44,329 nucleotides of DNA, from IMG/VR virus record IMGVR_UViG_3300032087_001318, positions 1 to 44,329 of that record; one strand, given 5' to 3'. Positions 1 to 44,329 of the stretch are shown here, in pieces. The translations under genes and the position numbers were made by a program. The notes under the pieces are model-generated. The model saw only the letters and a list, made by a program, of their open reading frames with translations. It searched no databases and was not told the origin of the DNA. Positions within the stretch are counted from its first letter, which is position 1; every line of letters starts with the position of its first letter. Origin of the DNA: a virus.

Positions 1-1
1 C

Positions 2-448
2 GCACAGGCAGGGTTAGCTGGTAAAACACTGGAGCAGCAGGCACGTTCTGCTGGTCAAATAAGACAGGCTGGCTTTCAACAAGCACAACAGGCTGCACAA
101 AACGCTGCCCGTTTACAGGCCGGACTTGGTCAGGCGCAACAACAAATGTATGGTCAGGACATTAATCAGCTTCTGGGTATTGGTAGTCTGCAACAGCGTC
201 AGCAGCAGGCTGGCTTTGATGTTGCCAGAGCCAATGAACTGGCACGACAGGCTCTACCGTATCAGGAAATTGGCTTCTTATCGGATCTCTTTCGTGGTGT
301 ACCAGCGTTGCAGTCAACTATGCAAACAACTTCGGCTCCGAGTCCGAGCCTTGGCTCACAACTTCTCGGACTCGGTATCGCGGGTCTCGGTGCTGCTGGT
401 CAGGCTGGTAGCTTTGGTAACTTGTTCGGTGGCTTTGGGGGTGCATAA
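2..448 (+). CDS. Gln/Ala/Gly-rich virion-associated protein, C-terminal part
   Basis: The reading frame is open from base 2, so the start lies before the window. The visible 148 residues are rich in Gln and Ala in the first half, with heptad-like spacing that suggests a long helix. They end in a low-complexity Gly/Leu/Ala tail that closes in FGNLFGGFGGA. The stop codon overlaps the next ATG (TAATG), so translation is probably coupled. Position just before two very large internal virion proteins suggests an ejection or tail-associated structural role, which is inference. No catalytic motif is visible. Confidence 0.7.
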   Translation, partial: AQAGLAGKTLEQQARSAGQIRQAGFQQAQQAAQNAARLQAGLGQAQQQMYGQDINQLLGIGSLQQRQQQAGFDVARANELARQALPYQEIGFLSDLFRGVPALQSTMQTTSAPSPSLGSQLLGLGIAGLGAAGQAGSFGNLFGGFGGA

Positions 449-2427
449 TGAACAACGAAGTCTTACGTCGTAAAATGTTCCGCACTGTACTGGCGGATTC
501 TCGTGCTCCAGCCGGGATCCTCGCATCTTCGCCTGAGATGGTAGATACTGTAAGTCGTCGTGCAAACGGCGGACTTGAAGCTCGTAGAAGACTTGCAGGG
601 CAGCAGTTTATGAGACAGTTTGCTGGCATGCCTGAAGGTAGCAGCAAACCTGACTACGTTATGAAACCAGTTTTTGATGCTGCAAGGTCAGCAGGTCGTG
701 CGGTAGAATCTTACTTAGAAGTCTTAGAACGTGTCAAGAATCTTCCGTACAACCAACAGGTGGAAGAGCTTACAAAAGCTGGTTACGGAGCTACAATAGG
801 TCCTGATGTTCCTGATTTCTTATCTCGAACAGGAGACGCAGCCAAACAACGAATAGGTGCAGACATTGAGCAAACCAAGCAAACGCTTGGTAAAGTTCTT
901 GCACCAGGGGCAGATAAGCCTGTTATTGACGCAATACAAAGCGGCATTGTTTCTGTTAAAGATGCACTAGGATTAATTGGTCCAGCAGATGCTGGTATGC
1001 CTGGGGGTGAGGCTCCTGTTAAAAATAGAACGCCTTTGTCTGCAACTGATTTAGTTGTTCCAACAGATAACGATGAGTTCGGTAACATTGCTCCAGATGG
1101 CACAATGCCAACAAACGTAGTACCAGACAACGTAGGGTCAGAAACGACGGCAGCGGAAGAGCTTGCTGAAAATCAAAACATTGCTGCCGCAGCAAACAAG
1201 GAGATTAACGCCTCTGATAATCCTAAACAAACAACTTTAAACATCAGTGATACTGTGTCAAAACTTAGAAGCAATCTTGATGCAGCTTTAACGGGTGGAA
1301 AACCTACTAACAAAATTAATCCCAAGCAGGGAGAGAAGGACAGCACCTTTGCCGCTTTTGCAGGAAAACTAGCGGAAAGAGCTACACCTGACGAAGTAGA
1401 CCTTGAAGCCATAGACAAACTGGTGAAAGAAACTGTTGGCTTTGATCCTGATCAGGCAAAGGAAGACAGGAAAGGCGCGTTTTGGAACGCAGTAATTACG
1501 GCAGGTTTGTCAATAGCTGCGGGTGAAAGTCAGAATGCTTTGACAAATATTGCAAAGGGCCTTGGCTTTGCGTTTGATCAGTATGGCAAACGTATAGGTG
1601 AGCTTACAGCGCAAGAAAGAGAAGATCAAAAAGAGGCACGTCGTCTTCGTTTTGATTTAATTCAAAGTGAGAAGCAAGCAAACATCGCTAAAGCTGCTGC
1701 TGATGACGCTTTCAATCAAAGACAGATTCAAAACATGATGGACTTTGAAAAAACTAAAGATGAGAAAGCCTATAGAGAAGCAACACTAGCTAATCAAAAC
1801 GCACAAATAAGAAGCAACTTTGAAATAAATGCCATAACATTACTTCAAAAACAAAACTTTCAAGATCAAAGTTTAGAGATACAACGAGACACATTAAACG
1901 AAACCATTAGAAAAAATATGTTGCCTGATAGCGAGACGGGTAAACTGTTACTAGATACTGGAATGGCTACAGTTAATGACGACGGTGTTCTTGTTTTAAA
2001 TGAGAAAGGCCAGGAGGCTTTACCTGAAGGTTTTCTTGTTAACTTCGTTCAAGACTTTGCTAAAAAAGAAACCGCTCTTTCTACCTCAACAGGTAAAGTT
2101 GCTGTTCCAATACAACAAGCAGCCGCTTTAACTAGAGTTTTAGAGGGCAGGCCACAGCCAGGAGATAGAGAACTGGCTATGTCAAGTGAGGCATATAAAA
2201 CAGCGGCTAAAGATCAGTACGGAGCGTCACCAGAAGATATATTTGCTTTCTTAGGAGCGAACCAGTCCGCACTGGGTGGTGAGGTTTCAGGCACAGATAC
2301 ACCATTCAGAAGCATTCCTGAGTTTGATGTTGCGCCAGATGGTCAGACTTTAGCAGCTTTAGCTAAAGCAGGAGTTACTCAAGTTAAAGTTGGCGGAAAA
2401 ACCTTTCCTATAGTGCAATCAAATTAG
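448..2427 (+). CDS. Large helical virion protein, 659 aa, function unknown
   Basis: This 659-aa protein starts with a basic, Arg-rich segment (MNNEVLRRKMFRTVLADSRA). Residues about 370-480 are rich in Lys, Glu and Gln and look coiled-coil. A short hydrophobic stretch near residues 345-365 (FWNAVITAGLSIAAG) could be an amphipathic or membrane-active helix. It is sandwiched between a Gln-rich protein and a 1431-aa protein and precedes the lysozyme, the usual place for internal or ejection proteins of short-tailed phages. I do not recognise a family. The start is fixed by the TAATG overlap with the gene before it. Confidence 0.8.
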   Translation: MNNEVLRRKMFRTVLADSRAPAGILASSPEMVDTVSRRANGGLEARRRLAGQQFMRQFAGMPEGSSKPDYVMKPVFDAARSAGRAVESYLEVLERVKNLPYNQQVEELTKAGYGATIGPDVPDFLSRTGDAAKQRIGADIEQTKQTLGKVLAPGADKPVIDAIQSGIVSVKDALGLIGPADAGMPGGEAPVKNRTPLSATDLVVPTDNDEFGNIAPDGTMPTNVVPDNVGSETTAAEELAENQNIAAAANKEINASDNPKQTTLNISDTVSKLRSNLDAALTGGKPTNKINPKQGEKDSTFAAFAGKLAERATPDEVDLEAIDKLVKETVGFDPDQAKEDRKGAFWNAVITAGLSIAAGESQNALTNIAKGLGFAFDQYGKRIGELTAQEREDQKEARRLRFDLIQSEKQANIAKAAADDAFNQRQIQNMMDFEKTKDEKAYREATLANQNAQIRSNFEINAITLLQKQNFQDQSLEIQRDTLNETIRKNMLPDSETGKLLLDTGMATVNDDGVLVLNEKGQEALPEGFLVNFVQDFAKKETALSTSTGKVAVPIQQAAALTRVLEGRPQPGDRELAMSSEAYKTAAKDQYGASPEDIFAFLGANQSALGGEVSGTDTPFRSIPEFDVAPDGQTLAALAKAGVTQVKVGGKTFPIVQSN

Positions 2428-2436
2428 GGGTTTCGC

Positions 2437-5400
2437 ATGGCTGAATTTAAACTAGGGCCTGCGCTGGAAGATTCTACAGGGGGTTTTTCATTAGGCCCCG
2501 CCTTGGAAGAAGAGCAGAAAGAAACTACCACACCGACCACAGGGAGTTTTTCATTAGGCCCCGCCTTGGAAGAAGAAGAGTATGAAGGTGTGGCGCAAGA
2601 GTTCTTTGAGGGCGTTGGTTCTGGTCTCATAGGCATACCACAGGGAATCTTGGAACTCGGTGCTTCGGTCGTGGACCTTGCGGCTGACACCGACTATGCA
2701 TCTTCTGTTACTGACGCTGCCAACAAGCTGCGCGATGCCGCAGGTATTGACCCCGTTGGTCTGGTCGGTAAAGGCACAGAAGTAATTACTCAATTTGTAA
2801 TACCCGGTCTTGGTGCAGCCAGCGCGGTAAGCAAAGCCAGTAGGTTTAGTAAAGCTGGCAGACTTCGCAAGGCAGTCAAAGATGGTCAGATAGTTTCCAA
2901 ACAAACACCTACAACCATTCGACCCTCAGCAAAGTCTAGTCCTACAAGAGACCTGACACAGGGCGAGAAACTAGCTTTGGGGGCACAACAGGTTGCTGCC
3001 GCAGGTCTTGCAGATGCGGTGGTTGCAACAGATGGTATTACAACAATTGGTGATTTCTTTGAAGGTGGCCCTACACAAACAAACCAAGAGATTGGTCTTT
3101 CAGGTAGAGAAGAAGCCCTGCGCAGGTTAGGCAACAAACTTAAAGTAGGATTTGAAACTGGTACAATTGCTACCGTTGCCCCCGTAGCTATAGCCGGGAC
3201 TGTTGCAACAACAGGAAAAGTATTAACTGAGACACCTATTCTAAGAGAAGCGGTCAGAGGAACGGCTACCGGAGTCAGGTCTGCTGGAAGAAAAGTTTCT
3301 GAGGGTCTGCAAAACATTGAAGCCAGACGTGCGTTAGGGCAGCAACAAAACATTGTTGCTGACAAGTTGGCTGATATAGCTTCCGTGTTCCGCTATCGTG
3401 GGTTCATGCCAGAAGAAGTCGCAGAGGCACGACTGCTTGTTACAGGACAGACTGATGCAATCATCAAGACTGCTAAGAACATTCTTGGTTCTATGGATAA
3501 AGAAATAAACAAGGTCTTGAAAGAAGCAGACAAGGTTTCAAATGGTGCAAGTCCTTTAACCAAACAAAGTATGTTTAACAACATCGAAGAGTTTATGACC
3601 GCTCCGACACAACAGATGCGGGACCGTGCTATTGCAGAGCTTCCAGATAATGTTGCTGAACAGGCCAAGAACATGCGCGGTCTTATTCAGTCTTTGAATA
3701 AGAATGTTTTAGAAAGTGACTTCTTAAAAAGAATGGATGATTTAAATCCAAAAGAATCTGCACGATTAAGAGGTGAGATAAACAAAAACATAAACACTTA
3801 TCTCCGCAGGCGTTATCAATCTTTTGAAGTAAAAAACTACACTCCTACAAACGAAGCGTTTGAAAAAGGTGTTGCTGGTTTTCAACAAAGTCCAGCAGCA
3901 ACTCTTGAAGAGTTGTCAAAGATTATCAATAAAACTGCCGACCCTGCTGAACGGCAGGACCTTTTGCGTCAGTTTGGTATGAGAGAAACTATGTCTCCTG
4001 AACTTGATAAAGGACTTATCTTTGAATTTGTAGACCCTAGCAACATTACTAGAGCAGCAGCGGAAAGAGCGGCAAGAAACTTCTTACAAAACAACACAAG
4101 AAAAGTGGGAAGCGGCAAACTCGGTAACTCCTCAAGAGTAGCAGACCACAGGATAAACGCAAAGCTGTTTGCAAATAGAGCAAACCTGCCAAAGTTTAAG
4201 CGTGAACTATTGGGTGAGATTACAGATCCAAAAGAAAGTTTTCTTGGAACTGTAGCTGACTTAGCAGAGTTTAAAGCTGTAGATGATTACTTCTCAAGGA
4301 TTCGTCTTTTAGCTACACAGAGAAAAGCTGATGGTTCATTAGCTAATCCAGGAATAGCTCAACTGTTTAGAGACACAACACAAATGTCTAAAGCAGAGAA
4401 GGATGACCTTATCGAAGCTGGATACAAGATATTAGACGCTGACACCACACCTCAAGGCACAAAACTAAAGCTAGATGAGGGAGACTTTGGATCTCTTCGC
4501 GGCTTTGCTGTGCCCGATAAGATATCTCAAGACCTAACAAGACTTGTTATCGGAGACCAAGGTGTTCTAGGTAATGCTATTAGATCTACCTATTCGGGTT
4601 TTCTTAGAGTTAAAGGTGCTACACAATTTGGTAAGACGGTCTTGTCTCCAATCACTCAACTTAGAAACGTAACCACAGCTTCATTGTTTGCTCTTGCACA
4701 AGGCAATATAGGTAGAGGTGCGAATCTTGGTGAGTCAGTTCGACTGGTTTATGACAATTTGTTTACTGGCGTGGCACCGGAACAGGCAGCGCGAACTTTT
4801 TCTGAGCTACAAGAACTTGGAATTATTGGCACACAGGCACAGCTTCGAGAACTGCAAGACCTAATTCAAAAAGGTTTTGGTTATGGTGTGGAGGAAATCA
4901 ACGGCATACCTGTTGGCAGAAAGTTTGGTAGTAAATTTACAGACAATCAGTTGGGAGCTTTTGTAGGAAACCTGGGTAAGAAAGCTGAGAATCTATACCA
5001 AGCAGGGGACGACATATGGAAGATATACAACTTTGATTTTGAACTAAACAAGTTGAAAAACGCATATCGTAAGGCAGGATTAACTGACGATGCAATCGTC
5101 GCTGACTTGGTAAAACGTCGTGGCATAACCGTCACTGGTGAAGAGACAGCCGAAAGACTTCTACGAGAAGAAGCTGCTCGTATTGTCCGCAATACAGTGC
5201 CAAACTACAACATGGCACCAGAGGCAATAAGAACATTACGTCGGGCACCTGTTGGTAACTTCATAGCTTTTCCGTATGAGATTCTTAGAACAGGGGCAAA
5301 CACAATTGCTCGTGGTGTGGATGAGTTAGCAAGTGAGATACCAGAAATTAGACAGATTGGACTGCGTCGATTAACTGGTGCTATCACAACATTTGGTGCG

Positions 5401-6732
5401 TTACCCGCAGGGATGTCTGCGCTGGCATACGAACTGTCGGGTGTTAGTGAAGAAAAAATGAAAGCGTATCAGCGGTCACTGGGACCTCGTTGGGAAAAGA
5501 ACGCAAGGCTCTTGCCCACAGGCATAGATAAAAAAACTGGCCTGCCCACATATATAAACTATAGCTATTCTAATCCATACGACATGTTAGAAAAAATAGC
5601 TATTGCTGCCATCAACGGGGCTGAAGAAGGACGGCTGCAAGGTAAGAGCGGTGCAGAAATTACTTTAAAGGCAGCAAATGACTCACTCGCTGAACTGTTT
5701 GCTCCATTCACCGAAGAGGCAATTATTACTGCAAAGATTCGTGACGTGCTTGATCCAGCCACAGATGTAATTGGTTTTCGTCAGGCAGGACAACTTACTG
5801 GCGGACGCGGGGGTCAGACACAAACAGGCGCAAGGGTGTATAATCCAGAAGATTCTGTGGGGGATAAGTTTGGAAAAAGCTTTCTTCATGTATTAGATGG
5901 TTTGCTTCCGTCCGTCATACCTGTGGACGTTCGCTCTGGTGAACTCGAAGCTAGTCGCTTTGCTCGTGGTTTTGTAAACGGTCTTAACTTAGAAGAGACT
6001 GTTGGCATTTCATCTGTGGATAGAATGAAGAGAGAAAGAGAACTGTCTTCGGAATTAGCTCGTGCTTTTACAGGCATTACCGAAATGCCCATTGAACCAA
6101 CTGGTTTGAAGTTCAGAGGTTACGAGATTGCTGAAGCTAGAAAAGATGCAAACAATATATTTACAGCGGTTTCAAACAGAGCTAACGCAACACCACAAGA
6201 TTTTATAAACGCATACAGAGCGGCTAACGAGGCAAACTTTAGAATTCAACGAGAGCTTTTTAACATTGTTAATGATATGAAAACTCTTGGCATGAACAAA
6301 AGACAAATTGCTACTCAGCTAAGAGCAGCTAGAGTTTCTGGAAGACAACTAAGTGCTACCTTGTCAGGGAAGTTTATTCCTGTGAACGTAAGTAGAACAG
6401 TTCAGAAAAACATTTTTGACAACGATTTAAGAAGTCAGTTTCCTGTAAAAGAGATAGCAAAAATTAGAAAAGAATATGCTGGCAAACCTCTGGCGGTGGA
6501 AACAAAAGAACCTCAACCTGAAGTATCAGTCGAGCCAGTACAACAACCAGTTGCAGCAACCGCAACTCCTCCGGCGGTAGCGCAAGCGGGGGCCGCTCCT
6601 GCCCAAACAACGGCGGCTCCCGCACCTACTTCACAACCACAGAGCAGTGGTGGTATACTTCCATTACTTTCCGGCGGCAATCCAATCGATGCGCTGAAGA
6701 ACTTACAGATTTTCCAGAGGACACAACCATGA
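2437..6732 (+). CDS. Giant internal virion (ejection) protein, 1431 aa
   Basis: This is the largest gene of the window. Three copies of an F-x-LGPALE motif occupy residues 3-46, two of them in a 30-bp perfect DNA repeat. A hydrophobic glycine-rich region (about 55-140) and an alanine/valine-rich segment near 240-260 could interact with membrane. The bulk is helical. The last 80 residues are a Pro/Ala/Thr/Gln-rich linker followed by a short hydrophobic end. Size, composition and position next to the lysozyme fit the giant proteins that short-tailed phages carry inside the capsid and eject with DNA (T7 gp15/gp16-like role, inferred from context only). The stop overlaps the lysozyme start by 4 bases. 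Confidence 0.8.
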   Translation: MAEFKLGPALEDSTGGFSLGPALEEEQKETTTPTTGSFSLGPALEEEEYEGVAQEFFEGVGSGLIGIPQGILELGASVVDLAADTDYASSVTDAANKLRDAAGIDPVGLVGKGTEVITQFVIPGLGAASAVSKASRFSKAGRLRKAVKDGQIVSKQTPTTIRPSAKSSPTRDLTQGEKLALGAQQVAAAGLADAVVATDGITTIGDFFEGGPTQTNQEIGLSGREEALRRLGNKLKVGFETGTIATVAPVAIAGTVATTGKVLTETPILREAVRGTATGVRSAGRKVSEGLQNIEARRALGQQQNIVADKLADIASVFRYRGFMPEEVAEARLLVTGQTDAIIKTAKNILGSMDKEINKVLKEADKVSNGASPLTKQSMFNNIEEFMTAPTQQMRDRAIAELPDNVAEQAKNMRGLIQSLNKNVLESDFLKRMDDLNPKESARLRGEINKNINTYLRRRYQSFEVKNYTPTNEAFEKGVAGFQQSPAATLEELSKIINKTADPAERQDLLRQFGMRETMSPELDKGLIFEFVDPSNITRAAAERAARNFLQNNTRKVGSGKLGNSSRVADHRINAKLFANRANLPKFKRELLGEITDPKESFLGTVADLAEFKAVDDYFSRIRLLATQRKADGSLANPGIAQLFRDTTQMSKAEKDDLIEAGYKILDADTTPQGTKLKLDEGDFGSLRGFAVPDKISQDLTRLVIGDQGVLGNAIRSTYSGFLRVKGATQFGKTVLSPITQLRNVTTASLFALAQGNIGRGANLGESVRLVYDNLFTGVAPEQAARTFSELQELGIIGTQAQLRELQDLIQKGFGYGVEEINGIPVGRKFGSKFTDNQLGAFVGNLGKKAENLYQAGDDIWKIYNFDFELNKLKNAYRKAGLTDDAIVADLVKRRGITVTGEETAERLLREEAARIVRNTVPNYNMAPEAIRTLRRAPVGNFIAFPYEILRTGANTIARGVDELASEIPEIRQIGLRRLTGAITTFGALPAGMSALAYELSGVSEEKMKAYQRSLGPRWEKNARLLPTGIDKKTGLPTYINYSYSNPYDMLEKIAIAAINGAEEGRLQGKSGAEITLKAANDSLAELFAPFTEEAIITAKIRDVLDPATDVIGFRQAGQLTGGRGGQTQTGARVYNPEDSVGDKFGKSFLHVLDGLLPSVIPVDVRSGELEASRFARGFVNGLNLEETVGISSVDRMKRERELSSELARAFTGITEMPIEPTGLKFRGYEIAEARKDANNIFTAVSNRANATPQDFINAYRAANEANFRIQRELFNIVNDMKTLGMNKRQIATQLRAARVSGRQLSATLSGKFIPVNVSRTVQKNIFDNDLRSQFPVKEIAKIRKEYAGKPLAVETKEPQPEVSVEPVQQPVAATATPPAVAQAGAAPAQTTAAPAPTSQPQSSGGILPLLSGGNPIDALKNLQIFQRTQP
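2484..2576 (+). repeat. Duplicated 30-bp segment encoding the FSLGPALEE motif
   Basis: Bases 2484-2513 and 2547-2576 are identical over 30 bp, with a period of 63 bp (21 codons). Third-codon positions are identical too, so the duplication looks recent. A diverged third motif copy, FKLGPALED, lies just upstream at the protein N-terminus. Confidence 0.9.
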
Positions 6733-7190
6733 AATCAACAACCATAGATCAGCTACGTCAGGAGCTTGCCTCCGACGAGGGCTGCAAGTACGAAATATAT
6801 TTGGACCACCTAAATTTACCAACTTTCGGAATTGGTCACCTCATTAAGAAAGACGACCCTGAGTACGGCAAACCTGTTGGTACAGTCATAGAACAGGAAC
6901 GTGTGGACAACGTGTTTAAGTTAGACATCGCTGTCACACTTGAAGACTGTCACCGCCTGTACCCAGACTGGAACGACCTACCAGAAGAATGTCAGCTTAT
7001 CATTGCAAACATGATGTTCAACCTGGGGTATCCTCGCCTGTCAAAGTTTGTCGGAATGAAGGCAGGGGTAGACGCACGAGACTTCAATGAAGCAGCCGAC
7101 CAGATGGTGGACTCGAAGTGGTATACGCAGGTGCCGAACCGCGCACGTCGTTTGGTAGCAAGGATGAGGGCACTGGCAGATGGAGAGTAA
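6729..7190 (+). CDS. T4-type lysozyme (glycoside hydrolase family 24)
   Basis: This 153-aa muramidase would hydrolyse the MurNAc-GlcNAc bond of peptidoglycan for lysis. The catalytic triad is visible as Glu17, Asp26 and Thr32 in DEGCKYEIYLDHLNLPTFGIGH. The spacing of 9 and 6 residues equals that of T4 lysozyme (Glu11, Asp20, Thr26). Family hallmarks also include FGIGH after the Thr, NMMFNLGYPRLSKF in the C-terminal lobe, and a basic C-terminal helix (RARRLVARMRAL). No signal peptide or anchor is seen, so export would need a holin. Membrane proteins that could play that part lie far away at 30.3-31.3 kb. The gene sits directly after the giant virion protein, so a virion-associated role cannot be excluded. 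Confidence 0.93.
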   Translation: MKSTTIDQLRQELASDEGCKYEIYLDHLNLPTFGIGHLIKKDDPEYGKPVGTVIEQERVDNVFKLDIAVTLEDCHRLYPDWNDLPEECQLIIANMMFNLGYPRLSKFVGMKAGVDARDFNEAADQMVDSKWYTQVPNRARRLVARMRALADGE

Positions 7191-7347
7191 AGAACACTGC
7201 TCACCCCGCTGCCCACGATGTCAGGGCAATCTCAAGACAGTTTATGTACACGGACACGAACAATGTGTTACATGTGGTCAGATAGTTGATGACTGCTGTC
7301 AAGGAGAAGTAGCATGCGAACCAAAAACCCAGTCGCAAGAAGCCTGA
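7180..7347 (+). CDS. Small zinc-ribbon protein, 55 aa
   Basis: The gene starts inside the last codons of the lysozyme gene (11-base overlap). It has two Cys pairs typical of a zinc ribbon, CPRC at residues 11-14 and CVTC at 29-32, and three more Cys in CCQGEVAC. The function is unknown. Small zinc ribbons often mediate protein or nucleic-acid contacts. The start has only a weak ribosome site, and translation is probably coupled to the lysozyme. The 3' end overlaps the next small gene in another frame. Confidence 0.7.
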   Translation: MESKEHCSPRCPRCQGNLKTVYVHGHEQCVTCGQIVDDCCQGEVACEPKTQSQEA

Positions 7348-7490
7348 AACTACGACGATTCAGGCTCAAAATAGTCAAACCCCGCAAAGGTAAGGGGTCT
7401 TACAGAAGGAAGGGCAGAACCCTTCCTTTTTCTATGTGGTTGTTTTTATTGATTTTTAACATCGATTCTCAGGGCGTTCATGAACGATAG
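7314..7490 (+). CDS. Short highly basic phage protein, 58 aa
   Basis: It is preceded by a strong ribosome site (AAGGAG, seven bases before ATG). The first 36 residues are extremely basic (MRTKNPVARSLKLRRFRLKI then PRKGKGSYRRKGR), resembling short NPVA-type basic proteins seen in many phages (DUF7230-like, by memory). The remaining residues are read through an intrinsic terminator hairpin and turn hydrophobic (MWLFLLIF), so the natural protein may once have ended near residue 35. It converges with and overlaps the leftward gene ending at 7446. Confidence 0.55.
   Translation: MRTKNPVARSLKLRRFRLKIVKPRKGKGSYRRKGRTLPFSMWLFLLIFNIDSQGVHER
7405..7433 (+). terminator. Intrinsic terminator ending the rightward virion-lysis operon
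   Basis: GGAAGGG (7408-7414), loop CAGAA, and CCCTTCC (7420-7426) form a perfect 7-bp stem, extendable by the A/T pairs on each side, followed directly by TTTTT. It lies at the convergent junction between the rightward operon and the leftward replication operon. It sits inside the coding frame of the 58-aa basic protein. Confidence 0.85.
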
Positions 7491-7640
7491 CTGTGTCATA
7501 GTACCTTCAGGTCGCTGAGAATCACGTTTTTTTCTTTCTTGTTGCCTAATCACCCTACATTCTGCATGAACATAGGTATCCCAGAAGGGTGCGCCGCCAT
7601 CTCGCCAGCACTTTTGATAATACCACGTTTGTGTTGTCAC
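7446..7640 (-). CDS. Small hypothetical protein, 64 aa, last gene of the leftward operon
   Basis: This is a charged protein with aromatic-rich N-terminus (TWYYQKCW) and basic middle (RVIRQQERKKRDSQRPEG). The likely start is GTG at 7640, overlapping the TGA of the upstream zinc-ribbon gene (CAGTGACA), with an AAGGA ribosome site. I do not recognise a family. It is the most promoter-distal gene of the leftward replication block and ends 13 bases from the shared convergent terminator region. Confidence 0.55.
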   Translation of the reverse strand: MTTQTWYYQKCWRDGGAPFWDTYVHAECRVIRQQERKKRDSQRPEGTMTQLSFMNALRIDVKNQ

Positions 7641-7804
7641 TGATCTGGTCCTTCTAAAGGTTGAAAGTACAGATAAAACGCATCACAGTTGGGGCAGTGC
7701 AGGTTTGATTCAATATATTCTCTGCCATCTGCATCTTCACTATCATGATCACCGCCCCATATTAGCTGATGTCCACATGACCAGCACTCAGGTTGAGACG
7801 CCAT
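7637..7804 (-). CDS. Small zinc-finger protein, 55 aa
   Basis: The protein has CWSC at residues 7-10 and CPNC at 37-40 framing an acidic insert (GGDHDSEDADG), a four-cysteine zinc ribbon. Small proteins of this design are common in phage genomes and their role is unknown. The gene begins inside the end of the 70-aa gene upstream and overlaps the next gene by four bases. Confidence 0.7.
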   Translation of the reverse strand: MASQPECWSCGHQLIWGGDHDSEDADGREYIESNLHCPNCDAFYLYFQPLEGPDQ

Positions 7805-8000
7805 TTTTTTTCTCACACTTCCATCCTGTTACCGCTATCGGTGATTTGAATTGCAGCCACATTTTTATTGTGTGTGCCAGCATTTCATCGATGCGTTCTT
7901 CACATTGCTTCTCAGTTTCATAAGGACCCCTGTCATCTCTCATTTCAAAACAGGCGTTCTTCATCATCAAGTGACAGCCAATCAAACTTGCATAGAACAT
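7788..8000 (-). CDS. Conserved small phage protein, 70 aa
   Basis: This soluble protein has the pattern MFYASLIGCHLMM...MRDDRGPYETEKQCEERIDEML...PIAVTGWKCEK, with three cysteines. It resembles short proteins that follow DNA polymerase genes in uncultured marine phages (recognised by pattern only). It has a GAGG ribosome site five bases before the ATG and starts seven bases after the polymerase stop, so it is in the replication operon. The function is unknown. Confidence 0.65.
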   Translation of the reverse strand: MFYASLIGCHLMMKNACFEMRDDRGPYETEKQCEERIDEMLAHTIKMWLQFKSPIAVTGWKCEKKNGVST

Positions 8001-8007
8001 GTCTACC

Positions 8008-9882
8008 TCACTCTACTTCCCCCCAGTTGTCTACGATTGCAGCATCAACCTCAAAGGGTATGTTCAAGTTAGGAACGCAGGTTGTCATGATTTCGACTAT
8101 CCGGTCTGCTTGTTCCTGACTCTCGATGTTGAAACAAAGTTCGTCATGCACCGTCAGCATGGGAAGCAATCCCTCTGCATAGCAATCAACCATCGCCTTC
8201 TTGGTTTGGTCGGCACTTGACCCTTGGATCAACCTGTTTAGTGCCTTATATGTAAAGGCACGTTTAATAGCAGCTTTGCCGCCATATTCTTTCGCTGCCT
8301 TTTCTAAGGGCAGTGCTTTATTATAACCGTATGACTTAGGTTCCCACATGTCAAACCTACACTTGCGTCCCAGCCATGTTCTTATGTGACCGTTGTTCTC
8401 AGCTTGCTTCATGGCAAGGTCAGCCATACCTTTTACGAACGGCACCTTGTCGTGATACTGACTCAACAATTCTTTCGCTTCTTCCTGCGTGATGTCCATC
8501 ACACCAGCCAGCTTGCCACGGCCCATGCCGTACATAATGCCAAGGTTGACTGTCTTCGCCTGCTTACGGCTGATGCCAGCTATGTCCGCGACCATCTGGT
8601 GAAAATCAGCATCACCGTCTTGGTACATCTGCACCACGTCATCAATCTGTGGATGACGATTCGCACCTTTTAGTGTAGAACAATAGTGGGCAAGCCAGCG
8701 TGGTTCCTGTGAGGCGTAGTCAAAAGAACCCCATTTACATCCCTCTTCTGGGATAAACAAACCACGGATCATCGCTTTGATTTCTGGGTCTCTTGCCGGG
8801 ATTTGCTGGAGGTTCGGGTTGGACGAAGAAAATCGTCCTGTGACTGTGCCCCCTTCATCTGAACGAAGAGGATTAAAATCACAATGGATACGACCATTAT
8901 GCGAATGCTCAAGAATAGTTTCGATAAAGGTAGTGTTTGCTTTGTTAAACTCACGAAGGCGCACAATCTTCTGCGCCAGTGGGTGCTCATGATTCGCAAG
9001 AAATTGTTTTGTAAAGGACGGAGCATCCGTATTCTTTGTCCTCTCGTAGGTCAGCCCGACAGCGTCGAACGCCTTTGCTATAGATGTGGCGACCCACGGT
9101 TCCACACTGACTTGGGTAAGATCCTTTATTTCAAGTAACAGTGCGTCTTCTCTGCGCTTCAGTTCCTTTTGAACTTGTTCAGCTTTATCTGTGTCAACCC
9201 TTACACCGCGTGTCTTCATGTCTAAAAGCACAGGCAGCAGGCTTGACTCAAGATCAAATATACCAGTGCACTCATCGTTGACAAGGTCACCGCGTAGCCT
9301 GTCCCAAAGACGTAATGTCACCGCCGCATCTTGTTCGGCATACCGCCCAACAAACGTGGAGTCCAACTTCCACATGCCGCCTTTCGGGTCAACACCGTAC
9401 ATATCAGCCGCAGACTTCAGCATCTTTTCGTTCTTCCATTCGCCCAGATATTCACCGGACAAAGAGTTCAGATTGTAGTACCGCCTGTTCTCGTTCAGAA
9501 GTGGAGCAGCTATCATCGTGTCAATGATTTTGCCTTGTACTTCTATGCCTGCCCAACGCAACCAACCAAGGTCATACATACAGTTGTGCATAACCTTTTC
9601 TATGTGCGGTGTAGCCAGTTGCTTCTTCAACCAGTTGACAACCTTCTTCTCTGGCAGGTTGCCAGACTCATGGCGAACAGGAAAGTAACCAACAAAATCT
9701 CCAGCGGCAACGGCATACCCTATGACATACCCGTCGTCACGACACCAGCCTGGGCCTAGTGTGGTCAGGTTCGGGTCTCTTGTTTCCAAGTCAATCGCTA
9801 TTCTTTCACAGCCCGTCAGGTCTGGAAAGCTGGACGGCGGTAGCCAGCTTTCACTTTCTGGGTCAAACAGATCAACCTTCAT
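8008..9882 (-). CDS. polA: Family A DNA polymerase with 3'-5' exonuclease domain
   Basis: This is the replicative DNA polymerase, 624 aa. The proofreading domain carries Exo I D31-x-E33 (IAIDLET), Exo II N100-x3-D104 (HNCMYDLGW) and Exo III Y181-x3-D185 (YAEQD). The polymerase domain carries motif A with D388 and E393 (SFDYASQEPR), motif B/O-helix R439-x3-K443-x3-L447-x3-Y451 (KTVNLGIMYGM) and motif C H579-D580-E581 (LTVHDEL). All catalytic residues are intact. The residue matching E. coli Phe762 is Leu447, a variant linked in viral ecology work to slower, more accurate synthesis and often to temperate phages. There is no 5'-3' exonuclease domain. The start overlaps the DUF6378 gene by 11 bases. 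Confidence 0.97.
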   Translation of the reverse strand: MKVDLFDPESESWLPPSSFPDLTGCERIAIDLETRDPNLTTLGPGWCRDDGYVIGYAVAAGDFVGYFPVRHESGNLPEKKVVNWLKKQLATPHIEKVMHNCMYDLGWLRWAGIEVQGKIIDTMIAAPLLNENRRYYNLNSLSGEYLGEWKNEKMLKSAADMYGVDPKGGMWKLDSTFVGRYAEQDAAVTLRLWDRLRGDLVNDECTGIFDLESSLLPVLLDMKTRGVRVDTDKAEQVQKELKRREDALLLEIKDLTQVSVEPWVATSIAKAFDAVGLTYERTKNTDAPSFTKQFLANHEHPLAQKIVRLREFNKANTTFIETILEHSHNGRIHCDFNPLRSDEGGTVTGRFSSSNPNLQQIPARDPEIKAMIRGLFIPEEGCKWGSFDYASQEPRWLAHYCSTLKGANRHPQIDDVVQMYQDGDADFHQMVADIAGISRKQAKTVNLGIMYGMGRGKLAGVMDITQEEAKELLSQYHDKVPFVKGMADLAMKQAENNGHIRTWLGRKCRFDMWEPKSYGYNKALPLEKAAKEYGGKAAIKRAFTYKALNRLIQGSSADQTKKAMVDCYAEGLLPMLTVHDELCFNIESQEQADRIVEIMTTCVPNLNIPFEVDAAIVDNWGEVE

Positions 9883-10156
9883 CGTTTATAATCTCCCCAC
9901 CCAACGCGGCGTATCCTATGATGTCCACCCATGAATCATCTTTGCTGATGTCCTCTGCCAAACGCGCCAGCTTCAGGCCCACCATACAGGCCACCACTTC
10001 TTCAGGTGTAATGTCTTCGTCCAGTTTTCTTGCCAAAATGATTGACCATATCTCTGCGATACGCATGTGGTTCAGCTTGGCGGGACCATACTCCTTGGCC
10101 CTCGGACCGTTGATTAGTGTCTCGGCTGTGTCCAAGAAATGCTTTCTGTCTTTCAT
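9872..10156 (-). CDS. DUF6378-like phage protein
   Basis: This 94-aa helical protein has the pattern INGPRAKEYG, then IAEIWSIILARKL...ITPEEVVACMVGLKLARLAED and KDDSWVDIIGYAALGGEI. That matches my memory of DUF6378, a family found beside phage replication and nucleotide-metabolism genes. The biochemical role is unknown. The start overlaps the helicase stop (ATGA), and its own end overlaps the polymerase start, so the three genes are translationally coupled. Confidence 0.8.
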   Translation of the reverse strand: MKDRKHFLDTAETLINGPRAKEYGPAKLNHMRIAEIWSIILARKLDEDITPEEVVACMVGLKLARLAEDISKDDSWVDIIGYAALGGEIINDEG

Positions 10157-11667
10157 AATGCAAACCCATATTGTGATTGTGACTCGATGATATGCAGAGC
10201 TTTCTTGGCACGAGTCATACCAACATAGAACGTACGAATCTCGCCGTCCTGATCTTCGCTTTCAGCGCAGGCCCTAGATGAATCTAAAAGAAGGGCGACG
10301 TTATCCGCCTCGCCACCCTTTGCTTTGTGTATTGTTGATATCTTGATCCTCGGCTTGTCCGTCAGGATCTTCTCCCCCCTCTGTCGGGCAGAGGTAATGT
10401 ATATTCTCTCCCGCTCTGCCACTTTCAATACTTCGTACCAAGGCTTCTCTTTCAAGTCGCTGATAGAGAAGTTCTCTTTTACGTCGTCGAGAAGGTAGGG
10501 AATTTCGTTGTCGAGGGTGGCTAGTTTCTTCCTTCCAGATCTGACCACGATATCCGATTTCAATAACGTGGATAATATTTTCAGTTCCGTCGCTGTAGCT
10601 GTTAAACCTTTGCATAATTTAAGCCATACCTCTATTCCAGTTAGTACATTGGGTGAGATGGACCAACCAGAACCCTCGCGCCAGAACAGGTAACCCTGCT
10701 CCTTGAGGTCTGCTGCAATCTTGTTTGCGATGTAATTTGTTCGAGCAAGGATCAGCCACTCGCCGCTGTTTAGATTGAGGTCCATTATGTCGTGATGCCA
10801 GACAACTTGCCCAGCCTCATTTACAGGGGACCACACTTTTGGCTGTCGCACAACCACTCGATTTACTAGAGAATCCGCAATGTTATAGATGTTTCGCGGA
10901 AGACGATATGACTTATCTAACACCGTCTTATGATCAGATGCATTAAGAAAATCTCGCACGTCTACACCCATCCAAGAGTAGATGCACTGGTCATCATCAC
11001 CTGCAAAATAGATGCGCTTTGCCCGTGGCTTCAACACCTCATGAACCATGCGCCACTGTAACGGGGCCAAGTCTTGTGCCTCATCGACTATCAGGACCTC
11101 TAACCTCGGTCCTTCGCCCTGTGCTATAAAGCGTTCAATCATGTCTACAAAGTCAAGCTTACCTGTGTCGCGCTTATAATCGTGGAGCACCTGCTCTGCA
11201 ACTTTCACTTGCTGATAGTGCAGATTCCTGTTGTTGGTGTCACTGAATTGCTGTTCGAGACTGACCTCACGCACCCTAGCTAATTGGATCATGGACAGAT
11301 AAGCATCACCACTCCTGCCCGGAGAGAAGAGTTGCCCATCAGCCATTGTTAGAGAAGAGTTGGAAGAAAACTCTAACCCCAATATATTGCCAAGTTGCGC
11401 GAAGTCAGTCCCTCTGAGCACCTGCCCACGGCTGATACCCAGAAACTGAAAGGCCATTGAGTGTAGTGTACGAAACCAAACCATCTGGTCAGGGTTCATA
11501 CTCAAAGCAGATGCCGCACGAGTCCGCGCTTCATCCGCCGCCTTACGGCTGAAGGACACGAACGCTATATCCTCCGGCCTTGTACCATCTTCAAGTTCCT
11601 GCTTGACGATAGATATAAGCTTGGTTGTTTTGCCAGTGCCAGGTGGCCCAAAGATTGTAGTCTGCAT
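10153..11667 (-). CDS. Superfamily 1 (UvrD/Rep-like) DNA helicase
   Basis: This 504-aa ATP-dependent DNA helicase has motif I GPPGTGKTT (7-15), Ia FSRKAADEA (39-47), motif II DEAQD (195-199), motif III GDDDQCIYSW (223-232), motif IV region SYRLP (253-257), motif V TIHKAKGGEADNV (about 446-458) and motif VI YVGMTRAKKAL (481-491). It is shorter than UvrD (about 720 aa) because the 1B and 2B inserts are reduced. Placed between primase and polymerase, it is a candidate for the fork helicase, since no DnaB-type helicase is present in the window. The stop of the primase overlaps its start by one base. Confidence 0.93.
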   Translation of the reverse strand: MQTTIFGPPGTGKTTKLISIVKQELEDGTRPEDIAFVSFSRKAADEARTRAASALSMNPDQMVWFRTLHSMAFQFLGISRGQVLRGTDFAQLGNILGLEFSSNSSLTMADGQLFSPGRSGDAYLSMIQLARVREVSLEQQFSDTNNRNLHYQQVKVAEQVLHDYKRDTGKLDFVDMIERFIAQGEGPRLEVLIVDEAQDLAPLQWRMVHEVLKPRAKRIYFAGDDDQCIYSWMGVDVRDFLNASDHKTVLDKSYRLPRNIYNIADSLVNRVVVRQPKVWSPVNEAGQVVWHHDIMDLNLNSGEWLILARTNYIANKIAADLKEQGYLFWREGSGWSISPNVLTGIEVWLKLCKGLTATATELKILSTLLKSDIVVRSGRKKLATLDNEIPYLLDDVKENFSISDLKEKPWYEVLKVAERERIYITSARQRGEKILTDKPRIKISTIHKAKGGEADNVALLLDSSRACAESEDQDGEIRTFYVGMTRAKKALHIIESQSQYGFAL

Positions 11668-13199
11668 TAGAACGGCACCTCACTGTCAAGCTCGATGCTT
11701 GGCACTTGGACCTCGGCATTGAACATCGGGACCCACCACACACGAGCGTTCTTCCAGTCTCCCTTCGTAGTTTTAAATTTTTTCTGACCATTGGCGGTGC
11801 CGTTGTCGTTCAATTCTTTTAACCGCTCTTGAATCTGACCACGACTGTAACTGTCAAACTTCTGATTGCGTAGGTATTTAAGCAGTGCCTCTAGTTTAAA
11901 ATAGGTCATCCCCTCTTCATCGTCCGTAAAGGGTTTGCCAAGTGCGATCTCTTCAAATGATTGTGCCTGTACCCGACCGTCACAGAACGCTTCTAGCAGG
12001 TCCATGAACTGGCCTTTATAGGTAAGTTCTTCCGGTACATCTATCTCACTCATGCCGTCCATCAACATGGACACAACCTCTTGCCAGTCAGCCATCTTCA
12101 TCATCGGAGGCATGACATGAATCTGTTCCATGCAGGCTTTCTGAAAACGCTGTGGTGTTTGCAGGTCATCGGTTGTCAGTTCAACACGGCGACCACCTAC
12201 ATCACAGAACCAGACAGGCGGTTCGGACTTAACCACACACAGACCAGTGATCTCCACATGCTGAACGTGGCTACCTATTCCACATGTCTTCGTTTTGCAG
12301 AGGCTTTTGTTGCAGAACGATTTGAGGGGTTCTTGGTCACAGGGGAAACCATATTCCTTCTTCTCGTGTTGAGACTGAATAGTGACGATTTCAGAAGCTG
12401 GTAAAGGGGGCGCACAGTATTTGACATTAATTTCTTCAAGACGTTCTCTCCACTTCTCAGGCTGTTCTTTCTTGGCACCGACAGCGGCGGCGAACATAAC
12501 TGTGTTGCGCGTACCCTCTGGTATGCCCTGACTAAACATATGCGACAGACACGGTGCCCACTGTTCAAACTCATTGACAGGTTCACCAAGCTGTAGCTTT
12601 TCAAAATCTTTGGGGTTGGTTCTTCTGGCTTCTACTATATCCAGAAATTCGGTAAGGTCCGCTTCGTCTCCGTCTTCTTTGACAGCGTAACGCATCGTCT
12701 GTTCCGCATCAAAGTACGGAAGGTTAATGAAGTTTCCAACATCGCCACGCTCGACAAGAATCTCTTCTTGCTTCGGGAATATTTCGCAGCCACCGTATCC
12801 AAGGTAGGCAGCAATTTCTGTGGCTTTGTCACGGAAAACACCTGCACTAAAAAATTCTGTAAAGAAGAAAAAGATGTGGGCACCACCTGACTTCGAGCGG
12901 CAGACCACACATGGAATATCGTTGTCACGCAGCTTCTTGTCAAGTGCAACAAGGTCGAGTGGATACTGGTCAATGTCCAGCGCACCGAACTTACATTGAT
13001 TGTTTTCGTTGATAGGTATAGAACCCACGCCATGCTTACCCTCAAGGTGTGCGACGATAAGTTCCAGTGTTAGTGGCTTCCGAACAATGAATGACTTCGC
13101 CTTTTGTTTTCCAGCGCGTCTCTCATCTGATATTTGTGTCTGTCCATGTGCGGCAGTAAAGCCTTCAAACGCCGCCATGAACCGTTCAGCTTGGTTCAT
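11667..13199 (-). CDS. Archaeo-eukaryotic primase of the TOTE-like clade
   Basis: This 510-aa putative replicative primase has the AEP core at residues 40-165. PLTLELIVAHLEG is followed by the metal-binding D75-x-D77 (FGALDID), the nucleotide-binding SGGAH (H108, SKSGGAHIFFFF), then IFPKQ (140-144) and GNFINLP (155-161), the motif series seen in primases of TOTE conflict systems. A second region, PEGTRNTVMFAAAV (228-240), plus C287, C296, C301 and C306 resembles a primase C-terminal metal-binding module. The C-terminal half is unassigned and may bind helicase. The protein ends ELDSEVPF, an SSB-like acidic tip. The ribosome site is GGAG seven bases before ATG. Confidence 0.88.
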   Translation of the reverse strand: MNQAERFMAAFEGFTAAHGQTQISDERRAGKQKAKSFIVRKPLTLELIVAHLEGKHGVGSIPINENNQCKFGALDIDQYPLDLVALDKKLRDNDIPCVVCRSKSGGAHIFFFFTEFFSAGVFRDKATEIAAYLGYGGCEIFPKQEEILVERGDVGNFINLPYFDAEQTMRYAVKEDGDEADLTEFLDIVEARRTNPKDFEKLQLGEPVNEFEQWAPCLSHMFSQGIPEGTRNTVMFAAAVGAKKEQPEKWRERLEEINVKYCAPPLPASEIVTIQSQHEKKEYGFPCDQEPLKSFCNKSLCKTKTCGIGSHVQHVEITGLCVVKSEPPVWFCDVGGRRVELTTDDLQTPQRFQKACMEQIHVMPPMMKMADWQEVVSMLMDGMSEIDVPEELTYKGQFMDLLEAFCDGRVQAQSFEEIALGKPFTDDEEGMTYFKLEALLKYLRNQKFDSYSRGQIQERLKELNDNGTANGQKKFKTTKGDWKNARVWWVPMFNAEVQVPSIELDSEVPF

Positions 13200-13223
13200 A
13201 AGTTGCTCCGGGCAAGAGAGGAA

Positions 13224-13252
13224 GGGGGCAGGGTGTCATCGGCCCTGCCCCC
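13224..13252 (-). terminator. Leaky terminator/attenuator between SSB-like and primase genes
   Basis: GGGGGCAGGG and CCCTGCCCCC form a perfect 10-bp GC-rich stem with a 9-base loop. On the leftward transcript it is followed by a pyrimidine tract (TTCCTCTCTT) rather than a pure U-run. It fills the 60-base gap between the SSB-like gene and the primase in an otherwise gapless operon. Partial termination would give more SSB than primase, which is inference. Confidence 0.65.
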
Positions 13253-13258
13253 AACTGG

Positions 13259-14056
13259 TTAAAACGGTACGTCTGTGTCGTCAGTTGTGACTGTGTCAGT
13301 CTGACTGTCTTCACCTGTACTCATCTTAATCTCTCCAGCGCGGTACGAGTTGTACAAGTCACGCGCTTCCTGCAACGCAGGCATCGGCACGGACTCCATC
13401 TCTAGCTGCTGAACTTGGTAGTTGAACCACGAACCTTTGTCGTTGGATTCCTGAGTGGATGTAAGCTTCCACGGAACTGCCCACATAGGTGGGTTGAACA
13501 GGCCCTTGGTTGGGTGCATGATCTTCAGACCAGCGCGACGTGTGTTCCACTGCTTTGCGATCTTCATTTGTGTCTTCTTCATGTCACAAATCATCTGCGT
13601 GGTCATGCCATTGTCATCGTACGCCAACACAAGAAACTGTGCGGACCGAACAAGTTCGTTGCCGTTTGGCAGCATTTCATTTGCACCGACACGATTGGTC
13701 TGGCGAATGTCTGGGTTGTTGGCATCCAACTCACCCATAAATCCACCGCCATTTTCACGCAACTGGAACTCCAGAAACTTTGTGGTGTACGCGCACATTA
13801 ATACGTTCACACCTTCATCAGCTTCCCAAAACTCACCAGTTACGGTGTTGAAGATATCACCAGCGGATGCGCCTTTGATAAACTTCGGGTCAGTCTTTAT
13901 TAACTGTGGTGACAGAGGCTGAAGAATCCGCAAGAACGGAATCTGCATATCATCTGCACTAATGGTTTCCATGCCCTGACCTGCCGCTTCGTACAGATCG
14001 TCCATGATATTAGCAACTGCTGTGCTTTCTTTTTTTACTACTGCTGCTTCAGCCAT
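13259..14056 (-). CDS. Putative single-stranded DNA-binding protein
   Basis: This 265-aa protein has no canonical OB-fold signature that I can read. Its acidic C-terminus ends TTDDTDVPF, the tip type of E. coli SSB (DDDIPF) and T7 gp2.5, which recruits replication partners. The conserved opening AADDMQIPFLRIL-like segment (SADDMQIPFLRILQPLSPQL, 33-52) recurs in marine phage proteins next to primases. A ribosome site (GGAGCTAAAG) precedes the ATG. It is followed by a hairpin that may raise its level over the primase. The SSB role is inferred from tail and context. It could instead be another accessory replication protein. Confidence 0.6.
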   Translation of the reverse strand: MAEAAVVKKESTAVANIMDDLYEAAGQGMETISADDMQIPFLRILQPLSPQLIKTDPKFIKGASAGDIFNTVTGEFWEADEGVNVLMCAYTTKFLEFQLRENGGGFMGELDANNPDIRQTNRVGANEMLPNGNELVRSAQFLVLAYDDNGMTTQMICDMKKTQMKIAKQWNTRRAGLKIMHPTKGLFNPPMWAVPWKLTSTQESNDKGSWFNYQVQQLEMESVPMPALQEARDLYNSYRAGEIKMSTGEDSQTDTVTTDDTDVPF

Positions 14057-14058
14057 CT

Positions 14059-14622
14059 TTAGCTCCTTGATATTTTAGCTTCAGTTCCAACAAATACACC
14101 GAACGTGTCGAAGTCTATTTCGCCACCACTCTCGATGCGGTTTTTTACCCACGCCTTCAGCGTCTGCGGATGGACGTGAGTTTTTTGTGCAGGTTCCAGA
14201 CCCTGATTGCGGAGGTCATCGACGACAGCCCCAGCCATATTGTCTTCGCCAGACTTGAACGAAACAGTTACATCATTCTTGATAATGTCTCCTTCGCCAA
14301 TAGAACGTAGCCATGTAAACGCTTCGTCCTTCTTGTCGTCGGCAATACGCGCATGAACAAACTGCCGCAAAGCAACCTTGTTGCCATCGACCGTAACAGA
14401 GTCCATGCCCATCTCCTGCATCAGGTTCGGGATGTCTTCTTCATTCACTTTACGTTTCTGGAATTTGAGGTCTTTCAGATATTGCTCTGCTTCTGCAATC
14501 TTCTGATCCACCTCCATTGATTGACGGATGAGATTGGACAAAGTACTGCCCTTCTCTCCGTCTACTTTGTCGAACTTATTGGCATCGACTTCCTCATCAA
14601 ATAGCGAAAACACATCGCTCAT
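14059..14622 (-). CDS. Coiled-coil protein of the replication operon, 187 aa
   Basis: I chose the ATG at 14622 over an upstream in-frame ATG because AGGAG sits eight bases before it. The protein has a clear coiled coil near residues 30-62 (DQKIAEAEQYLKDLKFQKRK), an EMGMDSVTVDG turn, a mixed domain, and a conserved-looking KTHVHPQTLKAWVKNRIESG segment. A gene of this type sits next to the SSB-like gene in related marine phages (pattern memory). The function is unknown. It may be a nucleic-acid or host-factor binding accessory protein. There is a 2-base gap to the next gene. Confidence 0.75.
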   Translation of the reverse strand: MSDVFSLFDEEVDANKFDKVDGEKGSTLSNLIRQSMEVDQKIAEAEQYLKDLKFQKRKVNEEDIPNLMQEMGMDSVTVDGNKVALRQFVHARIADDKKDEAFTWLRSIGEGDIIKNDVTVSFKSGEDNMAGAVVDDLRNQGLEPAQKTHVHPQTLKAWVKNRIESGGEIDFDTFGVFVGTEAKISRS

Positions 14623-14705
14623 CGTACAATCTCCTGTACTTTCTACGTTAAAGTTTAACCCCTTCGGGTGTGACGGAGAGTATAGACCCACTCCCCAGAG
14701 GTATG

Positions 14706-14852
14706 TCAAGCAGCTTTTTCTTGAGACGTTGCAGTCTTAACAATATGCGCCAATTCACCACTGACGCTCCTGTCGTTCTTCTCTGCTCGTGTCTTCAGAA
14801 TTTTGTAAACGTCAATGTTCACTGCTACTGATTTCCACTTCGTGGTGTCCAT
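14706..14852 (-). CDS. Small ribbon-helix-helix transcription regulator, 48 aa
   Basis: KWKSVAVNIDVYKILKTRAEKNDRSVSGELAHIV has the Arc/CopG pattern. A beta strand (KSVAVNI) is followed by helix A (DVYKILKTRAEKN) and helix B (SVSGELAHIV). Such proteins bind DNA as dimers through paired strands in the major groove. The ATG has a GAGG ribosome site. It is the first gene after a promoter-like sequence and heads the SSB-primase-polymerase block, so autoregulation is plausible. It is the only clear sequence-specific DNA-binding regulator in the window and a candidate ligand for the inverted-repeat operators at 24.0 and 24.7 kb. Confidence 0.75.
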   Translation of the reverse strand: MDTTKWKSVAVNIDVYKILKTRAEKNDRSVSGELAHIVKTATSQEKAA

Positions 14853-14886
14853 GTTTGTTACCTCATACTTTCTGTGTTACCGTGTT

Positions 14887-14916
14887 AGTGTATCTCATAT
14901 TTGATCGGGGGGTCAA
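14887..14916 (-). promoter_or_regulatory. Sigma70-like promoter for the leftward replication genes
   Basis: On the minus strand, TTGACC (14911-14916) and TACACT (14887-14892) are separated by 18 bases, 35 bases before the RHH gene start. Matches to consensus are 5/6 and 4/6. The -35 box overlaps the ribosome site region of the divergent nuclease gene. Transcription from the SNF2 helicase side could also run through. Confidence 0.45.
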
Positions 14917-14923
14917 GGGAAAA

Positions 14924-15475
14924 ATGAGACCAGCACATCAGGTTCGTGATGGTAAAAGATCTGAACTCATCGCCGCCTCTTGGTTGATGTCCCAAAACTG
15001 CTATGTATACACTCCCTTCATTGAACAAGGCCCGATAGACCTCATTGCCCTCACCCCAAAAGGTGAATTACTTTTGTTTGACGTGAAGACTGTGGGCCGT
15101 AGAAAGAACGGCTCAATAATTTCACGTCTGCTAACAGACATCCAAAAGAAACTGGGTGTCCGTCTTCTGTATGTGGACCTCGAAACTGGGTCCTGTGCCT
15201 TGTACCCGTACCAGCTATCCCGCTCACCAGACAACAATGCTGTGAAATATGCTGAACAACAGGCATCTAATCGTCACTTCGACGGGGGTCAAGTTCCAAC
15301 CATTGCCGCGCTTCTTCGCCCAGCGTCTTCGCTGATAGATCAATCTTATTCCGAAGAGACTTCACAATGTGAACATCAACCGTGCCCTTTGTCATCAGGT
15401 CAACATACGTCACCGGATGATGCTGACCAATACGATGAGCACGATCCTCAGACTGAACCCGTGTCTCAAGATTAA
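14924..15475 (+). CDS. PD-(D/E)XK nuclease on the strand opposite to its neighbours
   Basis: The start at 14924 follows AAGGGA. The 183-aa product carries a full PD-(D/E)XK core in its first 60 residues: E14 (KRSELIAASWL), P37-I-D39 (GPIDLIAL) and D53-V-K55 (LLLFDVKTVGR). It resembles Holliday-junction-resolvase-like or intron-type endonucleases and may process recombination or replication branches. The core ends by about residue 100. The last 69 residues are polar, low in hydrophobics, and encoded antisense to the SNF2 helicase C-terminus, including its motif VI. It is the only rightward gene within 14.5 kb of leftward genes. Confidence 0.75.
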   Translation: MRPAHQVRDGKRSELIAASWLMSQNCYVYTPFIEQGPIDLIALTPKGELLLFDVKTVGRRKNGSIISRLLTDIQKKLGVRLLYVDLETGSCALYPYQLSRSPDNNAVKYAEQQASNRHFDGGQVPTIAALLRPASSLIDQSYSEETSQCEHQPCPLSSGQHTSPDDADQYDEHDPQTEPVSQD

Positions 15476-16724
15476 AGTCATTGGCATAGTAGATCACGTT
15501 CGTTGCAGCCGTCAGTGTCAGGCCATAGCCAGCGGTCTGTGGGTTGGCAACGAAGAACCTTGCATCTCCAAACTGAAACTGTTTGATAGCTTCTTGTCTG
15601 TCAGCATCGGACGTATCACCGAAGTAATTGACCGTAGATCCTGGGCCATACTTTGACTCCAACACGACTGCTATCTTTCGTATGTCGTACCGGAACCGAG
15701 ACCAGATGATAACCTTACCCGACATCTCCTCAACTGTATCAAGCAGGGCATCAATGCGCTTAGTCGGGAACTCTACCAGTTCGCCATCGTCTGTCATCAG
15801 ATGACCACACAGCACCTGTTGTAACCGCAGTAGTTGTGTCATGACCGCTGGCGCAGAGACCAGCTGTCCATCATCGAGCAAAGCAATAGCCGCTGTCTTG
15901 ATGGAGTGATAGTACTGTATCTGTTCTTTTGTGCAGTACACTTCACGGGTGGTGTAAATCTTATCTGGCAAGTCAAGTGCTTCATCCTTGGTCACACGAT
16001 AAGAAAAACCTGCCAGTTTATCCGACAATTCTTCTAGCATACGGTAGCCCACAATCTGCTGAAAGCTGTGCGAACCCATGCGCTGAGTCCGTGTGATAGC
16101 GTACCTACCTTGGAAGGCGTAGTAACTATCGAAGCCGAGCAGTCTTTTGTCCATGAATCCGCATTGTGCGTAGAGATCCATAGGCGATTTAGTAACGGGC
16201 GATCCGGTAAGGATACGTTTGTACGTTGCACTCTGACCAAACTTAACCAAAGCTTTAGTCCGCTTGGCCTTGGGGTTCTTAATAGTTGTGCTCTCATCGA
16301 CCGCAAGTAAGAAAGTCGAGCCTTGTGTAAAGAGATCCACATATTGAGAGACCTTCTTCGACGCTCCAAATCCTTCCACGTTGACCAGCAAGATGCGGAA
16401 CTTATCACGCTTCTCAACCCCTTCGGATAGACGTTCTCTCTGAGTCTTGTTAGGGTTCGCACTCCACACATATATCTCAGGGTCAATGTCTTCTGGTAAA
16501 TGAGTTGGTATTTCTGATACCTGCCAGTTTCGATAGACACCCTTCGGCGCAACGATGATTGCTGTGTCGATAAGCTTGTTGTCGTAGAGCCATGTGATGT
16601 TGTCGAGCAAGACCTTCGACTTGCCACACCCCATCTCCATGAAGTACCCAAAATTTTTGTGGTCGTATGACTTCTCAAGGGCAACCCGTTGGTGCTCATA
16701 CGGTTCGGTTCTGTATCTAAACAT
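15267..16724 (-). CDS. SNF2-family (superfamily 2) helicase/translocase
   Basis: This 485-aa DNA-dependent ATPase starts with a Q-motif-like YEHQRVAL. It then has motif I EMGCGKSK (30-37), motif Ia IVAPKGVYRNW, motif II DEST (143-146, in place of DEAH), motif III LTGSPV (172-177), motif IV VIIWSRFRYDI, motif V QTAGYGLTLTAA (about 395-406) and motif VI RAHRIGQ (428-434), which is diagnostic of SNF2 proteins. Phage SNF2 proteins are thought to remodel replication forks or displace proteins. The last 69 codons overlap the opposing nuclease gene. The start abuts the stop of the gene upstream. Confidence 0.93.
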   Translation of the reverse strand: MFRYRTEPYEHQRVALEKSYDHKNFGYFMEMGCGKSKVLLDNITWLYDNKLIDTAIIVAPKGVYRNWQVSEIPTHLPEDIDPEIYVWSANPNKTQRERLSEGVEKRDKFRILLVNVEGFGASKKVSQYVDLFTQGSTFLLAVDESTTIKNPKAKRTKALVKFGQSATYKRILTGSPVTKSPMDLYAQCGFMDKRLLGFDSYYAFQGRYAITRTQRMGSHSFQQIVGYRMLEELSDKLAGFSYRVTKDEALDLPDKIYTTREVYCTKEQIQYYHSIKTAAIALLDDGQLVSAPAVMTQLLRLQQVLCGHLMTDDGELVEFPTKRIDALLDTVEEMSGKVIIWSRFRYDIRKIAVVLESKYGPGSTVNYFGDTSDADRQEAIKQFQFGDARFFVANPQTAGYGLTLTAATNVIYYANDFNLETRVQSEDRAHRIGQHHPVTYVDLMTKGTVDVHIVKSLRNKIDLSAKTLGEEARQWLELDPRRSDD

Positions 16725-16931
16725 TTACGGCCTCGGCAACTTAACAACATTGTCTCTTTCAAATCCTGTCAAAAGGATCTCAAGTTCTTCGTCACTTGCC
16801 GAGGGAATAAACTCACGATATTTCTTTATCGCTTGTTCTAAATTTATCTTTCCGTCGCAATACTGATCACATACATCAAACATTTGCTGTGTCTCAGGCG
16901 ACATCTCCTCTTTAATTTTCTTCGTCATCAT
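16725..16931 (-). CDS. Small helical hypothetical protein, 68 aa
   Basis: The start at 16931 (MMTKKIKEEMSPETQQMF) is preferred because GGAGG lies five bases upstream inside the previous gene. The protein is acidic and helical with two cysteines (DVCDQYCDG). It ends one base before the SNF2 start, so it is coupled to that helicase. No family is recognised. Confidence 0.6.
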   Translation of the reverse strand: MMTKKIKEEMSPETQQMFDVCDQYCDGKINLEQAIKKYREFIPSASDEELEILLTGFERDNVVKLPRP

Positions 16932-17151
16932 CCATTCCTCCAGCGAGAATCGCATACTTAGCATTCTCAAGGTAATATATAATCTCAGCAGGGTCAGGCT
17001 GGGTAGTCATCATCTTGATTGTCCCGTCCTCTGCTTCGCCCAAAATAACTACGTCCTTTAACATCTGTCCTGCGACCTCGCACACCGTAGGCACGGGGTC
17101 TTTTTTAAACACAAGTTTACTGTGCAGATAAACCACATTATCTTTTGACAT
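16912..17151 (-). CDS. Small hypothetical protein, 79 aa
   Basis: It starts MSKDNVVYLHSKLVF, followed by an acidic ATP-independent-looking fold with EAEDGTIKMMTTQPDPAEIIYYLENAKYAIL, and ends in DDDEEN. The 3' end overlaps the next gene by 20 bases and carries that gene's ribosome site. It belongs to the polycistronic small-gene block upstream of the SNF2 helicase. The function is unknown. Confidence 0.65.
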   Translation of the reverse strand: MSKDNVVYLHSKLVFKKDPVPTVCEVAGQMLKDVVILGEAEDGTIKMMTTQPDPAEIIYYLENAKYAILAGGMDDDEEN

Positions 17152-17153
17152 AA

Positions 17154-17522
17154 TCAGCCCTGTAAAATTCTATGCCATGCGGCACGGACGTTGGCCTCTA
17201 CCTCACCGCCCACGTCACCGCCATCAGTCAACCAATCTTCTATGACTTTATCAATGGTGGTCACCGCTTCTTGCCACTTCATCCTCGGTTCTTTGGATGC
17301 GATTGTGGCTTCATCTGGCATCAGATGTGTTTCCATATCAGACTCCTCGTTACTATCTGTTATCCTATCAGATATCATCCAACTGTCAACAATCTCAAGC
17401 CCACATACTGGGCAAGCAATGCTCCCATCCATCTTGTTAAGAGATAAATTACCGGAGCATTTGGGACAACGGCCTGCGTCCAACGGCATTTGCATATCAT
17501 CAATGATATCTTGGTTCATCAT
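17154..17522 (-). CDS. Zinc-ribbon protein, 122 aa
   Basis: I chose the ATG at 17522, with a GGAGGA ribosome site. The N-terminus holds a zinc ribbon with C19-x2-C22 (CPKC) and C37-x2-C40 (CPVC). The rest is acidic and ends in a helical segment (WQEAVTTIDKVIEDWLTDGG...VRAAWHRIL). The ribbon looks like those in transcription or host-takeover proteins, but no specific family is recognised. It overlaps the preceding gene by 23 bases. Confidence 0.7.
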   Translation of the reverse strand: MMNQDIIDDMQMPLDAGRCPKCSGNLSLNKMDGSIACPVCGLEIVDSWMISDRITDSNEESDMETHLMPDEATIASKEPRMKWQEAVTTIDKVIEDWLTDGGDVGGEVEANVRAAWHRILQG

Positions 17523-17757
17523 CTTCCTCCTCCTCTTTTCCAATAATGTTTTGATTAGCAACCATCATTGCCGCTGCTAGAATCTGAGTAGCTATGATGG
17601 GACTTTTCCTGTTGCCCGTGATAGCCAGACACATACCTGCGGACAGCAACAAATAGGCAGCGTAATCCTGATCCACTTCCAATTCGCAGAGTGTGGCAAT
17701 GGTGTCGCTGATAATTTCAGACGCAGCTTCAGCCAGCTTTTCATCCTGTATCTTCAT
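17500..17757 (-). CDS. Small helical hypothetical protein, 85 aa
   Basis: It is an all-helical acidic protein with a hydrophobic Ala/Leu-rich centre (DYAAYLLLSAGMCLAITG, then IATQILAAAMMVANQNI) and a Glu/Asp-rich tail encoded by the Shine-Dalgarno-like purine run of the next gene. The hydrophobic stretches are broken by polar residues, so a soluble bundle is more likely than a membrane protein. The start overlaps the upstream stop (ATGA). The function is unknown. Confidence 0.65.
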   Translation of the reverse strand: MKIQDEKLAEAASEIISDTIATLCELEVDQDYAAYLLLSAGMCLAITGNRKSPIIATQILAAAMMVANQNIIGKEEEEDDEPRYH

Positions 17758-17984
17758 CGCTTTTCCTCTGTGTCTATGATCTCAAGATCACCTATTGAAA
17801 AGCCCAGACTGTTCATCAAACCTGTGCGCCTACGCAACCTGTTCTCTGCCAACTCTTTGGCTTCTTCTTCGTCCACGGCTTTAACAAACTGGTCTTTGTA
17901 GAACTCAACAATCAACCCGACCCTGTAATACCTTTGTTTGTGCTTCGACCCTGAACTTACGGTCTTTAATTTTGTCATTGTCAT
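17754..17984 (-). CDS. Small hypothetical protein, 76 aa
   Basis: The basic first part (MTMTKLKTVSSGSKHKQRYYRVG) leads into LIVEFYKDQFVKAVDEEEAKELAENRLRRR, a strand-helix pattern, and then an acidic tail. The first 80 bases overlap the 3' part of the upstream zinc-ribbon gene in another frame. An alternative ATG two codons later exists. No family is recognised. Confidence 0.6.
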   Translation of the reverse strand: MTMTKLKTVSSGSKHKQRYYRVGLIVEFYKDQFVKAVDEEEAKELAENRLRRRTGLMNSLGFSIGDLEIIDTEEKR

Positions 17985-18087
17985 ATACCTTCGTAAACAA
18001 TTTGAACCAACATTTGGGGCAGTAGTACCGCCCCTGCTCTACTACTATCGCCTGGGCAGCACACTCTGTGCAATGATAATCAGTCAC
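17905..18087 (-). CDS. Tiny zinc-ribbon protein, 60 aa
   Basis: It carries CTEC at residues 6-9 and CPKC at 23-26, a compact zinc ribbon, followed by KLFTKVYDNDKIKDRKFRV. Its last 26 codons share DNA with the start of the following gene in another frame. The start overlaps the HNH gene stop. The function is unknown. It is one of several small zinc ribbons in this phage. Confidence 0.6.
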   Translation of the reverse strand: MTDYHCTECAAQAIVVEQGRYYCPKCWFKLFTKVYDNDKIKDRKFRVEAQTKVLQGRVDC

Positions 18088-19301
18088 GACTTCGCTTTCT
18101 TTATTACGTTATCATAGAACATATTTTCCCTGTGCCATTTCAGGTAACGCTTGCGTCGCTCACCTTCTCCACCTTGCAACAAATGTGCGATGGAAACAGT
18201 CCACCAATTTTTAGGCAAGCCAAGAGCCAGTAACTCTTCGTTTGTAACCTTGGTGCTACGCATTACCCTGCCTTCATCATTAAATGAAATGAACGCCACC
18301 CGTTGAAACCCTTCCACTGCCTCACAGTCAAACAATTTGTCTGGTAGAATAGACAGCATTAGAATGTTAGCTGGGTCTGCCCCTTCACTACCTTCACACT
18401 CAGAATCAGGCTTGATGTGTGACACCCTCAAAAACTTTGGACTTGATATGTTTGTAAAAGGACACACAGGATTTCTTTCCAGCATTTTTTTACGCAGTGT
18501 CTTTTGATCATACGGCCTACCCTTTACAACTGTTTCTTTTCGTTCACCCACAGCTACCTCCGCTTCCGCCTGTTGCTTCCATTCTTCTGGCACATGATGT
18601 CCCTTTGCAAACTGACCGTTTGGCTTTCTTTCAACATCAGGTTTGACAGGTTTACGCAGAACCAGCTTGCCGTCGTCCATGAATAGCTGTTTACTTGAAT
18701 CAACAAAGCCGCTTTTAACCGCAGGAAACGGGCCGTCCAACACCTGTTTGGACGGGATCATCATTGCATATTTGTGCAGCGATGATAGAGCCTCTGACCT
18801 TTGTCTTAGATTGCCTTCTATGAATTGCTCAGTGCCAAACACGGCAAGAAAGTTTAGTATTACCTTTGCCCCAAGTGGGGTGCACAAAGTTTCCCCCCTC
18901 TTGCTGACAGGAAAAGCAAGCGAATACAATTCCTGTTCTTCCTTGGTGCGGTCCTTCTGCTTGAAAAAACCTGTCAATTCATAGCTAAGTTTTGTTGACC
19001 GAGAGTTATGACCTTTGTCCGTTCGTATCACGCCATCAATTAAGAAGAACGCATGAGTCCGTAACAAGGCTAGGTCTTCGTCAGCCATCTCAGCCATCAA
19101 CCCTATAGCCCTTGCATAAGTCAAATCCTGTTGCGTGATTCCTGCAAACACGTCTGAGTTTTCAAACGCAGGGATAAGATCATGCAAAACCTTGGGCATG
19201 GAAATAAGATGTTCTTTTAGCTTTCTGGCATACTCCGCACGACGTTGCTTGTCCTCTTTGTCCGCCTGTTCAAGTATCTGATTTTCTAAATCAACAGTCA
19301 T
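18084..19301 (-). CDS. HNH_2-type endonuclease with large N-terminal domain, 405 aa
   Basis: The start at 19301 has GGGAGG seven bases upstream. An in-frame extension to 19547 overlaps the previous gene and looks non-coding. The C-terminal 130 residues match the HNH_2 pattern: C280-P (NPVCPFTNISSPKFLRVSHIKP, H295), DPANILMLS (N312), LFD (323-325) and AFISFNDEGRVM. The N-terminal 200 residues are helical and unassigned. A KPNGQFAKGH segment joins the two parts. Candidate roles are restriction of competing DNA, host DNA degradation, or a free-standing mobile endonuclease. It is far longer than most HNH genes and sits amid small accessory genes. Confidence 0.75.
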   Translation of the reverse strand: MTVDLENQILEQADKEDKQRRAEYARKLKEHLISMPKVLHDLIPAFENSDVFAGITQQDLTYARAIGLMAEMADEDLALLRTHAFFLIDGVIRTDKGHNSRSTKLSYELTGFFKQKDRTKEEQELYSLAFPVSKRGETLCTPLGAKVILNFLAVFGTEQFIEGNLRQRSEALSSLHKYAMMIPSKQVLDGPFPAVKSGFVDSSKQLFMDDGKLVLRKPVKPDVERKPNGQFAKGHHVPEEWKQQAEAEVAVGERKETVVKGRPYDQKTLRKKMLERNPVCPFTNISSPKFLRVSHIKPDSECEGSEGADPANILMLSILPDKLFDCEAVEGFQRVAFISFNDEGRVMRSTKVTNEELLALGLPKNWWTVSIAHLLQGGEGERRKRYLKWHRENMFYDNVIKKAKS

Positions 19302-19710
19302 AAGGTTCCTCCCAGTCTTCCGTGAAGACGCTGTCCAGATGTTTGATGATGTCGTCCGGTAGATACAGACGTGGCTCTTCGTAGCCCAGTGGTTCAAGCG
19401 ACCTGCGGCTGGGGTCTTCATACACAATTTTTGACGGGTCTCGATCCCTGATCCTTTGTTGTATCTCAGGTAGCCAGTCATCCAGATTGTTCCCATGTTC
19501 TTTGCCTTCTGGAAACAGGATGGACTTGCCGTCCTTCTTGATGTCAAAGATCATGTAATTGTGACAGCCCCAGCTATCCGTCACGACCTCATAGCCAAGG
19601 CTTTCAATCTCACCCTCGACCTCATGCGTTCCGTTCCAGCCATCACCGTCACCGAACCCGAACTTTGAGAAGGCATCTTCCCATTCCCATGTGATGATTA
19701 CTCTAGGCAT
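19291..19710 (-). CDS. Hypothetical acidic protein, 139 aa
   Basis: The protein is strongly acidic, opening PRVIITWEWEDAFSKFGFGDGDGWNGTHEVEGEIESLGYEV and followed by WGCHNYMIFDIKKDGKSILFP, a beta-rich pattern. Its C-terminal half resembles no family I know. It is followed with an 11-base overlap by the HNH gene, whose ribosome site lies in its last codons. It could be a partner or immunity protein of that nuclease, but nothing in the sequence proves it. Confidence 0.65.
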   Translation of the reverse strand: MPRVIITWEWEDAFSKFGFGDGDGWNGTHEVEGEIESLGYEVVTDSWGCHNYMIFDIKKDGKSILFPEGKEHGNNLDDWLPEIQQRIRDRDPSKIVYEDPSRRSLEPLGYEEPRLYLPDDIIKHLDSVFTEDWEEPYDC

Positions 19711-19982
19711 TAGTACACTCCAAATAAAAAGTCGTTGATTGTTTCGATGTCTTCCAACACCACGAAAAAGTGCTTACCTCCACCCATGTGAATGGCTGTG
19801 CAGTCTTCCTCCAAGTTTCCTGTCCTGATGGTTATCGGGCGCAGAATGAACTGCTCATCACCAAAATAAAACACGCACAGTTCTGTGTCTCGTAGATCAT
19901 AATAAGTGCTACTGCTACCAACAACGTGCAACGGCATACGCCTACGCTGTATGCGCTCAAATGATTTTTCAACTTCAGTCAT
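19710..19982 (-). CDS. Small hypothetical protein, 90 aa
   Basis: The ATG at 19982 is preferred, with GAGGAGG six bases before it. The longer frame runs over the preceding gene. The product is beta-rich (PLHVVGSSSTYYDLRDTELCVFYFGDEQFILRPITI) and ends YINDFLFGVY-like. It is cotranscribed and overlaps the stop of the 41-aa gene and the start of the following gene. The function is unknown. Confidence 0.6.
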   Translation of the reverse strand: MTEVEKSFERIQRRRMPLHVVGSSSTYYDLRDTELCVFYFGDEQFILRPITIRTGNLEEDCTAIHMGGGKHFFVVLEDIETINDFLFGVY

Positions 19983-20100
19983 TGCTGTCCTCCTCATCAC
20001 AAGTGCAACCAAAGCGGTCAAAAACTTCGTCACTCCAGACACCGTCTTCAGTTAAACCGCATTCGCAGTTTTCTTCTTTATAGGTGTACCCATCAGTCAT
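19975..20100 (-). CDS. Tiny acidic Cys-containing protein, 41 aa
   Basis: The 41-aa product MTDGYTYKEENCECGLTEDG... contains CEC and CTC pairs (residues 12-14, 32-34) and ends EEDSND. It has its own GAGGAGG ribosome site. The whole gene is bounded by a 21-bp direct repeat that carries ribosome site, start codon and stop codon. It may chelate metal, which is inference. The function is unknown. Confidence 0.6.
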   Translation of the reverse strand: MTDGYTYKEENCECGLTEDGVWSDEVFDRFGCTCDEEDSND

Positions 20101-20113
20101 TGCTGTCCTCCTC
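19975..20113 (-). repeat. 21-bp direct repeat at two consecutive gene junctions
   Basis: Bases 19975-19995 and 20093-20113 are identical (core TCATTGCTGTCCTCCTC on the plus strand), 118 bp apart. On the coding strand each copy reads as the end of one gene (EEDSND, stop), the ribosome site GAGGAGG and the ATG of the next gene. Recombination between them would neatly remove or add the 41-aa gene. Confidence 0.9.
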
Positions 20114-20272
20114 GAACGTGCCTTCAAACATGAAGACTTCACATTCGTCATTAATCAATTCACACAACTTGCCACGCACTTTGTTTTTTAACGTGTCGGG
20201 GTCAGTCCCCTTCGGTGCTTTGACGCTGAGAATATTGTCCAGCGTAAAGTCAAAAGATATCATGTCAGACAT
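20093..20272 (-). CDS. Small hypothetical protein, 59 aa
   Basis: MSDMISFDFTLDNILSVKAPKG then TLKNKVRGKLCELINDECEVFMFEGTFEEDSND forms a strand-helix-strand pattern with two cysteines. It ends with the same EEDSND as the next gene. It overlaps the upstream gene by eight bases. It belongs to the small-gene block, and the family is not recognised. Confidence 0.6.
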   Translation of the reverse strand: MSDMISFDFTLDNILSVKAPKGTDPDTLKNKVRGKLCELINDECEVFMFEGTFEEDSND

Positions 20273-20678
20273 AAATCAACTCCCCAAATAAACCACGTTG
20301 AATAATCTGGTCTGCAATCTCAGCATCGATGTCACCATAACAGACGTGATTTATGATGTGCCATGACTCCAGCATATGAATGCCTTTGGTGATAATACTC
20401 AGTGACGCACCGTGTGCCACTTCGCTTTCCTCATCACCCCAACCATCACTGCCGTGATGAACTGTCACCGGAAAGTTTTGCATTATCTGTTTGCCCACCT
20501 TCAGGTCTTTGCCCTTCGTGTGGACGTAGTCCATCCAGTGTGTACTGCCCCCTTCCAGTGCAGTAATCCAAATATTTTCGGCAGTGTCTGCCCACCAATC
20601 AAACGGGAACTGATGCGCCACCGTCAGGATTGGCGGAGCCAGCATACCCGTAACTTCTGTCCATCGTTGATTATTCAT
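20265..20678 (-). CDS. Hypothetical protein, 137 aa
   Basis: The start at 20678 (MNNQRWTEV) has GGAGG eight bases upstream and overlaps the previous stop (ATGAATAA). The product has many Trp and His (HQFPFDWWADTAENIWITALEGGSTHWMDYV). It resembles phage proteins that begin with a WWADTAE-type segment (pattern memory). The C-terminal half is helical. The abundant His and Trp could line a binding pocket, but no catalytic motif is certain. Confidence 0.7.
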   Translation of the reverse strand: MNNQRWTEVTGMLAPPILTVAHQFPFDWWADTAENIWITALEGGSTHWMDYVHTKGKDLKVGKQIMQNFPVTVHHGSDGWGDEESEVAHGASLSIITKGIHMLESWHIINHVCYGDIDAEIADQIIQRGLFGELIYV

Positions 20679-20979
20679 AATCATGACCTCCATCACCTCT
20701 GTCCATTGGCTTCCATTGAATCTCAATGCCATTCTCTGGCGGCTTCTCTTGCATATTCGACATGAAGTCCCAGCCAGCATTGTGATAGCTGTTGATCACC
20801 ATGATCTTACGGTCTAGCAGTTCGTAATACTGGCGCAGTCTGTCGATAAACATCCGCAACTCTGACCATTGTATGTGGTCAGTCGGGTGGCTGGTGAACA
20901 TCATGCCGTCACCCATCAGGTCACCATGCTCACGAGCCATATCCATTTCTTCAATCATCAACTGTTTTAGCTTGCCCAT
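20671..20979 (-). CDS. Hypothetical protein, 102 aa
   Basis: It is helical with many Met (KLKQLMIEEMDMAREHGDLMGDGMMF), then HIQWSELRMFIDRLRQYYELLDRKIMVIN, suggesting a two-helix bundle, and an acidic end. The start is supported by overlap with the preceding gene. The function is unknown. It is coupled to the downstream gene by an eight-base overlap. Confidence 0.65.
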   Translation of the reverse strand: MGKLKQLMIEEMDMAREHGDLMGDGMMFTSHPTDHIQWSELRMFIDRLRQYYELLDRKIMVINSYHNAGWDFMSNMQEKPPENGIEIQWKPMDRGDGGHDYE

Positions 20980-21125
20980 TTTATTTCGTCCTCAATTACG
21001 TTCCATGCACATTCATAGGCATGATCCCAATTCAAGCAGTCTCCTGACGCAACCATTTCATCCGCCATCAACTTTGCTTGATGATTAAGACAAGGCTCAT
21101 GATCCAAAGGTAAAAGTAACTGCAT
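20967..21125 (-). CDS. Tiny hypothetical protein, 52 aa
   Basis: The start at 21125 is chosen because GAGG lies seven bases upstream and the preceding TGA overlaps the ATG (TGATG). The product MQLLLPLDHEPCLNHQAKLM...CLNWDHAYECAWNVIEDEIK holds three Cys and three His and could bind a metal. The family is unknown. The 3' end overlaps the next gene start by 13 bases. Confidence 0.6.
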   Translation of the reverse strand: MQLLLPLDHEPCLNHQAKLMADEMVASGDCLNWDHAYECAWNVIEDEIKWAS

Positions 21126-21337
21126 CAGCTTGCCTCCTCTTCTTCTGTTATGCTTGTCAAAACCCAATCATCATCCAGATTTTTGATAATGTCCCAGTCA
21201 TCACAGGCTGACCACTCATGACGACCGTTATTGTTCGCAGCAGTCCATGCTGTTTCTTTGTCAGGGGCTTCGATGAAAGTTTCGTAAACCACTTTCTGAA
21301 CAGCAGTCACTCTAAACTTACCCATCAGCTTGCCTCC
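21123..21337 (-). repeat. 15-bp repeated gene-junction sequence
   Basis: CATCAGCTTGCCTCC occurs at 21123-21137 and 21323-21337, exactly 200 bp apart, and a diverged copy (CATTAGCTTACCCTCC) lies at 21761-21776. Each contains the stop codon of one gene, the GAGG ribosome site and the ATG of the next. It is a second, different junction repeat in the same block. Confidence 0.75.
21125..21325 (-). CDS. Small hypothetical protein, 66 aa
   Basis: MGKFRVTAVQKVVYETFIEAPDKETAWTAANNN is a short beta-helix fold typical of small phage proteins that start with a strand ending in an ETF/E motif. It is followed by a Trp/Asp-rich part and the acidic tail EEEEAS. The start codon overlaps the previous stop. 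The function is unknown. Confidence 0.65.
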   Translation of the reverse strand: MGKFRVTAVQKVVYETFIEAPDKETAWTAANNNGRHEWSACDDWDIIKNLDDDWVLTSITEEEEAS

Positions 21338-21762
21338 GCATATGCCCGTAGCATTTCACTGTGTCTCATGCTGGCAGTCTCATGCCAGTGTTTTGATTCC
21401 TCGTAGTTTTCAGGGTCATAGCGACTCTCAAAAATCTTTACATACATTTCTTTATCGTAATCATCCCAACTGATGATGTAGTAGTAGTCGCACCAATGGT
21501 AGTCATCCATCAGCATATCAATGGATGTAGCCTCAAAGTTTGGAAGCAGTCGAACCTCACCGCCCTTGTAATTTTTGTTTGCCGCAACAAACGCTGCCGC
21601 AAATTCATCAGCTTCCCATCTTGGAAACTGCCAAGCATATGACTTGGCATCCTCAATGTGCGATGCCGCACCCTGTGGGTATCCATCATAATGTTTGTAG
21701 ACACCGTAGTAACAATCATCGTCCTGACGATCTTCAAAAAAATATACCGCTCTTGTACTCAT
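21325..21762 (-). CDS. Conserved hypothetical phage protein, 145 aa
   Basis: MSTRAVYFFEDRQDD...YGVYKHYDGYPQGAASHIEDAKSYAW has the STRAVY-x-F and YKHYDGYP pattern of a protein family found in many phages of varied hosts (pattern memory). The C-terminal half is aspartate- and tyrosine-rich. It is probably soluble. The role is unknown, and it belongs to the early small-gene block. Confidence 0.75.
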   Translation of the reverse strand: MSTRAVYFFEDRQDDDCYYGVYKHYDGYPQGAASHIEDAKSYAWQFPRWEADEFAAAFVAANKNYKGGEVRLLPNFEATSIDMLMDDYHWCDYYYIISWDDYDKEMYVKIFESRYDPENYEESKHWHETASMRHSEMLRAYAEAS

Positions 21763-22019
21763 TAGCTTACCCTCCAGCCTTCATCATCCAGAAGGCATAA
21801 GATGTTATCCATGAACCTTGGTTCGATGACCAAGGAACGACCAAAGAATTGCCACTCAACACCAGACTCATATGCATCATTAGATGTCTGTGTCAGCCAC
21901 TGAGCCGCATCATCATTCATAGGCTGAACCAAAACGATTGACCCTTCGTTGATGAACTTGAAATCACCGTCCTCGATCCACGAACCTATGTCCTGTATTC
22001 TTTGCGCTTCTGTTGTCAT
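21762..22019 (-). CDS. First gene of the leftward block, hypothetical, 85 aa
   Basis: MTTEAQRIQDIGSWIEDGDFKFINEGSIVLVQPMNDDAAQWLTQ is an acidic alpha/beta protein with two clear beta strands. GGAGGAAA precedes the ATG. It is the promoter-proximal gene of the long leftward operon and would be transcribed early. The function is unknown. Confidence 0.65.
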   Translation of the reverse strand: MTTEAQRIQDIGSWIEDGDFKFINEGSIVLVQPMNDDAAQWLTQTSNDAYESGVEWQFFGRSLVIEPRFMDNILCLLDDEGWRVS

Positions 22020-22049
22020 ATCAATTTTCCTCCGATATAATAACGTAAC

Positions 22050-22088
22050 TCATAAGACCATATTATAAGACCACATGGGATAGTCAAG
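22050..22088 (-). promoter_or_regulatory. Candidate leftward early promoter
   Basis: On the minus strand, TTGACT (22083-22088) lies upstream of a perfect -10 TATAAT, but only 14 bases apart, so the true -35 is uncertain. The spacer contains TATCCCAT, one half of the inverted repeat found in the 24.0 and 24.7 kb promoters. It is placed 35-65 bases before the first gene of the leftward block. Confidence 0.45.
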
Positions 22089-22182
22089 CATAAAATGCAC
22101 ATTACTATAAAGTTTTTTTTGCCTTTTATTTTTTTATAAAAATTTTTGAAATATGGTGGGACAAGTGGGACAAGTGGGACAA
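22081..22182. other. AT-rich segment with three 9-bp tandem iterons (possible origin or packaging site)
   Basis: Bases about 22100-22154 are almost pure A/T with T8 and T7 runs. They are followed directly by three exact tandem copies of GTGGGACAA (22156-22182). The segment lies in the divergent gap between the early leftward operon and terminase small subunit. AT-rich unwinding DNA beside iterons is typical of replication origins, and a site beside terS may instead be the packaging start. Both roles are inference. Confidence 0.5.
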
Positions 22183-22259
22183 AGCCTTATCAGGCAACGA
22201 TTACACATGGCCCACTTTTGGCCCGTTGTAACACTTCTCAGACCGTACAGGAGCGGATT

Positions 22260-22847
22260 TTGAAATCTGAAAATAAAAAACCCACAGAAAACACTATAGG
22301 CAAGGCTGGCAGACCAGCAGGCCTGACCGAACGTCAAAAGACTTTTGCCAAGTTTTATGTCGAGGGTAGGCACAGCAACGCTGAGTGTGCAAGGCTGGCA
22401 GGGTATGCAGAAAAATCTGCCAGAATACAGGCCAGCAAATTGCTCAACGGCACAGACTTTCCAGAAGTTGTCGAACTCATAAAAGAACTTAAACAGGCGG
22501 CTGAACGAAAATATGGCGTGACTCTGATGCATCAGCTTAAACGTCTGGACGAATTGTCGAGGGGTGCGGAAGAAGCAGGGCAATACTCTGCCGCAATCAA
22601 CGCTGAGAAAATTCGCTCTGCTTTGGGCGGTCTTACTATTGACAGGCGTGAACAGCAACATATCCATCAGCTTGACAACATGAGCAAACAGGACATTGTT
22701 GCCCGTCTGGCAGAACTGCGGAAGTCATATCCACACGCATTCATTGAGGGGGAAATAGCAGATGCCAAAGTCATTGAACACAGAGAGGAAACTGTGGCTG
22801 TCTTTGAAGAAGTCCCTGCCGAAAAAGACCCATTGCCAACGGATTGA
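22260..22847 (+). CDS. terS: Terminase small subunit
   Basis: The protein binds the packaging site and hands DNA to the large terminase. GRPAGLTERQKTFAKFYVEGRHSNAECARLAGYAEKSARIQASKLL is the Terminase_2-type helix-turn-helix (residues about 18-65). It is followed by ELIKELKQAAERKYGVTL and a coiled-coil oligomerization region and acidic tail. I favour a TTG start at 22260 with AGGAG six bases before it (195 aa). An upstream in-frame ATG at 22146 would translate the 9-bp repeats as GTSGTSGT. It lies 3.1 kb from terL, unusually far. Its end overlaps the nuclease gene by 86 bases. Confidence 0.88.
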   Translation: MKSENKKPTENTIGKAGRPAGLTERQKTFAKFYVEGRHSNAECARLAGYAEKSARIQASKLLNGTDFPEVVELIKELKQAAERKYGVTLMHQLKRLDELSRGAEEAGQYSAAINAEKIRSALGGLTIDRREQQHIHQLDNMSKQDIVARLAELRKSYPHAFIEGEIADAKVIEHREETVAVFEEVPAEKDPLPTD

Positions 22848-23178
22848 GAACCGTGTTTCGGAGGGGATGCCAGACTGTTATCTGTGCATTGATGGCGTAC
22901 CAGTATGGGTTGAATTAAAAATAACAAAAAATAACGCAATCGAGATACAACCCTCACAGATTGCATGGCATACCAGCCATTCTCGCTGTGGTGGCGTAAG
23001 TTTTTTTCTTGCTTACAGCCCCTCTGAGGGACTTGCTTTTTTATTTGACGGGGGTTTAGCGGCCCAGATCCAAGGTGCGAGGTTCGATGACCTGCGGCCT
23101 GCGGCCTTATTCTCTGGTGATCTAGATTCTTGTGCCTCGAACCTGCGGCCTGCGGCCTGCGCCCTCTGGTCTTTATAA
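22762..23178 (+). CDS. VRR-NUC-like PD-(D/E)XK nuclease with repeat-derived C-terminus
   Basis: This 138-aa protein has a compact nuclease core: E29 (QRIENRVSEG), P37-D38 (MPDCYLCIDGV), E51-L-K53 (VWVELKI) and Q63/Q66 (IQPSQIAWH), the order expected for VRR-NUC or Holliday-junction-resolvase-like enzymes. Such enzymes next to terminase may trim branched DNA before packaging. The core ends near residue 95. The tail contains two LRPAA segments translated from CCTGCGG heptad repeats. The gene begins inside terS in another frame (ribosome site GGGGG eight bases upstream). Confidence 0.8.
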   Translation: MPKSLNTERKLWLSLKKSLPKKTHCQRIENRVSEGMPDCYLCIDGVPVWVELKITKNNAIEIQPSQIAWHTSHSRCGGVSFFLAYSPSEGLAFLFDGGLAAQIQGARFDDLRPAALFSGDLDSCASNLRPAACALWSL

Positions 23179-23212
23179 AAGAGTGGGCCACCTGCGTCCT
23201 GCGCCTGCGGCC
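23091..23212. repeat. CCTGCGG heptad repeats A, B and C
   Basis: Tandem heptads occur at 23091-23106 (CCTGCGGCCTGCGGCC), 23142-23163 (the same plus a third unit) and 23191-23212 (a diverged copy with T and C substitutions). A and B lie in the 3' end of the nuclease gene, C after it. All copies have the same orientation as the copies at 24.0 and 24.7 kb. Confidence 0.9.
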
Positions 23213-23234
23213 CAAAGTTATTGGAGAATCTAAA

Positions 23235-23423
23235 ATGATCATGATCAGAATAAGAGATGTCCAGACTGATGTCAATAATCAGCCTGGACAGTGTGCTCTA
23301 GTGTTTGGGATAAGATACGGTTTTGACTTCACGAGACCAACAGGCCCGGCAGTCTCCACAATAGCCAAGGTCAATCTTGCCTATTTGCTTTTCTTTCTTT
23401 GCGGTTTCGTATTCGTCGTGTGA
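23235..23423 (+). CDS. Doubtful small rightward gene, 62 aa
   Basis: An ATG at 23235 follows GGAGAATCTAAA, close to the GGAGAATAAAA leader of neighbouring cassettes. The first 32 residues (MIMIRIRDVQTDVNNQPGQC...) look like a small domain. The remainder is antisense to the 3' end of the gp88-like gene and becomes a hydrophobic run. A strong hairpin (23258-23290) lies inside it. It could equally be chance. Confidence 0.3.
   Translation: MIMIRIRDVQTDVNNQPGQCALVFGIRYGFDFTRPTGPAVSTIAKVNLAYLLFFLCGFVFVV
23258..23290 (-). terminator. Hairpin just downstream of the gp88-like gene
   Basis: TGTCCAG pairs with CTGGACA and, after one mismatch, CTGAT pairs with ATCAG, around a seven-base loop. It begins eight bases beyond the gp88-like stop codon and is followed on the minus strand by a moderately T-rich TCTTATTCT. 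It is a likely 3' end for the leftward transcript, possibly acting in both directions. Confidence 0.5.
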
Positions 23424-23972
23424 TATCATCTCACCGTTCTTTTTTGTCCGGTAAGCTTCACACAGTTTGCCAATTGGCGCCGCCTTGTCTGTTATAACTG
23501 CGCTGGAATTTTCCCAATCTTTAGGCGGAGCTTTATCAATCATCGTTGCGCTGTATCTGATAACAGCATTATCTGGCAAGCTTTCCATTTTTAAAGCTTG
23601 TTGCCATAGCTTGCGTTCTTTGGTTGGTATCCAGTGTTTTTTGTTTGGTGTTAATCTGCAAACTGCGATTATCTTCAGGCAATGTGCGACGCTATGCACG
23701 TCGCCTGAATCCCACCAACGATGTTCTTTTGCCCGTCGCCTATTTAATTCTTCAACCATTACTGAAACAAACTCTGATGAGTTTAATAAATCCAGTCTGT
23801 ATTCCATAGCTTGCTGAACTATGGGCCATATGTATGCGCCTTTTAATGCATAGCATTCAAAGCAAACTGAGCCGGGAATTTTTGCCAGTACTGAACCAGT
23901 CACGCAATGCTGCGCCGGTATGGAAAAGCTAGTACCCGGCATTTTTGACGGTTTAGAAAGTATTGCAACCAT
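23298..23972 (-). CDS. Gp88-like phage protein (GP88 family), 224 aa
   Basis: The pattern KMPGTSFSIPAQHCVTGSVLAKIPGSVCFECYALKGAY, then YRLDLL, WWDSGDVHS and HWIPTKERKLW, matches my memory of the GP88 family, first defined in mycobacteriophages. The cysteines C23, C37, C40 and a C-terminal CGDCRACW (seven to eight Cys in all) suggest metal or iron-sulfur binding. The family's biochemical activity is not known to me. The leader CAGGAGAATAAAAAC precedes the ATG. It has its own promoter-operator upstream and hairpin downstream, so it is a self-contained unit facing against the flanking terminase genes. Confidence 0.75.
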   Translation of the reverse strand: MVAILSKPSKMPGTSFSIPAQHCVTGSVLAKIPGSVCFECYALKGAYIWPIVQQAMEYRLDLLNSSEFVSVMVEELNRRRAKEHRWWDSGDVHSVAHCLKIIAVCRLTPNKKHWIPTKERKLWQQALKMESLPDNAVIRYSATMIDKAPPKDWENSSAVITDKAAPIGKLCEAYRTKKNGEMISHDEYETAKKEKQIGKIDLGYCGDCRACWSREVKTVSYPKH

Positions 23973-24003
23973 GTTTTTATTCTCCTGTTGTTATGGTCTT
24001 TTT

Positions 24004-24032
24004 ATTGTATGGGATATTCCCATGTTATGCAA
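24004..24032 (-). promoter_or_regulatory. Promoter with embedded operator for the gp88-like gene
   Basis: On the minus strand TTGCAT (24027-24032), a 17-base spacer and TACAAT (24004-24009) form a sigma70-type promoter. A 6-3-6 inverted repeat, ATGGGA-TAT-TCCCAT (24009-24023), fills the spacer and touches the -10. A dimeric repressor bound there would block polymerase. The start codon lies about 30 bases downstream. Confidence 0.7.
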
Positions 24033-24040
24033 GCCCTAAT

Positions 24041-24107
24041 CCTGCGGCCTGCGGCCTTGTTCTTTTGTGTAATCCTGCGGCCTGCGGCCTCGCGCTTTAT
24101 ATATATG
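24041..24107. repeat. CCTGCGG heptad repeats D and E with conserved flank
   Basis: Two identical 16-bp copies (24041-24056 and 24074-24089) are separated by 17 bases. Copy E is followed by TCGCGCTTTATATATA, which also follows copy F 667 bp away with one or two changes. The pair lies between the terminator of the upstream unit and the promoter of the gp88-like gene. Confidence 0.9.
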
Positions 24108-24129
24108 AAAAAAAATTTTTTAAAACGAA

Positions 24130-24155
24130 ACTGGGCCAGCTTGCGCTGGCCCAGT
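24130..24155 (-). terminator. Terminator after the 69-aa gene
   Basis: CTGGGCCAGC, loop TTGC and GCTGGCCCAG form a perfect 10-bp stem, plus one flanking A-T pair. On the leftward transcript it is followed by TTTCGTTTT and further T-rich sequence. It starts 14 bases after the stop codon at 24169. Confidence 0.85.
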
Positions 24156-24168
24156 ACGGGAGAAAACC

Positions 24169-24378
24169 CTAGTTGTCATCCCAGCTTCTCAGCATGGGTT
24201 CCATGTTTCCGAACTGATTTGCTACTGCCATTAGCTCTGGGAAATGTTTTTTTACCAGTTCAATATTCTCTGGGTCCAGTAATGCTATAGCAGAGTGAAC
24301 AGTGTCCGCAGCGTCGTATAGACTGTTAATGCGAGTGTCGGGAAGCCCGACACTCTGAAGCTTTTCATAGTAGGTCAT
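24169..24378 (-). CDS. Small hypothetical protein, 69 aa
   Basis: MTYYEKLQSVGLPDTRINSLYDAADTVHSAIALLDPENIELVKKHFPELM is an all-helical soluble protein with no recognised family. Its ATG overlaps the stop of the preceding 80-aa gene (TAATG), so the two form a two-gene unit with promoter at 24.7 kb and terminator at 24.14 kb. Confidence 0.7.
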   Translation of the reverse strand: MTYYEKLQSVGLPDTRINSLYDAADTVHSAIALLDPENIELVKKHFPELMAVANQFGNMEPMLRSWDDN

Positions 24379-24620
24379 TACGCTACCTCGCTATCATATG
24401 GTTGGATTAGGTCGTCTGCTTGGCCTTCTATCTCGGCTAGCTCTTCAGCCCATTCAGCAATTTGCTCTGCCAATTCTTCAAAGGCTTCAGCAACGTGCTG
24501 GTTTTTATGCTCCATGCTATCCAGATGAAGGTCTTGTGATAGCTCCTCTGCGATGGCACGGGCCTCGCATACTGCGCTGGCAAGTTTCCTCGCCTGCTTT
24601 ATTGCCATTGTATCTAACAT
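24378..24620 (-). CDS. Acidic coiled-coil protein, 80 aa
   Basis: The ATG at 24620 follows GGAGAATAAA. A longer in-frame version would begin in the promoter and is rejected. MLDTMAIKQARKLASAVCEARAIAEELSQDLHLDSMEHKNQHVAEAFEELAEQIAEWAEELAEIEGQ is a continuous amphipathic, acidic coiled coil. It may oligomerize with its partner gene product or mimic DNA charge, both inference. It is the first gene of its cassette. Confidence 0.7.
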   Translation of the reverse strand: MLDTMAIKQARKLASAVCEARAIAEELSQDLHLDSMEHKNQHVAEAFEELAEQIAEWAEELAEIEGQADDLIQPYDSEVA

Positions 24621-24681
24621 TTTATTCTCCAATGTTGTTACCCATTTTGGGTAGTTGTCCCCATAGGTGGGGCTTGGGTTT

Positions 24682-24710
24682 AGTATATGGGATAATCTCA
24701 TAAAGGTCAA
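24682..24710 (-). promoter_or_regulatory. Promoter with embedded operator for the 80-aa/69-aa gene pair
   Basis: TTGACC (24705-24710), a 17-base spacer and TATACT (24682-24687) on the minus strand match consensus at 5/6 in each box. The spacer contains ATGGGA-TAA-TCTCAT (24687-24701), the same 6-3-6 operator at the same offset as in the promoter at 24.0 kb, with one arm mismatch. The leader of about 55 bases contains two short stem-forming palindromes before the ribosome site. Confidence 0.75.
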
Positions 24711-24740
24711 GAGCAGCTTCTACGCTACTATGTTACCACA

Positions 24741-24790
24741 CCTGCGACCTGCGACCTCGCGCTTTATATATAGTCCTGCGACCTGCGACC
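24741..24790. repeat. CCTGCGA heptad repeats F and G
   Basis: CCTGCGACCTGCGACC occurs at 24741-24756 and 24775-24790, 34 bp apart, with TCGCGCTTTATATATAG between them. These are a sequence variant (A for G) of the repeats at 23.1 and 24.05 kb. The same substitution in every unit suggests homogenization within a locus. Confidence 0.9.
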
Positions 24791-24792
24791 TA

Positions 24793-24840
24793 GGGGGCAG
24801 GCCCCCGCCTGGACGAAAAGAAAAGGGGGCCGCAGCCCCC
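24793..24840 (-). terminator. Double G/C hairpin terminator after the 58-aa membrane-protein gene
   Basis: GGGGGC-CGCA-GCCCCC (24825-24840) is followed on the minus strand by CTTTTCTTTTC, giving a plausible intrinsic terminator seven bases after the stop codon. A second hairpin, GGGGGC-AG-GCCCCC, lies at 24793-24806, close to the heptad repeats. Confidence 0.75.
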
Positions 24841-24846
24841 AGTCCC

Positions 24847-25023
24847 TTACCACCTCCCTGCTTTGATTGCGAATGCGATCCCCGTTGCTATGACGACTGC
24901 TCCCATGACCATAAACTCTATAGCCAATAGCGGGAATTCATCACGGTTCCAAAGGTCCGCCCCAGTGAACAGCAGGGTTGCCCCTGCTGCTCCGAATATC
25001 ACTGACATTACTCCCCAGAACAT
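24847..25023 (-). CDS. Small two-helix membrane protein, 58 aa
   Basis: The start at 25023 has GGAGAG four bases upstream. An upstream in-frame ATG at 25041 lacks a ribosome site. Residues 1-21 (FWGVMSVIFGAAGATLLFTG) and about 33-55 (LLAIEFMVMGAVVIATGIAFAI) are membrane segments joined by a short polar loop (ADLWNRDEFP). It could be a holin-like or superinfection-exclusion protein. No family is recognised. It is cotranscribed with the 121-aa gene. Confidence 0.65.
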   Translation of the reverse strand: MFWGVMSVIFGAAGATLLFTGADLWNRDEFPLLAIEFMVMGAVVIATGIAFAIKAGRW

Positions 25024-25373
25024 TCGTCTCTCCGTTGCCATGCCCAGTCTGAGGCGATGCCATCAAACATGCGCTTTAACCATTCTGCTTGTGGCACGTT
25101 GCTGGCATTGGTGTGAAGGCCGACAAGCTTGCCAATAAACTTCCTGTCTTCGAGGGGATGGTAGTCTTTACCATCATCTCTATGCTTTTTATCAATCCAG
25201 AGCATAGGACCGTGAACCAACCGATAGAAATGTGCTCTGTCACACCACCTGTCGACATTGTCTTTTCTAATCTGACCTAGGCCGATGCCCATAGTCCAAT
25301 CGATGACCGAATATTTATAGTCGGGTAGATCATCCCAGCCTTTTACTGACTCTGCATTCCAATTTAATGGCAT
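25008..25373 (-). CDS. Conserved hypothetical phage protein, 121 aa
   Basis: The ATG at 25373 begins MPLNWNAESVKGWDDLPDYKYSVIDWTMGIGLGQI, a pattern I have seen in many phage hypothetical proteins. It continues with NVDRWCDRAHFYRLVHGPML, PLEDRKFIGKLVGLHTNAS and AEWLKRMFD. It is soluble and helical. The in-frame upstream extension crosses a GC hairpin and the preceding gene and is rejected. AAAGG precedes the ATG. Confidence 0.75.
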   Translation of the reverse strand: MPLNWNAESVKGWDDLPDYKYSVIDWTMGIGLGQIRKDNVDRWCDRAHFYRLVHGPMLWIDKKHRDDGKDYHPLEDRKFIGKLVGLHTNASNVPQAEWLKRMFDGIASDWAWQRRDECSGE

Positions 25374-25387
25374 TGTATTACCTTTCT

Positions 25388-25405
25388 GGGGGGCCGCAGC
25401 CCCCC
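25388..25405 (-). promoter_or_regulatory. Intercistronic GC hairpin without T-tail
   Basis: GGGGGGC, loop CGCA and GCCCCCC form a 7-bp all-GC stem between the 94-aa and 121-aa genes. Its loop and inner stem match the terminator at 24825, but no T-run follows and the ribosome site begins about ten bases later. An RNA processing or stability element is more likely than a terminator. Confidence 0.55.
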
Positions 25406-25419
25406 TGTTGGTGTTTGGA

Positions 25420-25704
25420 TTATTTAAGGCGAATAACCATCTGTTGGTTTTTCTGGACCTTGTTCGCTTCAAACCAGTCGTCGCCAACTTTTGCTTTCCA
25501 TGCAGCAGCAGGGACATAATATTCTGGCTTTGGTGTTTCGAGAGTGAAAGCATCTGAATGAACGCCAGAACGAATTTCTGCTTCAAAAGCGGCTCTTGCT
25601 TTCTTGGCCTCTTTTTCGGCTAAGAGCAGGCTAGCGTATTTTGCTTGCTTGTTCCTTGTTACGGTCATTGGGCGACCAACTGGCTTTTTGATTGCTTTTG
25701 TCAT
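25420..25704 (-). CDS. Basic hypothetical protein, 94 aa
   Basis: MTKAIKKPVGRPMTVTRNKQAKYASLLLAEKEAKKARAAFEAEIRSG has an AT-hook-like KKPVGRP (6-12) followed by a charged helix, and a C-terminal FTLETPKPEYYVPAAAWKAKVGDDWF segment. It may bind DNA. The leader CAGGAGAATAAA precedes the ATG. It is the first gene of the rightmost leftward unit and has a promoter about 35 bases upstream. Confidence 0.7.
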   Translation of the reverse strand: MTKAIKKPVGRPMTVTRNKQAKYASLLLAEKEAKKARAAFEAEIRSGVHSDAFTLETPKPEYYVPAAAWKAKVGDDWFEANKVQKNQQMVIRLK

Positions 25705-25738
25705 TTTATTCTCCTGTTTTTAATGACGTTATATCTAA

Positions 25739-25767
25739 GATATAATCACACTATCCCATATAGTCAA
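25739..25767 (-). promoter_or_regulatory. Promoter for the 94-aa gene unit
   Basis: TTGACT (25762-25767), a 17-base spacer and TATATC (25739-25744) on the minus strand. The spacer carries a single ATGGGATA half-site (25752-25759) rather than the full inverted repeat found in the other two cassette promoters. Confidence 0.6.
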
Positions 25768-25937
25768 GTATTAAATGTAAATTAATTTGGTTGTATACAA
25801 CTTTTTTTTACAACCTATGGTTCACGGCCCCCCAAACTTGGGGTTACTTGCAGCATTATCTGTTCACGTTTTGTTCCAAGCACCCCCCGCCCCCCTAATA
25901 TTGGGGGGACGGTCAGCAGTACAGTCGTGTCGTGTCG
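25768..25937. promoter_or_regulatory. Divergent intergenic region with palindromes upstream of terL
   Basis: This region has no gene. It holds the 12-bp perfect palindrome GTTGTATACAAC (25790-25801) followed by T8, a CCCCAA-AC-TTGGGG hairpin (25830-25843), a CCCCCC-TAATATT-GGGGGG hairpin (25890-25908), and three tandem GTCGT units (25924-25938). These could be operators, terminators protecting late transcription, or packaging-related sites. Confidence 0.6.
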
Positions 25938-25966
25938 TTGGGTTGATAAATTCATTGGCATATATT
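25938..25966 (+). promoter_or_regulatory. Candidate late promoter for terL and structural genes
   Basis: TTGGGT (25938-25943), 17 bases, TATATT (25961-25966). The -35 is weak. A TTGATA overlapping it is an alternative. The predicted transcript would start only about five bases before the terL ATG, giving an almost leaderless message, in line with the weak ribosome site there. Confidence 0.35.
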
Positions 25967-25977
25967 ATCGTTCGGGT

Positions 25978-27468
25978 ATGGAGAACACAGCCAGCCTAGA
26001 ACTACTGCCTGACGACGTGCTCAAGGAAATCTACCTGCTTGAGGAGCAGGCGAAACGTCTTGAGATGCGTGACAAAGCGCAAGAAGACTTCATGTCATAC
26101 GTCCACCATGTCTATGAGAACTTCATAGAGGGGACCCATCATAGAATCATAGCTGAAAAGCTAGAGCGTATCGCAAACGGTGATTTAAAAAGACTGATTG
26201 TGAATATGCCACCCCGACATTCTAAATCAGAATTTGCATCCTATCTCATGCCGTCCTGGTTTCTTGGCAGGAACCCCAAGTTAAAAATCATTCAGGCTAC
26301 CATGAATACCGAACTTGCTGTAAGATTCGGGAGAAAGGTCCGAGACCTGATCGCCGACCCGGTATATCGGGAGGTCTTTCCCAACACGGACCTTAAACAG
26401 GATAGCCAAGCTGCTGGTCGGTGGGAGACTAGCGTCGGCGGGGAATATTTCGCAGCAGGGGTGGGAGCGGCGATGACTGGTCGTGGCGCAGACTTGCTTA
26501 TCATTGATGACCCGCACTCGGAACAAGATGCTTTGTCCACGACTGCTTACGATAATGCGTATGAGTGGTACACTTCGGGTCCTAGACAGAGACTCCAGCC
26601 GGGTGGCAGCATAATTATTGTTCAGACCCGGTGGTCAAAGAAGGATATCACGGGCAGGTTACTGTCTGCACAGGCCAAAGATGTAATGGCTGACCAGTGG
26701 GAAGTTGTAGAATTTCCTGCGATTATGCCGTCGGGGGAACCATTATGGCCTGAGTTTTGGCAAAAGGACGAGCTTCTCAAGGTCAAAGCTTCGCTGTCCG
26801 TGGGCAAATGGAATGCGCAGTGGCAACAAAATCCTACGTCCGAAGAAACCGCGATGGTCAAGCGGGAGTGGTGGAACGAGTGGGAAGAAGACGATGTTCC
26901 AGATTTAGACTACATAATTCAGTCGTATGACACCGCGTATTCAAAGAAAGAGACCGCTGACTACTCTGCGATTACGACGTGGGGTGTGTTCCGTCCGTAC
27001 AGAAACGGGGAAGAACATCTGATATTGCTGGATGCAAAGAAGGGTCGGTGGAATTTTCCAGAGCTTAAAACCATAGCGAAAGAAGAGTTTGAGTATTGGG
27101 ACCCAGAGTTGATGTTGATTGAGGCAAAAGCGTCTGGTCAACCGTTGGCGGATGAAATGCGGTTACTGAACCTCCCTGTTGCGACCTTTGCCCCCGGTCG
27201 TCGGAAGGGTGGGGGAGGTCTGGACAAGACAGCGCGTATGCATATTGTTTCGCCTATTTTTGAATCGGGCAAAGTGTGGTATCCTTCTGGGGAGAAATTT
27301 GCCGACGAAGTCATAGAAGAGGTTGCATCATTTCCTAATGGCGACCATGATGACTTTTGTGATAGTATGACAATGGCATTGATGCGCTTTCGCCAAGGCG
27401 GGTTTGTCAGGCTTGATGGCGAAGAGTTTGAAGACGATTACATTCCAAGAAAGCGGGAATATTACTAA
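25978..27468 (+). CDS. terL: Terminase large subunit
   Basis: This is the packaging ATPase and nuclease, 496 aa from the ATG at 25978. It has Walker A-like PPRHSKSE (78-85), Walker B LLIIDDP (173-179) with the following acidic HSEQDA, and coupling motif QTRW (216-219). The RNase H-like nuclease shows SYDTAYSK (D318), LIEAKASG (E382) and HDDFCDSM (D458, D459, D462). An in-frame GTG at 25927 would add 17 residues, but no ribosome site supports it. The stop codon overlaps the portal ATG (TAATG). It is separated from terS by the leftward accessory block. Confidence 0.95.
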   Translation: MENTASLELLPDDVLKEIYLLEEQAKRLEMRDKAQEDFMSYVHHVYENFIEGTHHRIIAEKLERIANGDLKRLIVNMPPRHSKSEFASYLMPSWFLGRNPKLKIIQATMNTELAVRFGRKVRDLIADPVYREVFPNTDLKQDSQAAGRWETSVGGEYFAAGVGAAMTGRGADLLIIDDPHSEQDALSTTAYDNAYEWYTSGPRQRLQPGGSIIIVQTRWSKKDITGRLLSAQAKDVMADQWEVVEFPAIMPSGEPLWPEFWQKDELLKVKASLSVGKWNAQWQQNPTSEETAMVKREWWNEWEEDDVPDLDYIIQSYDTAYSKKETADYSAITTWGVFRPYRNGEEHLILLDAKKGRWNFPELKTIAKEEFEYWDPELMLIEAKASGQPLADEMRLLNLPVATFAPGRRKGGGGLDKTARMHIVSPIFESGKVWYPSGEKFADEVIEEVASFPNGDHDDFCDSMTMALMRFRQGGFVRLDGEEFEDDYIPRKREYY

Positions 27469-29855
27469 TGGCACTACCACCAACAGCAGTAGAAATGGCT
27501 ATGGGTCCCGGCGGTCCGGCTATGACAGCAGAAGAACAAATGACCGAGGTCCAAGTACCGACAGGCGAGATGCTTCCAGAGGGTATCATGCTTGCAGGTG
27601 ATGAGGAGATGGTTGAGGTTCAGGCAGAAGTTTACGACCACAATGCGAACTTGGCTGAAGTATTAGACGACTCGATCCTCGGAACTTTGTCCTCGGACCT
27701 TGGTGGTAAGGTAGATGAAGACCAGTCTTCTCGTGAAGATTGGGAAGAAGCTATTTCCAAGGGCCTGACGCTTTTGGGGATAAACTATGAAGAGCGGAAC
27801 GAGCCTTTCATGGGGGCTTCTGGTGTAACTCATCCGTTGTTATCGGAGGCGGTTACACAGTTTCAGGCACAGGCTTACAAGGAAATGCTGCCGCCGGGTG
27901 GTCCTGTGAAGACACAGATTATAGGGCAGCAGTCCAAGGAAGTTGAAGATCAGGCCCAGCGGGTCAAGGACTTCATGAATTATCAAGTTACAGAGGTAAT
28001 GGAAGAGTATGATCTGGATACAGACCAGATGCTTTTCTATTTGCCGATTACAGGTTCGACGTTCAAGAAGGTATACTTCGACCCGATGAGACAGAGGGCT
28101 GTGTCGAAGTTTGTACCTGCGGAAGATTTGATTGTGCCGTACAGCGCGACAGATTTACAGACTGCCGAGCGGTACACACATGTAGTTCGCATGAGCGAGA
28201 ACGATATCCGAAAGCTACAAGTAGGAGGTATATATCGTGACGTATCACTCTCAGCTACTGAAGATGAAGAGGCTGATTCAACAATACGGGGTAAGGCTGA
28301 TGATATCCAGGGTCTCCGTCCGGGTTACTCTGATGAGATGTTTACAATCCATGAAATCCATGTCGATTTGGACCTTGAGGGATTTGAGGATATGGATGAG
28401 ATGGGTGAGGCGACAGGGATTAAGTTGCCTTACATCGTTACAATGGACGAAGGTTCCGGGCAGATTTTGTCAGTCGTTCGTAACTGGCGTGAGACGGATA
28501 TACTCCGCCGCAAGCGTCAGTTCTTTGTTCATTATAAGTTTCTTCCTGGTTTTGGTTTTTATGGCTTTGGCCTACTTCATATGATAGGAGGGCTGTCTCG
28601 TGCAGCAACTTCAATACTACGCCAGCTTATTGATGCTGGAACTCTCTCAAATTTACCAGGCGGTTTCAAGGCTCGTGGTGTTCGCATTCGCAATGATGAT
28701 GAGCCTGTTAATCCTGGTGAGTTCCGCGATCTTGACGCTCCTGGTGGCGATATTCGTAACGCCATTATTCCTTTGCCTTACAAAGAACCATCTGGAACGC
28801 TTGCCCAACTTCTGGGAGTTGTTGTTGACTCTGGTAGAAGATTTGCACAAGTGGCAGACTCAAAGGTCGCTGACGTTAATTCGCAAGCTCCAGTCGGCAC
28901 AACAGTGGCTCTCATCGAGCAAGGCTCAAAAGTAATTAGCAGTATTCACAAGCGGCTGCACTATGCACAGAAAAATGAATTCCGGCTGCTTGCTGAAATC
29001 TTTTCTCTGAATCCCGTGCCATATCCTTACATGATTGGACCAAATATTCCTCCTGAGATTATGGCGCAGGATTTCGACGGGCGGGTAGACGTTCTCCCAG
29101 TATCCGACCCGTCGATCTTTTCTATGGCGCAGCGGCTGTCGTTGGCACAGACACAACTTCAGTTGGCGCAGGCTGCACCGCAGATGCACAACATGTATGA
29201 AGCCTATCGGCGTATGTATGATGCACTGGATATCAAGAATATTGACAGCATTCTGCCCCCGCCACAGCCACCACAGCCTATGGACCCCGGCATGGAAAAC
29301 GCAAACGTACTGTCCGGTCAGATGGTTCAGGCGTTTCCAGAGCAGGATCACATTGCACACATCCGTGTTCATGCTGCCATGCTGCAACAGCCATCCACCG
29401 CAGCCAACCCGCAGGCATTTATGATGTTACAGTCTCACGTTCAGCAACATGTGGCGATGCATGCTCGTGACTTGGTGCAAGAGATGTTTAACGGCGTAAT
29501 GCAAGAAGCACAGGCTCGTGGTGAGATGATACCACAGATTGACCCTGCTGCTCTTGAAGCTGCTGTTGCACAGCAGATTGCTGATACCACAGAGGAGTTG
29601 GCTCCGGTTCTAACTCCACCACAGCAACCTGACCCGCTTGTTGCTATCCGTCAGCAGGAACTGGAGAACGATACGCAAGAGATTCAGCGCAAGGCGATGA
29701 ATGATGCGATGGACTTCCAGATTGATCAGGCTCGGTTGATGCAGGCGTACGAATTAGCGCAGAAGCGTCAGCAGTTGCAGGAGCAGATTGCTGAAGACCG
29801 TAACTTGGTCAACGTATATAGAATAGATACACAAGCTAACTTGAAGAGGCAATAA
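27468..29855 (+). CDS. Portal protein
   Basis: This 795-aa head-to-tail connector forms the dodecameric DNA channel. After an acidic N-terminus come SREDWEEAISKGLTLLG, EPFMGASGVTHPLLSEAVTQFQAQAYKEMLPPGGPV, the ITGSTFKKVYFD strand and VPAEDLIVPYSATDL, which together mark portals of the short-tailed phage type. GFYGFGLLHMIGGLSRAATSILRQLIDAGTLSNLPGGF forms the clip-wing helices. The last 220 residues are Gln/Ala-rich and helical, a probable barrel like that of P22. The position directly after terL fits. The size is close to that of the P22 portal (725 aa). Confidence 0.9.
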   Translation: MALPPTAVEMAMGPGGPAMTAEEQMTEVQVPTGEMLPEGIMLAGDEEMVEVQAEVYDHNANLAEVLDDSILGTLSSDLGGKVDEDQSSREDWEEAISKGLTLLGINYEERNEPFMGASGVTHPLLSEAVTQFQAQAYKEMLPPGGPVKTQIIGQQSKEVEDQAQRVKDFMNYQVTEVMEEYDLDTDQMLFYLPITGSTFKKVYFDPMRQRAVSKFVPAEDLIVPYSATDLQTAERYTHVVRMSENDIRKLQVGGIYRDVSLSATEDEEADSTIRGKADDIQGLRPGYSDEMFTIHEIHVDLDLEGFEDMDEMGEATGIKLPYIVTMDEGSGQILSVVRNWRETDILRRKRQFFVHYKFLPGFGFYGFGLLHMIGGLSRAATSILRQLIDAGTLSNLPGGFKARGVRIRNDDEPVNPGEFRDLDAPGGDIRNAIIPLPYKEPSGTLAQLLGVVVDSGRRFAQVADSKVADVNSQAPVGTTVALIEQGSKVISSIHKRLHYAQKNEFRLLAEIFSLNPVPYPYMIGPNIPPEIMAQDFDGRVDVLPVSDPSIFSMAQRLSLAQTQLQLAQAAPQMHNMYEAYRRMYDALDIKNIDSILPPPQPPQPMDPGMENANVLSGQMVQAFPEQDHIAHIRVHAAMLQQPSTAANPQAFMMLQSHVQQHVAMHARDLVQEMFNGVMQEAQARGEMIPQIDPAALEAAVAQQIADTTEELAPVLTPPQQPDPLVAIRQQELENDTQEIQRKAMNDAMDFQIDQARLMQAYELAQKRQQLQEQIAEDRNLVNVYRIDTQANLKRQ

Positions 29856-30313
29856 TGGCTGGCATAGCAGGTTTACTCACTCAACTACAATCGGCGTTTG
29901 ATACGACGAATCAACAGTTAACTCAAAGTCTGGATAGAATCAGGCTGTTGGAAGAACAGGCTAGGCAAACTTCTCAGCCCTTTCAACAAACTATTGGTGG
30001 TTCGGTGCAAGCAACTCCAGGCCCCGCTGATGGTTCAGCCCAACCGGGTTTCAGTGCTGAACCAGGCACCCCACCTGGTCTAGGACAGATAGAAGGTGGT
30101 TTTGACAACAGAGTCCCTATTTCTACAATGCCCACCCCGCCAATGTTCGGTGGTGGGAGGTTTCCTGGTTCGGGAGGTTTCGGAAGATTTCCCGGTTTCT
30201 TTAACGGTAACCAACCTGTGCGCATCCCTTTTGGTAGCTTTGGACAACCACAACGTCCAGCATTTGGTGGGTTAGGCACAATGTTCGGCAATATTTTTAG
30301 GGGTAGAATGTGA
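29855..30313 (+). CDS. Gly/Pro/Phe-rich protein, 152 aa
   Basis: A short N-terminal coiled coil (TQLQSAFDTTNQQLTQSLDRIRLLEEQARQ) is followed by about 110 residues of low complexity rich in Gly, Pro, Phe and Gln, ending MFGNIFRGRM. It is probably disordered. It may be a minor virion or assembly protein. The start overlaps the portal stop. No family is recognised. Confidence 0.7.
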   Translation: MAGIAGLLTQLQSAFDTTNQQLTQSLDRIRLLEEQARQTSQPFQQTIGGSVQATPGPADGSAQPGFSAEPGTPPGLGQIEGGFDNRVPISTMPTPPMFGGGRFPGSGGFGRFPGFFNGNQPVRIPFGSFGQPQRPAFGGLGTMFGNIFRGRM

Positions 30314-30314
30314 T

Positions 30315-30695
30315 ATGTTTCAGGCTCTTATTGGACCCATTGCTTCACTGGCTGGATCGTTTGTTGAGGGTCAGGTATCCAAGCAAAAAGCGAAAGCAAC
30401 TCTTGCGCAAACTGAGGCGGAAGCGAAAGCGGAGATAATGAAGACAGCAGCCACTCACGATTCCAAGTGGGAATTGATTATGGCTGAGTCTACAAAATCC
30501 TCAATCAAAGATGAAATAGTCACGGTGATTATACTGATTCCCGTAATTTTAGTTTTCATTCCGGGCATGGAACAGGTGGTCAAGAATGGCTTTGATCGTT
30601 TGAATGAGCTACCGGACTGGTATCAATATTTGGTTTTCCTTGTGTGCAGTGCCGCACTAGGAATAAAAGGACTGGACAAGTTCAGGAAGAAGTAA
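30315..30695 (+). CDS. Holin-like membrane protein, 126 aa
   Basis: An amphipathic, Ala/Lys/Glu-rich N-terminal helix (SKQKAKATLAQTEAEAKAEIMK) precedes two membrane segments, about residues 68-88 (IVTVIILIPVILVFIPG) and 101-119 (YQYLVFLVCSAALGIKGL), and a basic C-terminus. The layout resembles small 3TM/GTA-type phage holins. Together with the next two membrane genes it is a candidate for lysis timing for the distant lysozyme. The role is inferred. Confidence 0.7.
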   Translation: MFQALIGPIASLAGSFVEGQVSKQKAKATLAQTEAEAKAEIMKTAATHDSKWELIMAESTKSSIKDEIVTVIILIPVILVFIPGMEQVVKNGFDRLNELPDWYQYLVFLVCSAALGIKGLDKFRKK

Positions 30696-30761
30696 TGGTA
30701 TTTGATCATTCACAACGTACAACAGAAGAACAGGCGAGAAAGAATCGTGGCAGAGATAACA

Positions 30762-30953
30762 ATGGAAAGATTTCTCAAGTGGAAGATACTACCCCGCTTG
30801 ATGATGATTGGGATGTCAATATCCGCTTGGCGGGTAGTGGAGTGGTTCATGGGATTGCCAGACCCTACTGCTCAACAGGCGGCTCTAGTTAGTGTCGTAA
30901 CGGGCGTTTTAGCTGGTGCTTTTGCAGTTTGGCTCAACCACGAGAAGAGCTAA
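30762..30953 (+). CDS. Small two-helix membrane protein, 63 aa
   Basis: The start at 30762 gives MERFLKWKILPRLMMIGMSISAWRVVEWFM, then a PDPTAQQAALVSVVTGVLAGAFAVWLNHE helix. A near-identical layout is common in marine phages (pattern memory). Two membrane segments with both ends likely cytoplasmic suggest a holin or antiholin. An overlapping frame from 30694 also exists but lacks such features. It ends immediately before the next ATG. Confidence 0.7.
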   Translation: MERFLKWKILPRLMMIGMSISAWRVVEWFMGLPDPTAQQAALVSVVTGVLAGAFAVWLNHEKS

Positions 30954-31349
30954 ATGCCCAAACTGAGTGAAAATACGGAAGTAGCACTGCCACTTCGTAA
31001 CATCATTTCTATGGTTGCCGCTGCATCTTTAGCAACTTTTGCCTATTTTTCGATTATCGAAAGATTAAATACCATTGAGACCAACATCACGATGATGAAA
31101 TCTGATTTGGAGCATAACACAGAATTTCGCATTAAATGGCCCCGTGGTGAAATGGGTAGCCTGCCAGCAGACTCAGAACAATTTATGTTGATAGAACACC
31201 TTGCCCAGCAACTTGATGAACTATCTAAGCAGATAGATGAAGGTCGTGCTCCACATGACCAGCAGCAGAAGCTTACGTTAGACTTTTATGAAAAGCGCAT
31301 AAGTAATCTTGAACAGAACATAGAGAAGTTGCGAAACGGTGATCACTAA
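30954..31349 (+). CDS. Single-pass membrane coiled-coil protein, 131 aa
   Basis: A membrane helix at residues 15-35 (RNIISMVAAASLATFAYFSII) is followed by a charged coiled coil running to the C-terminus. A conserved block, EFRIKWPRGEMGSLPADSEQFMLIEHL, lies in the middle. One N-terminal anchor plus a long periplasmic coiled coil recalls inner-membrane spanins, but no outer-membrane lipoprotein partner is seen. The function is unproven. Confidence 0.7.
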   Translation: MPKLSENTEVALPLRNIISMVAAASLATFAYFSIIERLNTIETNITMMKSDLEHNTEFRIKWPRGEMGSLPADSEQFMLIEHLAQQLDELSKQIDEGRAPHDQQQKLTLDFYEKRISNLEQNIEKLRNGDH

Positions 31350-31557
31350 AACAATGACATTGTTGCTGTATCTGAGCGGTGGTATCATAGAGCACACCGG
31401 GCCTATGAACATGTCTGAGTGTTTGAAGATGAAACGTCAGATAGAACGTAACGGTTGGAAAGACAGGAAAGACACACGTTATTCCTGTGAGAAACGTCAG
31501 GTTGAAGTGGCTGTTGGCATTGATGGCAAAGAGTATATTGTAAAGCTGGTTGACTAG
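31339..31557 (+). CDS. Small hypothetical protein, 72 aa
   Basis: A hydrophobic N-terminus (MTLLLYLSGGIIEHTG, from the internal ATG at 31354, or five residues longer from GTG) is followed by MNMSECLKMKRQIERNGWKDRKDTRYSCEKRQVEVAV. It may be a short secreted or membrane-associated protein with one Cys pair (MSEC, YSC). It is coupled to the previous gene by an 11-base overlap. Confidence 0.6.
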   Translation: MITKTMTLLLYLSGGIIEHTGPMNMSECLKMKRQIERNGWKDRKDTRYSCEKRQVEVAVGIDGKEYIVKLVD

Positions 31558-31581
31558 AAAAAAATAGTGTAGGATAGGAAC

Positions 31582-32058
31582 ATGGTTAGAATTAAACAGT
31601 TTGCTGATGACCTTGGCATTTCATACAACGAAGCAAAGAAGTTGGTTGATATGGGAAGAAACAAACAAGATTCTGGCAGTGACGCGCTTGATAAATCTCG
31701 TGCTCGTATGAAGAAGCGTCTTGACAAAATGAAGCAAGACCAGAAGGAAGCCGATCGCATTGCGAATGAGGACACAAACATGGTGTTAAAAGCTAAAAAT
31801 GGCAAAGCTGCCACCGCTCCTGTTGAAGGTGAAACTCCAAGCGGTGCGCGCAAATACATTCCTAAAAAAGGTGGGACTCGTTTCGCTCCAAAAGTTCCTA
31901 TGATGGAAGAAGTGGATCCCAATGTAATGTTAGGCAAAGGCAAAAAGTTGAAGCGTCGTGGCGATGACAAAGAGGTTATCAAAGCCGCTGACGGTGCTTT
32001 TGTCCGTGGCATGGGCCGAGCTTACATGGGTAACCCTAGAGCAACAAAGTTGAGATAA
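31582..32058 (+). CDS. Basic protein with N-terminal helix-turn-helix-like segment, 158 aa
   Basis: RIKQFADDLGISYNEAKKLVDMGRNKQ looks like a short helix-turn-helix (residues 3-30). It is followed by a Lys/Arg-rich coiled region and a basic C-terminus ending in a glycine-rich FVRGMGRAYMGN. It may bind nucleic acid or act as a virion-associated basic protein. The stop overlaps the next ATG (TAATG). Confidence 0.65.
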   Translation: MVRIKQFADDLGISYNEAKKLVDMGRNKQDSGSDALDKSRARMKKRLDKMKQDQKEADRIANEDTNMVLKAKNGKAATAPVEGETPSGARKYIPKKGGTRFAPKVPMMEEVDPNVMLGKGKKLKRRGDDKEVIKAADGAFVRGMGRAYMGNPRATKLR

Positions 32059-33236
32059 TGTCTTACAACGATCCCTTTGAAAGTGAAGGCACTGCTGGCA
32101 CCGTCAACTTTGATGCTCCTGCTGGTAGTGGAAGATATGATAGTAGCGGTTTTAGTAGCGACAGCAGCGACAGCGGTAGCCCGACCTTTACTCGTGGAAA
32201 ACCAGGGTCTCGTGGCGGCACTCAAATTTCAGGCAATACAATCTACGGCGGACAAATAATTAGTGATAAAACACTTGGTCGTAGTTATGATTTTGAAAGC
32301 GAGGATTATCAGAAATATTTAGATGCTACAGGTCGTAGCATGCAAAACCCCTATGGTGACACTGGACTGTTTAGTGGCATTTTTGGTGCAGACAAAGTAT
32401 ACTATAACCTTGACCCTACTACAGCTAAAAATATCTTAGACGCAGGTTTTGATAGGTACAACGATTTTTTAGGACAAGACAGTATTTCTCAAAACAGAGG
32501 TTTTGGTAAGCTGTTTGGTGGTCCTGAAGGGGAGATGACAGCACAGGGCGAGGTTCGTGCACAAGTCCCAGAAACAACAACCGCAGCAAGTCTTTTAAGC
32601 TCTATCATACCGGGCGCAAGTTTTCTTCCCACTCCGGGCACAACATACGCTCCTATGGGAAGTACGAGTTACGACCCAGAGCGAGATCCAAGCGCAAATC
32701 AGGATCTAAGAAGTGGTCCTTTTAGTTTGTTAACAGACGCTTTGTCTAAAGGTAGAGAATTTATTTCTGATAGATTGAACCCTCTTCCTGATGCTCCGCC
32801 GTCTCGTCCACGAGCACCAGTTCAAGAAACAAGAAGGGACATCATAGATACAAGAACTCCTGCCCCGCTGACACCAGAACAAGAAGTTGCACAAATGGCA
32901 ATGTACGAAGCTGAACCTTTGTACCCAAACATGACCAACTATGGTAAAAGAGACCCTGATTCTCTCCCTGCCACACTGTCTGCGGGTGATTTTATTTTTT
33001 CAGATTCTGATCCTCCCCTTCCCCCTGCCACACTGTCTGCGGGTGATTTTGTTTTACCAAGCGGTGAGGTAATAAACACCAACAGAAGCTCTTTTAGTGG
33101 TTCTATTTTAAAAGACATTGTAGATGGAAATCTTTTTGAAACAGACTTTCTTGGTGGGCAGCTTAAATTTAGTCCTAAGTTTGATTTAAAACGTGGGTTT
33201 ACAGGTGGCAATATTCAATTTAAAAAACGGTTCTAA
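32058..33236 (+). CDS. Hypothetical Ser/Gly/Pro-rich protein, 392 aa
   Basis: Low-complexity Ser/Gly/Asp N-terminus (residues 1-55), a central region with two Gly-rich segments, a Pro-rich region, and near the C-terminus a duplicated LPATLSAGDF unit followed by FSPKFDLKRGFTGGNIQFKKRF. It is probably a minor structural or assembly protein. No enzymatic motif is seen and no family recognised. Confidence 0.7.
   Translation: MSYNDPFESEGTAGTVNFDAPAGSGRYDSSGFSSDSSDSGSPTFTRGKPGSRGGTQISGNTIYGGQIISDKTLGRSYDFESEDYQKYLDATGRSMQNPYGDTGLFSGIFGADKVYYNLDPTTAKNILDAGFDRYNDFLGQDSISQNRGFGKLFGGPEGEMTAQGEVRAQVPETTTAASLLSSIIPGASFLPTPGTTYAPMGSTSYDPERDPSANQDLRSGPFSLLTDALSKGREFISDRLNPLPDAPPSRPRAPVQETRRDIIDTRTPAPLTPEQEVAQMAMYEAEPLYPNMTNYGKRDPDSLPATLSAGDFIFSDSDPPLPPATLSAGDFVLPSGEVINTNRSSFSGSILKDIVDGNLFETDFLGGQLKFSPKFDLKRGFTGGNIQFKKRF
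32967..33050 (+). repeat. 27-bp in-gene tandem duplication
   Basis: CCTGCCACACTGTCTGCGGG and the following GTGATTTT occur at 32967-32993 and 33024-33050, 57 bp apart, encoding two PATLSAGDF units with a 10-residue linker. The match is exact over 27 bp. Confidence 0.85.
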
Positions 33237-33238
33237 AA

Positions 33239-33592
33239 ATGAAAATAGAAATTAAATTAATACCAGACGGGCTTGACCTTGCAAAAGAAATACAGGACGG
33301 AACTCCTGTAGACCAAATGCAGGACGCATGTCCTATTGCTACACAAGACGTTGAGACAAATGAAGAGAACCAGCGTTTTGCAATCAAGGACCATCAATAC
33401 GGTCCAGCGATTAACCCGGAGGAAAGCTGTGGTGTTTGCGCGGCTTTTAATATTAGTCCCGAAATGCAGCAGTGTATGAAGGACGAAACTGGCGAAGTGG
33501 GCTATTGCCAGTCATTGAAATTTATGTGTTCAGCGGCTAATTCATGCTCTATCTTTGCTCCCGGCGGACCAATGACAGGCATGGATGATTAA
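33239..33592 (+). CDS. Cys-rich small protein with possible metal site, 117 aa
   Basis: The C-terminal half holds C64-x2-C67, C79, C90, C97 and C103 in SCGVCAAFNISPEMQQCM, YC, MCSAANSC, spaced like a zinc or iron-sulfur protein. It resembles small Cys-rich proteins of marine phages and distantly the HiPIP fold, by pattern only. It lies between structural genes, so it may be a virion component or a redox protein. The stop overlaps the next ATG. Confidence 0.65.
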   Translation: MKIEIKLIPDGLDLAKEIQDGTPVDQMQDACPIATQDVETNEENQRFAIKDHQYGPAINPEESCGVCAAFNISPEMQQCMKDETGEVGYCQSLKFMCSAANSCSIFAPGGPMTGMDD

Positions 33593-33801
33593 TGGATATC
33601 GTAGATTTTATAACAAAGTATCAAAAAGTCTTGAATAATCGTATAGAAGACATTAGTGTTTCTATAACCAGTGGTAGTATTACTGATATTGAAGACTACC
33701 GCGCAAGAGTCGGTGAAATACAGGGTGTCACCTTTGCTCTTGATGAACTGAAGACCCTGCTGACAAAGGCAAAATATATCAATGACGTTGATAGTACCTG
33801 A
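33592..33801 (+). CDS. Small helical protein, 69 aa
   Basis: MDIVDFITKYQKVLNNRIEDISVSITSGSITDIEDYRARVGEIQGVTFALDELKTLLTKA is a helical hairpin typical of short proteins found before phage capsid assembly genes (pattern memory). The function is unknown. The last 20 bases overlap the GroES-like gene. Confidence 0.75.
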   Translation: MDIVDFITKYQKVLNNRIEDISVSITSGSITDIEDYRARVGEIQGVTFALDELKTLLTKAKYINDVDST

Positions 33802-34207
33802 GTACGTTCTCGCGCAACGCGAAGCGAAAGCAAAGGCCGAAAAGGCCGCAAAAGAAAAATCCCTGACAGAAAGAATTCCACAGCCCACTGGGTGGCGCAT
33901 ACTTGTTATGCCGTACATGGGCCGTGAGAAAACTGATAGTGGGATTTACGTTCCTGATCAATCAAGAGAGCGCGAGGCTCGTGCTACTGTCGTAGCTTAT
34001 GTGGTTAAGGTAGGCCCGTTGGCGTATCAAGACCCAGATAAGTTTGGTGGTGAAGCCTGGTGTAAAGAAGGTGATTGGGTGTGTATTGGACGCTACGCTG
34101 GTTCTCGATTCCAGATTGAGGGTGGCGAAGTGAGAATTATCAATGACGATGAAGTCATTGCAACCATCGTTGATCCTGACGATATTAAAACGTATGGAGC
34201 GGCATAA
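33782..34207 (+). CDS. GroES-like co-chaperonin
   Basis: After a basic helical extension (1-30), residues 33-130 align with GroES by pattern: PTGWRILVMPY...KTDSGIYVPDQ, ARATVVAYVVKVGPLAY, KEGDWVCIGRYAGSRFQIEGGEVRIINDDEVIATI. The flexible loop with its GroEL-binding tripeptide would be near 50-57 (TDSGIYV). The protein probably works with host GroEL to fold the capsid protein, as T4 gp31 does. It lies directly before the scaffold and capsid genes. Confidence 0.88.
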   Translation: MTLIVPEYVLAQREAKAKAEKAAKEKSLTERIPQPTGWRILVMPYMGREKTDSGIYVPDQSREREARATVVAYVVKVGPLAYQDPDKFGGEAWCKEGDWVCIGRYAGSRFQIEGGEVRIINDDEVIATIVDPDDIKTYGAA

Positions 34208-35103
34208 TGTCCACCGACGCATTGCAGCAAGAAGCTGAAGAAAAAGAAATTGTTTTAGAAGAAACTGAAGAAGAACAGGAACAGTCCGAAGTTCAGGTTG
34301 CTGAAGAGCAGTCAGAGTCCGAAGAGCAGCCACAAGCTGCTAACGAAGATGAGCTTCAGGAATACTCCAAGAATGTTCAGCAGCGAATTAGCAAGCTAAC
34401 AAAAAAGTATCGTGATGAAGAAGCACAGCGTTTAGCGGCGGTTGAGTTTGCTGAAGCTGTGAAGAAACAGAATGACGAACTTAAACAGCGTTTAAGTGCC
34501 TTAGACCAGTCATATACATCAGAGTTTGGCACACGAGTTGATTCTCAAATCGAAGCCGCCAAGCAAGCTTATCAAAAAGCTTATGATGACGGCGATGCCG
34601 AAGCTATGTTTGAAGCTCAAAAGAATCTCAGCAAATTGGCTTTGGATCAAGCGCAGCTTGAACAGGCGAAAAAAAGACAAGAAAAAGCTGAACAGGTTGC
34701 AGAAGCTCAACCTGCTGCTCAACCACAACAGTCAAAACCACAACCACCTGATCCAAAGGCAGAGGCATGGGCACAGAAGAATGAGTGGTTTGGTGCAGAT
34801 CAGACCATGACTTATGCTGCTTTTGGAGTGCATAGGCAATTAATTGAGGATGAGGGATTTGACCCACAGTCCGATGAGTACTATAATGAACTTGACAATC
34901 GCATGAGGAAAGAGTTTCCGCACAAGTTTGCGGCACCTACCAAGGGCGATACAGGACCCAGAGTCGCTTCTGCTGAGTCCACGGCCTCACGGTCGAAGTC
35001 AACTAAGGGGCGCAGAACAGTCAAGCTGACTCCGTCGCAGATAGCGATAGCAAAGCGGTTGAATGTTCCGCTCGAAGAATACGCTAAGTATGTTAAGGAG
35101 TAA
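34207..35103 (+). CDS. Capsid assembly scaffolding protein
   Basis: The 298-aa protein has the composition of phage scaffolds: a very acidic N-terminus (residues 1-55), a long coiled coil (56-165), a Pro/Gln linker (170-190) and a basic C-terminal helix (TVKLTPSQIAIAKRLNVPLEEYAKYV) that would bind the capsid shell. Position between co-chaperonin and capsid genes agrees. It should be removed on maturation. Confidence 0.85.
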   Translation: MSTDALQQEAEEKEIVLEETEEEQEQSEVQVAEEQSESEEQPQAANEDELQEYSKNVQQRISKLTKKYRDEEAQRLAAVEFAEAVKKQNDELKQRLSALDQSYTSEFGTRVDSQIEAAKQAYQKAYDDGDAEAMFEAQKNLSKLALDQAQLEQAKKRQEKAEQVAEAQPAAQPQQSKPQPPDPKAEAWAQKNEWFGADQTMTYAAFGVHRQLIEDEGFDPQSDEYYNELDNRMRKEFPHKFAAPTKGDTGPRVASAESTASRSKSTKGRRTVKLTPSQIAIAKRLNVPLEEYAKYVKE

Positions 35104-35107
35104 GAGA

Positions 35108-35575
35108 ATGGCTGATTCAACAAAAAGAGTTTCACGGGACTCACAAACTCGTGCAAAGTCCACAAGGCGTAAGCCGTGGACACCACCTTCCAAGCTAGAG
35201 GCTCCAGAGCCACCAGCAGGGTACTCACATCGTTGGATTCGTACATCCCTTCGGGGGGAAGACGACACAATGAACGTATCCTCTAGATTGCGGGAAGGAT
35301 GGGAACCTGTTCGTGCTGATGAATATCCTGAGTTAGCGGGTCGTTACCCAACAATTGAGGATGGAACACACGCAGGTGTTATTGGGGTTGGTGGCCTAAT
35401 GTTGGCACGAATCCCAGAAGAAACGGTAGAAGAACGAACTGAATATTTTCGGGAGCAGACCCGCACACAAATGGATGCCGTGGATCAAAATCTTATGAGG
35501 GAACAACATCCCTCAATGCCTATTCATAATGAAAGGCAAAGTCGTGTATCATTTGGGGGCAAGGATAAAACCTAG
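35108..35575 (+). CDS. Conserved virion-associated protein, 155 aa
   Basis: The ATG at 35108 has AAGGAG upstream. MADSTKRVSRDSQTRAKSTRRKPWTPPSKLEAPEPPAGYSHRWIR is a basic start seen in many marine phage proteins between scaffold and capsid genes (pattern memory). The remainder has VIGVGGLMLARIPEETVEERTEYFREQT, a likely helical arm. It is probably a minor head protein. Confidence 0.8.
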   Translation: MADSTKRVSRDSQTRAKSTRRKPWTPPSKLEAPEPPAGYSHRWIRTSLRGEDDTMNVSSRLREGWEPVRADEYPELAGRYPTIEDGTHAGVIGVGGLMLARIPEETVEERTEYFREQTRTQMDAVDQNLMREQHPSMPIHNERQSRVSFGGKDKT

Positions 35576-35602
35576 CCTTCTTAACTTGACAAGGAGTAAG
35601 CA

Positions 35603-36217
35603 ATGGCAAATGTTAATGTTGCCTTCGGCCTAAAGCCGATTAATACCGCTGGTAGCACTCCTGCTACTTCCGGTACTAATGCATACTTTATTGACAGCGG
35701 CGCAAGCGCGATCTTTCAGGGTTCAATAGTTAAGTGCGACAATGGCGGTGAAATCGTCATTAGTTCTGCTACTGGTGACACCGAAGCTCCTCTTGGCGTT
35801 TTTGCTGGCTGTGAGTATGTATCCTCAACCACAGGTAAAAAAGTATTCTCAAATACATGGCCTGGGTCAGGTGCGGACACAAACTTCGACATTATCGGAT
35901 TTGTGTACGACAACCCAATGCAGCGTTATGTAATTGCAACAGATGCTACATTTACTAATAGAGCCACTGCTATAGCTGCTATTTTTGAAAATACGCAGTT
36001 AGATAGTGGTGCAAGTGGTAACACAACCACAGGCATTTCCAGTGCAAAGATGGATGTCGCAACTCTTGACTCATCAAATGCTTCTCTTCCTTTGAAGATT
36101 GTTGGCATTCAAGACGACGTTGAGAACGAAGACTTCACTGCTGCTGGCATTCCTATGATTGTGATGCTTAACAATCACGCACTGCTTCAGGCTGATTCTG
36201 AAGCGGCAATTTCGTAA
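35603..36217 (+). CDS. Putative capsid decoration/stabilization protein, 204 aa
   Basis: MANVNVAFGLKPINTAGSTPATSGTNAYFIDSGASAIFQGSIVK is a beta-rich start found in head decoration proteins of marine phages. The protein has no catalytic motif and has balanced small residues (Ser, Thr, Gly). It has AAGGAG upstream and sits immediately before the major capsid gene, the place expected for a decoration protein. Confidence 0.75.
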   Translation: MANVNVAFGLKPINTAGSTPATSGTNAYFIDSGASAIFQGSIVKCDNGGEIVISSATGDTEAPLGVFAGCEYVSSTTGKKVFSNTWPGSGADTNFDIIGFVYDNPMQRYVIATDATFTNRATAIAAIFENTQLDSGASGNTTTGISSAKMDVATLDSSNASLPLKIVGIQDDVENEDFTAAGIPMIVMLNNHALLQADSEAAIS

Positions 36218-36230
36218 GGGAGTGTAGGTA

Positions 36231-37142
36231 ATGGCTATTTCTAGAGCACAACTCGCCAAAGAACTAGAGCCTGGTCTTAACGCTCTGTTCGGCATGGAAT
36301 ATGGTCGCTACGAAGGTCAGCATTCTGAAATCTTTGACACCGAGTCATCTGACCGGGCGTTTGAAGAAGAGGTAATGCTGTCAGGCTTCGGCGCGGCTCC
36401 CGTGAAAAATGAAGGTACAGGCGTATCATTTGATGATGCGAATGAAGCATACACTGCTCGTTACAACCACGAGACAGTGGCAATGGCCTTCTCAATCACT
36501 GAAGAAGCTGTGGAAGACAATCTGTACGATCGTCTGGCTTCACGCTATACTCGTGCACTTGCACGTTCTATGGCTCACACCAAGCAGGTTAAAGCTGCGG
36601 CTATCCTGAACAACGCATTTACTGCTGGCGCATCTGCTGGTGGTGACGGTGTTGCTCTGTGTGACGCATCTCACCCGCTGACATCAGGTGGCACATTTGC
36701 CAACGAACCATCAACTGCTGCTGATTTGAACGAAACTTCTTTGGAAGACGCTCTGATTAACATCGCTGGTTTCGTTGATGAGCGTGGCCTGATCATCGCT
36801 CTTCGCGGCATGAAGCTAATCATTCCACGTCAGCTTCAGTTTGTTGCGGAACGTCTGATGGTTTCCAATCTTCGTGTTGGCACAGCAGACAACGATGTAA
36901 ACGCACTCAAGTCAATGGGCATGCTGCCCGAAGGTTATGTAGTCAACGACTACCTGACAGACACTGATGCGTTCTTCATCAAGACAGATGCACCAAACGG
37001 CCTCAAGCACTTTGAGCGTACTGCACTGTCAACAGCAATGGACCCAGACTTCGACACTGGTAACATGCGCTTCAAGGCTCGTGAGCGTTACAGCTTCGGC
37101 TTCTCTGACCCACGTTGTGTGTTCGGTTCACCCGGCGCGTAA
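36231..37142 (+). CDS. Major capsid protein
   Basis: This 303-aa HK97-fold-type capsid protein has features such as YTARYNHETVAMAFSITEEAVEDNLYDRLASRYTRALARSMAHTKQVKAAAILNNAF, the spine-helix region, and CDASHPLTSGGTFANEPSTAADLNETSLEDALINI, MKLIIPRQLQFVAERLMVS and FGFSDPRCVFGSPGA near the end. It forms the icosahedral shell. It is followed directly by a strong terminator, suggesting it ends the main head operon transcript at high level. Confidence 0.92.
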   Translation: MAISRAQLAKELEPGLNALFGMEYGRYEGQHSEIFDTESSDRAFEEEVMLSGFGAAPVKNEGTGVSFDDANEAYTARYNHETVAMAFSITEEAVEDNLYDRLASRYTRALARSMAHTKQVKAAAILNNAFTAGASAGGDGVALCDASHPLTSGGTFANEPSTAADLNETSLEDALINIAGFVDERGLIIALRGMKLIIPRQLQFVAERLMVSNLRVGTADNDVNALKSMGMLPEGYVVNDYLTDTDAFFIKTDAPNGLKHFERTALSTAMDPDFDTGNMRFKARERYSFGFSDPRCVFGSPGA

Positions 37143-37161
37143 GGTTAGAAACATCTTTTTC

Positions 37162-37190
37162 AAAGGGCGGGTATTCACCCGCCCTTTTTT
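37162..37190 (+). terminator. Strong intrinsic terminator after the capsid gene
   Basis: AAAGGGCGGG, loop TATTCA, CCCGCCCTTT form a perfect 10-bp stem followed by TTT and ATT. It lies 20 bases after the capsid stop codon and would protect or end the capsid mRNA. Confidence 0.92.
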
Positions 37191-37213
37191 ATTGTATACT
37201 TAGATATCCCTGA

Positions 37214-37232
37214 CAGCCGCATGGTGTGGCTG
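37214..37232 (+). promoter_or_regulatory. Leader hairpin before the tail/decoration genes
   Basis: CAGCCGCA-TGG-TGTGGCTG forms an 8-bp stem (one G-T pair) with a 3-base loop, 26 bases before the TTG start at 37258. It may be a stability element for the message downstream of the capsid terminator. No convincing promoter is seen, apart from a TATACT at 37195. Confidence 0.5.
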
Positions 37233-37257
37233 ACACTAGCCGAGACAGGAGATAAAA

Positions 37258-37740
37258 TTGGCTAATACTACATTTAACGGTCCCGTCCGTTCAGAAAACG
37301 GATTCAAGACAATCATCAAGAACTCCACAACTGGTGCTCTTACCAATGAAATGACTTTGTCTACCTACAGCACTTCAATTACAATTGCTGCAACAGGCAC
37401 AGAGCATAAAGAATCATCTATTGGTATCCCATCCAACTTCATTCCTATGGGTGTTGCCATCACAGTAACAAGTGCCGCAGCAAATGCTGTAAACTTGGTT
37501 GACATTGGCACAGATGCAGACACAGATGGTTTCGTAGACGGCGTCACAGTTGCTATCAACTCAACAGGCTTTAAGGGCTTCTTCCCTTGTAATGGTGTGC
37601 TTGGCATGTCTGGCGGAACAACTACCGCTGCTACAGAGACTGCTGACGAAGTTGAAGTTGTGATTTCTGGTGCAGCAGGCGCTGGTGGCGTTGTCGCTCT
37701 GAAGTTCTTTGGTATTGCTTCTGATTCACCAACTGCTTAA
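37258..37740 (+). CDS. Virion surface-like protein, 160 aa
   Basis: The start is TTG at 37258 (AGGAGATAAAA upstream). The protein is rich in Ala, Thr, Gly and Ser with alternating strands (ITIAATGTEHKESSIGIPSNFIPMGVAITVTSAAANAV), typical of head or tail decoration proteins. It precedes two proteins of the same style. No family is recognised. Confidence 0.7.
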   Translation: MANTTFNGPVRSENGFKTIIKNSTTGALTNEMTLSTYSTSITIAATGTEHKESSIGIPSNFIPMGVAITVTSAAANAVNLVDIGTDADTDGFVDGVTVAINSTGFKGFFPCNGVLGMSGGTTTAATETADEVEVVISGAAGAGGVVALKFFGIASDSPTA

Positions 37741-37752
37741 TAGGAGGCTGAT

Positions 37753-38022
37753 ATGGCTGGTCCAGTAAAAGCCTACAACGCCACAGGAACAGGCGCTGTA
37801 GGTCCGGGTCGCTCACGCATTAAGCAGATTGTCATGTACGCAACAGGTGCTGGCGCATTTACAATTACCGACGGTAACGGTGGTTCCACTCTTCTGACAC
37901 AGAAGTTTCCTTCTGGTCAGAATGTTTTGAACATTCCGGGCGACGGTGTCATCGCAGAAAGCGGTGTATATGTAAGTGCTATCTCAGGAACTGGCGCGGA
38001 ACTGACAGTTTTCTTGGCATAA
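37753..38022 (+). CDS. Small beta-rich virion protein, 89 aa
   Basis: MAGPVKAYNATGTGAVGPGRSRIKQIVMYATGAGAFTITDGNGGSTLLTQKF looks like a single jelly-roll or beta-sandwich unit, rich in Gly and Ala. GGAGG precedes the ATG. It probably belongs to the same virion surface complex as its neighbours. Confidence 0.7.
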   Translation: MAGPVKAYNATGTGAVGPGRSRIKQIVMYATGAGAFTITDGNGGSTLLTQKFPSGQNVLNIPGDGVIAESGVYVSAISGTGAELTVFLA

Positions 38023-38026
38023 AACA

Positions 38027-38827
38027 ATGTCTGTCTACGAGATAAGATCTATTAGCCAAGTCGGCACGAGTGAGCCGTTTGAGCTACAGATTTCTCGTGG
38101 GCAGATTTCTGGACACAACTTTGTTCATAAGTTTGGTTACAATCCTGTGATTGGCGTAAACGATGAAACCTTATGGACACAAGGTGGTGTGTATGTTTAT
38201 CCAACCACAGCTTCTACGATGTATATATCAAGCAGTTCAACTGCCGACACTGCGGCAGGCACAGGAGCAAGAACTGCAACCGTTTCTGGGTTAGATGCTA
38301 ACTTTATTGAAATAAGCGAAACCGTTTCTTTGAATGGACAGGCAGGCGTTCAGCTTAATGGTGCCTTGAATTGGTATCGAGTAAACCGCGTAATTGTAAA
38401 CACAGCAGGTTCGGGGGGTGCTAACGCGGGTGTATTGTATGTAGGAACTGAAGCAACACCCACAGGCGGCGTTCCTACAAACAAATACGCAACAGTAGCG
38501 ATAGGTGATAATCAAACTCTAATGTGTGTTTGGACAGTCCCGAGTGGATACACGGCGTACCTTCATCAAAAAGATGTGTCTGCATCTTCTTCTGCTGGGA
38601 AGTTTGCTATTTTTTCTTTGATAAGTAGACCAAAAGACGGAGTTTTTAACGTAAAGGACAGAGTTTTGCTGGCGAACACCAGCACAGCTATATCTTACTG
38701 GAATCCCATTCCTTTCTCAGAATGCACTGATATTGAGGTTCGTGCAGCAGCAGACACTGCTGGCGGCACAATTACCGCATCAGCTACTCTTGATTTAACG
38801 TATATCAAAAACAAGGGGCCTCTGTAA
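38027..38827 (+). CDS. Beta-rich virion structural protein, 266 aa
   Basis: It opens MSVYEIRSISQVGTSEPFELQISRGQISGHNFVHKFGYNP and continues with many short beta strands and Thr/Ser-rich loops (TVSGLDANFIEISETVSLNGQAGVQL). Protein families of this pattern appear beside capsid and tail genes in marine phages. It may be a fibre or decoration protein. The stop overlaps the next ATG. Confidence 0.75.
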   Translation: MSVYEIRSISQVGTSEPFELQISRGQISGHNFVHKFGYNPVIGVNDETLWTQGGVYVYPTTASTMYISSSSTADTAAGTGARTATVSGLDANFIEISETVSLNGQAGVQLNGALNWYRVNRVIVNTAGSGGANAGVLYVGTEATPTGGVPTNKYATVAIGDNQTLMCVWTVPSGYTAYLHQKDVSASSSAGKFAIFSLISRPKDGVFNVKDRVLLANTSTAISYWNPIPFSECTDIEVRAAADTAGGTITASATLDLTYIKNKGPL

Positions 38828-39096
38828 TGGCGACAAAAAAGAAAAAATCTGTTAGTCTATCAGTGAAGCGTGGTGAGAAGCTTCCCGCCTCCAAAGGCGC
38901 AGGACTCACGGCCAAGGGCCGTGCTAAATACAACAGGGCTACAGGCTCTAAGTTGAAGGCACCACAGCCTGGTGGTGGCAAGAGACGCACGTCTTACTGT
39001 GCGCGGTCCAAGGGCCAAATGAAAATGCATAACGTTAACTGTAAGAAAACACCGAAAAAGCGTATTTGCGCTGCACGGCGGAGATGGAAGTGTTAA
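38827..39096 (+). CDS. Basic Cys-containing protein (DUF6321-like), 89 aa
   Basis: KLPASKGAGLTAKGRAKYNRATGSKLKAPQPGGGKRR is a signature found in a marine phage family (DUF6321 by memory). It is followed by SYCARSKGQMKMHNVNCKKTPKKRICAARRRWKC, which has four Cys and many Arg/Lys. It is probably a nucleic-acid or capsid-binding basic protein. It belongs to a series of tiny basic proteins. Confidence 0.75.
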   Translation: MATKKKKSVSLSVKRGEKLPASKGAGLTAKGRAKYNRATGSKLKAPQPGGGKRRTSYCARSKGQMKMHNVNCKKTPKKRICAARRRWKC

Positions 39097-39326
39097 ACGT
39101 GAACAGTCTTATCGGCGGAGCAACGCTAGGGTTTATAGGCTGGATAGCCTTTTCTGTGGTTGATTTGAAGACCGAGACTGCTGTTATAGCGGTTAAGGTG
39201 GATCAGAACCATAAGATGTTGGCTGAACTTTGGGACTATTATTTACAGGAGAGGGTCAATGGCGATATCGCGTGGGTCACTCGCAAGCCAGATATCCAAA
39301 CCACCGCAGAAACGAAAGTGGAGTAA
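39084..39326 (+). CDS. Small single-pass membrane protein, 80 aa
   Basis: The ATG at 39084 gives MEVLNVNSLIGGATLGFIGWIAFSVVDL, one membrane segment (about residues 8-28), then a charged helix with VDQNHKMLAELWDYYLQER. It overlaps the previous gene by 13 bases and the following small gene by 68. It resembles small phage membrane proteins of unknown function. Confidence 0.6.
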   Translation: MEVLNVNSLIGGATLGFIGWIAFSVVDLKTETAVIAVKVDQNHKMLAELWDYYLQERVNGDIAWVTRKPDIQTTAETKVE

Positions 39327-39411
39327 GAAACGCAAGGCAAAAATAAATTGCAAGCGTCCGCGTGGGTTTAGTGAAAAAGCGCACTGTGCAGGTAGAAAGA
39401 AAAAGAAATGA
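39259..39411 (+). CDS. Tiny very basic protein, 50 aa
   Basis: MAISRGSLASQISKPPQKRKWSKKRKAKINCKRPRGFSEKAHCAGRKKKK is over 40 percent Lys/Arg and has a conserved-looking CKRPRGFSEKAHCAGRKK end known from marine phages. GGAGAGGG lies upstream. The stop overlaps the next ATG (ATGA). It overlaps the membrane protein gene in another frame. Confidence 0.65.
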   Translation: MAISRGSLASQISKPPQKRKWSKKRKAKINCKRPRGFSEKAHCAGRKKKK

Positions 39412-39680
39412 GTAAAAAAGATGCATGCTATCACAAGGTTAAGGCAAGATATAAGGTCTTCCCGTCGGCGTACTCAAGCGGGGCCATCGCCAAGTGCAGA
39501 AAAGTCGGTGCTTCCAATTGGGGCAACTCAGCAAAGAAAGCCGATGGTGGCATACTCGACCAAAAGCCCAAACGCGCCTTCAGAGGAAAAGCCGTCAGAG
39601 GGACAGCAGTGGCGCGTGGATGTGGTGCTGTAATGAATCGTAGACGTAAAAGAACAAAGGGGGCGGTAACGCAGTCGTAG
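39408..39680 (+). CDS. Basic Cys-containing protein (DUF5872-like), 90 aa
   Basis: CYHKVKARYKVFPSAYSSGAIAKCRKVGASNWG matches a small-protein pattern (K-x-YPSAYSS-x-A-x-K-C) that I associate with DUF5872-type phage proteins. The C-terminus is Arg/Lys-rich with GCGAVMNRRRKR. It probably acts in the virion or in DNA binding. The function is unknown. Confidence 0.7.
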   Translation: MSKKDACYHKVKARYKVFPSAYSSGAIAKCRKVGASNWGNSAKKADGGILDQKPKRAFRGKAVRGTAVARGCGAVMNRRRKRTKGAVTQS

Positions 39681-40124
39681 ATGGATCCTGTTACATTAAT
39701 CGCCACCGCCACAACTTCATATCAGGCGATTAAAAAAGGATTCGCCCTCGGCAAAGAAGTGACATCAATGTCAAAAGACATTGGTAAGCTTATGGGTGCC
39801 ATAGGCGAAATTAAAGAGGGGCATGAGAAGGCAAAGGGTAGGCGGTTTGGTAGTGTAGAAGAAGAAGCTTTACACACTTACGCTGCAAAAAAGAAGGCAG
39901 AAAAGATGGAAGCAGAGCTTCGTAACTTCTTGGTTGCCAATTATGGATTTAATGCTTGGAGAGATGTGCTAAAAGTACAAGGTGATTTACGAAAAGAACG
40001 ACAGGCAAGGAAAAGAAAACGAGAGCGTTTGATAGAAGCAATTATGGAATGGACATTAGTGTCGGTTATAATTGCTATGTTAGTTGGATTAGGAATATTT
40101 ATAATTGTAAGTATTAAAGGCTGA
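39681..40124 (+). CDS. Tail-anchored coiled-coil membrane protein, 147 aa
   Basis: MDPVTLIATATTSYQAIKKGFALGKEVTSMSKDIGKLMGAIGEI is a common marine phage opening. A coiled coil (residues 45-115) is followed by a single C-terminal membrane helix (LIEAIMEWTLVSVIIAMLVGLGIFIIVSI). It may be a membrane-bound or ejected protein. It starts immediately after the previous stop. Confidence 0.75.
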   Translation: MDPVTLIATATTSYQAIKKGFALGKEVTSMSKDIGKLMGAIGEIKEGHEKAKGRRFGSVEEEALHTYAAKKKAEKMEAELRNFLVANYGFNAWRDVLKVQGDLRKERQARKRKRERLIEAIMEWTLVSVIIAMLVGLGIFIIVSIKG

Positions 40125-40134
40125 TGGGAAGAAT

Positions 40135-40413
40135 ATGGCTGTTAGAAAAACAAAAGCTGGTCTTGCTCTCAAACGATGGTTTAAAGAAGACTGGAAGGAC
40201 GTTCGTACGGGGAAAGCGTGTGGCAGACGCAAAGGTGAAAAACGGGGTACTCCATATTGTCGCCCCTCTAAGAGGGTTTCTAGCAAGACACCCAAAACAT
40301 CCAAAGAGATGACGGCTACAGAAAAACGTAGTAGGATATCACAGAAGAAGCGATTAGGTCAGCCTGCTGGTAAGCCACGTCGCGTTAAGTCATTAAGAAG
40401 GAAGAAGAAGTAA
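40135..40413 (+). CDS. Basic DUF5872-like protein, 92 aa
   Basis: KAGLALKRWFKEDWKDVRTGKACGRRKGEKRGTPYCRPSKRVSS, then a Lys/Arg-rich tail (QKKRLGQPAGKPRRVKSLRRKKK), matches the KAGLALKRWFKEDW signature of a small phage family (DUF5872 by memory). The function is unknown. It is probably nucleic-acid binding by charge. Confidence 0.75.
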   Translation: MAVRKTKAGLALKRWFKEDWKDVRTGKACGRRKGEKRGTPYCRPSKRVSSKTPKTSKEMTATEKRSRISQKKRLGQPAGKPRRVKSLRRKKK

Positions 40414-40586
40414 TGGCAAAAGAGTTTCCTGATTTAACAGGTGATGGCAAGGTCACAAAAAAAGACATTTTAAAAGGTCGCGGCGTTCCCGGTTTCAAAA
40501 AGGGTAAGTTTATGTGTGCCCCGCGTAAGCTAGAAGCTGGCGCAATGGAAATGCCGAAAAGAAATGGACGTAAAAGAAGAGCTTGA
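40413..40586 (+). CDS. Tiny EF-hand-like basic protein, 57 aa
   Basis: FPDLTGDGKVTKKDILKGRGVPGFKKG contains a calcium-loop-like DLTGDGKVTKKDI (residues 7-19: D-x-T-x-D-G-x-V-x-x-x-D-I), followed by a basic C-terminus. Proteins with this start recur in marine phages. The ATG overlaps the preceding TAA (TAATG). Calcium binding is inference. Confidence 0.65.
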   Translation: MAKEFPDLTGDGKVTKKDILKGRGVPGFKKGKFMCAPRKLEAGAMEMPKRNGRKRRA

Positions 40587-41085
40587 ACAGTGGATTGTTG
40601 AGGAGCTTAGTGTTCCTGACCCAGATTTAAACAATATCTGGCCCTGTCCATACGCAAAGAAAGCTTGGTTCGAGAACCAAGTAAAGGTAATCGAAACAGA
40701 AGATGACTTCTGGGACGTTGTAAACGAAGAGGTTGATAATTTTAATGACGACTATGAGGTTGTCATTGTGGCACAGCAAGAACCGTTTTGTGAGTATGAG
40801 GATCTTGAAGTCTCATGTATGGCACTAAACAGATGGTTTGCGCAAAAGGGAATGAACATCTGGCTGTTGTCGTTTCAACACGACATAACTATGGTGTTTA
40901 TACAACGGTTGTCAAAACTTGATGATGCAAGTGCAAAGCTGCTGAAAAAAGGTTATTATGACAACTATGATGATGATGACTTTGACAACCTAATAGCCGA
41001 GCGTTCGGCAAGGAGATTATACGATGCCAGGAATGATGCGTGGAAAAAAGAAGCCCATGAGAATGATGCGGGGCGGTGCGGCTAA
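40564..41085 (+). CDS. Conserved hypothetical phage protein, 173 aa
   Basis: MDVKEELEQWIVEELSVPDPDLNNIWPCPYAKKAWFENQVKVIETEDDFW is followed by a WLLSFQHDITMVFIQRLSKLDDASAKLLKKGYYDNYDDDDFDNLI region. It is an acidic alpha/beta protein of a family recognisable in many marine phages, with unknown role. Its last 62 bases also encode the start of the tandem-repeat protein in another frame. Confidence 0.75.
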   Translation: MDVKEELEQWIVEELSVPDPDLNNIWPCPYAKKAWFENQVKVIETEDDFWDVVNEEVDNFNDDYEVVIVAQQEPFCEYEDLEVSCMALNRWFAQKGMNIWLLSFQHDITMVFIQRLSKLDDASAKLLKKGYYDNYDDDDFDNLIAERSARRLYDARNDAWKKEAHENDAGRCG

Positions 41086-41164
41086 AAAGCCCATGAGAAT
41101 GATGCGTGGTGGTGCTGCTAAGAAACCTCTAAGAATGAAGCGCGGCGGATCGGCTAAGAAGTAA
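41024..41164 (+). CDS. Tiny tandem-repeat basic protein, 46 aa
   Basis: AAGGAG lies eight bases before the ATG. The product consists of a KKP-M/L-RM-x-RGGAA unit repeated three times, with Arg, Lys, Met and Gly making up most residues. The unit is about 36 bp and diverges at third positions. It has a strong net positive charge (over 15). Its function is unknown. DNA or capsid binding is plausible. Confidence 0.7.
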   Translation: MPGMMRGKKKPMRMMRGGAAKKPMRMMRGGAAKKPLRMKRGGSAKK

Positions 41165-41833
41165 ATGGCAACTTCAGGCTCAACAGACTTCGACCTCGAC
41201 GTAGCTGAGATAATCGAAGAAGCATATGAGCGGTGTGGACTTGAGGTTCGCACCGGGTATGATGCCAAAACAGCACGTCGTTCTATGAACCTGATGTTTG
41301 CTGACTGGGCTAATCGTGGTCTTAACTTGTGGACAGTAAAGCAGGCGACGCAAGCTTTAACACAGGGCACTGCTACTTACACGCTTGATGCTAACCACAC
41401 AGACCTTCTTGAGGTTTCACTTCGGCGCAGCGGTGTAGATCAGGAACTTACGCGCATGTCGCGTGGGCAGTATCTAGGCTTGCCAAACAAAACAACACAA
41501 GGAAAACCAAGTCAGTATTACTTCAACAGACAAAGTGCTCCGCAGATTACTTTGTGGGCTACTCCAGAAAACTCAACCGATACGCTTGTATATTACTATG
41601 TAAAGCGGATTGAAGACGTAGATACATTAGCCAACACGACTGACGCACCGTTCCGGTTCCTGCCTTGCATGGTTGCAGGCTTGGCGTATTACCTGTCAAT
41701 TAAAAGAGCACCAGAGCGGGTGCAGCTTTTAAAGTCTGTGTATGAAGAAGAGTTCCAACGCGCAGCGGATGAGGACGAAGATAGAGTACCGTTGAAGTTA
41801 CAGCCTAGTATTTCTTATCTTCGGGTAAACTAA
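41165..41833 (+). CDS. Head-tail adaptor-like protein, 222 aa
   Basis: STDFDLDVAEIIEEAYERCGLEVRTGYDAKTARRSMNLMFADWANRGLNLWTV is the opening of a connector family that forms the ring below the portal in P22-like phages (gp4-type, by pattern). The C-terminal part (RFLPCMVAGLAYYLSIKRAPERVQLLKSVYEEEFQRAADEDEDR) is the helical arm that binds the portal. It starts one base after the previous stop. Confidence 0.75.
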   Translation: MATSGSTDFDLDVAEIIEEAYERCGLEVRTGYDAKTARRSMNLMFADWANRGLNLWTVKQATQALTQGTATYTLDANHTDLLEVSLRRSGVDQELTRMSRGQYLGLPNKTTQGKPSQYYFNRQSAPQITLWATPENSTDTLVYYYVKRIEDVDTLANTTDAPFRFLPCMVAGLAYYLSIKRAPERVQLLKSVYEEEFQRAADEDEDRVPLKLQPSISYLRVN

Positions 41834-42411
41834 TGGCTAGATACGCATCTGGAAAATATGCTTACGGTATATCAGACCGTTCTGGTTTTCGTTATCGTCT
41901 TGCTGACATGATAACGGAATGGAACGGTCTTAAAGTAGGTCCAGATGAGTATGAGCCAAAGCACCCACAGTTAGAACCCATATCCCCTGGTTCAGACCCA
42001 CAAGCACTTTTTGAACCCAGACCAGACACAAGCACAGAGGTGGCTGTTCAAAGGCTTTTGATAAAAAACCCGTTCCAATCAGGTTCTCCGGGTTCTCCGA
42101 TAATTACGGTGTTTGAACCTTCTCATGGTCGCAGCACATCAGATGCTGTTGCTTTTCGTAAAGTGGAGGCGTTTGATGGATTTTCAGAAGCTAGTCTTGA
42201 AAAAGCTACAGGATATACAATTACAGTTGTCGATGCTGATTCGTACACAATCACCATCGTCGGAGGTGAAACAGCAACAATCGGTAACGCACGAGGCGGC
42301 GGTGACAATGCGACCTCTGGGCCGGGGACTGCTGCTGCAACAACAGCATCGACCTTTGATGCGACAAATGTTACACTCGATTCGGCAACTAAGACTTTTG
42401 ACGAGGGCTAA
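41833..42411 (+). CDS. Conserved tail/virion protein, 192 aa
   Basis: MARYASGKYAYGISDRSGFRYRLADMITEWNGLKVGPDEYEPKHPQLEP is a start I recognise from marine phage tail-region proteins. The C-terminal half has beta-rich VKVEAF...TVVDADSYTITIVGGETATIGNARGGG repeats typical of tail-associated domains, ending in a Thr/Ala-rich tail. Stop and start codons overlap on both sides. Confidence 0.75.
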   Translation: MARYASGKYAYGISDRSGFRYRLADMITEWNGLKVGPDEYEPKHPQLEPISPGSDPQALFEPRPDTSTEVAVQRLLIKNPFQSGSPGSPIITVFEPSHGRSTSDAVAFRKVEAFDGFSEASLEKATGYTITVVDADSYTITIVGGETATIGNARGGGDNATSGPGTAAATTASTFDATNVTLDSATKTFDEG

Positions 42412-43062
42412 ATGGCAAAACAAACAGTAGGAATTGGCTCTGCCGCAAACGATGGCACTGGTGATACTCTGCGTGATGGCGCAGATAAGATTAATGATAA
42501 CTTCACCGAAATTTACAATGCGTTGGGTGATGGCACCACATTAACGGATATTATTAACGCCTCTGGTTTACTTGATGTAAGTTCTGGTGCAAACAAAATT
42601 GTTTTTTATTACGCTGCTTTGACTGATTTACCAAGCGCATCAACCTATCATGGTGCAGTCGCCCATGTTCATGCAACTGGTGGTCTGTACTTTGCTCATG
42701 GTGGCAATTGGATACGTTTAAACGATGAGGTCAGTGGCCCGACAACCACATACACAACAACGGGGGCTACGGGTTCTGCCTACACTTTTTCTGGGCCAGG
42801 TGCTACTGCTGGCAACAACCCTAACTTTACCTTTTACAAAGGTCACACATATTTAATTGACAACTCTTCTTACGTCAGCAGCCACCCTTTGCAAATACGA
42901 ACATCTTCTGGTGGCTCTGCTTTTACAACAGGAGTTACGGATAACTACAACAGCACCTCCGGGCTAACTCAGTTCATTGTGCCACACGAGCCTAGTGACA
43001 CTTCGTTAGTTTATCAGTGTACTGTTCACAGCAGCATGGTTGGAAACATAACAATAGTATAG
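42412..43062 (+). CDS. Virion protein with cupredoxin-like copper-site motif, 216 aa
   Basis: The N-terminal part (residues 1-50, VGIGSAANDGTGDTLRDGADKINDNFTEIYNALG) is a tail-fibre-type attachment segment. Residues 60-105 form a VAHVHATGGLYFAHGGNWIRL segment. The C-terminal domain (about 112-216) has H158 (SSHPLQI) and C203-x2-H206-x2-M209 (YQCTVHSSM), the four ligand pattern of type 1 copper proteins such as amicyanin. Copper binding is plausible but unproven. It may be purely a beta-sandwich of the virion surface. Confidence 0.75.
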   Translation: MAKQTVGIGSAANDGTGDTLRDGADKINDNFTEIYNALGDGTTLTDIINASGLLDVSSGANKIVFYYAALTDLPSASTYHGAVAHVHATGGLYFAHGGNWIRLNDEVSGPTTTYTTTGATGSAYTFSGPGATAGNNPNFTFYKGHTYLIDNSSYVSSHPLQIRTSSGGSAFTTGVTDNYNSTSGLTQFIVPHEPSDTSLVYQCTVHSSMVGNITIV

Positions 43063-43074
43063 TGAGCAGGTAAC

Positions 43075-43722
43075 ATGTCTTTTACATACGCACAACTCAA
43101 ACAAGCTATCCAAGATTTTGCAGAAAACACGGAAACATCTTTCGTCACCAACCTGCCCGTGTTTATTCGTGGTGCAGAAGATCGTATCTTCACACTTGTT
43201 GACCTTGAGTTGTTTCGTAAGAACGCCACGTCTGCGTTAACAAATGCTGACCCATACCTGTCTGTTCCTACAGACTACCTTGCGCCGTTTTCTTTTCAAA
43301 TTACAACAGCGTCGAACAAAGTATTCTTAGACTTTAAGGATGTAAACTTTGTTCAGCAGTATTCCATAGACACAGGCGCAAACGCTAGACCAAAATACTA
43401 CAGTATTTACGACGTGGATAATTTTATTGTTGGCCCTACTCCAGACAGCAATTACACAGTAGAGCTACATTATTACTATAGACCAGCTAGTATCACTGCT
43501 GGGCTTGATTCAGCAACATCGTGGTTGAGCGAAAACGCCCCTAACGCTCTTCTTTACGGCTCACTTGTGGAAGCGTATACTTACATGAAAGGTGAGCAGG
43601 ATATGATGCAACTGTACGAACAAAGGTTCGCGCAGGAGATTCAGCGTTTGAAAGACTTGGCGGAAGCTAGAGAAAACTCAGACGCTAATCGTAGGGGCTT
43701 ACCTGATAGGCCAAGGACTTAG
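43075..43722 (+). CDS. SU10-type phage adaptor protein, 215 aa
   Basis: MSFTYAQLKQAIQDFAENTETSFVTNLPVFIRGAEDRIFTLVDLELFRKNATSALTNADPYLSVPTDYL matches the pattern of the SU10_adaptor family, which joins portal and tail. A helical C-terminus (EQRFAQEIQRLKDLAEARENSDANRRG) inserts into the portal in such proteins. Together with the gene at 41165 it would build the neck of the short tail. Confidence 0.82.
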   Translation: MSFTYAQLKQAIQDFAENTETSFVTNLPVFIRGAEDRIFTLVDLELFRKNATSALTNADPYLSVPTDYLAPFSFQITTASNKVFLDFKDVNFVQQYSIDTGANARPKYYSIYDVDNFIVGPTPDSNYTVELHYYYRPASITAGLDSATSWLSENAPNALLYGSLVEAYTYMKGEQDMMQLYEQRFAQEIQRLKDLAEARENSDANRRGLPDRPRT

Positions 43723-43731
43723 GAGTAACAA

Positions 43732-44160
43732 ATGGCAACAAGTAACGCAGCAACCACTTACCTTGAGAATAAAATACTTAGTTTTATTTTTAAGAATAAT
43801 GCTGGTTCATTCGCAACACCGGGCGACAGCATATATGTTGGCTTGGCAACAGCAGTTTCTGACGCAGAGGCTGGTTCATTAACAGAAGCAACTTTTGGTT
43901 CGTATGCACGACAGCAAGTGACCGCAGCTAACTGGACACTAGCCTCCGCAAGTACGGATCAACAGACAGTTACCAACGCAGCTAATATTGAGTTTCCGGC
44001 ATCAACTGGAACCAGTAACACTGTGACACATGCATTTATTGTAGATGCGGCCTCAAGCGGTAACATTCTGTTTGTCGGTGCATTGGATGCAAACAAGACT
44101 ATTGCTACGGGGGATATCTTCCGTATCAACGCTGGGAATCTTACAATCGAGTTGAAGTAA
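43732..44160 (+). CDS. Tail-associated protein of the gp80-like fibre family, 142 aa
   Basis: SNAATTYLENKILSFIFKNNAGSFATPGDSIYVGLATAVSDAEAG...ATFGSYARQQVTAANW and ITHAFIVDAASSGNILFVGALDANKTIATGDIFRINAGNLTIEL-type strands match a widespread phage tail-protein pattern (gp80 family by memory). AGGAG precedes the ATG. The stop overlaps the next ATG. Confidence 0.8.
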   Translation: MATSNAATTYLENKILSFIFKNNAGSFATPGDSIYVGLATAVSDAEAGSLTEATFGSYARQQVTAANWTLASASTDQQTVTNAANIEFPASTGTSNTVTHAFIVDAASSGNILFVGALDANKTIATGDIFRINAGNLTIELK

Positions 44161-44329
44161 TGGCTCTGGTTATTGCTGACCGCGTAAAGGAAACCACCAC
44201 AACAACTGGGACTGGGGCGTATACCCTTGACGGTGCTGTTGGTGGCTTTGAGACCTTTAACGAAGTCGGGGACGGCAATACCACATTCTACTGTTGCACA
44301 GACGGTACGGACTTCGAGGTTGGGGTGGG
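44160..44329 (+). CDS. Tail protein, N-terminal part
   Basis: MALVIADRVKETTTTTGTGAYTLDGAVGGFETFNEVGDGNTTFYCC is the usual start of a tail-fibre or receptor-binding protein family of marine phages. Only 56 codons are visible before the window ends. It overlaps the previous stop by one base. Confidence 0.75.
   Translation, partial: MALVIADRVKETTTTTGTGAYTLDGAVGGFETFNEVGDGNTTFYCCTDGTDFEVGV

Follow-up and report, generated by a model that had tools for sequence, protein, structure and literature searches.

A half-site motif in early promoters of pelagiphage-related viruses and its probable reader, a small autoregulated ribbon-helix-helix protein

We find that four leftward promoters of a 44,329-bp IMG/VR virus contig (IMGVR_UViG_3300032087_001318, analysed over its whole length and called the window here) carry half-sites of the form WATCYYAT. 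Judging from sequence comparisons, this motif is likely to be the operator of an autoregulated 48-aa ribbon-helix-helix (RHH) repressor that would shut off the early promoters. The original prediction had put this RHH protein forward as the reader of the sites, and the tie between the two is now backed by the autoregulatory sites at RHH gene promoters, a search that led from DNA to the gene, the way in which RHH arm and operator vary together, and the sites and RHH-like gp13 of the cultured phage HTVC023P. RHH repressors whose operators lie in early promoters and in their own are a kind of regulator that is already known. The regulator–operator pair of these abundant phages is apparently undescribed: we did not find it by a literature keyword search, nor in PMC12753301 or PMC9599517 (a survey of HTVC023P-type genomes), neither of which mentions a promoter motif or an RHH regulator or contains the words ‘promoter’ and ‘ribbon’ (0 occurrences each).

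Half-sites in the leftward promoters

The TerL protein of the window is ∼53–60% identical to those of the Pelagibacter phages HTVC027P and HTVC023P, phage 023Pt_psg01 and phage DSL-LC04, and the relatives of the window phage include pelagiphages that infect SAR11. A leftward block (∼8.0–25.7 kb) holds replication genes and numerous small genes with no assigned function, while the structural genes run rightward, starting with the terminase at 25.9 kb. The promoters and genes considered here are listed in Table 1. GC-rich, strong hairpins lie at 24130-24155, 24825-24840 and 25388-25405, the first two of them terminator-like; because these hairpins separate the small leftward transcripts, P1, P2 and P3 probably each drive a short transcript of their own.

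Table 1. Promoters and genes of the window
Feature	Position	Strand	Remarks
P1, TTGCAT-17-TACAAT	24004-24032	−	GP88-like gene; −35 at 24032-24027, −10 at 24009-24004
P2, TTGACC-17-TATACT	24682-24710	−	∼80-aa-gene transcript; −35 at 24710-24705, −10 at 24687-24682
P3, TTGACT-17-TATATC	25739-25767	−	94-aa gene; half-site ATGGGATA at 25752-25759 (−)
P4	22060-22087	−	85-aa gene; −35 TTGACT at 22087-22082
RHH-gene promoter, TTGACC-18-TACACT	14887-14916	−	imperfect half-site ATGAGATA at 14891-14898
48-aa Arc-like RHH protein	14706-14852	−	proposed operator reader; Pfam, AlphaFold, Foldseek
GP88-like protein gene (PF17338)	23298-23972	−	E 1.9e-27; downstream of P1
∼80-aa coiled-coil-like gene	24378-24620	−	downstream of P2
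69-aa gene	24169-24378	−	next after the ∼80-aa P2 gene
94-aa gene	25420-25704	−	downstream of P3
85-aa gene	21762-22019	−	downstream of P4; heads a leftward series of small genes

The original prediction placed 6-3-6 inverted repeats, touching the −10, in the spacers of two promoters, and half-sites in candidate promoters at 25739-25767 and 22050-22088. Both are present in the sequence as read out on the minus strand, the half-sites being those of P3 and P4. The P1 dyad, ATGGGATATTCCCAT (24009-24023, plus strand), is a perfect 6-3-6 repeat and the P2 dyad, ATGGGATAATCTCAT (24687-24701), has one mismatch; each fills its 17-bp spacer and has its final base in common with the −10. At P4, the half-site TATCCCAT (22082-22075, minus-strand reading) follows directly after the −35 and forms a 10-bp direct repeat with a degenerate second half-site, GGTCTTAT (22072-22065); the −10 of this promoter is ambiguous, either TAATAT (16 bp) or TATAAT (14 bp). 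The second half-site of P3 is similarly degenerate. The 6-3-6 dyad that had been proposed as the operator unit describes P1 and P2, the only two of these promoters that have it, but not the general unit, which is the half-site WATCYYAT in either of two geometries, inverted (6-3-6, at P1 and P2) or directly repeated at 10 bp (at P4 and in relatives). A MerR-type activator that binds within the spacer was rejected as a candidate, since the spacers of P1, P2 and P3 are 17 bp and not elongated to 19–20 bp.

The comparison with shuffled sequence that was proposed as a refutation test was run, and the motif is commoner in the window than in the shuffles. ATGGGANNNTCCCAT with at most one mismatch occurs twice in the window against 0.06 expected (no shuffle of 100 had two or more copies); with up to two mismatches, the count is an unexceptional 3 against 1.5 expected. 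For the half-site ATGGGATA, we count five copies where 0.81 would be expected (again, no shuffle of 100 had five or more). Four of these five copies are in the spacers of P1–P4, and the fifth (37425-37432) is in the rightward, structural-gene half, away from any leftward promoter. When k-mers were counted de novo in spacers taken from 255 promoter-like sequences of the phage family, ATCCCAT was the top 7-mer (11 versus 0.94 expected) and ATGGGATA the top 8-mer (10 versus 0.52 expected).

Conservation of the sites in related phages

The dyad is kept at the promoters of the GP88-like gene and the ∼80-aa gene in more than 10 related IMG/VR contigs, with altered centres and an A/G exchange at the edge. 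The P1 dyad is conserved in L004, L006, L012, L084-L088 and L095, and orthologous P2 dyads are found in L004, L005, L006, L012, L084, L087 and L088. The P3 site of G002/L006 and G021/L084 is ATGGGATATTCCTCT, which is near a dyad, and exact half-sites are present at all four promoters P1–P4 in both of these genomes; G022 has them at three of the four, its P3 carrying ATGGGATG. The more distantly related G009 has four TTGAC promoters with ATGGGATA or TATCCCAT either within the spacer or next to it. Direct repeats spaced at 10 bp are found at the P4-orthologous promoter of L011 and L091 (TATCCCATGTAATCCTAT) and upstream of the P3 position in L012 (TATCCCATGTTATCCCTT). When IMG/VR was scanned for promoters containing the inverted operator, 17 stretches matched, only ∼5 of which resemble genuine promoters of this family. 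Absence at orthologous promoters had been named as a result that would count against the motif; we find it there, and this conservation, together with the de novo k-mer enrichment, supports the proposal that one operator is common to several leftward genes.

The RHH protein and its own promoters

The 48-aa protein belongs to the RHH/Arc-MetJ superfamily by both fold and family profile. It matches Pfam Arc (PF03869) at 21.4 bits (cut-off 20.4); its AF2 model (pLDDT 79) has helices at residues 13–25 and 30–47; and Foldseek matches of the model include Arc (1par, TMq 0.84), CopG, PutA and AmrZ. Members of the superfamily form dimers whose antiparallel beta-ribbon enters the major groove; the model here is of a monomer, in which residues 1–12 lack regular structure. 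Paired half-sites overlapping target promoters and the regulator's own promoter, a feature of this superfamily, are present as sites here, their binding being predicted. The RHH gene is found in most relatives of sufficient length.

In the window, the RHH gene's own promoter has only imperfect half-sites, and the signal is weak (p 0.05); it is stronger in L123 (ATCAGATATGAGATA, p 0.02). In distant RHH-bearing phages, the RHH gene's own promoter contains TTGCAAGTTCCCATAAACTCCTATAT or a similar sequence. With at most one mismatch, TCCCAT-N4-TCCTAT occurs 14 times in 492 kb of distant RHH loci versus 0 for the reversed control, mostly at the RHH gene's own promoter, and the RHH promoters score higher than the 258 further promoter-like sequences in those loci (Mann–Whitney p 2.6e-5). 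Some RHH promoters, and only these, have the repeats at 7-bp spacing. Other promoters of three of these distant phages (L163, L174, L193) also have TATCCCAT in the spacer. The exact 6-3-6 dyad has no match in the distant loci, where the direct repeat is found instead.

The distant loci were collected via exact peptide words, such as MDTTKWKS, and the conservation of the arm among them is partly due to ascertainment. A scan of IMG/VR that started from DNA is free of this bias, because no peptide word was used in selection; we searched for TCCCAT-N4-TCCTAT and kept the matches with a −35 at promoter spacing. Among the matches listed, a sample that includes several near-identical relatives, an RHH gene lies ∼50 bp downstream of 17 of the 35 with a promoter-spaced −35, and downstream of 2 of the 86 without one. 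The proteins recovered include RHHs starting MNTEKWKS and MDTEKWKS, which the peptide word could not have selected.

Arm and operator sequence

The presence of the operator is associated with the first residues of the RHH protein. All nine genomes with an RHH that begins M/VDT[T/D]KWKS (the window and the near-identical G001 being taken as one) have ATGGGATA in promoter-like spacers, compared with 1 of 7 with altered arms. When lineages are collapsed, the association is 5/5 versus 1/7 (Fisher p 0.015), with few independent lineages. A sister clade (L010, L014, L096, L097, L009) has TTAGATA/ATCTAAT repeats in place of ATGGGATA in the same promoters, with TTAGATA in P1, P3, P4 and the RHH promoter; the sister-clade member with a known RHH, G025/L096, has the arm MNQKKWRS. 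Overall identity of the RHH protein is no guide to operator class, as L011 (62%) and G007 (72%) keep the operator and L096 (66%) is without it. Judged by these sequences, there has been apparent operator turnover inside one phage family. In G018 (L228), where the arm is altered to VDNAKYKS, we noted a perfect 16-bp palindrome, ATGGGATATATCCCAT, at oriented position 39026, shortly before TerL; it directly precedes a gene near the terminase.

Cultured SAR11 phages

In HTVC023P, four copies of ATGGGATA or TATCCCAT coincide with TTGAC promoters or lie next to them, and its gp13 (MDIDKWKSVAI) matches the RHH family by profile (E 1.2e-6). A tblastn search of the named phages found no RHH at E 0.01; the later profile search matched HTVC023P, HTVC027P and, weakly, 023Pt, the matches of the latter two being weak (E 4.8e-5 and 1.6e-3). 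HTVC027P, 023Pt and DSL-LC04 show no raised number of ATGGGATA copies over the whole record, and therefore only position is informative for these phages. The annotated start of HTVC023P gp28 (ATG at 16568, L239) lies inside a half-site ATGGGATA between a −35/−10 pair; gp28 is probably annotated too long, because the downstream in-frame ATG after AAAGGGAAAAAA appears a likelier start.

The HTVC027P ortholog of the GP88-like gene downstream of P1 is gp33, which forms an expression cluster of its own, high at 6–9 h (PMC12753301); this fits separate control without proving it. The same 2025 transcriptome study reports every early gene of HTVC027P to be of unknown function and offers a role in starting phage transcription only as a guess (PMC12753301).

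Discussion

We suggest that, early in infection, host RNA polymerase would fire the strong leftward sigma-70-type promoters P1–P4, together with the promoter of the RHH gene itself. Once RHH dimers have built up, they would bind pairs of WATCYYAT half-sites in the spacers, either inverted (6-3-6) or direct (10 bp), and the bound protein would occlude the −35/−10 region and block polymerase. The leftward early genes would be turned down jointly and the RHH protein would limit its own synthesis, in a shut-off like those of Cro or Arc. The sites, their placement, conservation and enrichment, their closeness to RHH genes in distant phages and the co-variation with the arm are observed; that the RHH protein binds the sites, that it represses (judged from site position only) and when it does so are inferred.

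The sites could belong to some other regulator, either a host factor or a phage HTH protein that has escaped recognition, with the RHH protein acting elsewhere. A 15-bp 6-3-6 dyad would suit small HTH repressors too, and several of the small proteins encoded leftward match no family. However, we consider this explanation unlikely, since the leftward region has no HTH protein above the family cut-off, the motif recurs at the RHH promoters of phages that otherwise differ, where it is recovered by DNA search alone, and a dimeric HTH protein is not expected to take both inverted and direct arrangements. The position of the sites bears on what a bound RHH protein would do. RHH proteins of known families work either way, as activators or repressors, but the sites here lie between −35 and −10 in normal 17-bp spacers, where a bound protein should block polymerase, and in L024, L030, L035, L040 and L043 over the −10 itself; that the RHH protein binds and activates or tunes these promoters is thus quite improbable.

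Finding the motif always at a promoter, with half-sites outnumbering full dyads, would also be compatible with an extended core-promoter preference of the host polymerase that has no operator function. We give this very little credence, since the motif is kept while its placement with respect to the −35 and −10 varies from promoter to promoter and from clade to clade, its orientation flips, the sister clade has TTAGATA in its place at these promoters, and the window's rightward terminase promoter region has no exact half-site. With the autoregulated RHH repressor as the preferred reading, we see an even chance that it is one case of a widespread self-regulating RHH shut-off switch coordinating uncharacterised early genes, in which the N-terminal arm and strand (MDTTKWKS versus MNQKKWRS) set the half-site (ATGGGATA versus TTAGATA); this reading, with its arm–half-site code, covers otherwise different marine phages, cultured SAR11 phages included.

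Among known systems, Arc of phage P22 is similar in being a small, phage-encoded RHH protein, as reflected in the Pfam and 1par matches, and its operator sits within the promoter that Arc controls, as here. The 48-aa protein differs in being only ∼23–26% identical to Arc over the fold, in its half-site, WATCYYAT, which is not known as an Arc half-site, and in a proposed regulon of several early promoters plus its own; no ant-like neighbour is found among the annotated genes. Mnt, also a phage P22 RHH repressor, is the best PDB sequence match (1mnt), although the match is weak (E 0.064) and covers residues 13–44, and Mnt has a C-terminal tetramerisation part that is missing from the 48-aa protein. 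Dimers of the RHH protein omega (ParB) of pSM19035 bind tightly where two 7-bp repeats are present, whether direct or inverted, and weakly where there is one (PMC9499535). Such orientation freedom would explain both geometries here, but omega uses contiguous heptads, whereas the direct repeats here are mainly 10 bp apart and the inverted halves ∼9 bp; both orientations occur, but contiguous 7-bp repeats, which define the omega system, are not the pattern here, direct spacing of 7 bp being confined to some RHH promoters. The RHH protein has no sequence match to omega, and we found no partition system in the window. The proposed damping of early promoters and of the regulator's own synthesis by a phage protein is comparable to the lambda Cro-type shut-off, but Cro is an HTH protein rather than an RHH protein, and no lysogeny module is recognised in the window.

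Explicit regulator and operator sites make early-gene control in this pelagiphage-related group directly testable, and in uncultivated phages the operator may be used to locate early promoters, as well as small regulators that lack annotation.

Adjacent repeats and genes

Seven copies of CCTGCGRCCTGCGRCC, made of tandem 7-bp TGCGRCC units, are found at 23091-24791 of the window (0.04 expected); the end of one copy is ∼8 bp upstream of the −35 of P1, and the repeats are kept in many relatives. These repeats may be an iteron, a site for a second regulator or inert. In HTVC027P, the corresponding place ahead of gp33 is taken by tandem repeats of another sequence (GCTTCAAGCCGCAA). Directly downstream of the RHH gene, within 11667-14709 (minus strand), there is a primase that matches the AEP-TOTE domain (E 1.3e-16), and two proteins matching the gp33- and gp34-like families of cyanophage Pam3 are encoded in the same interval. 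Between the RHH gene and a SNF2-like helicase lies a rightward ORF (∼14926-15280, plus strand) that by eye resembles a PD-(D/E)XK nuclease or a resolvase (GPIDLIALTPKGELLLFDVKT).
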